The notes beneath the pieces were generated by a model. The model had not been told where the DNA came from and searched no databases. It saw only the letters and a program-made list of their open reading frames with translations. A stretch of 64,000 bases of DNA from Symbiodinium natans (Eukaryota; Sar; Dinophyceae; Suessiales; Symbiodiniaceae), in NCBI GenBank assembly GCA_905221605.1, contig CAJNDS010000049.1, positions 1-64,000 of the forward strand. Direction: 5' to 3'. Shown here piece by piece: positions 1 to 64,000 of this stretch. The position numbers and the translations under genes are program-made. Position 1 is the stretch's first letter, and each line of letters starts with the position of its first letter.

Positions 1-60
1 CCCCCCCCCTTCCCCTTCCCCCCCCCCCCCCGCCCTATGTGGGTCTCTGCGGTGTTTAGG
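1..60. repeat. C-rich tract at window start
   Basis: The first 31 bases are almost only C with a few TT pairs, followed by a short unique stretch leading into TTTAGGG-like sequence. It resembles the C/G homopolymer tracts seen at about 11.9, 12.2, 13.4, 14.4 and 36.8-37.7 kb. No gene is visible. Confidence 0.7.
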
Positions 61-295
61 CTTTAGAGTTTAGGGTTTAGGGAGTTGGGGGTGGGGGCAC
101 CTACTGTTGCGACTGGGCTCTGATTTGTTGGTTGAACCTCGGAGCCATGAGGAATTTCATGTTGAATACAGGGCAGGTCGGCCGCATCAGGGACCCTGGC
201 CTTACAGCGAGACTGCATGCTGTTGTTAGGGTTTAGGGTTTAGGGTTTAGGGTTTAGGGTTTAGGGTGGTTCACAGTCTCACAGTCTCTTGCAGG

Positions 296-350
296 AGAAA
301 CGGCGGCACTTGAGATCATTGCTGGCTGCATTGGGTGATGTGCTGGAGTG
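296..350 (+). CDS. Probable terminal exon, unknown protein
   Basis: An acceptor-like ctcttgcag is followed by an 18-codon frame beginning EKRRHLRSLLAALG and ending in TGA. It sits between TTTAGGG blocks like the other exon candidates. The protein is not recognised, and the call rests only on the acceptor, the codon pattern and the context. Confidence 0.4.
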
Positions 351-605
351 ATGACTTACATAGAGCAACGACTTGTCAGTCAGATCATCGGGTAGACCTG
401 AGGCTACACATGAATGCTCCCACCCGCAGACAGGAGGTCCATTTAATTTCTGTTCAAAAAGTGCCTTGCAGCAGTGAGTAGTCCTAGTAGTAGAGTAGGT
501 AACCTTTAATTCCCCCCCAGGTTACTGGACAACTCAGTAGTTATGGGTTAGGGTTTAGGGTTTAGGGTTTAGGGTTTAGGGTTTAGGGTTTAGGGTTTAG
601 GGTTT

Positions 606-715
606 AGGGTGCGGCATCGGCGGTCCTTGTTCGCGTCCTGGACAGCGGAGTTCAGGATCGGACCTCTGAAGGCAGGCTTCGGTGCGCAGATCGTCAAAAG
701 CAGCTTGTTTTTCCC
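606..715 (+). CDS. Possible coding exon, unknown protein
   Basis: This unique GC-rich segment lies between two TTTAGGG blocks. One plus-strand frame is open throughout and protein-like (AASAVLVRVLDSGVQD). No splice site is convincing, so this is a weak call. Confidence 0.3.
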
Positions 716-1403
716 AAGTCAGGGCTTAGGGTTTAGGGTTTAGGGTTTAGGGTTTAGGGTTTAGGGTTTAGGGTTTAGGGTTTAGGGTTTAGGGTTTAGG
801 GTTTAGGGTTTAGTTATCATATGATACCTCAGCTGCAAAACACCAAAACCCTAAAGCCCGAAAACCCTAAGACCCTAAAACAATAAAACCCCAAGCACTA
901 AATTCCTCAAACCCTCAAGGTTCCTTTTCTGCCCAACAACTGTGGAGTCCTAAGCTTGATTGGCTTAAGGACCCCCCCCCCCAAAAAAAAAACAAAAAAA
1001 ACAAAAGAAAACCAAAAAAGAACAGAAGAAACGAAAGAAGGCGCTCAAGGGAGGGAGGGTTTAGGGTTTAGGGTTTGGGGTTTAGGGTTTAGGGTTTAGG
1101 GTGCCTGGGTGCGGGATGTTTCTTTGGCTTCTACGGAAGTCGTTTATGAAACAAAAGACACCTCAGTGGCCGCAATTCGCTGGACATTTTTTCGGAGCTT
1201 CGTTTCAAGGATCTCGAGCTTAGGGGGCGGAACTTCTTTGTGCTACGCTGTAACAGCTCCATGGCCTCAGGAGACTGTTTCTGTTTTCGGGTATTTCCCC
1301 AAATAGGGGCACCCTTTATGTACCCCAAAATGGTTAGAGTCCGTATAACCGGAACTAAACCTAAACCCTAAACCCTAAACCCCAAACCCAAAAATTGGGT
1401 ACC

Positions 1404-1468
1404 CTTGCGCTGGTTGCGCCGGGCCACGCAGGCGATTGGTCTTTTCCTCCTCGGCGACAGTCTACAGG
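1404..1468 (+). CDS. Probable internal exon, unknown protein
   Basis: An open frame reading LRWLRRATQAIGLFLLGD ends directly at a consensus donor gtgagttg. The segment is flanked by CCCTAAA and TTTAGGG sequence. The donor makes this a better candidate than most isolated exons here. No family is recognised. Confidence 0.45.
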
Positions 1469-1553
1469 CGCCTGTGAGTTGCACCCCCAAGTTCCAAACC
1501 CCCTACCCTGTCAGGGGTTAGGGTTTTGGGTTTAGGGTTTAGGGTTTCGGGTC

Positions 1554-1657
1554 GGGATGTTGGCCCTGATGCTAACAGTCCTTAATAGGGGGATTATAAT
1601 CGGGGTACTATAATCGCTATTAAGGACTGTGACTGTTAGTATAAGGGGGAACATCCC
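1554..1657. mobile_element. MITE-like element, family A copy 1
   Basis: A 104-bp element starts GGGATGTT and ends AACATCCC. Subterminal inverted segments (ctaacagtccttaatagg and its complement near ctattaaggactgt) fold it into one long hairpin. It has no coding capacity. Related copies lie at 11256, 12434 and 34922. Confidence 0.8.
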
Positions 1658-2329
1658 AAGTTTCGGGTTTGTAGCTAAATAGGGTTGACTTGGAGCTTTG
1701 AAGTCGTTCCTACATCACGACTTCAGGCCCCGAGTATCTATCAACTTTGAATACACGGACCCTTGGGGCCAATTCCTATGCATGACCTGCCCATACCAAA
1801 CCCTAAACACCCGATTCCCAAACCTGCCCGAATGACAAAAAAGCAAGCCTCTTTTTGGGACTTCTGCTAGGAAAGGGGTAGCCCTAGGCCCGAAATCCAA
1901 TTCCTTCAAAAGGATCCCACGAGCCCTCCGACCTAAACTCCCGAAATCCCCGAAGCCCCTTGTCTAAAAGTAATTCAACATACCCCAAACCCGTACCCCA
2001 TGAACCTATAAACGGAGAACTTAAGGAAGGATGGTACCACATCCCTAAAGTTCTTTTAAGGGCCTGCCCAAAGGGGGATGCTGAAGATTTCTGAGACTTT
2101 GCCTGAAATCGAGGCCCTCAGAGGATCCACTCGATGAGACCATGCCCCTGGGATGTGCCGGGCTGAGAGGCTCAGGTTGCAGGGACAGGGCCACTGTAGC
2201 ACTGTAGGTTGCATTGCGCAGCATGACTCTCCCTGCATCCTAATCCCTAGGCCCGAAACCCAAAACCCTAAACCCGAAACCCGAAATCCTAAACCCTAAG
2301 CCCCAAACCCCAACCCCTGCAGCCCGCAG

Positions 2330-2425
2330 GGTGGCCAAAGCAAAGCAGGCTATCGGCTGTGGAAGCCCCTAAGCCCACCTGCCATAGACATTTTGACGGC
2401 CTTGAGCCGTGCTTTCCACCTTTAA
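2330..2425 (+). CDS. Probable terminal exon, unknown protein
   Basis: After the acceptor-like cccgcag, an unbroken 31-codon frame (GGQSKAGYRLWKPLSPPA...) runs to TAA. The other frames stop early. The product is unknown. Confidence 0.45.
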   Translation, partial: GGQSKAGYRLWKPLSPPAIDILTALSRAFHL

Positions 2426-2507
2426 GGGATTAAATAGGTTTAGGGTTCAGGGTTCAGGGTTCAGGGTTCAGGGTTTCGCTGAGGCACAAACCCCTACGGC
2501 TGGACAA

Positions 2508-2568
2508 AGTTCATGATTGAGCAGGTGCTCGTCTTGCTCGCTGTGAAACCACATCGGAACCCGCATCT
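2508..2568 (+). CDS. Possible exon, unknown protein
   Basis: After ctggacaaag, an open frame reads FMIEQVLVLLAVKPHRN. The flanks are telomere-like repeats. The donor is not clear, and the call depends mainly on the protein-like reading. Confidence 0.35.
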
Positions 2569-3154
2569 TGAAAAACCCTACCCTAACCGTAAACCCTAAA
2601 CCCTAAACCCTAAACCCTAAACCCTAAACCCTAAACCCTAAACCCTAAACCCTAAACCCTAAACCCTAAACCCTAAACCCTAAACCCTAAACCCTAAACC
2701 CTACAAAGCCCTCACCCTCAAGCCCCAAACCCTTGGACCTGACGACAGATCCTCCGAGACTTTGCCGTGGCCAATCCTACCTTTCCAGCCTCTTAACTCA
2801 AGGATGATTGATTTGGGGGTGTAGGGTTTAGGGGTTTAGGGGTTTAGGGGTTTAGGGGTTTAGGGTTTTAGGGTTTTAGGGTTTTAGGGGTTTAGGATCC
2901 CCTTGTAATAAGGACCCCAGTAAGGTATCCCTAATATCGTAACCCCCCATCATATTGAAACAGTGCGGTTTAATTAGGGTTTCGACTTTGGGCCTGCGTT
3001 GAGGGTTCGGGTTTAGGGTTTAGGGTTTAGGGTGTAGGGTGTAGGGTGTAGGGTTTCGGGTTTCGGGTTTAGGGTTTAGGGTTTAGGGTGAAGGTGCAGG
3101 GGTCCGCTGAACCAAGATGCTCGAACCCCACTCAAACCACACGATTTTCCCGAG

Positions 3155-3198
3155 ATCTCCATCCTGCGCTATTTCAACCCCGTGGGAGCACACCCGCC
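3155..3198 (+). CDS. UDP-glucose/galactose 4-epimerase exon (partial)
   Basis: The frame reads ISILRYFNPVGAHP, matching the LRYFNPxGAHxSG signature of GalE-type epimerases. These are NAD-dependent short-chain dehydrogenases that interconvert UDP-glucose and UDP-galactose. The exon follows a pyrimidine-rich ttttcccgag and ends at a GT donor, leaving two bases of the next codon. I did not find the Rossmann GxxGxxG exon upstream or the exon after the signature, so this is one exon of a larger or broken gene. Confidence 0.6.
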
Positions 3199-3230
3199 GT
3201 GTTTGGGGTTTGGGCTTGTTGGAGTGAGGA

Positions 3231-3710
3231 GTGAGTGAGTGGACGGCCTGGGGTGCACTCCGGCCAACGGAAACGTTCCCTCCCGCCATCTCTTCCCCCC
3301 TCCGCTTGCGTCATTGGGGAGGTCCGGCAAGAGTTCGACGCTCCGAGCCCCTCAATCCGAGCTGGGAAAAACGCCACCCGAACCTCCATGGCCCCCCCCC
3401 AAGCCGGGCGGCTTGGGTTGGATTTGGGCACTTAGGCAAGACAGCCCACTTCACAGGAACAGAAACTCTTCCCTTGCGATCCCTCACAAAGGTACTAAGC
3501 TGGGGGCATTGGCTCGGAGACAGGGCTTGGGGTGCGGGGTGGTCGTACCAAACACGCACACACGCACCGGCAGCAAGACTAAGGGAAAAAGCAAGTTCAG
3601 CTAATCCCCTTTTGGCTGCACAAACTCCCACAGTATCCCCTTGGCATGCGGGGCAATGCCTGCAACTCAAGGCACCGCCCCCGACCAGCCTTTTAAACCT
3701 TGAAGCGTAG
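3231..3710 (+). other. GC-rich unique region with unsupported open frames
   Basis: About 480 bases lacking telomere repeats have overlapping open frames on both strands, the longest 159 codons on plus. Composition alone could keep these frames open, and no frame shows a recognisable motif. It lies just downstream of the epimerase exon and could hold further exons, but none can be delimited. Confidence 0.3.
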
Positions 3711-4298
3711 ATCTGGGTTCAAGGTTCAGGAAGCCAGGACTGTGGCTCGTGGATTTGCTGGGTTTAGGGATGTTCGGGCTTTCGGCCCTTGTAGATTGTC
3801 GATGTTCGTGTTGAAGGTTGGCTCTGGGTAAGTGTCGCAGGCTCGAGGCAAGCAGCTCGCCTTTCAAACCCTAGGCCGCCTGAATTTGTTGCAACTTGAA
3901 CCCCAAAAACTTACAAGCTTAGTCGTTGGTAATCCGCATTTATGGAGTTAGGTACCTTACATCCCGCTGTGGAACCATTCCAGGGACTCCAACACGAAGA
4001 TTTTCCTGCTTAAGCACCAGTAAACCCCTGACCTCCTCTGGCCCCTGGCAGCAGGGTTTCAGGTGTAAACTCAAAGCGCCTAAGCCCCTGAAACCCCCGG
4101 CATAGCCCCCCGAAACCCTGGAGAAACTACACCCTAAACCCGAAACCTCAACCCTAAACGCTAAACCCAAAGACCCTAAACACTAAGACCCTAAACCCTA
4201 AAACCCTAAGACCCTAAGACCCTAAGACCCTAAAACCCTAAACCCTAAGACCTAAACCCTAAGACCCCTGCGTTTGCATAGTTCACCCTATGACCCGG

Positions 4299-4388
4299 CG
4301 GCCCCCGAGCCAGGATCTTCCTGGCAAGCTCACTGACATCCTCTGTGGGTTCCTGGACAAGGCATGTCTTGTCAGCTCCCTGCGTCTA
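4299..4388 (+). CDS. Probable exon, unknown protein
   Basis: This open frame between CCCTAAA and TTTAGGG blocks contains SQDLPGKLTDILCGFLDKA and further residues, with amphipathic spacing typical of coding sequence. No domain is recognised and the splice borders are uncertain. Confidence 0.42.
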
Positions 4389-6093
4389 GGGTTTAGGGTC
4401 TAGGGTTTATGGTCTTGGGTCTAGGGTTTAGGGTTTAGGGCTTAGGGTCCAGGGTCTAGGGTTTGGGGTTTAGGGTTTAGGGTTTAGCGTTGAGGGTTTA
4501 GGGTTTAGGGTTTAGGGCGCTAAAAAACCCGAGCACCCGAATCTGTTTCCAATCTCCTGAGACCTGAAGTCGGCAGAACCCTGCGCCCCTACTTGGAGGT
4601 TCATGGTTCTTATTAACAAATTTATACCTGTACTTATGACCCACTTATAAGCCCTTGAAGTGCCCCTTAATTCGGTTAGAAGTACAGTTACAAGGACAGT
4701 TAGAATTGGCTAACAAGCACCATGAACCTGCAAGTGGAAGGATCGAACCTCACCCCCAAATTCCTGGGTTGGACCCTATGCCAAACAATGAGGAATGTTG
4801 TTCCCTCATGATACAGGAGGGTTTAGGGTTCAGTCATGGTTTAAAGCGGTGTTTGGGTTTAAATTCGGGTTTAGGGTTTAATAGGCAACGCAGGTTTAGG
4901 GTTTAATGAGAGTTTAGGGTTTGGGATGTTGGCACCTCTTTTGCGGCTTGCCCTCCCCCCCATTGTGCCTAAACCCCTGGAGAACTTGTAGCCAAAGAAG
5001 CGTTTGCAGGTAGAAGGCCTCCTACGAGAGAGACATGTTCTTTCCTGCTTCATGAGTAGTAGCCTGGAAGTCGGGAGAGACCACCAAGTCCTGCTGACCG
5101 GTTGTAGGTCATGTTATTTATAGGGTAGAACGATAGGCCCTATGCTTGTGCTGCTGAGCCAAAATTGCTGTAGCTGCCGCAAGCAGTAGTCCGAGCTTCC
5201 CTACCTGCGGCACCATCGCACCTGGCTCAGATGTGCTTTCGCCGGCCAGTGCTTGACGTGGACACAACCTCCCTAAGCGCTTAAAGCCCATCCAATAAGC
5301 AACCCTAAACCCTAAACCCTAAACCCTAAACCAACGAAGCCTACATCCGACACACCCCGAGCCCATTCTGATAAGTTTGGCGGCCCCTTTTTGTGCGGTG
5401 GCAGGCCAAGCGGGACCCTCGAGACAGCCCGGGAGGCAGGAACTTCAAGACCCGTGGGTTTAGGGTTTAGGGTTCTGGGTTTGGGTTTAGGGTTTGGGGT
5501 TTGGGGTTTGGGGTGTGGGGTTTAGGGCTTAGGGCTTAGGGTGTAGGGTCTGTCCACTGTTGTTGGGGAAGCGTGGAAACCTAACAGGCTTAGGCCCGGG
5601 CTTATAGGGCTAAACGGTTGTAAGTTGTCCTAAGACAGTCGCGCAATGTGTGGCAGTTCCAATTCAGAGCACGGCAAACCGACCATTCAAGCAGGATTGG
5701 CAAGAGTCACCCTAAACCTAGGACCTAAGCCCTAGGCCCTAAGCCCTAAGCCCTAAGCCCTAAGCCCTAAACCCTAAACCCTAAACCCTAAACCCTAAAC
5801 AGCAACAGATTTGCTGAATGGCCCTCATGGGTCGACCTTGGTTTTCCTAGGCGGGAACGCGTATTCCAACACTTCCTAGAGGTTTCGTGTACATGTACCA
5901 AAGCTCAAAATCTCACATCCTTAGTCTCCATATCCCTTCCAAACCCTAAACCCTAAACCCTAAACCCTAAACCCTAAACCCTAAACCCTAAACCCTAAAC
6001 CCTAAACCCTAAACCCTAAGCCCTAAGCCCTAAGCCCTAAGCCCTAAGCCCTAAGCCCTAAACTTGCCCTAAACCCTACCTCCACACCTTTGG

Positions 6094-6195
6094 TCTGCAC
6101 TTATCGGAGCTCCGGCAGGCTGGGCAGCCTTTGATCTCACGGATGCCCACCGTGCGGCAGTGTTCAACCTCATAGGCACTTTGTTATGGGATTAG
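6094..6195 (+). CDS. Probable terminal exon, unknown protein
   Basis: The frame begins SALIGAPAGWAAFDLTDA and stays open for 33 codons to TAG; the other frames break. It is flanked by a CCCTAAA block upstream and TTTAGGG downstream. Confidence 0.45.
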   Translation, partial: SALIGAPAGWAAFDLTDAHRAAVFNLIGTLLWD

Positions 6196-6860
6196 GGTTT
6201 AGGGTTTAGGGTTTAGGGTTTAGGGTTTAGGGTTTAGGGTTAGGGTTTAGGGTTTAGGGTTTAGGGTTTAGGGTTAGAGCGTAGACTGTTGTGTAGCAAT
6301 TGCAATATTGACAAGCATTTACTTGCAGTTCAAAAAAATGTAATCAAGGTCTAACCTCATCCGATCGTAAGCAATGGTCTCGCCACATATAAACGGATGT
6401 GGACAACGGTGGTGAAGTACTCAGGACATTCAGTGTCAAGGCCCAGTGCTCTACATAGCCTGAATAGCAGGCCCCCCAGTTTACAACAGGATCTTTCAAA
6501 GGCGCGAATCATTAATATTTATACGGAGATGAAGGATTATGTCTCTCACTTGAATCGTCTAGGCTGGAGGTGGCTTGGCTTCGCAACCCAAGCGGGTTCG
6601 CAAGCACAAACGACAGCCCCAAAGCGATAAAAAAACAGGCTGGGACTGTGACAGGGTGCTAAACCCTAAAGCCTAAAGCCTAACCTCTAAAACCTAACGC
6701 CTAAAGCTTCAAGCCTGAACTTTAGTTTCAGGCTGAGAGGCATCTGACCCTAAGCCCTACAACCCTAAACCTTAAACCTTAAACCCTAAACCCCAAGCCC
6801 TACAACCCTAAACCCTAAACCCTAAACCCTAAACCCTAAACCCTAAACCCTGCACCTAAG

Positions 6861-6984
6861 GGCCGAAGTTGACACATTTTGCTTGGAGGCGTCTGCCTGG
6901 GGCACTTGGGCTGCCCTGCCTCGCTTGGAGCTGCACATAGAGACTATGAGAGAGCCCCAAAACCTTGCACCCTTGCTTTTTTAG
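6861..6984 (+). CDS. Probable terminal exon, unknown protein
   Basis: After cacctaag the frame AEVDTFCLEASAWGTWAALP continues for 40 codons to TAG, with no competing frame of similar quality. Function is unknown. Confidence 0.45.
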
Positions 6985-7557
6985 GGCTAGGGGTTGGGTT
7001 TAGGGTTTAGGGTTTAGGGGTTAAGGGTTTAGGGTTTAGGGTTTAGGGTTCAGGGTTTAGGGTTTAGGGTTTAGGGGGTTTAGGGTCTAGGGTTTACGGC
7101 TTGTAACCCCACTTATAAGTCTAAGTGCCCTGAACCTCCAAGTAAACCCCAAACCCTAAACCCTTCAACCCTAAACCCTTAAACCTTCAACCCTTAACCC
7201 GAAACCCTTCAACCCTTCACCCTTCAACCCTTAACCCTACACCATTAAAATTCAAAACCCTTAAACCCAAAACCCTAAACCCTAAACCCTAAACCCTAAA
7301 CCCAAAACCCTTAAACCCAAAACCCTTAACCCTAAACCCTAAGGTCGTTCAGGATGCTTTGCAGCTTTGGGGCTTACGGGGGACAGCCTTGAGACCCCTA
7401 AACCCTAAGACCGACACCCGAAATCTGAAACCTTTGGGGCTTAGGGCTTAGGGCTTAGGGCTTAGGGTTTAGGGTTTAGGGTTTAGGGTTTAGGGTTTAG
7501 GGTTTAGGGTTTAGGGTTTAGGGTTTAGGGTTTAGGGTTTAGGGTTCAGCTCTTGGC

Positions 7558-7646
7558 GCTTTGGGGACGGACTGTCGCACGAGAGGCAACACACAGAAGG
7601 CCGGCGCCACCCTGGAGTTGCTGCTCGGAGCCCTGGCTCGGGCGGG
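7558..7646 (+). CDS. Possible exon, unknown protein
   Basis: A GC-rich insert between two TTTAGGG arrays. Three plus frames are open; the most protein-like contains TRGNTQKAGATLELLLGA. The frame choice is uncertain. Confidence 0.3.
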
Positions 7647-8227
7647 TTTTAGGGTTTAGGGTTTAGGGTTTAGGGTTTAGGGTTAAGGGTTTAGAGTTTA
7701 GAGTTTAGGGTTAAGGGTTTAGGGTGTAGGGTTTAGGGTTTAGGGTGATTTGGGGTTTCAGGGTTTTGGGGCTTCAGGGTTTTATTCAGGGCTCCCACGC
7801 TCGCTGTGGGTTTCGGGTTTCAGGTTGTTTTGTGCTGTAGGGTTGTAAGATTCAGAGCCCAGCGTAGTTGTTTAGGGTTTCAGGGTTCAGGTTTAACAGG
7901 CCTTGTTCAAAATTCGGCTTCCCGAATATGTTTGCAATAGAACTGCCGGACCCTCATTAGGCACAACCCCATCCATGTAGGCCAATGTGTTGTGATAGAA
8001 TCCAACGCCGCAATTGCTGTACTCCGCTGTCCTCTATGCTCTGCATTCTCATTCAGCTTACCATGTGTGTGGCCCTAGGCCATACCCTAGTCTTTATGAA
8101 TAGGACCCTAAACCCTAAACCCTAAACCCCAAACCCCAAACCCCAAACCCTAACCCTAAACCCTAAACCCTAAACCCTAAACCCTAAACCCTACTATCTA
8201 ACCCTAATCCCTAAACCCTACACCCAG

Positions 8228-8309
8228 GCTGAGTCACGCCAGCAGCAACGCGCCGGAGCTCAATCGTGGCGCTGTCCGCAGGGCGCGCCGCACCTTCACA
8301 GTCATGCAG
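8228..8309 (+). CDS. Probable internal exon, unknown basic protein
   Basis: It has an acceptor-like cacccag and a donor gcag|gttta. The 27-codon frame ends RGAVRRARRTFTVMQ, which is rich in arginine. The intron that follows would start within the TTTAGGG array (GTTTAGGG), so the repeat itself would supply the donor. Confidence 0.45.
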
Positions 8310-8661
8310 GTTTAGGGTTTAGGGTTTAGGGTTTAGGGTTTAGGGTTTAGGGTTTAGGGTTTAGGGTTTAGGGTTTAGGGTTTAGGGTTTAGGGAAAGAT
8401 TCCTGAACCGGTTTAGGGTTTAGATTTGGATTCGGCTTCAGGCAGTTGGTGTACGGAGGGTTTCTGGATGTTTCTGGGATAGCTTCTGAGTCTGAACAGC
8501 ATCTTACATAGTTGGAAACCTCTTTCTCCGCATGCTATCCAGGATCCCCCCAAACCCTAAACCCAAAACCCTAAACCCTGAACCCTAATGTTACCCTATA
8601 CCCTATACCCTGCAAACCCTGAACCCTGTAAACCCAAACACCCGCCATCGTCTCTTGCCAG

Positions 8662-8718
8662 GCTTTCGCTCAAGGTCTCGGCGTGGCCGCGTGGGGCAGC
8701 CAAGATCCGCGGCAGTGA
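8662..8718 (+). CDS. Probable terminal exon, unknown protein
   Basis: After the acceptor gtctcttgccag the frame AFAQGLGVAAWGSQDPRQ ends in TGA. It may follow the exon at 8228-8309, but the join was not proven. Confidence 0.42.
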   Translation, partial: AFAQGLGVAAWGSQDPRQ

Positions 8719-9116
8719 CATAGCACCCTAGGTTCCAAAGAAGGCCCTCATTTCCTTTTTTTCCAGGTTCGGGGTTTAGGGTTTAGGGTTTAGGGTTTAG
8801 GGTTTAGGGTTTAGGGTTTAGGGTTATATGCCCCTTTAAACCAAAAAAGGGATCCCCTTTTTATCCCTAGGATGCTCTTGGTTCTCAGAACCCCTTAGAG
8901 GCGCAAACCGCCGCGGCGCCCCCCTTCACTTCAATGGGCCTCTTCGCCGTACAACCCTATATCCTGCACCCGACAGTTCCTACACCCTAAACCCAAAAAT
9001 CCTAAACCCCAAACCCTATATTCCCAGAATCCCTAACCCTTCCCCAAACTAAGAACCTTAAGAAACCGTAAGAACCCTAAGAACCCTCAAAGACCGCCCC
9101 CAACCTTCAACTCCAG

Positions 9117-9231
9117 GTCCCGCCACCTCGAGCTGACGTTGACAGCCATTGCCAAGGTTGCCGGCCCCTCAGCTCTTGAGATCACGGCACTCCGGCCCCC
9201 CCGCGCCTTCCTAACTAAGAGTTTAGGTTGA
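9117..9231 (+). CDS. Probable terminal exon, unknown protein
   Basis: After ctccag an open frame begins SRHLELTLTAIAKVAGPSAL and runs 37 codons to TGA. The codon pattern is strongly coding-like. No family is recognised. Confidence 0.48.
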
Positions 9232-9737
9232 GGGTTTAGGGGATTCGGGTTCAGGGTTTAGGGTTGAGGGTTCCGGGATTAGTTCTGGTTTAGGGGATTC
9301 GGGTTCAGGGTTCGGCGGTTTACAGGGGGCTGCAGTGAGATAGGTCGGTAAGCCTGCAGGCAACCCCGGCTCGCAAAGTGTGGTTCAGGGTTTAGGGTTT
9401 AGGGTTTAGGGTTTAGGGTTTAGGGTTTAGGGTTTAGGGTTTAGGGTTTAGGGTGCGGGGACCAGAGGGCGATGCTCGATGCAGGGCTAGATGGCAACCA
9501 ACCTGGCACCAAGCGCCTGGTCTTCCCATGTCCTCTGACTCTATCACCAAAACCCAAAGCCCTACGGTTTAGGGTTTAGGGTTCAGGGTTTAGGGCTTAG
9601 GGAAACCCTAGACCCTAAACCCCACGGCCCTAAGCCAGCTGTGAGGCCAAGACAGACGCGGCCACCCGAAGGACTTGTTGGTTCCTAGGGAACGAAGGAA
9701 ACAGAGTTCCCTGCCTGGGATCCCGTAATCTCCCGGG

Positions 9738-9821
9738 GTAGGGAATGAGGAATGAGGTACCCTACATAATCCTTGAACAGGTATGTATAGGGGATGTAGA
9801 GGACCTCATTCCCTGTCAAGA
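9738..9821. mobile_element. MITE-like element, family B copy 1
   Basis: TAGGGAATGAGG at the left and a complementary cctcattccctg at the right enclose about 60 bases that include the motif GGTACCCTACAT. It is non-coding. The best-preserved copy is at 11662-11767. Confidence 0.65.
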
Positions 9822-10057
9822 ACCAGGAAGATAAACAGGTGAAAGCTCTTGTTGAGAAGCCGAACCTTGCGTTACCATGAAAAATGCAGGGCGTTCTACC
9901 TTACTCGCCGTCTATGAACCCAACTTTTGGGGCAACATAGCTCAACTCCTGAACCCTAAACCCTAAACCCGAAACCCTAAACCCTAAACCCTAAACCCTA
10001 AACCCTAAACCCAGCAATTCCTTATTGAGATCCCTTAAGAGGACTGGCAGCCTGCAG

Positions 10058-10122
10058 AACGCCTGGTTCGGGAAGAGCACTGCAGCGCAGCTAGCAGAGC
10101 AGCCGGGGCCACAGGGATTGAA
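10058..10122 (+). CDS. Probable internal exon, unknown protein
   Basis: The exon lies between acceptor cctgcag and a GT donor that begins in telomere-like sequence (gtttgggtttaggg). The frame NAWFGKSTAAQLAEQPGPQG is unbroken. The product is unknown. Confidence 0.47.
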
Positions 10123-11255
10123 GTTTGGGTTTAGGGTTTAGGGTTTAGGGTTTAGGGTTTAGGGTTTAGGGTTTAGGGTTTAGGGTTTAGGGTTTAGGGT
10201 TTAGGGTTTAGGGTTTAGGGTTTAGGGTTTAGGGTTTAGGGTGGTGTGAGGCTTGAATGGGGCTTTAGGGGGCCAGCCCTTAGGTATGAACGGCTAAGGG
10301 CTTAGCAGAGTTTAGTGGCTAGTGGTTTGGGAGAAAACGCTGAACCCTAGGTTGTTTTGGGGGGGTGGGGTGGGGGATGGGGGTGGGATGGAACATAAGT
10401 TCTGAATCTGCGGAGTCAACGTCAAAGAGGCAGCACCTCTACCTTGAATCCTTAAACTTAAAGTAGTACTGCGTGTATCTTATATGAGTATGTATGTACA
10501 TGCAAGTACATATTCTCTCATCTTCATACATACACATCTTTTCTTACATAGTATGCTGAGCAACTGCGGCAGTGCCCCTGCAAGTTTCTGTACGCCGGGC
10601 AGCTGGGTAGGAGGGACTTCTTGAGTTTCTTGGGGTTTAGGAGTTCGCGCCTCATTCTTTCCCAACAACCCAGAAGCCTATAACCCAAACCTACAGTGTA
10701 GGGTGTAAGGCGTTTTCCGCCATGACTCGGGTGATGGTGCGGTCCGGTATCATGAGCAAAACTACAAAGTATCGAGACTACACCTGTCGAGCTGCTGAGG
10801 TTCCGTACCAGCTGCATTTCCTTTTCGTATCAGGTCGCTCTTCAAAGGACTACAAGGGGGGACCCTTATAAGGGACAATTAGGGGGCATTTAGGGGGGAC
10901 TCTCTCAGGTATATATGGGGATTATGTAGGATTATAGGAGAATAAGATTAGGGGTCCCTTCTAGGGGTCCCTCCTTTTGCCCCCTCAGCTCTCGCACACA
11001 GCCAAGTACCCAAGGTGGTTGATTTGTCCTGAGGCTCCGTGCCACTCTGCTCCTCTCGCTGGGCTTCTGCGCACGCCGGCGGAGACTTCTGGGAATTTCA
11101 CGGGGGGCTTGGGAAAACCTAAACCCTAAACCCGAAACCCTAAACACAACTTCTGGAGCTTCTAAACCAAATCCCTTGCACCCCAAACCTCGGAGTTTCG
11201 AGGCCCCTGGAACCCGGAGCCCTAAAATGAGAGATAGCCAATTTCCATATTACTT

Positions 11256-11354
11256 GGGATGTTGCCCCTTACACTAGCAGTCCTTCGTAGGGATCACAAT
11301 AGGGGTACTCTCATCCCTATTCAGGACTGTTAGTTAGTATACGCGGAACATCCC
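11256..11354. mobile_element. MITE-like element, family A copy 2
   Basis: It starts GGGATGTTGCC and ends GGAACATCCC. The internal inverted segments agcagtccttcgtaggg and cctattcaggactgtta match the other family A copies. Non-coding. Confidence 0.78.
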
Positions 11355-11462
11355 AACCCTACACCCTAAAGCCTAAACCCTAAAACCACAATCGGGGTAC
11401 TATATGATACCCTTCTAAGGAATTCGGACCCAGAGTGGGCCTTCTTTCCCTTTTGTTCGTGC

Positions 11463-11536
11463 TTAGGTTCTCGTACATGCCCCTGTAAACCCAAAAAGGC
11501 ACCCTCTTTTTATTCCTAGGTTGCTCTTGGGTCTAG
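11463..11536. mobile_element. Short dispersed element with CCTAGG right end
   Basis: The segment reads ...tgcccctgtaaacccaaa...ctttttattcctaggttgctcttgggtctagg. Similar copies are at 8824-8885, 25391-25452, 34279-34358 and partly 40733-40775. At 34358 the right end supplies the 3' splice AG of a PARP-like gene intron. No TIR is obvious. Confidence 0.6.
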
Positions 11537-11661
11537 GGAAGAATGTAGTTTTAGATGTTTTGGGGGGTGGTTCTTGCTGAGGCTTTCTTAATTCTGAAAC
11601 CTGCCGTTAAGCCCGAAGGCCCAAGTTCATGAATCCCTAACCCCATAGGGTTTAGCGTTGA

Positions 11662-11767
11662 GGATTCTTAGTAGGGAATGAGGGAATTAGGTACCTTATA
11701 TCCCCCTTTATGAACCCGTGAAGGGAGTATATAGGACACCCCATTCCTCATTCCCTACTAAGAACCA
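11662..11767. mobile_element. MITE-like element, family B copy 2
   Basis: The left end, ATTCTTAGTAGGGAATGAGG, is repeated inverted at the right end (cctcattccctactaagaa), giving TIRs of about 18 bp. The interior includes GGTACCTTATATCC. A degenerate third copy is at about 18035-18110. Confidence 0.75.
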
Positions 11768-12433
11768 GCAAGCTATGGAACCCAAGCTACCATGGCAGGC
11801 GATTAACTCTCCGGGTCCAATGCTGCTGCAGGAAAAGGCCACCGCCCGCTTTTTCTTTGAGGCATAAAGAATGTCAAACCCGAAGCCTTGAACCCTGAGC
11901 CCCAATCAAACAATGTTGGGGGGGGGGGGGGGGGTTGCAAAAATCGTAAGTAGCTAGGATATCTAGTACATAGTACGGTTCTCTTACCTGAGAAGAATTC
12001 ACAGCGAGTAACTAGGAAAGGCAGGGGACATTCCTTGTTGGGCGTCTATTCATGATTCCACTGAAAAAACCCTAAGCCCCAGGCCCTGAACCCCAAACAA
12101 CCCAATCATTACCCGTATACATTCAACAAACTTTCGGCGTTGCTTTTTGTGGTTCCCGGGTTAGGGTCGGGGTGTTTGGGACTTGGGGGGGGGGGGGGGG
12201 GGGCATCTTAAAAGGTACTTCGATGGGTGGTTAAGGAGGTGGTGCGAGTCCATCACATTCCCAAAGCCTATCCCCTAAACCCTAAACCCTGAACCCTAAA
12301 CCCTAAACCCTAAACCCTAAACCCTAAACCCTAAACCCTAAACCCTAAACCCTAAACGAGACATGTTCAGTTTGAGGGGTTTTGGCGTTTGGGGCATGGA
12401 CCTGAGCACGCGAATCTTAAAACCCTAAGCCTT

Positions 12434-12531
12434 GGGATGTTCTTCTTATACTAACAGTCCTGAAGAGGGATTATCATAGGGGGGGTACGAGAATCCCTAC
12501 TAAGGACTGTGAGTATAAGGGGGAACATCCC
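12434..12531. mobile_element. MITE-like element, family A copy 3
   Basis: GGGATGTT...AACATCCC ends with the shared internal inverted segments actaacagtcct and aggactgtgagt. Non-coding, about 98 bp. Confidence 0.8.
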
Positions 12532-12658
12532 AACCTAAACCCTGAATCCTAAACTCAGACCCTAACCCTAAACCCCCCCAAACCCTAAACCCTAAACCCT
12601 AAACCCTAAACCCTAAACCCTAAACCCTAAACCCTAAACCCTAAACTCAGACCCTAAG

Positions 12659-12748
12659 GCTGAAAGGCAGGCTGTGGCTTTTGCCTTGAACTTCCAGGCT
12701 TCCGAGCAGATCCTCAAGCCCCTCCACCAGGCCTGCGTGACAGGATAG
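12659..12748 (+). CDS. Probable terminal exon, unknown protein
   Basis: The frame starts AERQAVAFALNFQASEQILK and runs 29 codons to TAG, starting after the AG of a CCCTAAG repeat. The reading is amphipathic and helical in character. Unknown function. A long TTAGGGC array follows. Confidence 0.5.
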   Translation, partial: AERQAVAFALNFQASEQILKPLHQACVTG

Positions 12749-13714
12749 GGCTTAGGGCTTAGGGCTTAGGGCTTAGGGCTTAGGGCTTAGGGCTTAGGGC
12801 TTAGGGCTTAGGGCTTAGGGCTTAGGGCTTAGGGCTTAGAGCTTAGGGGCTAGGGCCTAAGGCCGAAGGCCTAAGGCTTAGGGTTTAGGGTTTTGGGTTT
12901 AGGGGTTAGGATATCTTGAAAGAATGTTTTGTGTCAACCACGCACATAGAAGTACGGCATCTTCCTCTGCATGCGGCTAGTGCAAGCTTCATGTCTGTGC
13001 TGTCAAAGGGCTCAGGGAGTTTGAGAGTTTCGGGGAATACACATGCCCAAAGTTTAAGGAATATACCCTGCACCCTCAACCCTAAACCGCTAAACCTGAA
13101 TCCTAGATCTCTCACCCTCCATCCGAACTCTGACTTCCTTCGAACCCTTGAATCTCAACCCTCCGCTCGAGATCCGTCATCCCTAAGCCCAACATTTGAT
13201 CCTAAACCCAAAAACCTAAACGCTACACCCTAAACCCTAAACCCTAAACCCTAAACCCTAATCCCTGAACCCTGAACCCTGAACCCTAAACCCTAAACCC
13301 TGACCTGCCGTCATTGCGACTTAGGCGCTGCAGCATGAGAGGACTACCGGCATCTTGCGCAGCGCGGCTCCGAACCCAGAGCGTTAGCGTTTATGTGGGT
13401 TCATGGGTTTCCCTACTACTTCCCCCCCCCCCCCCCCCCCCCCCACGAAACTACCCGCCCCTAGGTTTCCCTCCCGTAGAGAACCTTAATTAGGCTTAAT
13501 TATCCATAAACAACCTCAATTTAGGGGGACCTACGGGGGTAGTATAGACGCTCGAATGGGGAATTCCGACAATAGGGGTGGAGTAGAAGCGGGGATCCCC
13601 TTTTTGGAAGCTGTGGCTACACTATATAACCCTACGTATATCATACATACCTGAATGGGAATTATAGTAGTATAGGGTTTCTGACCCCAATTTTAGGCTT
13701 CATGTGGCCCGCAG

Positions 13715-13788
13715 GGTTAGTTTACCTGTCATTTCGCGTGCCCTTCTCGGATCGCGTGGCCTGTGCCTGGTCGGCCCTTGTCTTTCAG
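13715..13788 (+). CDS. Probable internal exon, unknown protein
   Basis: Acceptor gcccgcag and donor tttcag|gttta are both good. The frame LVYLSFRVPFSDR... is hydrophobic and unbroken. As at 8309 and 10122, the intron starts inside a TTTAGGG array. Confidence 0.5.
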
Positions 13789-14303
13789 GTTTAGGGTTTA
13801 GGGTTTAGCGTTTAGGGTAGAGGGTTTAGGGGATCCTCAAAGATTTTGCCCCAACCACGTGTTGCGGACTTCTTTCTTGCTCCAAGAGGCCTCCTAATCT
13901 GCAAACAGTTTTTGAACATCCTTCGTCACGATCCACGCCCCTACCCTTCCCGAATCCTGAATAAGGCCCAACCCGAAACCTGCCCGAACCCTGACCCCAA
14001 ACCCTAGTCCCTCAACCGTAAACCCCAAAACCCTTATCCCCAAACCCCGATCACTTTACTCTAGAACCCTCAATAGCTTGAGTAGGGTTGTGGGGGTTAT
14101 TACTCTATAACTACATACGGACCACAAGGGAATATCATTAGTAATTATTCCGGCCCCTATAAAGGGGTTTTCGACAATAAAGGACCCCTAATATGGTCCC
14201 CAAAATGCAGGGTTCCCAGATAAAAAGGACCCAAGGTACCCCTAACTTCAGAAACCCTAAACCCTAAACCCTAAACCCTAAACCCTAAACGCCCCCCTAT
14301 GTT

Positions 14304-14388
14304 GCCTGGACGGCAAAGGCCGAGGCGGTGAGCATGGTGGGTGAGGCGCTGCAGGGGCGGAACGCCTTGACAGCGCCGGGGCCCTTGT
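14304..14388 (+). CDS. Probable internal exon, unknown protein
   Basis: The frame reads AWTAKAEAVSMVGEALQGRN and stays open to GGGGCCCTT|GT, where a T-run and G-run begin. The exon at 15128-15198 ends in the same GGGCCCTT|GT string. Confidence 0.48.
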
Positions 14389-14392
14389 TTTT

Positions 14393-14425
<33 letters not shown>

Positions 14426-14964
14426 GGGGCGGTGGTTAGGGTTTAGGGTTAGGGTTTAGAGTTTAGGGTTTAGGGTGTAGGGTTTAGGGTTTCGGGTTTA
14501 GGGCTGCGGGGTCTATATCAGTGTAGGTCAGAAGCCACAAGGGTTTCGAGGTTCCAGGGTTCAGGGTTCATAAACTGAGGTGTTTCGGGAGTTGTTCCCT
14601 GACCCAACAAAGCAAGTTTGGTTTCTTTGCCTTGGAAGTTTTGTTTGGATCGGCTCGGAGAATTATCGCCCCCAAGCGAAGCCCTAAATGCCCCCGAAGC
14701 CCTACAGCCTAAGCCCCAAACATCCCACATCCCAAGCTCCAACAGAAGGGCTGCGCTGTGCGAAGTGAGTTGAGTGGGAGTTTTTCCGTATTTTCCGGGG
14801 GGTCAAGGTTTAGGGCTTAGGGCTCAGGGCTCAGGGCTTAGGGCTTAGGGCTTAGGGCTTAGGGCTTAGGGCTTAGGGTTTAGGGTTTAGGGTTTAGGGT
14901 TTAGGGTTTAGGGTTTAGGGTGTAGTTTAAGCCTCCAAAAGCTCATGCTGAAGCTCTCTTGCAG

Positions 14965-15037
14965 GTCTGACCCCTTCGTGGTGGTGGAAAGTGCAGAGGC
15001 CAAATTTTGCAGAAAAGCCTTAACCGAAGAGCTTTAA
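14965..15037 (+). CDS. Possible C2-domain exon
   Basis: After the acceptor ctctcttgcag, the frame SDPFVVVESAEAKFCRK runs to TAA. SDPFVVV is the calcium-loop and strand signature of C2 domains (copine or synaptotagmin type, which bind membranes). One short exon cannot establish the family. Confidence 0.4.
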
Positions 15038-15127
15038 CTTCTAAACCCTAAACCCTAAACCCCAAACCCCTAAACCCTAAACCCCAAAAACCCTAACCCC
15101 AAACCCGAAACCTTCAACCCCGGGCAG

Positions 15128-15198
15128 GTGCCGCCGGAGCAGTCGCCGATCGCAGCGCTGAGCGAGGATAGCCCCACGCGGCAAGCCAGGGGGCCCTT
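15128..15198 (+). CDS. Probable internal exon, unknown protein
   Basis: Between gggcag and a GT donor the frame VPPEQSPIAALSEDSPTRQA is open. It is proline- and serine-rich, suggesting a linker. The product is unknown. Confidence 0.42.
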
Positions 15199-15229
15199 GT
15201 GGGTTTCGGGTTTAGGGGTTTAGGACGTA

Positions 15230-16020
15230 GGTTTAGGGTTTAGGGTTTGGGGTGTCGGGTTTAGGACTTAGGGTTTAGGACCTAGGGTTTACGGGGGTTG
15301 AGTCGGTTTGGGATGGTTTGGGGGCTAGAGATTCGTGACTGGGTATGGAACCGTTTCGGATTTGTGTTCTTTGTTTGCTTTGCTGCTGGCTTGTGTTCTC
15401 TAGAGATGAACTTACATGTCCTTACTTGTTGGTGTGGAGCTTTTTGTTTTTGATGTGTAGGCTTCTCTGGGCAGAGCTGTGTTGAAGGGCTCTGAGCTTC
15501 AGGGCTTCTGGGTTCGAATATGGCGTCCACATGAGGCACTCGCCACTCAGCGCAACGAATTGATCGAGGCTGGGTGCTTGTCTTTTTGGGTACTACAAAG
15601 GATTCATGGTACATATTCCTTAATAGAATTATGGTAGTTAGGGTATATGACCCCAATTTTCGGGTTCGTTTGGTCCCCAAGGTAGAAAGCTTAGTTTTGG
15701 GCGTTTAGGCTGAGGTTCCAAAAAAACACCCATAACTCCAAAGGAAGCGCCACAGCCCGCAACAGCAGGACGCAACTCCCCCCCGCCCCCCCCGCCACAA
15801 GCCACTGAAGCGCGAGATCTCGCGTTTTGAAGTTAAGCTCCTTTGGAATTGTACTGGTTGTAAGTCACCTCCGACAATGAGAGTTTTGCGAACCCCTTTG
15901 TTCGGTAACCTCTTTTCTTAACCTCCGGGTCCGTGTTGGGGATTCTTCCTTGCTGGTTTGTGGTCGAGGACCCCGGAGGTGGCACTAAGGCATGAGGTGG
16001 GGAGGGTCTCCTCATCCTAA
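15230..16020. other. No supported gene
   Basis: The region starts with degenerate TTTAGGG variants and continues with mixed sequence. A minus-strand open frame of 132 codons (15282-15680) is lysine/threonine/proline-rich without motifs, and I do not accept it. C/G runs occur at 15778-15796. Confidence 0.4.
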
Positions 16021-16440
16021 GCCGACGAGCACCTCGACCATCAGCAGGTTAGGACCAACACGGAGTGACAGTGCCAGGCAGCCAGGGGGCGGCGGGAGTA
16101 CGGTGCACTCCGGGCGCCGCTCCTCCCATCCACGCAGCTCACGGCAGCCCCGGGGACGGCGGGAGTAGGGTCTACTCCGGACGCCGCTCTCCGCAGGCGG
16201 ACAGCGGCTGTAGGCATCGGCGAGCGATTCGATGGGTCGGGAGGGCCGGAAGTGCGAAGTCGCAGGGCGAGCGGTGCTCGCGGGACCTGCACATCTCGCA
16301 CACGGCAGTGGTGTGTGGCACTTCGTCCTCACTTTCGTCGTTTCGTGTTGTTGTTTTTTTGTTGCTGTTGCTGGTCGTTATGTTGCTGGGGCTGGCTCTT
16401 TAGGCGGCCGCCCTTTTGTTAGGCCAGGCTCGTGTCTCGG
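16021..16440. other. GC-rich region with overlapping unsupported frames
   Basis: Open frames of 86-112 codons occur on both strands and overlap fully, as expected of GC-rich DNA. None carries a motif. A GTT-rich microsatellite-like stretch lies near 16340-16380 and (CACCT)n near 16448-16470. It could contain a promoter or first exon, but nothing specific is visible. Confidence 0.3.
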
Positions 16441-16488
16441 TCGATGCTCACCTCACCTCACCTCACCTCTTTTCTCAAAATTCCGTGA

Positions 16489-16567
16489 TATAGCCCGCGA
16501 TACAGCCGCGAGTAGCGATCGCGCGATAGTCACGTAATCGCTAATCACGGCTGTATCACGGGCTATG
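16489..16567. repeat. Long inverted repeat (27 of 31 bp per arm)
   Basis: The left arm 16489-16519 (tatagcccgcgatacagccg...) pairs with the right arm 16537-16567 at 27 of 31 positions, with a 17-base loop rich in CG and GATCGCGCGAT. Three of the four mismatches are C-T differences between arms, a pattern that cytosine deamination could produce. No related copy was seen in the window. Confidence 0.7.
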
Positions 16568-17065
16568 TAAACTAATTGATTTTAGAGGTTTCCGGCGTGC
16601 GGGGTTACCGGGCCACTCTTTATCCGAGAGGGTTCCCGGTCCCTGTACAACACCAACCGAAACAGGGAACAAACGGGTACGTACCCATAATTTTGACATC
16701 TCTGCGCCAGTGAGCTGCCAGGGGCCAGGGGTACTTAAGTTGCTCCGAGTTCTGCACCTTGGTTGCAAATGACTCACGCTGTCTCCGACCGCGTTGCTTA
16801 GGGCCCCTGCTTCCTTCACTCTGTCCCGCGCCAAGCACCCTGGACCCCTATAGGCACCCTAAACCCTAAGCCCTCTGCGCCCTTTAAACCCTCTAAACCC
16901 CCTAAACCCTCTAAACCTTCTAAAGCCCTTTACACCCTAAAACCATCTGAACCCTCTACCGCCCTCTACAGCCCTCTAAACCCTAAACCTTCTAAAGCCC
17001 TCTAAACCCTAAACCCTGTATGACCCTAAACCCTAACCCGGCGAACCCTGAAGCTCCCAGCGCAG

Positions 17066-17200
17066 GTTCTTCTGCCTCTCATTGCTGTGCCCAAGGAGCA
17101 GGACCGGTGTCCTGTCATTACCAGCAAGGACTTAGAAGGATTTTTACATTTCTATTGGCCTCTAGAACCCCAAGAACCCGTAGAAGTTCATGTTTTGTAG
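17066..17200 (+). CDS. Terminal exon, unknown protein
   Basis: After the acceptor cagcgcag, a 44-codon frame begins VLLPLIAVPKEQDRCPVITS, continues through HFYWPLEPQEPVEVHV and ends in TAG. It is one of the longest and cleanest isolated exons in the first 20 kb. The family is not recognised. Confidence 0.55.
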   Translation, partial: VLLPLIAVPKEQDRCPVITSKDLEGFLHFYWPLEPQEPVEVHVL

Positions 17201-17433
17201 GGTCCCCAAACCCTGGACTATTCTGGGTTCATGACACAGGGTTTACAGCCCACCCATGACATCAAAACCGGGATTCCTGTTTGTTCCGTGGTTACTAGGA
17301 GAATCTACACCCCGCAAACCATAAGCCCTAAACCTAAACCCTTAACCCTAAGCCCTAAACCCTAAACCTTTATCTCTAAACCCCTCACCCTAAAACCCTA
17401 AACCCTACACCATAAACCCTAAACCCTCCCTAG

Positions 17434-17520
17434 AGGATCCGAGCCTGCAGGACGAAGAGAGGATGGCAGCATTTGAGGAGCTGCAAGCGACTCGGAGCTT
17501 CTGCCTCTTTGCTGTGGGGT
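17434..17520 (+). CDS. Probable exon, unknown protein
   Basis: The open frame EDPSLQDEERMAAFEELQAT continues to a telomere-like block. It is acidic and probably helical. It lies in the plus-strand exon run with 17622, 17883 and 18204 and may belong to the same gene. Confidence 0.5.
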
Positions 17521-17621
17521 TTAGGCCCTGGTTTAGGGTTTCGGGAACCCTAAACCCTAAACCCTAAACCCTAAACCCTAAACCCTAAACCCTAAACCCT
17601 AAACCCTAAACCCTAAACCCT

Positions 17622-17690
17622 GGGGCATTCAAGTCCGCGAGCTCCGTCATGGGAGTCCTGGTCGAAGTTGTCGAAGAGCTATGGGAAGAT
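17622..17690 (+). CDS. Probable internal exon, unknown protein
   Basis: The frame GAFKSASSVMGVLVEVVEEL ends at the consensus donor gtgagtgc. It directly follows a long CCCTAAA array whose end would be the 3' end of the preceding intron. Confidence 0.52.
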
Positions 17691-17882
17691 GTGAGTGCCC
17701 TGAAAGCCTCAACCTCGCCTCCGAAACCCAGACTCAGATGCTCTTAGTTCTTTCCCGGGGGCCCTCTAGGAGCCCTGAATTTTGGGGGGCTATGAGGGTT
17801 TAGGGTGCATCGGATTTCTTGGGACGACTCCATTCCCAAGTAGGTAACGAGACCACAGGCACAAGACCCTAACCCCGTTTAG

Positions 17883-17986
17883 GGCTCATCAAGGTCCTCA
17901 AGGTCCTGCAAAGCCGTGACTCTGAGGCTTTGTCCGGGCTTGCGTGCCATCAGTGTTCGTCCCAGCCGGGCAGCAACATGTTGCAG
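17883..17986 (+). CDS. Probable internal exon with a CxxC motif
   Basis: The frame LIKVLKVLQSRDSEALSG continues into LACHQCSSQPGSNMLQ and a GT donor. The CHQC string resembles a zinc-binding knuckle (for example zf-4CXXC_R1 type), but a single CxxC pair is not diagnostic. Confidence 0.48.
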
Positions 17987-18203
17987 GTTTCGGTTTTAGG
18001 GTTTAGGGTGCTTTGGCTCTCTGGTTTCTCGGATGATTAGAAGGGAATGAAGGAATGAGGCTAATGTGGTACCCTACATTCCCTGAAAGGGTGGAAGTCG
18101 GTGATCTGAGGTACCTGACTCCCAAGTTACTTTACGACAGAAAAGTCCAGGTCAGCGAATCTTCTGCTTGAACGTTTTTAGGGTTTAGGGTTTAGGGTTC
18201 AAG

Positions 18204-18274
18204 GCTCGCTGACGGCACTTCCCCTGGAGCTGCCGTCGGAACTCTTCGCCACCCTGGTCGAGCGCTCGCTGCAG
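18204..18274 (+). CDS. Probable internal exon, unknown protein
   Basis: The frame SLTALPLELPSELFATLVER continues to a donor cag|gtgactgg. The intron that follows opens with the CCCCACAAA minisatellite. Confidence 0.5.
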
Positions 18275-18295
18275 GTGACTGGCAAAGCTGGATTC

Positions 18296-18535
18296 CCTAA
18301 ACCCCAAACCCCACCAACCCCACCAACCCCACCAACCCCACAAACCCCACAAACCCCACAAACCCCACAAACCCCACAAACCCCACAAACCCCACAAACC
18401 CCACAAACCCCACAAACCCCACAAACCCCACAACCCCACAAACCCCACAAACCCCACAAACCCCACAAACCCCACAAACCCCACAAACCCCACAAACCCC
18501 ACAAACCCCACAAACCCCACAAACCCCAAACCCTA
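18296..18535. repeat. 9-bp minisatellite (CCCCACAAA)n
   Basis: About 24 near-perfect units, with CCAACCCCA variants at the left and CACAAACCC at the right. Because 9 is a multiple of 3, all six frames stay open, creating spurious PQT and WGL/GFV polypeptide frames. It merges into CCCTAAA sequence, so it probably arose from a telomere-type variant. Confidence 0.95.
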
Positions 18536-18879
18536 AACCCTAAACCCCAAACCCTAAGCTACCATGTGCTGAAGGCTAAATGAAGCCTAAGAGGGCTTTT
18601 GGTCCAGAAGCTCGTTTGGGCAGGTGCTGTTCCTGGCTTTGCCCGCCGATGATGCGGAGCCGTCAAGGACTTAGCTGGGATGTCTGGATAGGGTTTAGGG
18701 CTTAGGGTTTAGAGTTTTGGGCTTAGGGATGAGGGTTTAGGGCGTGTAGGGTTTAGGGTTTAGGGTTTAGGGTGTAGCATTTGGTCACCTGAACGCAAAA
18801 GTGTGAAGACATGCCCACCCCAAGGCCACCGATTCACAACTCGCAGCGAACCGGACCGGAGCCAGCCCAAACCACGCCA

Positions 18880-19085
18880 AAGCCACTCACTTGAGCCACT
18901 TGGGACATGCTTGGAGCACTTGGGACCCACAGGTCAGAATGAACACTTGGGAAACGATGGGCAACTTTTGGTAAACTTTCAAGGCACTGGGCATTGCTTG
19001 GCATGTACTTGGTGCACTTGTGACTCGCTGTTGGTTCATTTGGGGATACTTGAATCACTTGGGTCTTTTGGGACACTCTGGCAAT
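18880..19085. repeat. Degenerate short-period repeat around CACTTGGGA
   Basis: The words cacttggg, acttggga, cacttgag and gcttggca recur every 10-25 bases through this stretch, suggesting a decayed tandem array. A 120-codon open frame crosses it, but its leucine/glycine-rich, repetitive reading is not convincing as a gene. Confidence 0.5.
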
Positions 19086-19580
19086 TTATTTGGCTTGGGA
19101 ACTTCCCGGGGCCTCCAGGCGCCTGCCTGGGGGCGAAAACGGTCCCAACGAGCTTTAGGGTCTAGGGTTTAGGGTTTAGGGTTTAGGGTTTAGGGTTTAG
19201 GGTTTAGGGTTTAGGCTCCGGCTGACCTGGCTGGAAGCCCCGGTCCGCAGGAACAGGTCATGTTATACAGGTGAAGGATCGCGGTCTGATCGGGTTTAAG
19301 GCTTGGGGTGAGAGGTCTCTTTTTTATGGTATCCTAAGTACACTGCCCCGGAAATGACCAGATGAACCATACGGATAAGCGCCATGCAGCCCTTTTTCCG
19401 TATGGGTACTTCCTAAAGGGTACCCAGTCGTATGACCCGAATATTGCTGAAGCACCCTAGACCCTAAACCCGAAACCTAAACCCTAAACCCTAACCCCTA
19501 AACCCTTACCCCCCAACCCTTGACCCTAAACTCCTGACATTAGGATCTCCCTCCCCCTTAAACCATGACCCCCCCTTCAG

Positions 19581-19658
19581 TCCTCTGGCAAGTTGCAGGT
19601 CGAGATCTCGATCTGCCTCATCAGGCACGGCGTTTTGGAAGAGACCCTCCTGGCCTAA
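19581..19658 (+). CDS. Probable terminal exon, unknown protein
   Basis: After cccccttcag the frame SSGKLQVEISICLIRHGVLE runs 25 codons to TAA. The pyrimidine-rich acceptor and unbroken frame support it. Confidence 0.48.
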   Translation, partial: SSGKLQVEISICLIRHGVLEETLLA

Positions 19659-20243
19659 TACAGGAGCCAAAGGGTTTAGGGTTTAGGGTCTTATCAGGGG
19701 TTAAGCAGGTTCATCCCCTACAATCCTGGCTAACCTGTGGGTTTAGGGACAAGGCATAGGTGTTTGGTGCGCACGACGGCTTCTGCGCGAAAATGCTGCC
19801 ACAAGAAGTGTGTAGGCTGCAGACGACCTTCTCCATGATAGCCTGAGTCAGGTGACGGAAAGCTGGCATTGCAGGCAGGGCCGCCACTTTGTGTTCTCAG
19901 CTTTTCCAGATTCTCACATTGTCCGTGGATTTTCCTTGAAAACAGTCGGGCGCACCTACTTAGTGATTTGCCTTTTGCACTTGCAAAGAGTGCATAGAGT
20001 ACCCATGAGCGTGACAAGAATTTTGAGGCGGTCATGTAACTTTATGCGATTAGAGATGCCCTCAATGCCTTGGGACCCCACCAACATTTTGGGGTCATCG
20101 AGTCCCCCAATTTTTCAGATGTAGGGTTGAGGGTTTTGGGTGAAACCCTAAACCCCTGAAGCCTGAACCCTGACAGCGTCTCGTGACAGGGCGCGGACAG
20201 CAGCAGGGCTGAGGCGGACTGCGACAGACAGACAGGTATACGC

Positions 20244-20330
20244 TATATATATATACTATGTTATATGTATATAGATATATAAATATGAAATGAGAGAGAG
20301 AGGGAGGGAGAGAGAGAGATACAATAAAAT
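20244..20330. repeat. AT-rich and GA-rich microsatellite upstream of the GH5 gene
   Basis: (TA)n, then (GA)n with GAGGGA variants. A small exon-like segment ending acag|gtatac (about 20190-20235) precedes it and might be a 5' exon of the glucanase gene. Confidence 0.7.
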
Positions 20331-20511
20331 GTTGGATGGAGCGAGCGAGAGCGGTTCAGTTTTTTGCCATGCTGCAGAGCATGAGTAGATGCAGAAAGAT
20401 GTGGATATGGTTTTCAAGTTCAGTGTGGAGCATGTCGGTGCCGAAGATTTTGCAGAGCGCGCGGCGGGCTCAAGGTAGCACGCGCCCAGTTCCTCTGCCC
20501 CAGACAGCTCC

Positions 20512-21962
20512 ATGCAAGGCGAAATCGTGCGCCGAGGGGAGGCGCTCCTGGGCATCGCCAAGGAGGTGCAGTGCCGACGCAGGGTCTTCGGGATCAGTCT
20601 ACTTGGGGCGATCCTCTTGACACTTGGCCTCCTCTTCTTCCCACAGATCTTAGGTGGAGGCCGGGATCAAGACCTGCAGGGCGAGGAGAGACCCGGAATC
20701 ACCAGCCGGGCGCAGTTCCCAGGAGTTCCCGGACTACCAGGGCACCTCAGTGGTGTCAACCTGGGTGGCTGGTTGTGCTTAGAGGATTGGTTCTACTCCG
20801 GGGACACCGGCGTGCACGTCTCCAGCATTGATGAGGCCGGCCAGGGCGCCTGCCTTCCGCCAGCTGTGACGCAGTTGGAGAAACCTTGGCCTTCTGAGGG
20901 CCACTTGACCTTTAGGTTGAACCAGACGAAGGGGACCAAGTTCGCAATCAAGGCCCTGACAGCACACCGCCATTCCTTCATCGGCGAGACGGACTTGGCA
21001 GCCATCCGTGAGCTGGGGCTCAGTGTAGTCAGGGTGCCCATTACTTGGGCTGCCTTTGCGGATGCCCTCGTGCCTCTAGACCAGCAGGTCTACGGATCTC
21101 ACAACCCGCACACTGAAACAGCGATCGTCCCAGACCCCTTCTACAACGACCGGGCGGCCTTCGCAACGATCCCCCGCGACTGGCTGGCACAGCTGCTGCG
21201 GCGATGCGCCGAGCATGGCTTGAAGGCCCTCATTGACCTCCACGCCTTCCCTGGTGGGGCAGCCCTGGGAACCTACAACGGTGTGTGGCCTGACAAGCCG
21301 GCCTTTTGGCGGAATCAGACCAAGATTGGGAAGGAGCCCCTGACACAGGTGGGTCTGTGGATTGTGAGCTCGGCCGTGACATGGTTGGAAAGCCTCGATG
21401 TTGAGGCCCAGGCCGGCCTTTTGGGCCTCACCGTCATGAACGAGCCCGCCCACCTCAACTCGGGAGCAAAGTTCCTTGGGGCCCAAATGAGCTCTAAAAT
21501 TGGAGGCACCACAATAATTCCTAGTAAGGTATATGAACCATAAACCCTTTTGGAGTTCATTTCGTCCCCAAGGTTCGCAGAGGAGGCAGACGTGCTCAAG
21601 TGGCTGGCCAATGCGGCACAGATCTTCCGCTTGTCCACGCTGCCCAGCCAGGGTGTCAAGCTCTACATGCAGCTGATCGACACGGCCTTCCAAAATTTCA
21701 CAGAGACCGTCGTGCCATGGTTCTCCCAGACATTCACAGCCAGCGAGAGGTTGAGCTGGGTGGTTGCCGATCAACACTGGTACACAGCGTGGGACGCGGG
21801 CCATTGTGACATGCGCACGTCGGAGGACGGAGGCCTCACGTGCGACACGCCCTTGGAGACCATAAGACGTAAGATGCGCTCTTGCGCTACCGCCTTCTCC
21901 TCCAAGCTTCCAAGCCGCAGCTGGAGCGAGACAATTTTTTGTATTGAATATATATATATATA

Positions 21963-22008
<46 letters not shown>

Positions 22009-23782
22009 TTTTTTATTATTTTATTATTATTATGATTATATTATATTATATTATATTATATATTATATTATATATATGTATATGTATATATGTATATATG
22101 TATATATGTATATATGTATATATGTATATATGTATATATGTATATATGTATATATGTATGTATATATATATATATATATATATAGGCCCCCCTTTTTTTG
22201 GGCCTGAAGCAACCCTAAGCCCCTACAACGCTATCCCTAAAACCCTTGACGCCCCAACACCCCCAAACCCCAGGCCGTAAGCTCCAAACCCCTAAAACCC
22301 TAACGTCCTAGAAACCCTAACACCCTGTTAGCTCTAAAAAGTTACTATTTGCTTAACAACTTCTTCCTTATAAGGGCAATATAGGGATTATTGGTCTGTT
22401 GTGTTTTTTGGGGGTTCTCAAGCAAATAGCAACCCCAAAAACCCTCACAACCCTAAAACAAACACTTAAGAACCCTCAAAAAAAACCCTAAAACCCTACA
22501 ACACCCTTTAAAAGCTCCTTAAAAACAGGTTCAACAGCCAGTTCGGCGGGCTCATGGCCGTGAGCGAGTTCTCGGCCGGCACGGCCGACGAGGCGCGCTT
22601 CGCTTGCACCGACCGCGCCGTGGTCCGCACGCAACTTGGCACCAAGAATTCTGTTTAGGGTTTCCAGGGTTTGGGGTTTAGGGTTTAGGGTTTGGGGTTT
22701 GGGGTTTAGGGTTTAGGGTTTAGGGCTTCGATAGGGTTTGGGGTTTAGGGTTTCGGGAGAGAGAATGGGATTCTACAAGGAATTCTGATAGTAACACTAT
22801 AAACAACGGCAGGATGAATAGTAAGATCTGAAGCGCGACAGGAGGAAAAGGCTAAAACACATGTTTCCATCACGTGCCGAGGGGCTTTTCTGGTGTGCGG
22901 TTTCTGGGTAGAGGTATGTTTGAGAGTTCATGGTGAGAAGTCCTTGCGTGGGGAAGTAGTGACGAAGAACGAGACTGACCCGTTACTTACCTCATGAACC
23001 TTAGGGAGCCTTAGGGAGTAGTGGGGAGTATTTGGGAACCTTGGGCTACAGACTCCCTAAACCCTATAGGCCCTAAACCCTAAACCCAAAATCCCCGAAA
23101 TATTTTCAGAAGGCTCCTTTCAGTCGAGGTTTCTCCAGGAGCAGCTCACTGCATGGGACGAGGTGGGAATACAAGGCAGGAGATTAGGGTCCTTGGGCGT
23201 CAGGGTTTAGGTTTTGGGGTTTAGGGTTTAGGGTCCAAGTGCTTCAGATCGATACCTGGGGCTTTCCGAAAATAGTGGTACCCTTTTGGGGGGGATCCCT
23301 TTATACTGTTCTATTTGGGGTCTAGAAGGGGTACCCCTAGTTGGGGAAATACCATCTCCTTTTGGAAGCAGCAGCTGAGCCTTAGCAAACCCTGTGAAGC
23401 TCCAGACTCCAGATTTCCCGCTGGCTTGAAAGGATAGAAACCCCCTGTTTAACCCTGCGTAAAGGATATATAGACCCACTCCATTCAACCCACCCTATTC
23501 AACCCTTCATAAACGGAGATAAAACCACAGTAAGTTTAAGGACATAAAGCCCTATGAAGCCCTACATCAAAGGAAACATCCACCACGTTTACTTGAAAGG
23601 ACATCACAACCCTCTTATAAGCCCTACAAAGAAAAGGCTTCTTCTGGACCTGGCGGATGCCCTACGGCAGGGCCTTCGAGCCTGGATGGAGCCTCCGCTG
23701 GCTGGCCGGCCTCGAGGAGCCCCTGAGGGCCTTGCCGTGCCAAGCCCCCGCGGCCCCCGCGACCGCGTCCCTCTTGGTGTAG
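20512..23782 (+). CDS. GH5 exo-beta-1,3-glucanase-like protein, five exons
   Basis: Hydrolyses beta-glucan, probably beta-1,3-glucan of storage or wall. Exons: 20512-21470, 21573-21905, 22529-22626, 23113-23175, 23637-23782. They total 1599 bases, 532 codons plus TAG, all in phase. An N-terminal hydrophobic segment (residues about 26-47, [18 protein letters not shown]) is a signal anchor or signal peptide. Motifs: [13 protein letters not shown] (family N-terminal signature); MNEP with predicted acid/base Glu311; [13 protein letters not shown] with predicted nucleophile Glu444; [10 protein letters not shown] near the C-terminus. Intron 1 (102 bp, GT-AG) is an inserted TIR element; introns 2-4 (623, 486 and 461 bp) use GC donors and hold TTTAGGG variants, microsatellites and MITE copies. 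Both predicted catalytic residues and the frame are intact, so the gene is probably functional. The start is the first Met of the frame; an upstream exon is possible. Confidence 0.85.
21471..21572. mobile_element. Introner element (family I-A) = intron 1 of the GH5 gene
   Basis: A 98-bp element with inverted ends CTTGGGGcccAAATGAG and CATTTCGTCCCCAAG is flanked by the 4-bp direct repeat GTTC (21471-21474 and 21573-21576). The spliced intron runs from the left GTTC to the element's terminal AG, so splicing leaves AAG TTC GCA in frame and restores the pre-insertion codons. Related copies are at 33746, 33948 and 35379. Confidence 0.9.
21949..22184. repeat. AT, TTA and TATATG microsatellites
   Basis: (TA)n, (TTA)n and a (TATATG)n run, all inside intron 2 of the GH5 gene. 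Non-coding; they keep spurious tyrosine/isoleucine frames open. Confidence 0.95.
22341..22443. mobile_element. MITE-like element, family D copy 1 (in GH5 intron 2)
   Basis: Ends gttactatttgcttaa and tcaagcaaatagcaac are inverted (about 13 of 15). The interior ttcttccttataagggcaat is shared with the sequence at 45410-45440. Confidence 0.65.
23270..23352. mobile_element. TIR element, GTTTCCGAAAATAG family copy (in GH5 intron 4)
   Basis: The left end GCTTTCCGAAAATAGTGGTA is repeated inverted at the right (ggtacccctagttggggaaa). It is one of at least five copies in the window (27470, 39298, 40524, 43173), plus half copies near 1295, 23930 and 39561. Confidence 0.7.
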
Positions 23783-24049
23783 GGATAGGGATATGGCCAG
23801 GGGGTGTTCCCAAGAGAGGGGTATCTATATGAGGAACATATGAGGGAGTATGTTGGGTGTATATTGTATGTATATATACATACATATATAGATAAGTTTA
23901 GATTTATGCATTCATGAATTTATTTGGGGCACCCCTATTTCGGGAAGCACCCCAGAGTGATGTTTTCAACGCATCTCATGGATCTGAAAGCCCTAGGGCC
24001 CAGTCCGTTTCCGTCGCACGACTGTAGCAGCATAGACTAGGAATCACAG

Positions 24050-24226
24050 CCTGACTTGAGGCTCATGATCAATTTCGTGCGAAGACAACAGAAACAAGCT
24101 GCAACGCTTGAGTTGTGTTTTGCTTGGGCAGCTGCCCCTGAGTCCCCGAGATTCTTGCCGCGAGAAGTGCAGGCAGCTCTGCACATCCGCTTGCAGGCTG
24201 TGATCAGCACCGCGCTGAGCTTCTGA
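24050..24226 (+). CDS. Terminal exon, unknown protein
   Basis: After the acceptor gaatcacag a 58-codon frame runs to TGA: PDLRLMINFVRRQQKQAATL, later FLPREVQAALHIRLQAVIS. The reading is strongly coding-like and the upstream frame is closed by a TAG, fixing the acceptor. The protein is not recognised. It lies 270 bases after the GH5 stop, so it belongs to another gene whose first exons are not identified. Confidence 0.55.
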   Translation, partial: PDLRLMINFVRRQQKQAATLELCFAWAAAPESPRFLPREVQAALHIRLQAVISTALSF

Positions 24227-24229
24227 GAT

Positions 24230-24925
24230 GTTTGTTTGTTTGTGTTTGTTGTTTGTTTTCCGTCGAGGGGGAGGGGGGGGGAGAGGAGAGGCATTGTGGT
24301 CTCAAACTTGCGCATGCTGGGCTTGAGCGATTTGCACAACCTCTTATAGGGACTGGGGTTGAGGGCTTTAACAAACTGGTATACACAAAAGGCCTGAACA
24401 ACTTTCATCGCAATTCCAAAAACATTAAAAACGGGACATGAAGGACACCTGTTCGGAGGCTATGCACCCACGTTCTCACATATGATCTTGTTGATCATGC
24501 AGGAGCACCTCTACATGACTTGCGATGTTCTGCTGCAACTATGAAACAGTCTCATTCTGCCAAAACTGCTCTATGGCATTGCTGAAGTTTCATGTTGTTA
24601 GGGTTGTCTTTGTGCTGAACAATACTTCGTTGTCCTGTTAAGGCAAGGTCTCACATGGGCTTTGCTAACATTCTAGTTCCTTCACTTATAGGGTTTGTTG
24701 CATTCAGCTTCAAAATAAGACCCGAGTTGAGCGCAAGCTCGAGTCCGCACTCAAGATCCCTAAGCCCAGGCACCCCAAGAAACCTGAGACCCGAAAACCC
24801 CAAAAACTCAAAAAAACTCAAAAGCCCTGAACAAGAAGACTCCTAAAACTCCCTGAAGCCCTAATCTCCTCAACCCCTGCAGCCCTAAACCCTGAACCCT
24901 GAACCCTAAACCCTAAACCCTAACC
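24230..24925. other. No supported gene
   Basis: Mixed unique sequence with a TTTG/GTTT run near 24230-24260, a poly-G-rich patch near 24265 and CCCTAAA variants from 24840. Short open frames (65-69 codons) lack motifs or splice support. Confidence 0.4.
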
Positions 24926-24930
24926 CCTGC

Positions 24931-25030
24931 ATGAAGCCACGAATCGTACCAAGGCCTCATGAAGGCCCTACTCTTCCACGCGCATACCTGGCTTGGAATC
25001 TCGCGGCTGCTTCAGGCTGGCTTATTGGGG
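24931..25030 (+). CDS. Probable exon, unknown protein
   Basis: The frame MKPRIVPRPHEGPTLPRAYL continues AWNLAAASGWLIGG into the adjacent TTTAGGG array. The frame is unbroken and coding-like, but no domain is seen. Confidence 0.48.
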
Positions 25031-26065
25031 GGTTTAGGGTTTAGGGTTTAGGGTTTAGGGTTTAGGGTTTAGGGTTTAGGGTTTAGGGTTTAGGGTTTAG
25101 GGTTTAGGGTTTAGGGTTTAGGGGGTGTTCAGTGTTCAGGGTTTAGGGTCTAGAGTCAGGGGGCCTAGACACAGGTGCTAGGTCGGTAGCCTTGATCCTT
25201 GTTTGGTGCTCTGAATCCTCAAAAACCAGCGGGTTCACCTGCTTTCCCCTCGAGCAGTCGGCCACTCAATATATAGGAGGCCTAATCCTTGTTGTTGTTT
25301 GCAGTTGGAGTCCCTATAAACGATAAACCCCATTGAGCCGAAAAGGGCATCCTGATCATCGTAGATTGCCGCCGAACCTAGTCTTGGGGGCTTAGGTCCC
25401 CTTGAAACCCAAAAAGGGTGCCCTCTTTATTCCTGGGGTGCTCTTGGGCGAAGTAGTAGTTTACCGTGCCATAAGGATTTGGGCTTATAGGGTCTGTTGG
25501 GCCTTTGACCCCTAACCCCTGAACCGTAGAATTGCTTTTTGCAGACCGTGTCTGGCTGCGCTTCGATGTTCGGAACGTAGATTCGTGTTCAGGGTTGACC
25601 CTAACAGCCTAGGTGATGCATGCACAATTGCAACAAAGCATCGACACCGCAAAAACAAGCAAAACCTAACTTCTCAAACCAGAGGCAAAGTTTCGCACCC
25701 GGGAAACCAGAAACCCCAAATGCTTAAACTCTGCAAAAGCTCAAAGACCCTACACACCCCAAAACCGTAAACCGGCCTGAAAACCCTACAAACCCTACAG
25801 GCACTAAAAACCCTAAGCACAGCAAAACATCCTGCCCTAAGAGCCCCTTAAACCAGCAAGTCTCCTGCCTAAAAACCCTTAAACCCTAAAAACCCCTTAA
25901 ACCAGCAAGTCTCCTGCCTTAAAACCCTTAAACCCTCATCCTATATAAACCCTATACATATATATATATATACCCTATGTATATATATATATATATACTT
26001 ATATTTATTTATATATATATATATATATTCATTTATTTATTTATTGATAGCCTGTATAGACCCTG

Positions 26066-26180
26066 CATGAACGCTGTTAATACCCTCAGCAAGCATCCGG
26101 GGCCCTTGAGGCGGTCCATGCTGCGGGGGCTCGAAGCAGCTTCGAGTCGGTTCGCAGAAGCCCCAGCTGAGGGTGTAGGG
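26066..26180 (+). CDS. Probable exon, unknown protein
   Basis: After a (TA)n and TTTA microsatellite the frame LSKHPGPLRRSMLRGLEAAS continues SRFAEAPAEG to a TTTAGGG block. It is alanine/arginine-rich and helical in character. Confidence 0.45.
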
Positions 26181-27469
26181 GGTTTAGGGTTTAGGGTTTG
26201 GGGTTTAGGGTTTGGGGTTTAGGGTTTAGGGTTTAGGGCAAAGTTTAGGGTTTAGGGTTTAGGGGGTCGGAACAACTGCTGATACTGTTCCCTGATGGTC
26301 CCTATATAACTATACTGTATTAACCCCCCAAGGCCCTCTGAGAGTTGTTAAGGCCCCTATATGAGGGGGATTAGGGTCTAAAGGGCTGGAATTGAACGCG
26401 TATAGAGGGATTTTGAGGGTTTATAGGAGACTCTTGGATTCATCTTTGGGATTAGGGATTTGTGTGTGTTAGGGATTTAGAGCATCTAGGAACTGAGGGA
26501 ATCTGGGGCCGGGATTTTGGGGATTGAGGGGTTATAAGGAGGTTCAGAGGAGTTTGTGGCCTCTAGGCGGAGTGTCAGGGTTGAGGGTTTAGGCTTAGGG
26601 TTTAGGAGTCTAGAGGTTCGGTGATGTTTGGGGTTTGGGCTGGGCGTCTGAAGCTTCGAGGGCTTTATGGAGTTTATGTCGAGAGATTCTTCCAGCGCAG
26701 ACCGCAAGCCCTAAACCCTAGACCCAAGGGCATTCCAAGTGCACTCCAAGAGAACTCCCTGAGCACTCCATTTTTTTTTTTGCTGGGGGGGGGGGGGGGG
26801 TGTGTTAAGTTTTAGGTTCCCTGACCTTTTTGTTTATGAAAAGAATTGTCCCCCTTTCAATCTAGGTTATAGGGAAACCTAGAAGGAGAGCACACGAAAA
26901 ACAACAACAAGCATTGATCAAGACCAGTTTAAGCCGCACTGGTTGGAAAATCGATGCTAGGGGTCAGAGGGGTCGTTCAACGTTAGGGCCCCGGCTTATA
27001 GTTATCTTTCACCATGGGCTCCAGTTTGCAAGCTTTGTTCTTTTTTTGCCCTAAGACAATTTTGATGCAGAGAACTGACCATAGGGCAGTTCTCTGATGG
27101 TGGTCCCTTTCGGGTGCCCTAGGGCTCTCTGGGGTTTAGGGTTCTAGGGTTCAGGGTTTAGGGATCAGTGTTACCCAAAACCCTAAAACCCTAAAACCCT
27201 AAAACCCTGAAACCCTAAAACCCTAAAACCCTAAAACCCTAAAACCCTGAAACCCTAAACCCTAAACCCCCCCCAAGCCCTGAAGGGTCTAGACACCACT
27301 GCGGTCATTCAGGTTGGACCTGCATGCAGATCATCGGCGTGTCCGGCTTGGAGTTGGCAACCGACCTTAGGGGTTTAGGGTTTAGGGGTAGGGTTTAGGG
27401 TTTTGGGTTTTGGGTTTTGGGTTTTGGGTTTAGGGTTTAGGGTTCAGGGTTTAGGGTTTAGGGTTTAGG

Positions 27470-27562
27470 AGATACCTTACAGGGGTGCCCTTATTACAAG
27501 GGAATCCTACTGTTCGGGGTCTATGATTTCTGGGGGGCCCCTTATTGTCGTCCATCTGAAGC
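27470..27562. mobile_element. TIR element, GTTTCC family copy
   Basis: It shares cttattacaagggaatcctact and the ggggcccctta right part with the copy at 43173-43278. The ends are less regular than in the other copies. Confidence 0.5.
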
Positions 27563-27687
27563 CTACTTAGTTGGAATGCCTTCATTTGAGAGCATTATTT
27601 TTGCATGTGTGAGTTTTTTCTTTTCTTTAACTAGAGTCTGGAGAGTGGTCGTTCGAAGATATAAGGTTTGCTCGCATCTTCCTGCAG

Positions 27688-28049
27688 GGATATTATTGGC
27701 AGCTACTTCGCCCCCTTCGGCGGCGCAAGTGAAAGACAGGGCCCCATGCGTTGCAGCGGTTCTGCAGTCTTGTGCACATGGCAGGTGAGCTGTGCAAAGT
27801 GGCACCGCTTGTGGCGCTGCCCAATGAGGATGGCGAAGAAACTGCCTCAGGAGCGGGATGAACTCTTGATTGCGCCTACATGTGGGGGCACCTTGGATCT
27901 CATCGGGAATAAAGGATCTGGTCTGGCTTCTGAATCTGTGTGGCAACGTTATTTCTCTGTGCCTCTGTGCCTCTGTGCCTCTGTGCCTCTGTGCCTCTGT
28001 GCCTCTGTGCCTCTGTGCCTCTGTGCCTCTGTGCCTCTGTGCCTCTGTG

Positions 28050-28090
<41 letters not shown>

Positions 28091-29643
28091 CCTCGCGCAC
28101 GCTCGCTCTCTCTCTCTCTCTGAATGATGCTGGGACAGGTTTTGCCAGCTGCATTGTCAGAATGCATCTTTGGGATTGGGACATCTCACTGTAGGATGGC
28201 CCTGCGACTGAGCGACATAGGACGTATACGAGAGGTCACGGCACGACAGGTGGGTTTGTCTATAGCACCGTGGTCGTCGAACTCCAAAGCTTCCACACAT
28301 CCCAACCAGGGATCGAAGGGTCCAAACTTCCGAGGCATGAACCTCCTGCGTGCACTTGATATACCACCTGCCGCGCTGGCAGGCTGCTCCGATTTGGGAG
28401 ACTGGTCTGAGTGCCATTCTCAGAGCATACTTCTGGCCTGGTGATGGGAGAAATCAGTGCCACCCTGGCATGCGTGAGGTCGTTGGCGCTGCTGCTGCCA
28501 CGGATGGGTGATGGCTCTAAGGCGCCATGACTGATTCACAGTGTCCATCTGATGCGCAGCCACATGTGCAACACACGATGCACCGTGACCAAAGACTGGC
28601 TTGTACATGCTGCGCTAGAGCTGCCAACCGATGTCGCCTCTACTTCTACAATGCCGCGAATTGTCGAATTCGGCGTGGCTTTTTCCGAGCATTACGCATT
28701 GCTGATGAACCACATGCGATGGGCTTGCATCGGCCCATGCGTCTTGGGCGCAGAATCCGGCGGTCGCCCTAAACCCTAAACCCTAAACCCTAAACCCTAA
28801 ACCCTAAGCCCTAAACCATACTGCCAGGCGGTGGCTGCAGCCAGCTTGGATGCTGTGCAGCAGCTCCTGGCACGATGCACCTTCACACAGTCCGTCCGCA
28901 TAGGCCGGAAGTGGCGAAGATCCAGTGCCTCACAGCATGCCGGCATTCAGTCCTATAAAATCAGATGTATATAGGAGATACATACATGTTACCATATAAA
29001 AATGTATAGTCTACACAAATATATACATATATATGTACATACACATATTCCCCCTAAACTTAAAGCTACTCCCCCCCGGTCGTTGCAAGCCTGGAAGCCG
29101 ATACCGCCATGCCAGGCGGGGCAGACGAGTACCACAAGCTTTCGGAGGTAGGGCCAAGCCCACCTTTAGGGATTTCTTTTGGGTTTGGGAGATTTTTGGG
29201 CAGGGTGTTTAGGCAGGGTTTAGAGTTTGGAGTCTAGGCTGTAAGGTTTGGGGTTTCAGAAGATGCTTCAGACATGTTGCCAAGAGCAGCAGCCGGTACT
29301 GAATTGCATCAAGCACAGGCGGTCCCAATTGAGGCAATGCTCAGGTTACGTACCAGGTTGTTTGCGAACGCCGCAGAAGGTGCATTCTTTTCATGCCTTT
29401 GCACAGGACGAATCTGCGAGCTTCAGCGAGGAACAGACAGGCGAGATTCTGGTGCCTGGACACTGCAAGGTCAACTGCGGTAGCTTGCGCTGGGAGACAG
29501 GGAGTATACGTCGATTCTATTGGCAGAGGCAGAAGCTTGAAAAGGTCTCTGAAATCGCCATTGCTGCTTGTGTTTGCAGGCCTCGTCGTGGAAAGCATCG
29601 AATTGCGCGGGGATCCCGTCACGGACCAAGCTATCACGCCATG
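27688..29643 (+). CDS. Multi-exon gene, unknown protein
   Basis: Plus-strand exons with good splice signals: 27688-27784 (cctgcag to cag|gtgagc); 28195-28249 (MALRLSDIGRIREVTARQ, to cag|gtgggt); 28310-28440 (GSKGPNFRGMNLLRALD...); 28560-28749 (HMCNTRCTVTKDWLVHAALE...); 28828 to about 28942 (AVAAASLDAVQQLLARC...); about 29066-29147 (to gag|gtaggg); about 29272-29319; 29407-29470 (DESASFSEEQTGEILVPGHC); and a last exon near 29580-29643 (LVVESIELRGDPVTDQAITP, TGA). The joins 28440/28560 and 28749/28828 keep phase; the second uses a GC donor and its intron holds CCCTAAA repeats. The others were not all phase-tested, and this may be more than one gene. No domain is recognised. Confidence 0.55.
27955..28120. 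repeat. 9-bp minisatellite (CTGTGCCTC)n followed by (CT)n
   Basis: About ten perfect CTGTGCCTC units, then a CT microsatellite. It lies in an intron of the 27.7-29.6 kb gene. The unit length of 9 keeps frames open and creates repetitive spurious open frames. Confidence 0.95.
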
Positions 29644-30118
29644 AATCTCTTCCCTGATAGGTTTAGGGTTTACACAGTGTTTAGGTTTGAGGGGGTTCAG
29701 AAATGATTATAGGGCTTATAGAGTTAAAATGTGGGTTTATAGGGCAACTAAACCTGAAGCCAAGCCGGACTCAGCAGCTCCCTCAAATTTGTTTTTGCGG
29801 GGCTAATCTACGAAAGTGAGCCTTACTTGTGTCTCCGTTATCTTATGTTCTCCTCTTCACTGGGTTAGGGTGCCATATCTCATGGTGTACTCATCGTGTT
29901 AGGGTACCTTGTGGTGTACGCGTCATTGGCTTAGGGCACCCAAATGGGCCCGCAAGAATTTGGACCCCCAAAGTTTAAGGTTTAGGGTCTATATGCTTGG
30001 GGTTTAAGGGTGTACAGGGTCGAGGAAGCTACTTTGGAATACTCAAGGGATTCAAACTCGTGGAAAACTTTCAAGACATACATCCCCTAAACCCTAAACC
30101 CTACCCCTCGAAGCACAG

Positions 30119-30229
30119 GTCCCTGCCTCTCAGCAGCTGGTTGGAGCGTTGGTCGCCAATTTGCCTGCCGCCGCGATGCCGACGATGGCGCGGCTGGCGC
30201 AGTTGTCCAAGAGTCCGGCAAAACCCTAA
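30119..30229 (+). CDS. Probable terminal exon, unknown protein
   Basis: After agcacag an open frame begins VPASQQLVGALVANLPAAAM and reads through PTMARLAQLSKS to TAA within a CCCTAAA repeat. It may instead end earlier at a GC donor. Confidence 0.48.
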   Translation, partial: VPASQQLVGALVANLPAAAMPTMARLAQLSKSPAKP

Positions 30230-30619
30230 AGTTTAGGGTTTAGGGTTTAGGGTTTAGGGCTTAGGGCTTAGGGCTTAGGGTCTAGGGTTTAGGGTTTAGG
30301 GTTTAGGGTTTAGGGTTTAGGGTTTAGTAAACCCTACATATCCCTACAAACCCCAAGCCCTGAACCCTAGGCCTTAAGCCCTGAACCCTAAACCCTAAAC
30401 CTTAAACCCTGAACCCTTACACCCTGATGTCTTCCAAAGCGCACCCCCCCTCTAAACTCCGAGCAATCTGGTGCCCCGTTGCCCCTTGAACATCCCCAAA
30501 CTGGAGTAGAGACCCCTCGGGTTGAGGGGTTGAGAGTTGGAGGAGCAGATTCACGATGCAGGCCCTAAACCCTAAACCCCAAACCCTAAACCCTAAACCC
30601 TAAACGGGGATCACAGTAG

Positions 30620-30888
30620 AACGTGGCGAAGGTGCAACATCTCATGCCCGCGATGCATGATGTGGCAGCCTCAGTTGCATGCAGACTGAGATATGGTCCC
30701 TTCTCAAAATTATGGTCCCTTGTTGGGACCCTAAACCCTAAACCCTAAACCCTAATCCCTAAACCCTAAATAAGAGGGGCCGCCTTTTCAGGAGGACCCC
30801 CAAAGGGACCAGATTTTCGAGAAGAGCGATGCTGAAATGCATGTGGAGGATTATGGGCCATGAGTTCTGTGATTCAAAGGGGGTTTGA
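30620..30888 (+). CDS. Two-exon fragment, unknown protein
   Basis: Exon 30620-30695 (NVAKVQHLMPAMHDVAASVA...) joins in phase with 30827-30888 (AMLKCMWRIMGHEFCDSKG, TGA). The 131-bp intron between them carries inverted ends and CCCTAAA repeats. The product is not recognised. The in-phase join on both sides of an inverted-repeat insert is the main support. Confidence 0.45.
30696..30826. mobile_element. Introner-like element with CTTCTC ends
   Basis: Left GTCCCTTCTCAAAATTATGG and right TTTTCGAGAAGAG are inverted (cttctcaaaat..tggtccctt versus aaagggaccagattttcgagaag). The centre holds CCCTAAA repeats. The boundaries fit a GT-AG intron. No clean target duplication was found. Confidence 0.5.
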
Positions 30889-31116
30889 GTTCGCATGACG
30901 CCCTGCGCTTCCACCCTAAACCCTAAACCCTAAACCCTAAACCCTAAACCCTAAACCCTAAACCCTAAACCCTAAACCCTACACCCTACACCCTAAACCC
31001 TAAACCCTAAACCCTAAACCCTAAACCCTAAACCCTAAACCCTAAACCCTACACCCTACACCCTAAACCCTAAACCCTAAACCCTAAACCCTAAACCCTA
31101 AACCCTAAACCCTAAC

Positions 31117-31221
31117 CTGCTCATCAAGGCGGATAGCCACGCAGCACTGACTGGCGCAGACGCACTGTACTTGCCGCTTGTCACCCGAGATCAGCCCCAA
31201 GTGTACCCGAAACATCCCTAA
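31117..31221 (+). CDS. Probable exon, unknown protein
   Basis: Directly after a long CCCTAAA array the frame LLIKADSHAALTGADALYLP continues LVTRDQPQVYPKH to TAA. It is unbroken and coding-like. Confidence 0.48.
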   Translation: MLIKADSHAALTGADALYLPLVTRDQPQVYPKHP

Positions 31222-31625
31222 ACGGGTTTAGGGTTTGGGGTTTAGGGTTAAACTCCCTTGGTTTGAAGCCACACTCCCGAACCAACTCCCAATCCCTGAA
31301 CCCTATAAGGGGTGAACCTCCGGAGGGTCCAGTTAAGGTAGTATACAAGAGCCCAAATGTTGACCCCAGACGCCGAAACGCCTAAACCTACCTATTTACC
31401 TACAGTTTTAAGGGGTTGTACCTACGAAATAGGGGTGTACTTATTAAACTGTAGGTAAATAGAGGTGCCAAGTAAGCCCTGTAAATCCGAAGCCCGAAAA
31501 GCCTTCAAGTGCCCTCAAGCCCTGCAGCCCACATGGGACCCTAAACCCTAAGCCCAAAGCCCTAACCCTAAACCCTAAACCCGAAACCCCAAACCCCAAA
31601 CCCTAAACCCTAAGCCCTAAACCCT

Positions 31626-31718
31626 GGCGCGGTAAGGATCCTCGAGTCCTGCGTCGAGAAGATGGATGCGGAGGCGGCGTCCAACGTGGTCAGCACCGTC
31701 TTCGAGGAGGCGGGGCCT
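31626..31718 (+). CDS. Probable exon, unknown protein
   Basis: The frame AVRILESCVEKMDAEAASNV continues VSTVFEEAG to TTTAGGG. It is clearly amphipathic and coding-like. Neighbouring exons at 31864 and 32187 on the same strand may belong to the same gene. Confidence 0.52.
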
Positions 31719-31863
31719 AAGATTTTCAGGGTTTAGGGTTTAGGGTTTAGGGCTAGGGTTTAGGGTTTAGGGTTTAGGGCTTATCGAATTTGGGGAGAGT
31801 GGCTTTTACCGTGGCGGTTAGGGTTCTCATAGGTCCCTGTAGCTCTAGATGCAGGAACCCTAA

Positions 31864-31975
31864 ACCCTGGCATGAGCAGCATGTCGAGGTGGAGAAAGTG
31901 TGCCACAGCTCCGTGCGCCAGCGCGTGCTATCCTGCATCAAGGCCTCTGCCTTGTGGAGTCGGTTTGGGAGATTT
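31864..31975 (+). CDS. Probable exon, unknown protein
   Basis: The frame HEQHVEVEKVCHSSVRQRVL continues SCIKASALWSR. It directly follows CCCTAAACC. No donor was fixed. Confidence 0.45.
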
Positions 31976-32186
31976 GGACTTGGAAGGCGCTTGGAGGCTG
32001 AGAGGGTTCAACAGCAGCACATGCGTTTAGGGCCTTCTCAAGGTGCTGGCTCTCCACCATTTCGATGCTGTGCTTGGCACTCAGTAAAGCCGCCCCCCTA
32101 AAACCCTAACACCCTAAACCCTACCCCCGCCACCCAAGGAAAAAGAACAAAGAACAAACAACCATACAAAAACACCCAAAAGCAAC

Positions 32187-32286
32187 CGCCTGTCGAGGAT
32201 GGAGGAGCTGCTGGGCATGGGCCCAGACCTCAACATGTCCATCATGGGCACCTTGCAGGCCGGCAATGCCCTCGCAGTGATTGCGG
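32187..32286 (+). CDS. Probable exon, unknown protein
   Basis: The frame RLSRMEELLGMGPDLNMSIM continues GTLQAGNALAVIAG and ends near a TTTAGGG block. Unknown product. Confidence 0.5.
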
Positions 32287-32713
32287 GATTTAGGTTTTTT
32301 GGTTTAGGGTTTAGGGTTTAGGGTTTTAGGATTTAGGGTTCAGGGTTTATGGTTTTCTATTTCGAAGGTTGTTTTTGCGATAAGGGTTCTAGGGGGTGTA
32401 TAGTTTAGGGTTTTGGAGTGTTCTAAATTGGGGATAAGGGTCACGTTTCTTGGGGTGGGGTCCTGCGATATCACGGAGCCTTACATGTTGGGCACCAGTG
32501 ACCTGCACATGGAGAATGTTGGATATGTTGGATACGTTGACACTTTTCTTCATTTTGAGGAGGTGGGGTACTCTAAATCAGGGATCTTTTGGGGTACCCC
32601 ACATGCAAGCAGGGAGCTTCAGAAGAAACATCACTGAGAACTGACCACATGCAGTGCTAGCACCCATGAATCGGCTAAGCCCCTAGACCCTAACAAGGCC
32701 TCAGCGCTCCAAG

Positions 32714-32746
<33 letters not shown>

Positions 32747-33568
32747 GCCCTATGAGCCTTGTGCAGCGCATGTCGCTGCCGAAGACTGTGTGTTGAATAT
32801 AATTTCAGGGATTTAGTACTTGGACTTCAAGGGTTCTAGTCCGTCACGACGAGGTAACTGGAAGTATAGGGCAAAGAGCATGCAACATCTTCTTGCGTCC
32901 AGCCTTCTACTTTGGGTGCAGGGCTGGAAAAGGCCGGATCCCAACCCTCACTGTCACAGTAGCCAGTAGCCGACTGGACTGATGTAGCCAGGTGATGGCC
33001 AAGGAGAATTCTCTTCTGCTGACCCTCGGCAAGTTCAGATTGAGAAACCGAACAAGGTTGAAACCAGCATTGCTTCTTTCATCACCTGCCGTTGCCTGGG
33101 GGTCGCGAGTTCGCGACTGTCTTGCGTCTCGCGACATGATAGGCGCGTTCATGCGGTGCGATGCTGCCAAGGAAGCTCCTCAATCATCTGACGGTAGCTT
33201 GCTTGCATTCAAGTGGCACTAAACCCTAAACTCTACATCACCATGGATGGCATTTGATACGCCATGAGCCTTAGACGCACTTGTTGCGTGATCTCTGCAG
33301 CTTGGCAGTCACTGTCTTGGCCATGCTTGGCATCCAAGGCGATTCTGATGGAGCCTCAGTATGATGCAATGCTGTACCCATGAGTACCCATGCCTCTAGC
33401 CGTCACAATGGATGCTTCCTCATAGACCAATTGACCAGTATGCACGGGGACATGGTCTGCATTGTGCCGGGGAAGTAGCATTCATTGCAGCACCAAAGCT
33501 TCAAGAGGACTGCCAGCTTGGGCAGGTGTACAGTGTACAGCAGTTGCGTTTCAGCTGTCTGTCCCGCA

Positions 33569-34727
33569 ATGGCTTGTGCTTTCGATGAGCAGTGGGAGCT
33601 TGCTCCAGCCCCCAGGCACAAGAAGAAGCTTCTGCGGCATGTCCGCCACAGCTGGTTGAGGGAGCCCGTGCCGCATCCAGATGACCTCTCCGAGTCCAAG
33701 AAGGCTCTGAAGGTTGTGGCGGATGCAAGTTTGGAGGAGTGTCTCGACCCTTGGGGAACCACATGAACCCTTTTAGGGTTGAGGGTTCCTGCTAAGGTAT
33801 ATGAACCCTTTTAGGGCCTTAGGGTTCCTATTAAGGTACTGTGGAACTTAAGCCCTTTTAAGGCTCATTTGGTCCCCCCAAGGACGAGATGTTGAGTGAG
33901 CGGCAAGATGCAACTTCCAGCCTGACCTCCTCACGCAAGCTCGACAAGCACCTTGGGGATCAAATGAGCCCGAAAATGGGGGTCATATACCCTACGCTGC
34001 TATGATTCCTTTTAAGGGAATATGAACCCTGAACCCCTTTAGGGCTCATTTTTCCTATTGAGGCATATGAACCATAAAACCCTTTACCTCGGGTTCAGAA
34101 TTGGCCCGCAAGGCAATGGAGCTCCTTGTTGAGTACAGCGCGGCGTAAGGTTCAAGGCTCCATTGAGACAGAGTTCGGTCCCGAGACCAAGCTGGAGCCG
34201 CTTCACCCCGACCCACAAGTCAAAGAAGCTAGGACCGGGAGGAGGCTTTTTTTTGTTTTTGTTTTTCCTTTTTTTTAGGGTTGGGGTTCCCCTATAATCC
34301 CCTTAGCCTATTTATTAGGTACCCTTTTTTTATTTCCTAGGTTACTCCCGGGTCTAGGAAGACTTCTTCTTTGCCCGGAAATGCTTCTCGCACACCACGA
34401 CCTTCACATACCACGGAACCAAATCCCGGAACATCGCTTCTATCTCTCGCGTCGGCCTGCTGATGCCCGGTACGAGTCTCGGTGGGCCCTTGGGACATTT
34501 TACAATTTCCCTTATCGTTGGTTTGAGAGGATCATATAAACCCTAAACCCTAAACCCCAAAACCTTATTCCTTCAGGGATACTCTTCAGAGGGTTTAAAG
34601 GGCCATCCTAGGAATGGGCACAAGGTCGCAAACGGATCTGCGCATGGCGTGGGAATCTACACTGCTCAGCTGGGCTCAGCAACTTTGTCCAAGGGCTTCT
34701 GTGACTCCAACAAGATGTTTCTTTGTC
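33569..34727 (+). CDS. PARP-like ADP-ribosyltransferase, 5' part
   Basis: Predicted to transfer ADP-ribose from NAD to a protein or nucleic-acid target. Exons: 33569-33745 (start MACAFDEQWELAPAPRHKKK), 33883-33947, 34113-34227, 34358-34473, 34612 to about 34727, joined in one frame. The catalytic core is visible: TYHGTKSRNIASISRVGLL carries the NAD-binding His (YHGT), and NGSAHGVGIYTA carries the second-strand Tyr, as in PARP HGT...GxGIYFA. The later catalytic acidic residue and the 3' end were not found; a CDNSN-like stretch SKGFCDSNKMFL is the last part read. Donors appear to be GA, GC, GC and GA, all with AG acceptors. At least three of the four introns look like TIR elements with 4-bp duplications. 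Start: first Met in frame; upstream exons are possible. Confidence 0.68.
33746..33882. mobile_element. Introner I-A, intron 1 of the PARP-like gene
   Basis: GACC|CTTGGGGaaccacatgaac at the left and ggctcatttggtcccccCAAG|GACG at the right. The 4-bp repeats match 3 of 4. Spliced from GACC to AG (a GA-AG intron of 137 bp), it joins CTC to GAC GAG in frame. Confidence 0.75.
33948..34112. mobile_element. Introner I-A, intron 2 of the PARP-like gene
   Basis: GCAC|CTTGGGGatcaaatgagc at the left and ggCCCGCAAG|GCAA at the right (165 bp, GC-AG). The right end is eroded relative to CCCCAAG, and the duplication matches 3 of 4. The join gives AAG CAA TGG in frame with a clean continuing exon. Confidence 0.65.
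34474..34611. mobile_element. Introner family with GGGCCCTT ends, intron 4 of the PARP-like gene
   Basis: GAGT at the left and GAAT at the right (3 of 4) flank ends CTCGGTGGGCCCTT and AAAGGGCCATCCTAG. A related sequence at about 35634-35740 shares the ggcccttga, gtttttcaggggccatcc and aagaggatc segments. Splicing GA-AG joins GGT AC|G AAT GGG in frame. Confidence 0.6.
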
Positions 34728-34921
34728 ATAGTTGGGTGCCATTTTTTCTTTTTAATGGTACTTAAACCCTATAAGGAATACAAAAATAGTTTTTATTATC
34801 CCAGCCATGAACTAGGTTTGTGTGCGCTGTCTGCGATTCCAGCCAACCTGTGGATGAGCCAGAGGTTACGCCCCTTTGCTTTTCAGCGCAAGGGCCTTTA
34901 GCAGCAGAAATCATAGCAGTT

Positions 34922-35030
34922 GGGATGTTCCCTCTGAAACTAACAGTTACTAACAGTCCTTAATAGGGATTATAGTACCCCCCCCTATTATCATCCCTAT
35001 TAAGGACTGCTAGTATAAGGGGCCAACATA
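34922..35030. mobile_element. MITE-like element, family A copy 4
   Basis: The left end GGGATGTTCC is intact and the right end is eroded (ggccaacatagc). The long internal inverted segments tactaacagtccttaataggg and ccctattaaggactgctagta are almost perfect. Confidence 0.75.
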
Positions 35031-35267
35031 GCATTCATAATTAGCATGATGCATCACATTTGCTGAGCAATGTCGTAACTCCAACACAGGCATGGTGATT
35101 TTTGTCCATGTTTTACGTTAAGAAGTTTGCAGAGCAGTACCTTGCGCCGAGGCTCGACACGCAGTGGAAACCTTCAGGAACCATCGCGACTAGGCAGCAC
35201 GCTTTCAGAGCCCATACCGGCGAATTTCGGTGTCATCCTTTTCCTACCGGTAGCTGTGCGCCAAAGA

Positions 35268-35378
35268 TGAGCAGACCAAAAAAAGCGACGAGGTCCAGAC
35301 GATCTTCCCAAAAGGTCCCGCAGCTGTCAACGTCCACCCGTCAGTGAAGCGACTGGGCAGACACGACGCTCTGTTGCA
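35268..35378 (+). CDS. Probable exon, unknown protein
   Basis: The frame DEQTKKSDEVQTIFPKGPAA continues VNVHPSVKRLGRHDALL and ends at GT, the start of an I-A element (35379-35485). It could be a later exon of the PARP-like gene or a separate gene. Confidence 0.47.
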
Positions 35379-35485
35379 GTTTTTGGGGAACAAATGAGCC
35401 TTGGGGGTCATATTCCCTCTAGTACGATGACCCCTGTTAAGGAACATGAACCATAAACCCTTTTAGGGCTCATTTCGTCCCCAAG
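35379..35485. mobile_element. Introner I-A copy 4
   Basis: Left TTTTGGGGaacaaatgagcc and right ggctcatttcgtCCCCAAG are inverted over about 20 bp. The right end is identical in style to the GH5 copy. No clear target duplication is visible (GTTT against GGGG), so the exact insertion borders are uncertain. Confidence 0.75.
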
Positions 35486-35933
35486 GGGGTCTTCAGCCTT
35501 TTTTTTTGGAGTCCACGAGCGGGTCCTTAAGGGAGTGGGGGGGTTCAAGTACCCCCCCCCCCCCCCCATGAACTCTCCGCCCTCAAGAACCCAAGAAGTC
35601 CACGAGACCAACGAATTGGTTTCGTTGTTTCTTAGGTAGGCCCTTGAACTATGCCATGCTTTCGCTCGTTGATTGTTGGGTGTAAGAGGATCTTATGTAG
35701 GAATCTCTTTCAGAGGGTTTTTCAGGGGCCATCCGAGTAGTTCCGTTTGCGTTTTAAACATCTTCGGGCTAAGAGTTGAGTTGCTGCACATTGCATGGGA
35801 CTGTGATGCATGCAAGGTAGTCCCTCTTCCCCAAACTGAATCCCCCCAAGCAAAAGCTCACCGCCTAAACCCTAAACCCTAAACCAGAAAAACCCTAAAC
35901 CCTAAACCCTAAACCCTAAACCAGTCCGGGGGT

Positions 35934-36049
35934 GCTCCATCTCCCGCAAACTGGCGCCGACTGAGAACGTCCAGCGCCGCTCCGATCAAGTCCTCCACGT
36001 GGGCGATGCCGTAGTGACTTTTCAACAGGGCTGCGTGGTTCCGCTGCTC
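35934..36049 (-). CDS. Probable minus-strand exon, unknown protein
   Basis: On the minus strand, after caacaag, the frame EQRNHAALLKSHYGIAHVED continues LIGAALDVLSRRQFAG. It is far more protein-like than any plus frame here. With 38697-38773 it suggests a minus-strand gene in an otherwise plus-strand region. Confidence 0.5.
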
Positions 36050-36690
36050 CTTGTTTGCACAGGGACCCTAAACCCTACAGCGTAAACCCTAAACCCTAAT
36101 AGAGAGGTTTGCACAGGGACCCAGAGGGGCCCTTGTTCCCTGTAGTGGGGGTTGTAGGATTGCAGTGTTTTGGATTGGGGCGCATATGGCTGTCAGCGAT
36201 GACTGTAGGTGTGGTTCCGCAAGTGGCGATAGGTAAGTGCGTAGAATTAATGGGGCGTCTGTTTGAATATACGAGAAAACAACAACACACATCATCACCG
36301 GATCTCATGCTTGTCTTAAGAGCTTTTCCCCTATTTAGAACCACGAACAATCGTTGTTTGAGATCATCCTGACAGTGCTTTACGGCCCTAAACCCTAACC
36401 CTTAACCCTAACCCCTTAAAACCCCCTAAACCCTAAACCCTAAACCCTAAACCCTAACCCTTAACCCTAACCCCTTAAAACCCAACAACAGAATTCCAAG
36501 AGGGACGCCATGGGACATGCTGCCAAGCCGGCTTCTGAAGCAGGCGCCCTAAGCCCTGCACCCTAAACCCGAAGCTTTATGAGGATCACACTTCAAAGGA
36601 ACCCTAAACCCTAAACCCTAAACCCTAAACCCTAAACCCTAAACCCTAAACCCTAAACCCTAAACCCTAAACCTGTCGAGCATCTTTCAG

Positions 36691-36768
36691 GATTTGGGGC
36701 TTGGGCTCGAGGATTTTGCGTCTGACTCCCTTGCTATTAGTATTCCCCTATGTCCCTCTATAAGATAG
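36691..36768 (+). CDS. Possible terminal exon, unknown protein
   Basis: After catctttcag the frame DLGLGLEDFASDSLAISIPL runs 25 codons to TAG. The acceptor is good; the protein is unknown. Confidence 0.4.
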   Translation, partial: DLGLGLEDFASDSLAISIPLCPSIR

Positions 36769-36800
36769 TGCGCGCCACTGTGGCCTGCGGGAACATAAGC

Positions 36801-36948
36801 CAGCCCCCCCCCCTCCCCCCCTCCCCCCCCCCCTCTCTTGTTCAATGCCCCCCCCCCCCTCCCCCCCCCCTCCCCCCCCCCCCCCCCCCCCTCCCCCCCC
36901 CTCCCCCCCCCCTCTTGTTCAGGGGGGGGGGGGGGGCCCCCCCCCCCC
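36801..36948. repeat. Poly-C tract with CT interruptions
   Basis: Nearly pure C runs with single T interruptions and a short G-run, twice containing cttgttca. Assembly length here is probably unreliable. It forms the left border of the AT-rich island. Confidence 0.95.
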
Positions 36949-36954
36949 CTTGGT

Positions 36955-37335
36955 CAATAACAGTGTTCTTTATAGGGTTTCACTTGATTTTAATTAACGT
37001 TTTAATAGGACTTCTTTTGATTCTAATCGGGTTTTTGTTACTTTTGAAAGATTTCTAATAATATGAATGAGATTTTTATCCCTTCTAATAAGATTTGTAT
37101 TAGGTTTAACGGGATTCGTATTGAAATAATAGAAATCCTTGTCGAATTAAGTTCAACTCCTATTACAATTGATTGAACTGCTATTAAAAATTAGTAGAAG
37201 TCCGATTAGAAATGCTACGAAAAAAGAAGGCAAATAGAAATCTTGTTACATTAATAGAAATCCTCTTGAAATTAGAAGGATTCCGAATAAAAAGCAATAG
37301 GAATCCTACCAAACATGGCAGAGGAAATGTGGAAT
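36955..37335. repeat. AT-rich island with strand asymmetry, possible large hairpin
   Basis: About 380 bases at roughly 30% GC between poly-C and poly-G tracts. The left half is T-rich (tttctaataa, ttctaataagatttgtatta) and the right half A-rich with near-complements (agaaatcctat, tagaaatcc, aggattccga). A degenerate motif agaaatcctatta recurs. No gene is visible. Confidence 0.6.
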
Positions 37336-37340
37336 TGAGC

Positions 37341-37472
37341 ATGGGGGGGGGGGGGGGGGGCAGAGGAAATGTGGAATTGAGCATTGGGGGGGGGGGGGGG
37401 GCCGCCCCCTCCCCCCCCCTTTGTTTGTAGGGAGGGGGGGGAGGGGGGTTTGTGGGTGAAGGGGGGGGGGAA

Positions 37473-37516
<44 letters not shown>

Positions 37517-37681
37517 GGGGGGGGGGGGGGGGGGGAGGGGAGGGGGGGGGAGGGGGGGGGGGGGGAGGGGGGGGAGGGGGGGGGGCGGGGGGGGGGGGGG
37601 GGGGGGGGGGGAGGGGGGGGGGGGGGGGGGAAGGGGGGGGGAGGGGGGGGGGGGGGGGAGGGGGGGGGGGGGAGGGGGGGG
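37341..37681. repeat. Poly-G tract with A interruptions
   Basis: About 340 bases of G runs broken by single A or AA, including a tandem duplication of ggaaatgtggaattgagcat at its left edge. Open frames of polyglycine are artefacts. Confidence 0.95.
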
Positions 37682-37799
37682 TTACCTTGAATATCCGCAG
37701 GCCTCTTTTTTACGCACTCTCATAAGTAAACATACTCTAATGGCCCCCAAAACCCCCATTCTAATTATGAAGGCCCTCTGCATGATCTGCTGAATTCAG

Positions 37800-37908
37800 G
37801 TTTTTGCTCGCGTGGCCTTCGGAGAAAGAGTGGCAGGAGGAAGATGCCACACTGCCACAGCCTGCAGTGCCAGACCAGCAACTTGCCAGCACCCCACCTA
37901 GGGATTAG
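37800..37908 (+). CDS. Probable terminal exon, unknown protein
   Basis: After gctgaattcag the frame FLLAWPSEKEWQEEDATLPQ continues PAVPDQQLASTPPRD to TAG. It is acidic and proline-rich. A perfect 9-bp hairpin follows the stop by 4 bases. Confidence 0.5.
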
Positions 37909-37912
37909 AGCG

Positions 37913-37934
37913 CACGGACCCAAGAGGGTCCGTG
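37913..37934 (+). other. Hairpin just after a stop codon
   Basis: CACGGACCC-AAGA-GGGTCCGTG is a perfect 9-bp stem with a 4-base loop, 5 bases after the TAG of the exon above. It could be a 3' UTR structure; there is no T-run as in a bacterial terminator. Confidence 0.6.
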
Positions 37935-38579
37935 GTCCATAAGCGAAACCCTAAACCCTGAACCCTAAACCCTAAACCCTGCAGGTCATAGTAGTGCCAG
38001 GCAGATGGAGCACAATGCTAGGCTTCACCGTAGTGCCCCAGGATCCGTTCAGGGGCCTAGGATGCAGGTCCCCCTACTCTCAAGTTGTGGCGGAACAGGG
38101 TTTAGGGTTTAGGGTTTAGGGTTAAGGGTTTAGGGTTTAGGGTTTAGGAGGGGGCGTACTTTGTGGGCAAGCCGCGAAAACCCGTTCTCGCAGCCGCTTC
38201 GCGAAAACAAAACCAAACCCAAGGCCAACCCCGGACCCTAGTGGCCCATAAAGATAGAATCCTGGGATTGAGTGGGGGTTCACGAAAATAAGGGAGTAGT
38301 AGGATGGACTGTGGTGTATACAACAGCGGAATGGGGATTATAGCGAAGGCACAGGGCATCTGACCGCTGAAGCCCTAGACATTCTGAACACCCATATCAG
38401 CCCTTTCAACCTCAGCAGCACGTAAACAACCCTACTAGCCTACTGCCGCACTGCCCAAAGCCCCAAAACCCTAAACCCTGTGCCCCAAACCCTATAAACG
38501 CTAGGTCCCAAAACAATCTGTGGTGAAAATGTGAAACCTCAACACTGGGCTTGTGCTGAAGCACTCTAGCTCTATCCCA

Positions 38580-38668
38580 AACCCTAAACCCCAAACCCCA
38601 AACCCCAAACCCCAAACCCCAAACCCCCAAACCCCAACCCCAAACCCCAAACCCCAAACCCCAAACCC
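38580..38668. repeat. (CCCCAAA)n telomere-variant array
   Basis: About twelve units of CCCCAAA, with one CCCCCAAA and one CCCCAA, flanked by CCCTAAA on both sides. This is a homogenised G-rich variant of the telomere-like repeat. Confidence 0.9.
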
Positions 38669-38696
38669 TAAACCCTAAACCCTAGGCTCGTGCTGA

Positions 38697-38773
38697 AGCA
38701 CCACGCCTGGGATCTTTTCGAGCAGCCGTGGGAGCTGCCGCAGCAAGTTGGCCGTCGCCGCCTTGCTGTGCAC
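38697..38773 (-). CDS. Probable minus-strand exon, unknown protein
   Basis: On the minus strand, after acaccaag, the frame VHSKAATANLLRQLPRLLEK continues IPGVVLQHEP. A plus-strand frame is also open but less natural. A related minus-strand reading VLQHKPSVEVSHFHHR lies at about 38520-38566, suggesting a partial duplication. Confidence 0.42.
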
Positions 38774-39148
38774 CTTGGTGTGTTGAGGGCAGTTTAGGGT
38801 TTAGGGTTTTAGGGTTTTAGGGTGTTAGTAGGGTGTTAGTAGGGTTTTAGTAGGGTTTTTGTAGGGTTTTCGCAGGGTTTTAGGGTTTTAGGGTTTAGGG
38901 ATGGACTTAAGGTTCAGGGTTCAGGATCTAAGATTTAGTGTTCGGGGTTCCGGTTTTAGATTTTTGGTCCCGGGTTAGGGATTTAGGTTTGGGGGGTTGG
39001 GTTCTAGGTCTTTTAACACTTGACAGGGTTTCCAGGCACTACGGTTTTGGTTGGGCTCAGCATTGACGTACTAGCTCCCCCCTAGTACTGGATTCTGAAA
39101 CTGAGTCTGGGAAGGGGGAAAAGAACTCAAGGTTAGGCGAAATGCATC

Positions 39149-39522
39149 TTGGATGTTGTCCAAGCAACCCTCAACCGTGTAATTATAGATTGTACGGTGC
39201 AATCAGAGAAAGCTTGTGCAGCACCAACTGGCTTCGATCTTACAAAGCCAATCGTTCAAGCTCTAACGCTCTGGGCTTCCTATGCGGGGCGTATGAAGAT
39301 TTGGGGGTTTCCGAAAATGGGCCGTTTTGGGGGGTCCCTTTAAGGGGGTTCTATTCTGTTGGGGGTAGAACAGGGGTCCCCCTCTTTTGGGAAATAGCCT
39401 TTTGGGGATTTAGCCTTCATAGGCCGGAGACGGATGCGACGCGGCTCATCAAGTTCGGGAATGAGTACGATTGCAAACACCCACGAAGAGGCGACCGCCA
39501 GCACGTTTTGTGGCAGCCTTAA
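39149..39522 (+). CDS. Two-exon fragment, unknown protein, split by a TIR element
   Basis: Exon to 39297 (DVVQATLNRVIIDCTVQSEK, later LTKPIVQALTLWASYAGR) joins 39423-39522 (PETDATRLIKFGNEYDCKH..., TAA) across a 125-bp GA-AG intron that is a GTTTCC-family element. The join AA|G is in frame. The first codon here is TTG, so the true 5' end lies upstream. Function is unknown. Confidence 0.5.
39298..39422. mobile_element. TIR element of the GTTTCC family acting as an intron
   Basis: Left TTTGGGGGTTTCCGAAAATG and right cttttgggaaatagcctttt are inverted. Exon frames on both sides join in phase through GA-AG. Stand-alone relatives lie at 23270, 27470, 40524 and 43173. Confidence 0.6.
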
Positions 39523-39779
39523 GGCCCTGCTTCGGGGTAGCAGAATCCCTATACGAGTTTCCGAGAATAGTGGTACCCCATATTTGGGAAAAACACATAG
39601 AGAGCCCCTTCAAGGTTAGTCTTTAGTTCCCTCCTGAAACTAGGCGAGTAAGGTCTGAGAGAGCAAAGCCAGTAGGCTTGAGTGATCATCTGCAGCATAG
39701 CCGGGAACCGGACCAACCTCGGTGAAGTTGTGTAAACCTTAGTCTCGAGGAAAAATGGGCGACGTGAGCTCCTGAATCT

Positions 39780-40250
39780 ATCAGGAGATTTGGGTGGGCG
39801 GGGTGTGGGGCGGGGCGGCGGGGGTGGGGGGGGGGGGGGGGGGGGGGGGGGGGTCGCCATTCCTGAATTTCCTGTGAGGTGGCGATGGAGGCGCTGTATG
39901 GCGCGGTGTTTCGGAGAGCTGCGCGGATCTGGATCGATCGTGATCTCCGTGAGCGCATATGTGACGATGTGGAGTGTGGCGGTGGTGTTTGATACGGGTG
40001 TCTGTTGGCTGGTGGTGGTGGCGGTGGTGCTGGTGGTACTGGTGGTACTGGTGGCGCTGGCGCTGGCGCTGGCGCTGGTGCTGGTGCTTTGGTGGATGCG
40101 CAGTCGTTGCATGGAGATCGCGGTCTGTAAGTGAGCGTGCGTTCTCTGAAGCACGTGTTCCGTAGAGCTCCGTGCGCGCATGTGTGGCTGCGTTGTGTGG
40201 TGGACTGTGGTGGGTGGTGGCGGTGGTGGTGGTGGCAGTGGTGTCTGGTG
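39780..40250. other. Poly-G, GGT and GCT repeat region
   Basis: A poly-G run at 39826-39853 and (GGT)n/(GCT)n runs at 40010-40095 and 40200-40240. Long frames on both strands (up to 210 codons, minus) are rich in Ser/Thr/Ala/Pro or Trp/Val and reflect the repeats. No gene is accepted. Confidence 0.5.
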
Positions 40251-40523
40251 TGCCTAGAAACCCATTTTGGCGTCAGTCCAGGCTAGCTTTCGTTGTCCTC
40301 GGCTTTGCCTCTCAAGTACGGAGTAGAGTCATACAGGTGAAATGACCCAATCTTAGGGTTTCATATAGTTTCAAGAGAGACACAGAAGCTTCGAACTCCG
40401 ATTCACACCTTTGCGCCAGCTGGCGATGTTTTTCCGCGGTGTTTGGTCAGGTCGCACGGTCTGGCTCGTCTCCGATCCTTTCCAGGGCCGGACCTCTAGC
40501 GATGCCCTGCTGCAGAACATGAA

Positions 40524-40632
40524 TTGGGTATTTCCCACAATAGGGGTACCCCTCTCAGGCTTCAAATAGAAGAGAATTCCCTTTAAAAGGACCCCCAGAA
40601 AGGGTACCCCTATTTGCGGAAACCCCCAAAAT
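40524..40632. mobile_element. TIR element, GTTTCC family copy
   Basis: Left tgggtatttcccacaatagg and right cctatttgcggaaacccccaaa are inverted, with GGGGTACCCC at both subterminal positions. About 109 bp. Confidence 0.72.
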
Positions 40633-40778
40633 TGAGGCTGTGTGTTGAGGATCATCCGAAACCCCAGAAACTTCTGTGGGATCTGCCACGGAAAGTTTAT
40701 CTAGGACCCGGAGTAGGCCCTTATTTTTATTTTTTAGGGTTGGGGAAAGTCCCCTTAAAACCAAGAAGGGCACCGGTT

Positions 40779-40895
40779 ATGCCGAAGGAGAAATGGGTGA
40801 AGCGGAGATTCATCGAACGGCAGCAATGCGTTGCAATGAAGCGTCGGCAGAGATGGAAGGACGATCACCTGGGCAAGTTCGGCGGTGCGCCCTGG
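40779..40895 (+). CDS. Probable first exon, basic protein
   Basis: ATG opens a 39-codon frame MPKEKWVKRRFIERQQCVAM that continues KRRQRWKDDHLGKFGGAPW to a GT donor in phase 0. It is very basic, suggesting an RNA-binding, ribosomal or nuclear protein, but no family is recognised. Further exon-like stretches follow on plus: about 40985-41025 (FAELELDCL), 41027-41085 (TAAWSDDDCTVLVLHQKK) and 41137-41229 (FVFVLPDCNLPRNNSDAEPD). Confidence 0.45.
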
Positions 40896-41426
40896 GTCCA
40901 AGGTCACGGGTTCAGGTTCTGACCTCTGATTTTATTTTGGACCTTAGGGTTTTAGGGTGTGCGCAAGTTCGTGAAAATTTTGCCGAGCTCGAATTGGATT
41001 GCTTAGTGTTTAGAGGGCTGCTCTGCAGCATAACTGCTGCCTGGAGCGACGACGACTGTACAGTGCTGGTGCTACATCAGAAAAAATGCTTTAGGGTTAA
41101 GGGTTCCCAAGCGGATTCTTGCTGTTTTTTTCTGCGGAGTTTGTCTTCGTGCTCCCAGACTGCAACCTTCCGAGGAACAATTCGGATGCGGAGCCAGACG
41201 GTCAAACAGATCGTAAAGTGCTCACGCAGGGGGTGGGGAGGTTAGTCCTTTCTCACGTCTCCTTGGCTCCTCCACATGTTGGATTTCTTTGCTGCAGACT
41301 CCTCTTCATCTGTTTCAGTCCATGTCGTACCCTAAACCCTACGTTCCAGGGTTTAGGGTTTAGGGTTTAGGGTTTAGGGTTTAGGGTTTAGGGTTTAGGG
41401 TTTAGGGTTTAGGGTTTAGGGAACAG

Positions 41427-41534
41427 CTTCAGGTACGTTCGGCCACTGTGGCCGTGGGGCACCTTTTCACTGTCAACGACTCCTCCATCGGAACCGTGGT
41501 GAGGAGGCTGGGAGTCGGCTCCGCGAGCACATGA
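41427..41534 (+). CDS. Probable terminal exon, unknown protein
   Basis: After a TTTAGGG array and gaacag, the frame LQVRSATVAVGHLFTVNDSS continues IGTVVRRLGVGSAST to TGA. A purine minisatellite follows directly. Confidence 0.5.
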   Translation, partial: LQVRSATVAVGHLFTVNDSSIGTVVRRLGVGSAST

Positions 41535-41547
41535 GGGCTTATGACGA

Positions 41548-41703
41548 GAGAGAGAGAGAGAAGGAAAGAAGGATAGAAGGAAAGAGGGCAAGAAGGAAAG
41601 AAGGAAAGAAGGAAGGAAGAAAAGAAGGAAAGAAGGAAAGAGGGAAAGAGGGAAAGAAGGAAAGAGGGAAAGAGGGAAAGAAGGAAAGAAAGAGAAGGAG
41701 CAG
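41548..41703. repeat. Purine-rich GGAAAGAA-type microsatellite
   Basis: Degenerate (GGAAAGAA)n/(GGGAAAGA)n. The minus strand is pyrimidine-only, a potential triplex-forming tract. Open frames across it are artefacts. Confidence 0.92.
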
Positions 41704-41736
41704 ACGGGGGGGAGTGGGGAGAACAGTCTTGGCAAG

Positions 41737-41915
41737 CAGCTGCTAGCACTAGCAGCCTGGCACCAGGGTTGCGCTGGCATCTTGTGATCTCTGCGAGGTA
41801 CTTTTCCCAACTCTTCGGGACCTTCCTACTACGCATTGGGACGTCAACAGAAGGCCTGAGCGCAAGAGCCCGAGTTCGGCGTGATGTCGCTCTACTGGTG
41901 TTTTGCATCCCTTAA
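41737..41915 (+). CDS. Terminal exon, unknown protein
   Basis: After cttggcaag a 59-codon frame reads AAASTSSLAPGLRWHLVISA, later YFSQLFGTFLLRIGTSTEG, and ends in TAA. It is clearly coding-like and mixed hydrophobic. Not recognised. Confidence 0.52.
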
Positions 41916-42175
41916 ACCCTAAGCCCTAAACCCTAAACCCTAAACCTTGCCAGGCCTGTGTATCCTACATGGCGGGTCCGTAGCTTCGGGTTCTTTTTGT
42001 GAGGTGCAGTACAGAGCCTCAGGTACCACGACAATACGATCTCGAGGTTCAACTTCGAAATTTGATAGACCCTAAACCCTAAAGCCTCAAGCTCAAGCCT
42101 CGACCCTAAACCCCAAACCCTAAACCTTGAAACTTAAGCCCTAAACCCTAAACCCTAAACCCTGCGCTAGAGTGA

Positions 42176-42235
42176 AGGGTGCCCCCCGCATCATGGCTGT
42201 TCTTGGTGCACCCCCATGGGTTCTGCAGTGAGCAG
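42176..42235 (+). CDS. Possible internal exon, unknown protein
   Basis: The frame RVPPASWLFLVHPHGFCSEQ ends at a consensus-like donor cag|gtgggt. There is no clear acceptor. Confidence 0.38.
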
Positions 42236-42250
42236 GTGGGTCTTTGCGTG

Positions 42251-42270
42251 GTGCTGTAGTTCTACAGCAC
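42251..42270. other. Perfect 9-bp hairpin with 2-base spacer
   Basis: GTGCTGTAG-TT-CTACAGCAC. No related copy was noticed. Function unknown. Confidence 0.6.
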
Positions 42271-42345
42271 AGAAGTGGTTGCCCGCTGTTTAGGGTTACT
42301 TCTTCTTGCCAGGATGTCAGGGCTTCTTGGGGTGGTTGTCTGGCT

Positions 42346-42378
<33 letters not shown>

Positions 42379-42803
42379 GGTGGGATACAACTAGAAAGTT
42401 TAGGGTTTCGGGTTTAGGGTTTAGGGTATAGGGTTTAGGGTTTAGGGTTTAAGGTTTAGGGTTTAGGGTTTTGGGTCTAGGGTTTAGAGGTCCTAAGGGG
42501 AGCAATGTCTTTAAGGCAGCCCATATCTGCAAAAGACAGGCTGCGTGATGTCAATGATGTAGGATCCTCTGCCATATAATTCCAAAGTTAGGTCTAGATT
42601 TCTCCCGTGCTTACGCATGACCCAAACTCCGAAACTTTAAAGCTGAGCCCCGCATGACCCAAACCCCAAAACTTCAAATAGCCCTAAACCCTAAACCCTA
42701 AACCCTAACCCTAAACCCTAAACCCTAAACCCTAAACCCTAAACCCTAAACCCTAAACCCTAAACACCCTAAACCCTAAACACCCTAAACCCCAAAACTT
42801 CAA

Positions 42804-42910
42804 ATCTTCGCCTCGTCGGCGCCCAAGGCACAGCAGGCCGCGGCAACGTTCATGAACTTTCTGCACGCCTCCTCGAACGACTCCATGGCCATGGTGCTGG
42901 TCTCAGGGAG
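42804..42910 (+). CDS. Probable exon, unknown protein
   Basis: The frame IFASSAPKAQQAAATFMNFL continues HASSNDSMAMVLVSG between CCCTAAA and GGGTTTAT-type repeats. Unbroken and coding-like. Confidence 0.5.
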
Positions 42911-43172
42911 TTTTTCTGGTTTGGGGTTTATAGGGTTTGTTTGGGGTTCATAGGTTTTTTTTAGGGTTCATAAGGTTCTTTAAGGGTTTATAGGGTTTTT
43001 TAGGGTTTTTAGGGTTTATGGGGTTTTTAGGGTTTTTAAGGTTTTTAGGGTTTATAGGGATTTTAGGGATTTTAGGGATTTTAGGGTTTAGGGCCTAGGA
43101 TCGGGCACTTGGGTTTCTTGGCTTGTCGGACTTGGGGGGTTTGGAGCACCGGGTTGCAACGCAAGCCCTAAA

Positions 43173-43278
43173 TGGGGGTTTCCGAAATTAGGGGTACCTT
43201 ATTGGGGTCCGTATTACAAGGACAACCTACTATTTGTGGGTCTATATTCGGGGCCCCTCATTTTCGTAAAGCCCCAAA
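43173..43278. mobile_element. TIR element, GTTTCC family copy
   Basis: Left tgggggtttccgaaattagg and right cctcattttcgtaaagcccca are inverted. It shares the interior segment with the copy at 27470. Confidence 0.7.
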
Positions 43279-43810
43279 TGCTTTGCCATCTTTTTGTTTT
43301 TAGCATTGCGCTTGGGCATCACGCTTGGGGGGTGAGACAAACATGCTGCCAAGTCCCAGACCGCAGCTCTCATCGGGGCTTGGGGGCCGTAGTCTGTAAG
43401 GATTCTTCGGGGGGGGCCCGAAATGCCCAGTAGTATCCTTGTGCCCGTTTGCCTAAGGCTTTAGGGTGTAGGGTCTAGGGGTTTCGGGGTTTAGGGGCTT
43501 AGAGGTTTAGGAGTGTAGGGTTAGTGGTTTAGGGTTTAGGGCTTAGGGTCCCCCAAGCCACAGACCCAAAAAGGGTACACGCCCCTCCATACCCGACCCG
43601 CAGCCCTGGTTGCACCCTTGATGGTAGGGTCCCTTTTTGATAAGGATTTACTTTTTAAGGGACTCACGGTCCCCATTTGGGCCTTGTTTTGGGTGGAGTG
43701 GGGCCAGTGCAGCTAGTATCTAGTATCCCCAAAAGGACACACAATAGAAACACACTCAGTAACATCAGGAGCCCTACATGCACCCCCCAACAGAGTAAAA
43801 CCTGCTTCAG

Positions 43811-43875
43811 ATGACCTCACAGAGTGCCCCGGGGGGCTTGTCTCGCGCGGTCGCAGAGGGGCTTGGGGCTTTTGG
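43811..43875 (+). CDS. Possible exon, unknown protein
   Basis: After ctgcttcag the frame MTSQSAPGGLSRAVAEGLGA runs to the next TTTAGGG block. Short. Confidence 0.38.
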
Positions 43876-44344
43876 AGGTTTAGGGTTTAGGGTTTAGGGT
43901 TTAGGGTTTAGGGTTCAGGGTTCAGGGTTTAGGGTTTAGGCTTGGGGCTCCAGGTTTCGGATATGCACTCGAAGTCAGGCCACAACGTCAGAGGACGCAA
44001 CGCGTCCTGAACAAATTCTTAGACCCTAAGTAGCTCACTAAACTCAAAGCCATGAACTCTAAACCCCAGGCCCTAGACCCTAAATCGCGGATCCCGAAGC
44101 CTGAAGCTACACCAGAATCCCAAGAGCCTGCGCCCGGAGCTTTGCACCCTTAACCCCAAGTCCTAAAATCCGAAACTCGAAACCCCCACCCCCCTAAAAA
44201 ACAACAAAACCTTCAATCCTGTACCCCAAGTCCTAAAGTCCGAAACTCGAAACCCCGAACCCCTAAAAAAAACCCTAAACCCTAAACCTTAAACCCTAAA
44301 CCCTAAAAGGCCCAAATCTGAAGCTCCCCACATCCCTAACTCGT

Positions 44345-44391
44345 GAGTCCCAGGCCCTGGAGGGAAACCGCCTCGCCAAGGCAGGGCATTG
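44345..44391 (+). CDS. Possible exon, unknown protein
   Basis: The frame ESQALEGNRLAKAGHW ends at the GGGTTTATA minisatellite. Short. Confidence 0.38.
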
Positions 44392-44503
44392 GGTTTATAG
44401 GGTTTATGGGGTTTATAGGGTTTATGGGGTTTATGGGGTTTATGGGGTTTATGGGGTTTATGGGGTTTATAGGGTTTATAGGGTTTATAGGGTTTATAGG
44501 GTT
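44390..44503. repeat. 9-bp minisatellite GGGTTTAT(A/G)
   Basis: About twelve units. It appears to be a TTTAGGG derivative with an inserted TA or TG dinucleotide. The 9-bp period creates a false GFIGFMG frame. Confidence 0.93.
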
Positions 44504-44519
44504 CAGGGTGTTAGGGTGT

Positions 44520-44955
44520 AGGGTGTAATGTTGAACCCTCTTTAGTGTGGCCCCCCCTTGAACCCCCCCCCCCCCGGAGCAGTCGAGGCTGGATTTGTCC
44601 CTGTTTAGACGCTCCCAGGGGTTTAGATGATTTTAATAGGGAGGAGTTTAGATAAGTTTAAAAGGCGCAGCGATGTTCGGCAATCTTTTTTAAAGGTGCG
44701 CCACGTGAAATTTTCGTACAGCGCCCGGACGATTTGCCTTTAAAGAGGGACTCCCAAACAGTCAGGGTGTCCTGAATAACACAGCCAGATTGACTTTATA
44801 GAGGAGGCTCCTACTAAACCAGGTCCAACATTAGGGTGTGGATGCCAGATATCAAGGAATGAAGACTCGTACCCCTAAGGTTGTATCCCTAAAGGTTCCC
44901 CTAAATATGCTCCTAGTATGGCCCTTATATTCCCTTAGGGATCCTAAACCCAAGG
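44520..44955. other. No supported gene
   Basis: Unique sequence with C-runs at 44545-44576 and moderate AT. No convincing exon or element ends were seen. Confidence 0.4.
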
Positions 44956-44959
44956 GTAC

Positions 44960-45113
44960 GGTCCAAGGTAGAACCGCTAGACCAGAGGTCACCAAGGAGT
45001 TCTACGATGAGGTCGTTTGTGAGCTGGCGTCGCTCTACTGCCGGCACCAGCCAAGGCCCAAACCGTCGTGGTGGTGGTGGCTACAGGGGCTGAAGGGTTT
45101 GGATTCAGACTGA
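44960..45113 (+). CDS. Probable terminal exon, unknown protein
   Basis: The frame through RTARPEVTKEFYDEVVCELA continues SLYCRHQPRPKPSWWWW to TGA. It is open from about 44838, but the coding-like part starts near 44990 (after gtcaccaag). Confidence 0.48.
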
Positions 45114-45366
45114 CCCCCAAAGTATGCAAACAAAAATAGCCCAAAATCTGTAATTAATTAATACGAACGGCCATGTTTTTTTGCACAGTTGGGGTGGGGG
45201 GGGGGGGGGGGGGGGGGTTAGGTAAGGAATCTTACAGGTCTTTGCTTGTTCATGACATGGGCATTTCGCCTGGAGGCGAAGAGAGACTCTCCTGCAGTTC
45301 ATGCAGCCCTTCCAGGTCCAGATGCTGCCGTGCCTTTTGTTGGGAGATGTAGGGTACTCTCTGGAT

Positions 45367-45505
45367 TGCTAGTATTGCTTAAGAACCTCCCCATTAAACA
45401 AAAATGATATTCTTCCTTATAAGAACAATATAGGGATTAATATGTGTCATGTTCGTGGGGGGTAGGGAGGGGGTGTGTTACGGTGTGTGCTTCAGCAAAT
45501 GGTAG
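45367..45505. mobile_element. MITE-like element, family D copy 2
   Basis: It shares ttcttccttataa and caatatagggatta with 22341-22443. The ends (attgcttaagaac and gcttcagcaaat) are weaker. Confidence 0.45.
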
Positions 45506-45690
45506 AGTACGGTCCTCTTGGCGGGTCTTTTAAAGATCTTGCTCCATAGTGTCGTAGGAACCGCCAAAGGACCGATTTTTCAGAAACCCCCACATGCAGG
45601 GTTGCTTTCCCTGGCTTTGTGTCGCTGCGAGGCAAGCAAGCAGAGCGGCCACCGGGTTGTTGCGACGACAACCATGCCTTCAGCTTACAC

Positions 45691-45725
45691 AGTGCGCGCG
45701 CGCGCGCGCGCGCGCGCGCGCGCAA
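45691..45725. repeat. (CG)n microsatellite
   Basis: An uninterrupted GCGCGC run, a potential Z-DNA stretch. It creates an ARARAR frame artefact. Confidence 0.95.
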
Positions 45726-45906
45726 GAGCACACGTAAGTTGCCAGAGGGTTGCACTTTCGCAGCCGGAGGTCGCAAATGATGATCAGCAGCATGGATGCT
45801 GCGATGAGCACGGAGGCCTCCAGCACAATTCTTCAAGGCCCGTGGTCTAGCATCATGGCGTTACCAGGTTACCCGGCTTCTGCCTTCTCCAAGTAGCCCT
45901 GAAACA

Positions 45907-46090
45907 GGCATCATGGAAGCTGTATCCGACGGGGATGCCATCGCTCGGAGCCTACAAGCCATCCAGGAAGTCCCGCGGTATAAGTTAATATATATATATA
46001 TAATTACCGTTATGACGATTATGACTATGATTTTATTTTATTCTTACTATTGTAATTGTTATTATCATTCTTATTGTTATGATTATTTGC

Positions 46091-46122
<32 letters not shown>

Positions 46123-46251
46123 CGATGATGATGACGATGATGATTGTTGTGTACTCCCCGCTGCGCTGCTGTTCGTGTTGCTTTGGAGGTTCGGAAGCAA
46201 GCCGTGCCTGGGCCTTGGGCCGTCCAATGCTGCGAGCTGCAGGAGACGGAG
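45907..46251 (+). CDS. Two probable exons, unknown protein
   Basis: 45907-45977 (acceptor gaaacag; MEAVSDGDAIARSLQAIQEV; donor cg|gtataa) and 46189-46251 (after tttggag; VRKQAVPGPWAVQCCELQET; donor gag|gtaagt, the best donor in the window). The segment between is an AT and GAT microsatellite (46095-46143). The phases of the two do not match directly, so they may not be adjacent exons. Confidence 0.48.
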
Positions 46252-46635
46252 GTAAGTCTCTAAACCCTAAACCCTAAACAACCCTAAACCTTAACCCTAA
46301 ACCCTAAAACCCTAAACCCTAAACCCTACACCCTAAACCCTAACCCTAAACCCTAAACCCTAAACCCTAAACCTTAAACCCTAGATCGAGAGGGACTCGT
46401 AGCACATCACCAGCCTTGGCAACTTGCGGCATGCCCCCTGGGGCCGCTCAATGCTGATGATTCTTGCTGCAGGAATTTCGAGCGACAACATGACGTAACA
46501 TGTGCCGTTTGCACCCTCAACCCTCAACCCTAAACCCTAAACCCTGAATCCTGAAAACCCTAAACCCTGTAAACCCTAAACCCTATAAACCCTGTAAACC
46601 TTATATCCCCCCCCCAACCCCGCACTAAGAGAATT

Positions 46636-46731
46636 GAAATCCGGCTGAGCGGAGCTGAGGCGCGGCCTGGGCAATGTCGCCTCGCTCTGGCAGCACAGCT
46701 GGCAGGCGTGCCCGTAGTGGTGCTACCTGGA
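46636..46731 (+). CDS. Probable exon, unknown protein
   Basis: The frame EIRLSGAEARPGQCRLALAA continues QLAGVPVVVLPGP into TTTAGGG. It is GC-rich and coding-like. It is the last host exon before the first retroelement copy. Confidence 0.45.
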
Positions 46732-46810
46732 CCCTCATTTAGGGTTTAGAGTTTAAGGTTTAGGGTTTAGGGTTTTGGGTTTAGGGCAGTGTAGGGTTTA
46801 GGGTTTAGGG

Positions 46811-47081
46811 TGCGGAGCTGCAGTTGGTATTATAGAAAAGAGTTGGTGTTGAAAGTTGAAGGGTCAATGTACCTGATAACCATTATGGCTCAAGACCGGG
46901 CCATGCGCCTGGTAGCAAAAAAGAGTTTCGAGTTCCTGGTGTTTGCTGGTTGGTTCAGGGTGAAATCTCTGGCGACTGTTAGGGTTGGTTTCCTTCCCCT
47001 TTCGGTTGCCCCCGAAGGTTATGAGCCCAAATTAGGTTCCCTGCGGTTTGTGTTTCGGCTTTAGGGTGGTAGTTTGAAGCA
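46811..47081 (+). mobile_element. Retroelement leader / LTR-like region, copy 1
   Basis: It begins TGCGGAGCTGCAGTTGG directly after a TTTAGGG block and is homologous over its length to 51436-51710 (shared start, ggagttgg...gaaagttgaagggtcaatg, atggctcaag, ccccttcggttgccccc, ggttatgagcccaaattagg). It starts with TG as LTRs do. It contains a partial spliced-leader match at 46874-46894. No right-hand LTR was found. Confidence 0.65.
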
Positions 47082-49130
47082 ATGGCTACCAACTGGTTAC
47101 AGACTGGTGCGGCATCATCGAGCTCCAATGTGGGCGATCAAGGTGAAGGTGGTGTCAAAAGGTCTGCAACGGGTGAAAAAGTGGTTCCCAATGTGGAAGC
47201 TCTGGTTGATGCTGGTGGTATGCGTGGCGAAGAGAAGCCGGTGGTGGAAGGACTGGAAGACCAGATGGAAGCAGTTTTGCTGCGCCTTCTGAGCAAACAT
47301 GGGCTTTGTCTTCGAGCTGCGGGACCTGCTGAATCAACGGGAGCGCCATCAACAAGCTCCTCTACGTCAAAGATGGTGGAGCAAGAGTGCCAGACAGAGC
47401 TGGTTGGGGATGTTATCCCTGTTTCCAAGCGAGCTCGCAATAAAGTGAGCTTCGCGGCTGAAAGTGGTGATCTGTTGACAGGTGAAGCGGAAGAAACTGC
47501 GCCTGTTGCTGCGACAAAAGGCAGTATCCTCTTCACTGGGGACGCAGAAGGAGTTGTTCCTGTTGCTATGGTGATGAGTGAAGGAGAAATCCTGGAGTTG
47601 GAGGCAGCGAGAATACAGCAGGAGTCAGATGAAGACTTATACGCTGCTGGCGGAGGCAAATTGTCTCAAGCTGCTGACCTCCCAATCATCGACTGTGATG
47701 GGAAGACATGGGAACGCCATTTTCATGAAGATGGAAGGGAATATCTTTACTGCTTAGACACTGGAGATACCCAATGGGTGTTGCCTAAGAAGACTGGAAT
47801 GGCTGGGAACAGTGAAGTGTCTGGTGTTGGAATGGGCATTGTCCCTGTGGAAGAAGAGCCAGCACTGGGTACTACTTCGTCCTCGTCGCCTACTGAGTCT
47901 TTCAGGGCACAACAGGGTAGCTTGGAAAGTGTAAACAGCGGTGTAAATAGTGTAGGTGAAAAGGATTTTTCCTCTACTATCAGGGATAGCGGTTTTAGGG
48001 CTGGTGGTGACGCCCAGACCTCGGGTTCTCCTGATGAGGAAGGAATTTCTGGAATCCGAGCAGACATCGCTGGAGAACATCTGGATCGGGAAGAAATGGA
48101 AGCGCTTTCTGAGGGTGTGGCAGCGGTGGAATCGGTGGGTCCAGAGGAAAAAATGCCCAATGCGGAGATTGGAACTGTGTCGGCTGCAGAAGAGCGAGTG
48201 GTGGATGTGGTACCTGTCGTTCAGGAAGGTGGTCCTGGAGATTTGGATGACGGAGGGAAAAAGTTGTGCATTACGACTGAGGAGGTCTCTTCGTTTGGTG
48301 CCAAGAATCTTGCCATTCAAGGGAAAAAAGAAGCTTCTGGAATAGCTGGAGACACGGTCGATCTGAAAGATGAGGCCTGGAGCGCCAATGAAGCGCGGGT
48401 CAATGTGCTAGATAGTACCTGGAGTGCGGAGGAAGCACGGGTTGAGGCGCATATGGTGTCACGTTCCGCGGACGACTGCAACAATGGGGCGCAGGTCTCC
48501 GTAGCAGCTGACGACGGAGGTTCACAGGTGGACGCACTGGTGCAACCTGAAGTTAGCAGCGAGGAACGAAATGGCAAAGGCTACACCGGAGCCAATGTGG
48601 CAGCTGTGGTCAATGATGGTGGTGATTCTCTTTTGGAAACCATGGAGCCAAAGGAGCCTGCGGTGGAAGAAAATGTGCCTGCCGCGGATGAGCAATCCAA
48701 CAGCCCTGCAGTGGAAGAAAATTTGCCTGCTGCAGAAGGTTTGACAAAAGACTCCAATGGTGGGTCCACTCCCACGAAGGGGGAAGTATTGCCGTCTGGA
48801 AGCTCGCCGGAAGTCGACACCGAGCGAACTGCGACAGATGAGGCAAAGCCATTGGCTGGAAAAGAGGAAGGTCCTGAACCCCTTGAGCACAAGGTGGATG
48901 ATCTTGTGGGACTCGTGCAGGAGCAGGACGAGCAGCTTGACCCAAAGGTGGAAACAAGGGATGTTCCAGGAGCCGATGATACAAAAAAATTTCTGAAGAA
49001 CAGGCGAAGAAAGTGCCCAATGGGGGAGCTTTGGGTGGTTTGGGGGGTTTGGGGGGGGCGCCCAAGAACCTCGAACATGTTGTGCTGCTTGGCTAAGGGG
49101 GGCTTGGGGGCTTGGGGGCTCGGGGCTTAG
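47082..49130 (+). CDS. Retroelement ORF with WW domain, copy 1 (3' truncated)
   Basis: A 682-codon frame follows the shared leader. It is acidic (Glu, Ala, Val rich). A WW-type domain lies at about residues 205-238: GKTWERHFHEDGREYLYC then DTQWVLPKKTG, with both Trp, the Tyr pair and the Pro. WW domains bind proline-rich or phospho-Ser/Pro peptides. The C-terminal half has internal repeats (WSANEAR/WSAEEAR; VEENVPAADEQ/VEENLPAAEG). The last ~40 codons run through a G-rich stretch with CCCTAA-like character and look like readthrough past the break near 49010. No protease, integrase or reverse transcriptase was seen. The start is ATG just after the leader. Attribution to a retroelement rests on the shared leader with copy 2. 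Confidence 0.6.
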   Translation: MATNWLQTGAASSSSNVGDQGEGGVKRSATGEKVVPNVEALVDAGGMRGEEKPVVEGLEDQMEAVLLRLLSKHGLCLRAAGPAESTGAPSTSSSTSKMVEQECQTELVGDVIPVSKRARNKVSFAAESGDLLTGEAEETAPVAATKGSILFTGDAEGVVPVAMVMSEGEILELEAARIQQESDEDLYAAGGGKLSQAADLPIIDCDGKTWERHFHEDGREYLYCLDTGDTQWVLPKKTGMAGNSEVSGVGMGIVPVEEEPALGTTSSSSPTESFRAQQGSLESVNSGVNSVGEKDFSSTIRDSGFRAGGDAQTSGSPDEEGISGIRADIAGEHLDREEMEALSEGVAAVESVGPEEKMPNAEIGTVSAAEERVVDVVPVVQEGGPGDLDDGGKKLCITTEEVSSFGAKNLAIQGKKEASGIAGDTVDLKDEAWSANEARVNVLDSTWSAEEARVEAHMVSRSADDCNNGAQVSVAADDGGSQVDALVQPEVSSEERNGKGYTGANVAAVVNDGGDSLLETMEPKEPAVEENVPAADEQSNSPAVEENLPAAEGLTKDSNGGSTPTKGEVLPSGSSPEVDTERTATDEAKPLAGKEEGPEPLEHKVDDLVGLVQEQDEQLDPKVETRDVPGADDTKKFLKNRRRKCPMGELWVVWGVWGGRPRTSNMLCCLAKGGLGAWGLGA

Positions 49131-49529
49131 GTTGACCCCACACTCCGCCCCCCCCACTCGGAAGAGACACGAGCGTGTAAAGTCGTCGAGTATCGTCGCA
49201 TCAAGGGCTGGAGATGCAGAATAAAATTCATAATCTTGTAGTGGAAGAATAGAATAATAGCATAATGGAATGATAGACAAGTGGATAATAGAATAATAGG
49301 GAGGTTGCGAGCTGACATCAGTGCATGTGCATCCCTGTCTTAATGTAGTAGTGTTGAAGCTGCAGGTTCAGCTTGTGCATTGTACATAATTTGATGCCAA
49401 GAATGTTTTGGCTCAAGCCTGGAGTGTCTAGGTGTGCCACTTGTGCGTTCCCCCAGGGCTACGCCTGTTGTGTTACGCCTTCAAGTTGGGTCTTATGCCT
49501 CAGTACTATGTCTATGGCTTTCTCTACCC

Positions 49530-50403
49530 CACACTCTCTGTCGGCTTGGGGAGAAGCTTGGGAGCCCTGGTCAAAGAGGCTTACAGGGACTCCGCATTTT
49601 GGGCCTTTTAGGCCTCATAAGGCCCAAAAATGCGGAGTCCCACACTCTCTGTCGGCTTGGGGAGAAGCTTGGGGAGCCCTGGTCAAAGAGGCTTGGGCCT
49701 TTTAGGCCTCATAAGGCCCAAAAATGCGGAGTCCCACACTCTCTATCGGCTTGGGGAGAAGCTTGGGGAGCCCTGGTCAAAGAGGCTTACAGGGACTCCG
49801 CATTTTGGGCCTTTTAGGCCTCATAAGGCCCAAAATGCGGAGTCCCACACTCTCTATCGGCTTGGGGAGAAGCTTGGGGAGCCCTGGTCAAAGAGGCTTA
49901 CAGGGACTCCGCATTTTGGGCCTTTTAGGCCTCATAAGGCCCAAAATGCGGAGTCCCACACTCTCTATCGGCTTGGGGAGAAGCTTGGGGAGCCCTGGTC
50001 AAAGAGGCTTACAGGGACTCCGCATTTTGGGCCTTTGAAGCCTCATAAGGCCCAAAATGCAGAGTCCCACACTCTCTATCGGCTTGGGGAGAAGCTTGGG
50101 GAGCCCTGGACAAAGAGGCTTACAGGGACTCCGCATTTTGGGCCTTTTGGGCCTCATAAGGCCCAAAATGCGGAGTCCCACACTCTCTGTCGGCTTGGGG
50201 AGAAGCTTGGGGAGCCCTGGTCAAAGAGGCTTAGAGGGACTCCGCATTTTGGGCCTTTTAAGCCTCATAAGGCCCAAAATGCGGAGTCCCACACTCTCTG
50301 TCGGCTGGGAGCCCTGGTCAAAGAGGCTTACAGGGACTCCGCATTGCCTTTTCGGCCTTATAAGGCCCAAAATGCGGAGTCCCACACTCTCTGTCGGCTT
50401 GCG
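49530..50403. repeat. 111-bp satellite, about 8 units, each with a 21-bp palindrome
   Basis: Units start at 49530, 49641, 49735 (94-bp unit before it), 49846, 49957, 50068, 50179, 50290 and 50383 (93-bp unit before it). Each unit has arms ggactccgcattttgggcc and its inverted copy around a short loop, then cacactctctatcggcttgg ggagaagcttgggg. Because 111 is 37 codons, a 288-codon repetitive frame stays open. A partial end (aaagaggcttacagggactcc) recurs at 50570-50590. Confidence 0.95.
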
Positions 50404-50785
50404 GAGCTGTCGGCTTGGAAATACAGGAATTGCCATATTCCTTCTTTTGCCATAGAACCTTTCGGATTTCGGGCCTCGGAATTTGCATGCGGGTAAAGGA
50501 GCTTTCTTATTCTTTATTATTAGCAAATTCCAAAAACCATTTATTTTGTAGTAGCAAATAAAAGGATTCAAAGAGGCTTACAGGGACTCCCTGGAAACGC
50601 AGAGTATCATCCCCAAGAACTTCTGCTCTACGCGATGTGCTTCTTGCCCGAAGGCCGAAGGCCGAAGGATACGTTCATCGGGCCTGCCAGCGTATGCCCG
50701 CCTCCGCCATACAGCCAGATGATGGCCTGCCAAAAGCTCCGTGAACGTAAACGTCTCAGGGGAACGCGGCAAACGCACCCCAGAG

Positions 50786-50922
50786 CCAGATCTACAAATG
50801 GGCGGTTATCAGAATTATCGTCCTTTTTTGGATCCCTATGAGAATACGGCACCTAATATTTAGGGTACCCCAAAAGGGATCCCAATTCTGACAACCACCC
50901 AAACATGTCCAGATCTACAAAT
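50786..50922. mobile_element. TIR element with a 14-bp flanking duplication next to a dynein exon
   Basis: CCAGATCTACAAAT occurs at 50786-50799 and again at 50909-50922. Between them gggcggttatcagaatt and aattctgacaaccaccc are inverted ends. The second copy is the 5' end of the dynein exon (AG|ATCTACAAAT), so the element sits at an intron/exon border. Confidence 0.65.
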
Positions 50923-51283
50923 ATGGCATAGATGAGGGGCCAGCCATGCTCAGGCACATGCTCTTTGAAGTCGAGGACTTGCGCGTCGCCTCGCCGGCCA
51001 CGGTCTCGCGCTGTGGTATGGCCTGGGACTCAAAATCTGCTTCACATGTCTGGCAGTAGATACATCCGGCAGAACATCAGAGGTGGCTAAGCTGTGCATA
51101 TCTGTGCATGATAGATGAAGTAAAGAGCAGTTGCAGGCCAAAGCATGTGCGCTTCTGTGCGCTTCCCAGGTGTACCTCACGCCATCGGATCTGGGTTGGG
51201 AGCCCTTTGTGCGCACGTGGCTGAGTGGCTTGCCGGACGAGCTGTATGGAGAGAAGGCGCTGCCAGCTTTCAGTTTGAAATTT
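50913..51283 (+). CDS. Dynein heavy chain, two exons (partial)
   Basis: Motor subunit of axonemal or cytoplasmic dynein. Exon 50913-51020 ends in MLFEVEDLRVASPATVSRCG M; exon 51170 to about 51283 begins VYLTPSDLGWEPFVRTWL. Joined, SRCGM|VYLTPSDLGW matches the conserved AAA-module sequence that follows FEVxDLxVASPATVSRCGM in dynein heavy chains. The 149-bp intron is GC-AG (donor atg|gcctgg). Only about 74 of some 4000 residues are present here. A retroelement lies 150 bp downstream and a satellite upstream, so this may be a gene fragment. The 3' end of exon 2 is uncertain; the frame stays open to 51367. Confidence 0.8.
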
Positions 51284-51435
51284 CCAAGTGCGCTGTCTTG
51301 GATCCTGCTTTTTCTTAATTTTAACGCTACGCGACCCGCCTCGGCCCGGCCCAGCGCATCCGCGTGAGCATGGTGATTCCGCAGCGCCCAAGTCGCTGGG
51401 CCCCAAGCAATAAGGGTTGGGTTTAGGGTTTAGGG

Positions 51436-51700
51436 TGCGGAGCTGCAGTTGGTATTGTAGAAAGGAGTTGGATTGAAAGTTGAAGGGTCAATGCACCCGG
51501 TAATCTTATGGCTCAAGCCATGACCAAAGCGGTCGAAGGTTTCGTAAAAAGTGTGCCCTTGGTTTGGGGTCTTGTTGGTTTGGCTGGTTGTTGGCTGTTC
51601 CAGGGGAATCAAGGGTTTCTGTTGGGGTTGACTGTTTGGTTTCTCGTCCCCCTTCGGTTGCCCCCCGTAGGTTATGAGCCCAAATTAGGCTCCCTGTGGG
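51436..51700 (+). mobile_element. Retroelement leader / LTR-like region, copy 2
   Basis: Starts TGCGGAGCTGCAGTTGG directly after TTTAGGG, as in copy 1. It ends before the gag ORF with ggttatgagcccaaattagg. Contains TTATGGCTCAAG, a partial spliced-leader-like string. Confidence 0.65.
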
Positions 51701-53197
51701 TTGATTAAGATTTTATCTTTGTTTGGTGCCATGGATATGATGCGGCGTCGATCTGAACCTGGACCATTATCGGCGGCCAATGATGCCGAAGAAAATCGTG
51801 GTGATGGGGGTGAAGAACGACAACAAATGGTACAAGCGCTGACAGATGGTAGGGAGGTTGCAATGATACAACCAACGTCTCAGGTGGAAAACGAAGTGGT
51901 TCCGGTTCCAGCAGCGAATCCTTTCTGGAGCGAGCGGGCTCATGAAGAAATGAGACTGAGGCAATCAAGGCCAGCAAGTCTTCCTGCGAGCGGAGGGGAT
52001 AGAAGTGGTGAAGAAACAAGAAGGCCACCGTCGTTGCCAGAACTTCGGGATCGGGAACCTGCACCAGCTGAGAGGCCATCGTCAGGTTTAATGGGCCAGA
52101 TGGAAAGAGGTAATATTGGTGAGACACAAGGCGAGGAAGAGCTTATTCCTGATCTGAGTGGTGAAGAACAAGGTGAAGATATGGCGGTGGTAAAGCGTGC
52201 GCTGAAAGAGTTGCTTGTGCAAACAAAGGAGCTGGGGAACAGGTTGCATCGTGTGGAGGAGAAAAGCTATACCTCTGCTGCATCTGGGTCAGCTTCGAGA
52301 GCACGGAGCGCTGGAGTGGTGGACGCAAATGCTGCATATCCTTTGGGAATGACTCCAGAGAAGCAGTACCTGCCAGGACAAGTTTTCTACACTGATGGTA
52401 TGGGTGGTTTCTGGACTGTGTTGCCTGATGGGACATGGCTGCCGATTGAGGGCTACGACCTTCCAAAGGGTTGTGACCTTCAACCCTTGCCTGAGCCCAG
52501 GGAAGGGGATGTTCATGTGGAGGATGAGAAAGAAGTGCCAATGATGCACGTAGCTGAAGGGAAGAAACCCTCCAGATTGCCTCCATTGAATTACCCCATG
52601 GGAGGTTCTGCAAGTGGTGGATATGCAAGTGGACCGCCTGGTTTAACACATGTTCCGATTACTTCCTTGCCGTCAGGCGTTGATGGTTCTGCCGCACTGT
52701 TGGGAAATCAGCCCGGTTTTGTTTCAGCTCGGGAAACTTCGACGCAAGAGAACTCAGCAGGATCGGGTGGATATACAATGGTGGATGATGTTCCATATCG
52801 GTGGAAAATGATTGCTGGGAAGTTGGAATTAGAAAAGGTTCCGCTCACAGCTTTTACGCCCGGAATGGGACATGGACTGCCTCAAGGGCCTGGTGGAAGG
52901 GTCAGCTTACCTCCTGGAGCGGTGGTGCCACGTGGTATGCCAGACATTGGTGATAGTTCTGGAACTGAACGCCCGGGGGCTCTTGGGAAGCATGTGATGA
53001 GCCTTCCTACTTTGGCAGACTACACACCAAGCAATCCGACGGCACTAGGTGATTGGATCGCAATGATCGAGCCAATGTTGTCTTCGCTGACAGATACAGG
53101 AAGAGTGTGGTGGCAATCCGTCTATACAAAGGCGTATGAAGCGTACGCCAAATGGTTGAGTGTCTCTCCGCTGGAAAGGTTGGGCATCAACCTGCAG
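51701..53197 (+). CDS. Copia-type retroelement gag-like region, copy 2 (3' truncated)
   Basis: The long frame starts near the ATG at 51731 (MDMMRRRSEPGP), after the leader. It has a disordered acidic/proline-rich N-terminal part, a predicted helix (VKRALKELLVQTKELGNRLH), then LPTLADYTPSNPTALGDWIA, later RVWWQSVYTKAYEAYAKWL and SVSPLERLGI. The D-W-I...WW...Y..WL...PLERL pattern is that of gag-like domains in dinoflagellate copia polyproteins. Zinc knuckle, protease, integrase and RT do not follow. Retroelement similarity stops near 53197, where an acceptor-like ctgcag precedes a different reading. It is therefore a truncated, probably dead copy. Confidence 0.65.
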
Positions 53198-53198
53198 G

Positions 53199-53358
53199 CC
53201 TGTCCTTTGGAAAAAAGTGTACCCAGTACGCTTTTAACCCCGAGGCCGCTCAGGAGCGTTACGTGGGACCGGGGGAAAAGTGTCCCCGGAGAAAAGAGTA
53301 CTTGGCAACATACAAAGAGTACTTGGCCACGACGAAACTTGACTTTTCAGAGATTTGA
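53199..53358 (+). CDS. Possible terminal exon, unknown protein
   Basis: After caacctgcag the frame LSFGKKCTQYAFNPEAAQER continues YVGPGEKCPRRKEYLATYKE to TGA. The composition differs from gag and reads like a host exon. The gag frame also stays open here but becomes low quality. Confidence 0.4.
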
Positions 53359-53564
53359 ACCAAAAACGCCCCAAAAACGTGAAGAAACCAAATGTTTTCA
53401 GAGATTTGCTTCCCACACAAGCACAGCTTAATATGTACAGACTTGAATCTGCATTCGGTTTTGTGGGGCCTTTCCTGCTTGAGAGCGCGCTCCTTATAAG
53501 ATATGCGTGATTCTTCTCTCTGTCGTGGGGGTGTGCAGTGTGCAGGGTGTGGGTTTTGTGCGCG

Positions 53565-53567
53565 TGT

Positions 53568-53612
<45 letters not shown>

Positions 53613-53627
53613 TGTGTGTGTGTGTGT

Positions 53628-53672
<45 letters not shown>

Positions 53673-53734
53673 TGTGTGTGTCTGTGTTTTGGGGGGCCTG
53701 CATGTGTTTGTTGTGTGTGTGTGTGTGGGTGCGA

Positions 53735-53793
<59 letters not shown>

Positions 53794-53815
53794 TGGGTGG
53801 GTGGGTGGGTGTGTG

Positions 53816-53847
<32 letters not shown>

Positions 53848-53990
53848 TGCTTGCTCGTGTGTGTTTGTGTCTGTGTGTGTGTGTGTATGTCTGTGTGGGT
53901 GTGCATGTGTGTCTCTGTGTGTGTGTGAGTGTGTGAGTGTGTGCATATGTGCATGCGCGTGTGCGTTTGTGCGTGCTTGCGCGCTTGCGT
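53565..53990. repeat. (TG)n/(CGTG)n/(TGCG)n microsatellite
   Basis: Over 400 bases of alternating purine-pyrimidine sequence with GTGC, GTGG and TCTG variants. Six open frames (VCVC, HTHT, ARTH) are artefacts. Confidence 0.97.
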
Positions 53991-53999
53991 GTGCGTTCT

Positions 54000-54925
54000 G
54001 GGCTATACATGCAGCGAAGTCTTGTTGACGCATGGCATGAAAAGCGGCAGACGTCAATTATGGCTAACGCTTGATCATGATCGAAGCATGCGAATCGCAG
54101 TTGGCCGGTTCGCGACAAGCTGTGGGAGTGTCAGAAAGATAAGCAGATACATGAAAGTCGATCTGCATGTAAAAAATCAAATATGTGTTATATAAGTTAT
54201 ATATATATATATATCTATGTATTATATGTTGATGATATACAATATATAGATGTCTCTAATGTATATTCCGCGTATAGGGCAAAGCTGGTTTGCGATCTGA
54301 TCGATCGATGGGGCTGCAGCAATATAGAAAAACATATAGGTAGCTATAGGTCGGCCTGGCCGCTGGCGGCATGGGCTCAGGATTGTTGAGGGGTTTATAG
54401 GGTTTAGGGTTTAGGGTTTATAAGGCTTAGGGTTTAGGGTTTAGGGTTTAGGGATGGGTGGTGTTGCGCATGGATGTTGAGGGGTGCGTGGGCCCGCCCT
54501 GTATTGTTTGAAGGATCTGCTGCTTTAAAGTGGTGTTAACTTTGGGGCTAACCTTGCAGGACTTGCCGGATTAAGGGTGTTGGAGGATTAATTGATGTAT
54601 ACTTCAGTGACTTTAAGGTTTGGGCTCTATAGCGGTCTTGTGTTGTTGTTGTGCTTCGGCTATAGCGAAGTCGCTCAGTATAATGGTGTTCAGGGCCTTG
54701 CGGCTCACGCATGGATTGTGCTTGAAATTTCGCTTCCCGATTCGAAGCAGCCGCTGTGCATGTGAGATGCGGTTCCTGCGTGAACTCAGTTTGTCGGCCC
54801 GGGCAATCCGCGTTTAATTGTGCTTGTATACACATCTGCGTATGGGCACATGCAGAAGTGTGATGCTCAGCTAGCTAGCGCAGGTGGAACTAAAGTTAGT
54901 TTCGTGTGAGGCCGGCTTCTTTTTT
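54000..54925. other. No supported gene
   Basis: Unique sequence, a (TA)n run near 54195-54240 and a TTTAGGG block at 54385-54455. The short open frames lack motifs and splice support. Confidence 0.4.
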
Positions 54926-54930
54926 CTTAG

Positions 54931-56549
54931 CCATGCCACGCGCGTGCAAAGAGTTGCCAACCTTTCTGGCATCGCAATGGGCAACTTGCTTCATCGATAC
55001 GCTGCAGAAGCTGGAACTCTCGCAGGACCGCGTTGTGAAGATTCCTAAATGAAAGGATTGCGCAATTTCAGGAACGAGTTGTGTGGGACCCATATGACTG
55101 GCATCAGTGTAGATCCACAGTCTATGATTGTCTATGTTTTCGCTTCAAAATACGTCATGGATCAATATGGTCTGAAGGACAAACTTTTGGATTACTCCTT
55201 GGATGGTCTCACGGGGGAGGATGCAGCTGAATCTATGTCGGCAGAAGCAAGGAACGACCTCTTGGAAAGAAACTGCGATGTAGTGGGTGCGTGTCTACTC
55301 TCGAACAGTATATATACATATATATATATATATACATATGTATAGTCGTGGAGATTATTTAGCTGAACTTCTGCGTTGTCAGTGGAATTAATGCGTGTAA
55401 ACTCAGGTTGCTGCTGGCTTCCTCAGGATGGGGGTCTGTCTTGCCGGTGGAGATGATCTCTGCGGTGCTGGCCCGGGTATATACCGGACAGGATGCCGAT
55501 GGACAGGAGCCATCGATCGTGATACTTTTTTTCCAGTTACGCGGGGTCTTCGTCTTCGGGCTGGTTGGGCGAAGAAGTTAGAAATCACAGAACCCATTAT
55601 TCGAACCGGCGATATATGGGTTAATTGGGTTTAAGGTTTACTTTAGGGTTTAGGGTTTAGGGTTTAGGGTTTAGGGTTAGGGTTTAGGGTTTAGGGTTTA
55701 GGGAGGGCTTAGGGTTTAGGGTTTAGGGTTTAGGGTTTAGGGTTTATAGTTTAGGGTTTAGGGTTTAGGGTCTAGGGTTTATAGGCTTTAGGCTTTCGGT
55801 GTTGCAGGGTCGCGTTGGAAGCCTCAATTTTTGCGAAGCAGCATGGGTGTTGCTACAGAAGCTTTATGTTCTGCAGGAGATATCCTGTGACTTGCAGCTG
55901 GCCGCCAAACAAGCAGCAGTTCTGAAATCGTTTGCGGCGTGGTTGCAGCGTCTGAAATGTGAATGGTTGTTGGTTTCTATGTACGTTTGGCGAGTGATTT
56001 CGTTGTGATACGCGCAGGCCTCTTTCGTTGTGCGTGAAACGAAGAAGACAACTTCGGCTCGCAAACCGTGGATGAAAGCCCTGAAGGACAGCAGCGTGGG
56101 CACACTCGGCATTCATCTGCAAACCGTCAGAAACTAGATGCTGATTAAACGCTCCTGACACAGGAGAAAGTCGGGTTCGTACTCTTGCAGAAGAAGTACG
56201 ACCGTAAGAAGAACGCCAAAGTGGAGACGCCTGTGGAGCCTTCACCAGAGCAACCTGAAGAGCCCCCGACTCGCAAAGGAGTGCTGAGTCGCATGCGCAC
56301 ACGTACGTTTGGTAAAAAACACAGCGTGCATGCAGTGCAGGAAAACCACATCCGCCCACGTTGAATCCCGATGAGATGGAGACACAAGTAATGCCAGGAC
56401 TGGGAATTCCAGATGTACAGCCTCCGCGACACCTAGGGGCAGTGATGGCTGCTATTATGCTAGCACCGCCGCGGTTGGACTTCCGGCTTCAGCAGAAGAC
56501 CCAGTTCAAAGCACTGCTAATGTCAAAATCCAATCGAAAACAAGGCTGA
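54931..56549 (+). CDS. Multi-exon gene, unknown protein, with very short introns
   Basis: Exons joined in one frame: 54931-55029 (after ttttttcttag), 55072-55286 (NELCGTHMTGISVDPQSMIV...), 55427-55518 (WGSVLPVEMISAVLAR...), 55808-55972 (GRVGSLNFCEAAWVLLQKLY...), 56018-56125 (ASFVVRETKKTTSARKPWMK...), 56164-56311 (EKVGFVLLQKKYDRKKN...), then 56341-56549 (PGLGIPDVQPPRHLG..., TGA) or an end at TGA 56364. Introns: 42 (GC-AG), 140, 289, 45, 38 and possibly 29 bp. The 289-bp intron contains the whole TTTAGGG block 55635-55795. Alternatively exon 3 ends at a stop at 55581 and two genes are present. The later part is lysine/proline-rich. No domain is recognised. Confidence 0.58.
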
Positions 56550-56683
56550 GCGGTTGACCAAATTTAGACCTACTACTTAACTGGTCCGAATGATGCACGG
56601 GCTAAACCTCGCCCTGTAGGATTCGCCGACGACGCTGATGTCGCAGGACACTGAATTATAGTACCCCGATTCTTAATTTGCAG

Positions 56684-57430
56684 GCTTGATGATCAGGGGC
56701 ATATGTCAGGAAGCCCAGGTTTAGCCAAGCCCATGTTGCAGGGCATGTGCAGTGTGTGTGTGTGTGCTGTGGCGGCTAGGATGCCATGTATAGATACACA
56801 TTCGGTCTTGCATTCAGGAGAGGACGCAGAAGATCAGCCAGCCGTGGCCCCTTTGTTGCATGTGGTTGGGATTGCGTGTTGACAGGGATATGCCCGATCC
56901 CAGCTATAGAGCTTCTATTCCTGTGTTCGTCGGTGCAGCTAGCCCGGCAGTGCCCACTATAGTGTGCCTAGGTGAAGAAGGCAAAACGCCAGATGGATCA
57001 GGGGCCGCTCTACAAGACATTTAGGGAGTTCACGAGGCTGGGAAATGGAAAGTTTCAGAGTTTGTGGAACAATGCAAGTCCTGCCCTGAAATCTTTCACA
57101 TGCTGTGCGCAGGAAAGCCAAGCAAGAGTATGGGCTGTCTCACAAAGACCCTAGCCACAAAAATAGCAACGTGTGTTTCTTTTATTTATTTGGTTTTGTG
57201 TGGCTAGGGCTTCGGGGTCTTTTCTTTGGGCGCAAAGGATGCGAATCAGCTCTGGCTGCGCTCTGTGATCAGAGAGCTCCTCGACTACACTCATTTTTTA
57301 ATCACCCGCATACTGCAACACCGATCCTGCATTCGAACTAGCTGAAAAACATCCTGTCACCAATGCTGTGCCCAGGGTCATCGTCTCTGGCATGTCGGAG
57401 AAGGAGAAGAAGAAGCGGCGGCTCCAGTGA
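56684..57430 (+). CDS. Multi-exon gene, unknown protein (may continue the previous one)
   Basis: Exons: 56684-56753 (LDDQGHMSGSPGLAKPMLQG..., donor in a TG run), 56818-56961 (to TI|gtgtgc), 57025-57153 (GVHEAGKWKVSEFVEQCKSC, later CAGKPSKSMGCLTKTL), 57208 onward (GFGVFSLGAKDANQLWLRSV...) and 57342-57430 (EKHPVTNAVPRVIVSGMSEK, KKKRRLQ, TGA). Phases match for the first four joins; the third uses a GC donor. The last join is unresolved, and the fourth exon could instead stop at 57343. The basic C-terminus KEKKKRRLQ could be a nuclear signal. CxxC occurs in CKSC. No family is recognised. Confidence 0.55.
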
Positions 57431-57743
57431 CCCACACGATCCTGACTGCTGCACAGGGGGGGGGTGCAATTAAGATTCAGAAGCATTCTGCGTATGCTTT
57501 TCTGGACTAAGCTTTTTGCTTTTCCACTGTAATTAAGCATCAGGAAATGCACGCTGCATATTTCTCTGCCCTGTATACGCAGACGATAGGCGAATCTAGA
57601 TTGCACACATGCACAGTCCGAAGATGCAGCGTGATAGTGCTGGTGCGTCTCTAGATGCCCTGTGAGAAGTCACAGTGCTGGTTCGGGGATTCCTGTTGGG
57701 TGGACACACCTGCCTCTTGACAGCAAAAGACATGAACATCAAT

Positions 57744-57930
57744 CAGGGTTTAGGGTTTAGGGTTTGTAGGGTTTAGGGTTTAGGGTTTAGGGTTTAGGGT
57801 TTAGGGTTTAGGGTTTAGGGTTTAGGGTTTAGGGTTTAGGGTTTAGGGTTTAGGGTTTAGGGTTTAGGGTTTAGGGTTTAGGGTTGGTTAGGGTTGTTTA
57901 GGGTTGTTTAGGGTTGTTTAGGGTTTAGGC
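57744..57930. repeat. TTTAGGG array, plus orientation
   Basis: About 24 near-perfect units with one GTTTGTAGGG interruption and a right-hand variant GTTGTTTAGG. One of the largest arrays in the window. Confidence 0.95.
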
Positions 57931-58229
57931 TTATATAAATTGTGTAGGGTTTGCGTCCGGAGTTTTGGGGGTTTTGTTTTTTAAACTTGAGTTTTGGGGT
58001 GGTTGGGGGGTTGGGCGGGGGGGGGTGTTTTGGCCGAGAACTATAGGGGGGTTTGGGTTCTGCATGATTCCCAGCAGAGCCACGCGCCCCAGAGTTTTCT
58101 GGCAGGTTTGGGGGGGTCGGATCGGGGGGGGGGGGGTTGGGGGGAACATCTCGGAAATATGTGGGGATGGATTGGGGGGGTTGGGGCGGTTGGGGTGTTA
58201 AATTGGGTGCCTAAACTAGTGTACCCAAA

Positions 58230-58312
58230 GTGGGGCGCCGGTGCGGAAACTGGGGTGCCCAAACTGCGGTGCCCAAACTGGGGTGCCCAAACTGGGGTGC
58301 CCAAACTGGGGG
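58230..58312. repeat. 14-bp tandem repeat (TGCCCAAACTGGGG)
   Basis: Four near-perfect units plus degenerate flanking ones. The unit is itself partly palindromic (CCCAAACTGGG). The period is not a multiple of three. Confidence 0.85.
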
Positions 58313-58664
58313 GCTGGGAAACCAGTCGTGTGCCATACGACTGGCTCACGCTTTGCCGAAAGGCCGGGTGGGGGTGGGGGTTGGTCCAAGAGCGTTCTTG
58401 ATTCAGAGTTTCCACTGTGCATGAGGGATTGCGAAAGCATACAATTTCTATTTATCCTGGCCTTGAGGGTTTAGGGTTTGGGTTTAGGGTTTGGGGCTTA
58501 GTGTTGAGGGTTTATAAGGGTTTAGGGTTTGGGTTTAGGGTTTAGGGTGGCGCTAGCTTGGTCCGGGTTTTCAAAAGAGCATGCAAGTGTGGGAAGTGCG
58601 GTGTCCCGCTACTGAAACAGATCCAGTGTGTCTTCGTGAGATGATGCTGTATCTTTCGTTTGCA

Positions 58665-61600
58665 GAGGCATTGCATTCTGGTCCACCCAATAAATTAAGA
58701 AAGCGCAGCTGGGCCTTAACTTTACGGACTGTACGTGGTTGCTGTACCATGCACTATACAAATTTTCTAGGGTTCGGAGCCATGGGTCCACGCCCTCGTG
58801 TTCAGCAAATGATTTCCCGTCACGTCCCTCGCTCTATCATTGCCTTGCTGTTCATTATGGCGTATATGGATCAGATGGATTCTAGTCTGCACCAAGCGAC
58901 ACAAACCACCACCCGGCCTCTCAAGCCCAAGAACGTCATTGACCCCGCTTGCAAGGACGATAGAGTCGGAGATCTCGATGCGGTAGAAATCTTTTGTGGA
59001 GTTGGAGCTACTGGGCCGGTATGTTCCGCTTCATTTATCACTGTGGCCTTATTTAGGGCTTAATGGTACTTATCCTTGCGTGCCAAGCCTCCAGGAAATC
59101 CATCGCGCTGCCACCAATTTGGGATATGCAGCCAGGAAGCTGGATATAACCAGGTCTCAGATCGAGGACGTCAGTTCACCTTGGGGATTTGTGTTGCTCC
59201 AAAGCAAAATGGGTTTGGCAGAATTAACAGTGTCGGAACTTCCTGATGTACAAAGTACTTGAAAGCTCAGGTTGTGTTTACTTTTGGTGCGTCGTATCCG
59301 ATATGCCGGCCTCCTGGTGCTGGCGCCATGCTGAACCCCGACTGCACAACAGCCAGCGAGGCTCCTTAAACCCAAGCCTGGAAATAGTATTCACAAGTTG
59401 GGTGGGGTTTAGTATTAGGGGGAAGCAGTTAAGCCAAAATACGGGCCCCCTCACAACTATTTTTCTCCCGCTGGTGTATACATTCGCATGAGTTTTGCGC
59501 ATGCGTCCAGGGTTGACAATTAACACTCGAAGAGTTGCACCAAAACTGGACTTCCTAAACCTCTGAATTTCCCGAAAAACCCGAACCCCTACAAAGCCCA
59601 AAATCATGCGGATTCCAAAAGGGTTGATAAGGGTATAGCTTAGAGGGTTTCAAGCGATCATATGGTTGCTCTGAAATTGCCATTCTGTTACTAGAACTTT
59701 AGGAATGCATATTTTGAGGAGCACAAACTGAGGTTAACTCGATCCCACTTTAGGCGTTTAGGGCAAGATAGCTATAGGGCCTCTGAGGGTGCATGGCTAC
59801 TTCAGACTTTCGAGGGTTTAGGTGTTAAAGCAGCCTTTCCAGCAATCGTATGGTGGCTTTGAGACTGTCATCGTTCCAATAGGTCAGGGAATGAAAACCA
59901 GTGCAAAAATAAGGTTCCCATATTCTGTCTTGTGGCTGGCTAGGGCTTATGTAATACCCACTGGGTTAATTCAGTACGATGTCGCAGTGTTTTCTCAGGC
60001 TCATGCAGAGAGACACAGACACTATGCACGAGTACATGTTGCATTCTAAAGATGTTTAGCTTCGTTCGGGTTAACAGCTTATGAATAGCCCGAGTCTCGC
60101 ATGATGTTGGCCAGGCTGCAGGTGAGCGCGTGTGCTCAAGGGAATCATCACACCTCGGCTACATAGAGCTAAGTAAGGCAAACCCGGCTAACCCTGCCAC
60201 GCGTGCTGAAACCTAATTCCCCTGCAGAACCCATACTTTCTAAACCCTATATCATATAAGCCCTGCAACAGCCTATAAGCCCTGCAACGATCCCGACGAC
60301 GTGGATGCTTCTAGAAGCAATCTATAACTACTCCTACCTGAGCAACCCATCCCCGCTGCGCAACATTGTCGGCAAGCACGTTCGTTCAATCTGGCATCAT
60401 GGCTGCAACATGGCACGCGACAGGAGGATTCTATTCATCACGCAACAAGACGTTGAACTTCGCCGCCTCAACAACAATAAGCCACTCCGAGTGCCAGCAC
60501 AGCTGTGCGTTGTCGCAATCTGGATCTAGCTCACACGTACGATGAGGAACGGCGCATGTCAATGACGTACGTGCTTGGCTGTTGCTATAGCTGCACGGTG
60601 CACATGATCTGCGTTAGTTCCACGCTGTGCACGCGACCGTACGTAGCTAGAGCTCTAGAGGACCCGGGCCTCAAGCTTCGATCCCAGCTTCCCTATATCG
60701 GGTTTAGGGTTTAGGGTTTAGGGTTTAGGGTTTAGGGTTTAGGGTTTAGGGTTTAGCAGTGTCCACGTCGAATCCCACATCCCCTCCCCGCCCCTATTGT
60801 GATCAACTCTCTTCACTTCATCCTCCTTGCATCTCGGGTGCAGTTTGCCGCAACGCGCAGGCATGCCAAATGACAGTTCGAGCGGAAATTTAGCGTTGCG
60901 TGTGATAGCTTGGGTACGGATTCCGCGCCTCAGTGCAGATCGTCCTGTCTTAAGTGATCTAGCCTGGCTGCAGATTCCACGACAGCTAGCTTGGGCACGC
61001 GGACACATTCCATGTTGATAGCTGCGCGGGGCATGCGCTTTTTTCGCTTGGGTGCGGATTCCGCGACTTAAGAGTGAGGATTCTATGTGTTCTGGGGTAC
61101 GGATTCCGTGTTACTCGTAGCTTGGGTACGGATCTCGTAGCTTGGGTACGGATCGGATCTTTGGGATAGCTGCAGCACGGAATCCGTGCTAGATGTTTCT
61201 CGTCGCACCTAGGCAGTGCATTTCTACACATAGTGCGATGTACATTGTGGGCTACCTCTTGAGTTCTATGCATGGGGCTGTAAAAGGGTGCAGCCTTTTG
61301 AGTTTCGGGTTTTTGGGGTTTAGAGTCTATATAGCTAAAATTTCTGGGCTGGCAGCGCGAATCTGTACATAGGATGCAGTTGCGAAAATTATAAAGGAGG
61401 GGAACCGCAACCCTGCGTAACGAACCCTATAAACTCTTTTTCAAATGGGCTCCTGACTTGACCGTATACGCAAACCAACCTGAACTTTGAAGTAGAACGC
61501 AGAACCCGAAAGATACATAGTGGCCCCCGAAACCCTGAACCCTAAATTGGCCGAACATTACATCAACCCTAAAGTGAATCTTGGACGTCGAACCTTTGCA

Positions 61601-62550
61601 TCCCAGGTTCGTCCTTTGGCTTTATGTGCTCTTGGGTGACTGGCCGCTGCCCCATGCTACCAGATGGTTTGCAAAAGCATGCATCGGTTCGCGTAGGGAA
61701 TCTATTGGCTGCTCGGCCGCTCGGCTGCTCTAGAACAATACTTACCAGGCATCCCACGCTGTACTTGCAAGATCATCGTGGTGAACCCTATAGGCCCTAG
61801 GGTCTTAAATCAGGCGTTTTTCGCTCATGTGCCTAGGACCACTCTTTTGATGGCTCTAGCTCGGGCGCTGGGGATTTGCTTCTTGATGGAGCAACCCCAA
61901 CATCCTACGACTGGGGGCCTGCAGGGGCTGTCTATATTCAAAGAGCTAGCGCAAAAGATGCCTGTGCCTTTGCGTGTTGGCAAAACTTATAATTCGCTGC
62001 TAAATTTGTACGTTTATAGATATGGTTTTCGAGTTGAGTGATTGCCTGTCTATATATTCCATCAAATGCTAAGGTCTATCGCTTCCCCATTCGCATGGAA
62101 GCCTTTGATGCAGCGACTTCAAAACCAACCTGGTTGTACAGCAACCATCTTCGCTTTGAGGCCATTTGTGTCCCTAAACCCCAAACCCAAAACCCCAAAC
62201 CCCAAACCCCAACCCCCAAACCCCAAACCCTAAACCCTAAACCACATTTATTTCGGGCTCAGCGCCGGGGATGTTTCGGTGATTTTCGAGTTTCGTTTTC
62301 AGGCCATATAGGGGCTTAAGTGTTTAGGCTGTAGAGGGTTCATAAGGTTTAGGGTTTTGGGTTTATAATGGGTTCAAAAAGCTGAACCGTTCGACCCCGA
62401 AACCTCACCCCTGCCTGAATTTGCCTGCAGGCAACTGTCCGGAAGACCTGGGAATGGCAACAAACGCAACGTTGCACTGGTAACCCGAAGAAAACCAAGA
62501 AGAAGATCACGAAGGTCACCTACGACGCACCCCTGCCTTATATGGACAAT
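58665..62550 (+). CDS. C5-methyltransferase-like protein of a dinoflagellate family
   Basis: Probable SAM-dependent methyltransferase fold, target unknown. Exons joined in frame: 58665-59018, 59095-59229, 59266-59329, 61607-61715, 61837-61975, 62074-62169, 62431-62550. Motifs: DLDAVEIFCGVGATG (SAM-binding motif I, compare DLFAGxG); KLDITRSQIEDVSSPWGF; AGLLVLAPCSSFGFM, built across the third and fourth exons, with the PC Cys of C5-methyltransferase motif IV; SVRVGNLLAA; LLMALARALGICFLMEQP (compare ENP/EQP motifs); SKPTWLYSN. Introns: 76, 36, 2277 (GC-AG), 121 (GC-AG), 98 and 261 bp. The Cys codon is split T|GT across the 2.3-kb intron. The 5' end is open (an upstream ACKCGKCG exon near 58576 is possible). 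The 3' end continues beyond 62550 at gtatgt. Motif order and the in-phase joins make this an apparently intact gene. Confidence 0.75.
59330..61606 (+). other. 2.3-kb intron of the methyltransferase-like gene
   Basis: Bounded by donor GC at 59330 and acceptor tcccag at 61601-61606. It holds a TTTAGGG block (60701-60755), a degenerate tandem repeat (60900-61165) and otherwise unique sequence with no supported gene. Short open frames inside (for example 60305-60529) lack motifs. Confidence 0.6.
60898..61165. repeat. Degenerate tandem repeat around GCTTGGGTACGGATTCCGCG
   Basis: agcttgggtacggattccgc, cgcttgggtgcggattccgc, ggtacggattccgtg, tagcttgggtacggatc (twice) and tggctgcagattccacg recur about every 25-60 bases. 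It lies within the large intron. Confidence 0.75.
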
Positions 62551-62799
62551 GTATGTATAGGGTCGTGCAAAAGGGTTTAGGGTTTAGGGTTTAGGGTTTA
62601 GTACGGGTTTAGGGTTTAGGGTTTAGGGTTCAAGGGGTGTTAGGTGTCATGTCCGCTTGGAGGATGAAGGCTTGCCCCCGCGAGCAATGTAATGCACTCG
62701 GGGGGTTCTGCTTCGTGTTGGCTGTTTGTTTCTTTGGGGATGGGGGGTTTGGGGGCGCCCCTGAATTGCGGGTGAGAGGCTGTGACCGGCCAGAGACGC

Positions 62800-63265
62800 T
62801 CCACAGGCATTGCAGCAGCCGTCAAAGGCACACAGTGCCTGGGTGACACCATAGATTCATTTCTTGCAAATATAGTGCTTGGATTCGTAGTCCTTGAACA
62901 CTCTGAGCATATGTGCAATGAGGGAATACACACCGAAGTTCGCCGAGACTATCGTCAAATGCTGGGCTGAAGGTCACTGCAATTGCCCGTCGGCTGTCCC
63001 CTGTGTGCACATGAAAGTGGTATAGGTGCTGCGTGTGAGCATGGTCTAATGCGCCCCCTGTCCCACCAGACTACACAGAAGGGGCCTCGAAATCCTATCC
63101 AAGGCATGTGCTGGCTGCTTATCTTCTGCGCCGTCACTTTTCGAAAGCCCGGGTTCCGAATATAACGAAGCCGACGAACTGCGCACATTGTTTGGCGAAC
63201 CCTTCCATTGGCACGAGCAGGCCCAGAAAGCTGTAGCTACCCTGAACCAGAAAGTAGAAGCCGTT
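62800..63265 (+). CDS. Possible 3' exons after the methyltransferase-like gene
   Basis: Candidate segments: 62810-62970 (after ctccacag; IAAAVKGTQCLGDTIDSFLA or a short alternative frame), 63072-63160 (ASKSYPRHVLAAYLLRRHFS) and 63160-63265 (EADELRTLFGEPFHWHEQAQ...). All are on plus and coding-like, but frames and joins are unresolved. Confidence 0.35.
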
Positions 63266-63447
63266 AGGGTTTATAGTTAAGGGTTTGTGGTTTAGGGTTT
63301 AGGGTTTATAGGTTGTAGGTTTAGGGTTTAGGGTTTAGGGTGGATGGGTGTAGGGTGTAGGGTCTAGGCTATAGTGTTTAGGGTTTAGGGTTTAGGGTTT
63401 AGGGTTCAGGGTTTGCGGTTTAGGGTTTGGAGTTTAGGGTTTATAGG
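63266..63447. repeat. Degenerate TTTAGGG block
   Basis: TTTAGGG units mixed with GTTTATAGG, GTGTAGGG and TGGAGTTTAGGG variants. More degraded than the arrays at the left of the window. Confidence 0.9.
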
Positions 63448-64000
63448 GTTGGAAGACTCAATGGCCTCAATCCCTAAAGAGCTACTTGTCCTTCAAATGG
63501 TTCCCACTCTTTTGGTGTATTTACTTTACATCCTAAACTGTAAACCCTATCTATATATATATATATGCATATATATAGACCATATATAGACCCTACATTG
63601 AACACTTAAATAGGGTTCCCAAGAATCCTTAAGAATCCTTTTGGGGGGATTTGTGCTAATAAGATTCTTTAAAAGTTTTCGGGTTCTTCCCTATTGTAAA
63701 CCCTAAACCCTGCGTCCCAAATACTATCTCTTAAGCCATGCGTCAGGCCGACCTGATCGATGTTGTGCGTTGGCTTCTCCAGAGCGGTCGTGCCAAGCTG
63801 CCACCTGCGTGGCCCGAGGACTTTCCATGAGAGGGGTGGTGGAACACGGCAGCATGACCCGCTAAACTCCATGATCCCATATATATATATATATAGAGGT
63901 AAATCATTGTCGTGTATGGGTCAGTGCTCGCTGTGCCTTTGCACTGTATAGGGGGTGTGCTCGGACACGTGGCCTGTCGTGTCAGAACACGTGTGGGCTC
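63448..64000. other. Right end, no supported gene
   Basis: AT microsatellites at about 63551-63590 and 63876-63895, short CCCTAAA remnants and unique sequence. A segment at 63735-63835 (RQADLIDVVRWLLQSGRAKL on plus) reads like an exon but lacks splice evidence. Confidence 0.35.

Follow-up and report, generated by a model that had tools for sequence, protein, structure and literature searches.

A short non-autonomous DNA transposon (MITE) most probably inserted in a GH5-like glucanase coding sequence through a 2-bp target duplication and is excised by the spliceosome as an intron, a reading to which we give a probability of about 0.87 on sequence evidence. It lies in the window, the whole 64,000-base stretch analysed (bases 1-64000 of contig C49; G+C 51.3%), and the genome searched comprises 759.4 Mb in 2543 contigs. 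The element limits, the family, the 2-bp duplication, the open joined frame and the insert-free paralogs can be read from the genome itself. The features at the locus are these.

20701..21470, + strand: upstream part of a GH5-like, exo-beta-1,3-glucanase-like coding sequence, ending within a K codon (named from a weak phmmer match and own-genome paralogs)
21471..21572, + strand: predicted GT-AG intron, 102 nt, within the codon AA/G; the junction 21470/21573 restores the frame
21573..21933, + strand: downstream part of the GH5-like coding sequence, which begins with the element's terminal G
21474..21573, + strand: MITE/introner, 100 bp, CCTTGGGG...CCCCAAGG, delimited by terminal C/G conservation and the 44-copy family alignment
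21472..21473, unstranded: left copy of the target duplication, TT (2 bp), placed by the register of 76 other family copies
21574..21575, unstranded: right copy of the target duplication, TT (2 bp), placed by the same register
21474..21499, + strand: left terminal inverted repeat (TIR), 26 nt, 85% complementary to 21548-21573
21548..21573, + strand: right TIR, containing the predicted 3' splice site CCCCAAG/G

Without splicing, the GH5-like frame meets an in-frame stop inside the insert, and joined at 21470/21573 it stays open across the 378 codons examined. The earlier note had placed the insert within a continuous GH5 frame. The continuity holds for the joined frame, while the GH5-like identity depends on a weak phmmer match to the glucan 1,3-beta-glucosidases 6zb9 and 8z2w of the PDB (E about 2.4e-4), with no Pfam match of the product at 0.001.

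On the left the predicted intron reaches three bases beyond the element, on the right it stops one base short of the element's end, and no other intron sequence remains. The donor G of this intron is supplied by the host base that precedes the duplication, the donor T is the first duplicated base and the acceptor AG is the element's. The corrected limits thus support the proposal that a putative donor comes from the host side and a putative acceptor from the element. As RNA, the predicted intron is a hairpin of -33.6 kcal/mol (z -3.97), and 1 of 200 shuffles was as stable.

Copies elsewhere in the genome were examined by joining the flanks of sampled copies and testing 50 of 66 junction-crossing frames against Pfam (a first set with 30 of 38 frames and a second with 20 of 28). 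The first ten frames were chosen by eye and the rest to fill in, and from three frames of the first set we cut residues that belonged to a neighbouring element copy or lay beyond the exon. In seven other copies the element breaks up a Pfam match that extends across the junction once the flanks are rejoined, with E-values of 4e-25 to 0.0026.

L046: Pkinase match across the junction, 8.4e-19
L046: DUF4116 match across the junction, 4e-25
L020: Fea1 matches across two junctions, 5.6e-6 and 0.0026
L047: Band_7 match across the junction, 0.0012
L055: Peptidase_M3 match across the junction, 0.0017
L060: AIM24 match across the junction, 1.2e-15

The Fea1 match at 0.0026 and those of Band_7 and Peptidase_M3 fall below Pfam's own cut-off, and the Fea1 match at 5.6e-6 is just above it. 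The first donor base is G in all seven (GTG, GTT, GTT, GAA, GAA, GAA and GAT; three GT-type and four GA-type donors), and the element is antisense in three of them, hence domain-containing copies occur in both orientations. A spanning match was found in 7 of the 21 G-donor frames versus 0 of the 29 non-G frames (50 tested; Fisher p 0.0012), and, counted over all copies, 46 of 152 outer bases are G. In the window gene and these seven copies the element ends are the inferred intron ends, as judged from frames and domains and not from gene models.

Three further matches were excluded from the spanning count: an ankyrin match at L053 that stops at the junction, an RCC1 match at L087 that is downstream only and a weak match at L064 that was taken as chance. 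The L053 copy (260-383) is old, with 73% identity, and its outer base is A with a donor AAA. It counts against the donor-G pattern. At L020, two family copies (1784-1893 and 2001-2111) stand about 110 bp apart in one Fea1-like gene, both antisense to it, with predicted donors GAA and GTT.

The stop inside the insert would also be met if the insert were left unspliced, in which case the gene would be a recent pseudogene or encode a truncated protein. We judge this improbable because the 378 joined codons hold no other stop, despite the element's 10 substitutions per 100 aligned sites and its 11-bp deletion, and because a splice-compatible donor G is found in 7 of 7 copies within protein domains. 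Had the gene decayed with the element, 4.5 stops would be expected (P 0.011), or 2.2 at half the divergence (P 0.11). This stop-codon clock is only suggestive, and it would favour a gene that has not decayed alongside its element.

The joined window protein has two longer paralogs in its own genome, C2035:390618-391715, whose single open frame covers residues 11-369 (55%), and C1113:58289-58750, which covers residues 139-292 (56%). Both matches cross residue 257, the place of the insert. C1113 reads NEPAHLNAFTHFAKEEDILRWL at the site and aligns without gaps to the joined window protein, so excision at the predicted sites would give the C1113 length, and together with the open joined frame this supports the scarless removal predicted at first. 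C2035 carries five additional residues, the last of them about three residues upstream of the site, and no intron there. Among relatives from the same genome, both paralogs thus run through the site uninterrupted. Given the 55-56% identity, intron loss in the paralogs may be an alternative to an original empty site.

Dinoflagellate genes are intron-rich and the C1113 match falls in four separate pieces, both in keeping with an ordinary old intron that came first and in or over which the MITE landed later. Such a history appears very improbable, however, as no intron sequence lies outside the element beyond the three left bases and both paralogs are without an intron at the insert residue. We therefore prefer the insertion of the MITE itself in the exon.

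The limits of the MITE differ from those of the earlier note, which had the element run from CTTGGGG to CCCCAAG between 4-bp duplications GTTC. The string GTTC/CTTGGGG...CCCCAAG/GTTC is present exactly at 21471-21576, but the C adjoining CTTGGGG and the G adjoining CCCCAAG are also the element's. Among 43 other copies, C stands left of CTTGGGG in 42 and G right of CCCCAAG in 42, and bases so nearly constant belong to the element. This set kept 44 of 47 matches, one of which is the window copy. Its ends were placed on CTTGGGG/CCCCAAG without those C/G bases and by an end-finding term that favoured 4-bp matches.

A larger set of 76 other copies gives the length of the duplication. It derives from 78 matches kept of 106 in the family, two of the 78 being the window's own; of the 28 dropped, 25 had weak ends, some with an exact left end, and 3 were at stretch edges. 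Because the ends were set here by matching CCTTGGGG/CCCCAAGG, the C/G counts of 75/76 and 72/76 are partly built in and the 42/43 counts are fairer. At the duplicated positions the left and right flanks agree in 68 and 65 of the 76 copies (28.8 and 28.4 expected), whereas at the positions just outside they agree in 23 and 23 (23.6 and 21.9 expected), which is chance. The 2-bp duplication is exact in 61 of 76 and mostly A/T (TT 18, AA 10, TA 10 and AT 9 of the 61), and 3 of the 76 copies show the full 4-bp flank match, where chance predicts 5.6. The proposed genome search for copies and flanking 4-mers thus recovered the family, but the flanks support a duplication of 2 bp (TT), not 4 bp. GTTC appears duplicated in the window because the host bases on either side of TT, G and C, are by coincidence the same as the element's own end bases.

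A genuine 4-bp duplication, GTTC, around an element with the ends CTTGGGG...CCCCAAG would agree with the window copy alone, which has GTTC on both sides, and with the 4-bp duplications described for a published Symbiodinium introner family, but it is highly unlikely given the chance-level outer matches in the other copies and the constancy of C and G, seen although the end finding favoured 4-bp matches.

The inverted repeat of the earlier note is present, but it was quoted too short and actually extends over the 26 nt listed above. The CCCCAAGG end is seen on both strands of the element copies inspected, and the family end pattern is CCTTGGGGAC(C/G)AAATGA. The quoted motif, a perfect 7-bp TIR with a 4-bp duplication, occurs 39 times in the window versus 1-6 times per dinucleotide shuffle (10 shuffles). 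It is not remarkable alone, since every shuffle yields some. When at least 21 of the 25 TIR bases must pair and the duplication must be present, 0 of 10 dinucleotide shuffles and two places in the window qualify, the second being 7053-7163, an inverted TTTAGGG repeat whose ends and 4-bp duplication imitate a TIR element. A chance palindrome was rejected from this pairing result and from the genome-wide count of exact ends: the exact 27-bp end CCTTGGGGACSAAATGARCCCTAAAAT is found 247 times in the genome and 0 times in the reversed control.

With the 106-bp query, the window and 40 other scored places were found, these 79-82% identical over nearly the whole query; 40 of the 1269 candidates received a score. 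Many similar copies thus reside in one genome, as is expected of an introner. The family consensus from 44 aligned copies is 111 bp long and forms a long hairpin, and 38 of the 44 copies are at least 93% identical to it. At 81%, with the deletion and substitutions given above, the window copy has diverged further than any other of the 44. Its insertion looks older than most of them, though the 44 copies are mostly best-scoring matches and young copies are thereby favoured. The window also holds degenerate relatives of the element.

35381..35486, + strand: degenerate element relative
near 33951-34062, + strand: further degenerate relative
near 15574-15682, - strand: further degenerate relative
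near 13606-13716, - strand: further degenerate relative

These data support the classification of the element as a MITE with TIRs that acts as an introner. Like the MITEs of cut-and-paste superfamilies, it is short and without coding capacity and has TIRs and a 2-bp duplication. Tc1/mariner MITEs have a TA target duplication, whereas here TA makes up 10 of the 61 exact duplications, beside the TT, AA and AT counted above. The ends of CACTA/CMC elements begin with CACTA and their duplications are 2-3 bp; the ends here differ, being CCTTGGGG and not CACTA.

An autonomous partner was looked for with the outer 17 bp lacking the usual next bases, and by eye no transposase was seen in the approximately 160 bases at each of the 20 places found. 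Those places resembled shortened, nested, rearranged or TTTAGGG-expanded relatives of the element. A PF02992 profile search of the genome gave no match, and the same profile matched 0 of 14 control genomes as well. The exact 26-bp element end is absent from the IMG/VR viral contigs, from which records very near the source genome may be omitted.

Several other repeats and open frames accompany the family. Dozens of telomere-like TTTAGGG/CCCTAAA arrays are interspersed along the window, among them the following.

548-610, 721-813, 2580-2703, 5941-6063, 30913-31115 and 57745-57885: TTTAGGG/CCCTAAA arrays

Eight degenerate copies (L091, L093, L096, L098, L101, L102, L105 and L107) carry TTTAGGG/CCCTAAA-like repeats that take the place of their interior or enlarge it. 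The element contains AACCCTAAAA and so may seed such arrays. A tandem array at 49693-50406, with a 111-bp unit in 6.6 copies, overlaps an open frame of 291 codons for which Pfam gave no match, and the long open frames at 47073-49127 (684 codons) and 51689-53428 (579 codons) have no Pfam match at 0.001.

Published introners come close to this design. Gozashti et al. 2022 (PMC9860276, Fig. 2B) depict Introner family 1 of S. microadriaticum with TIRs and 4-bp duplications; as excerpted, the paper has this family carry the 3' splice site and take the 5' splice site from the target, gives an example of 115 nt (86725-86839) and states that most introner families leave the mRNA length unchanged. Family 1 and the window family are alike in length, in TIRs, a mark of introners of the DNA-transposon type and 26 nt long in the window copy, and in the element 3' and target 5' splice sites. 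Compared by description, they differ in that the duplication is 4 bp in family 1 and 2 bp in the window family (4-bp matches being no commoner than chance), with the donor G outside it. The same excerpts put the duplications of earlier TIR/TSD introner families at 3-9 bp, a range that excludes the 2 bp found here. The novelty is thus smaller than first suggested: the window copy is an introner of a known type, with a corrected anatomy and a duplication below that range. None of the four open-licence introner papers that a search brought up holds the phrase '2 bp TSD'.

Other accounts, likewise as excerpted, bear on the lineage. PMC11453091 summarises Roy et al. 2023 as finding introners in five dinoflagellate genomes and puts GC/GA-AG at 25-74% in Symbiodiniaceae, and the annotation of PMC8045281 permitted GA donors, so GA donors are already known in the lineage of the window. 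PMC10522408 drew on a catalogue of introner sequences from eight Suessiales isolates, and a comparison of introner content among Symbiodiniaceae is given in PMC11114475. By description, Roy et al. 2023 and the Suessiales catalogues share with the window family the introner-driven gain of introns, in many families. In Amoebophrya, Farhat et al. 2021 (PMC7789003) report introners with inverted repeats and with direct repeats at the exon/intron borders. These resemble the window family in inverted repeats, short direct repeats and hairpin-forming introns. They differ, in the parts of that paper at hand, by direct repeats of 3-5 nt, by varied non-canonical splice motifs and by inverted repeats among which no family-specific ones were detected, whereas one TIR defines the window family.

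From these elements we infer both the splicing and a transposase-driven insertion. The transposase would make a 2-bp staggered insertion and duplicate two mostly A/T bases. At a sense target G-N-N whose first N is T, A or C, the host G and the first duplicated base would form a GT, GA or GC donor. Owing to the inverted ends, CCCCAAG/G stands on both strands and would provide the acceptor AG in either orientation. The element's terminal G would take the place of the host G lost with the intron, and hence the spliced mRNA would be identical to the empty site.

More tentatively, at somewhat less than even odds, a near-palindromic MITE with a 2-bp duplication might serve as a two-way cassette that turns any G-W-W target into a scarless GT-AG or GA-AG intron, and the 4-bp duplications of related Symbiodinium elements may be the same 2-bp event plus a host G and an element C. 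Because splice-site selection fixes the neighbouring bases, the duplication length is to be measured on all copies and not on introns alone.

The window element offers a compact illustration of how a DNA transposon can give rise to an intron, in which the family, the target rule and the insert-free paralogs are all visible. Its corrected limits explain how scarless splicing may be possible in both orientations and where GA donors would come from, and they show which target bases would let an exonic insertion survive.
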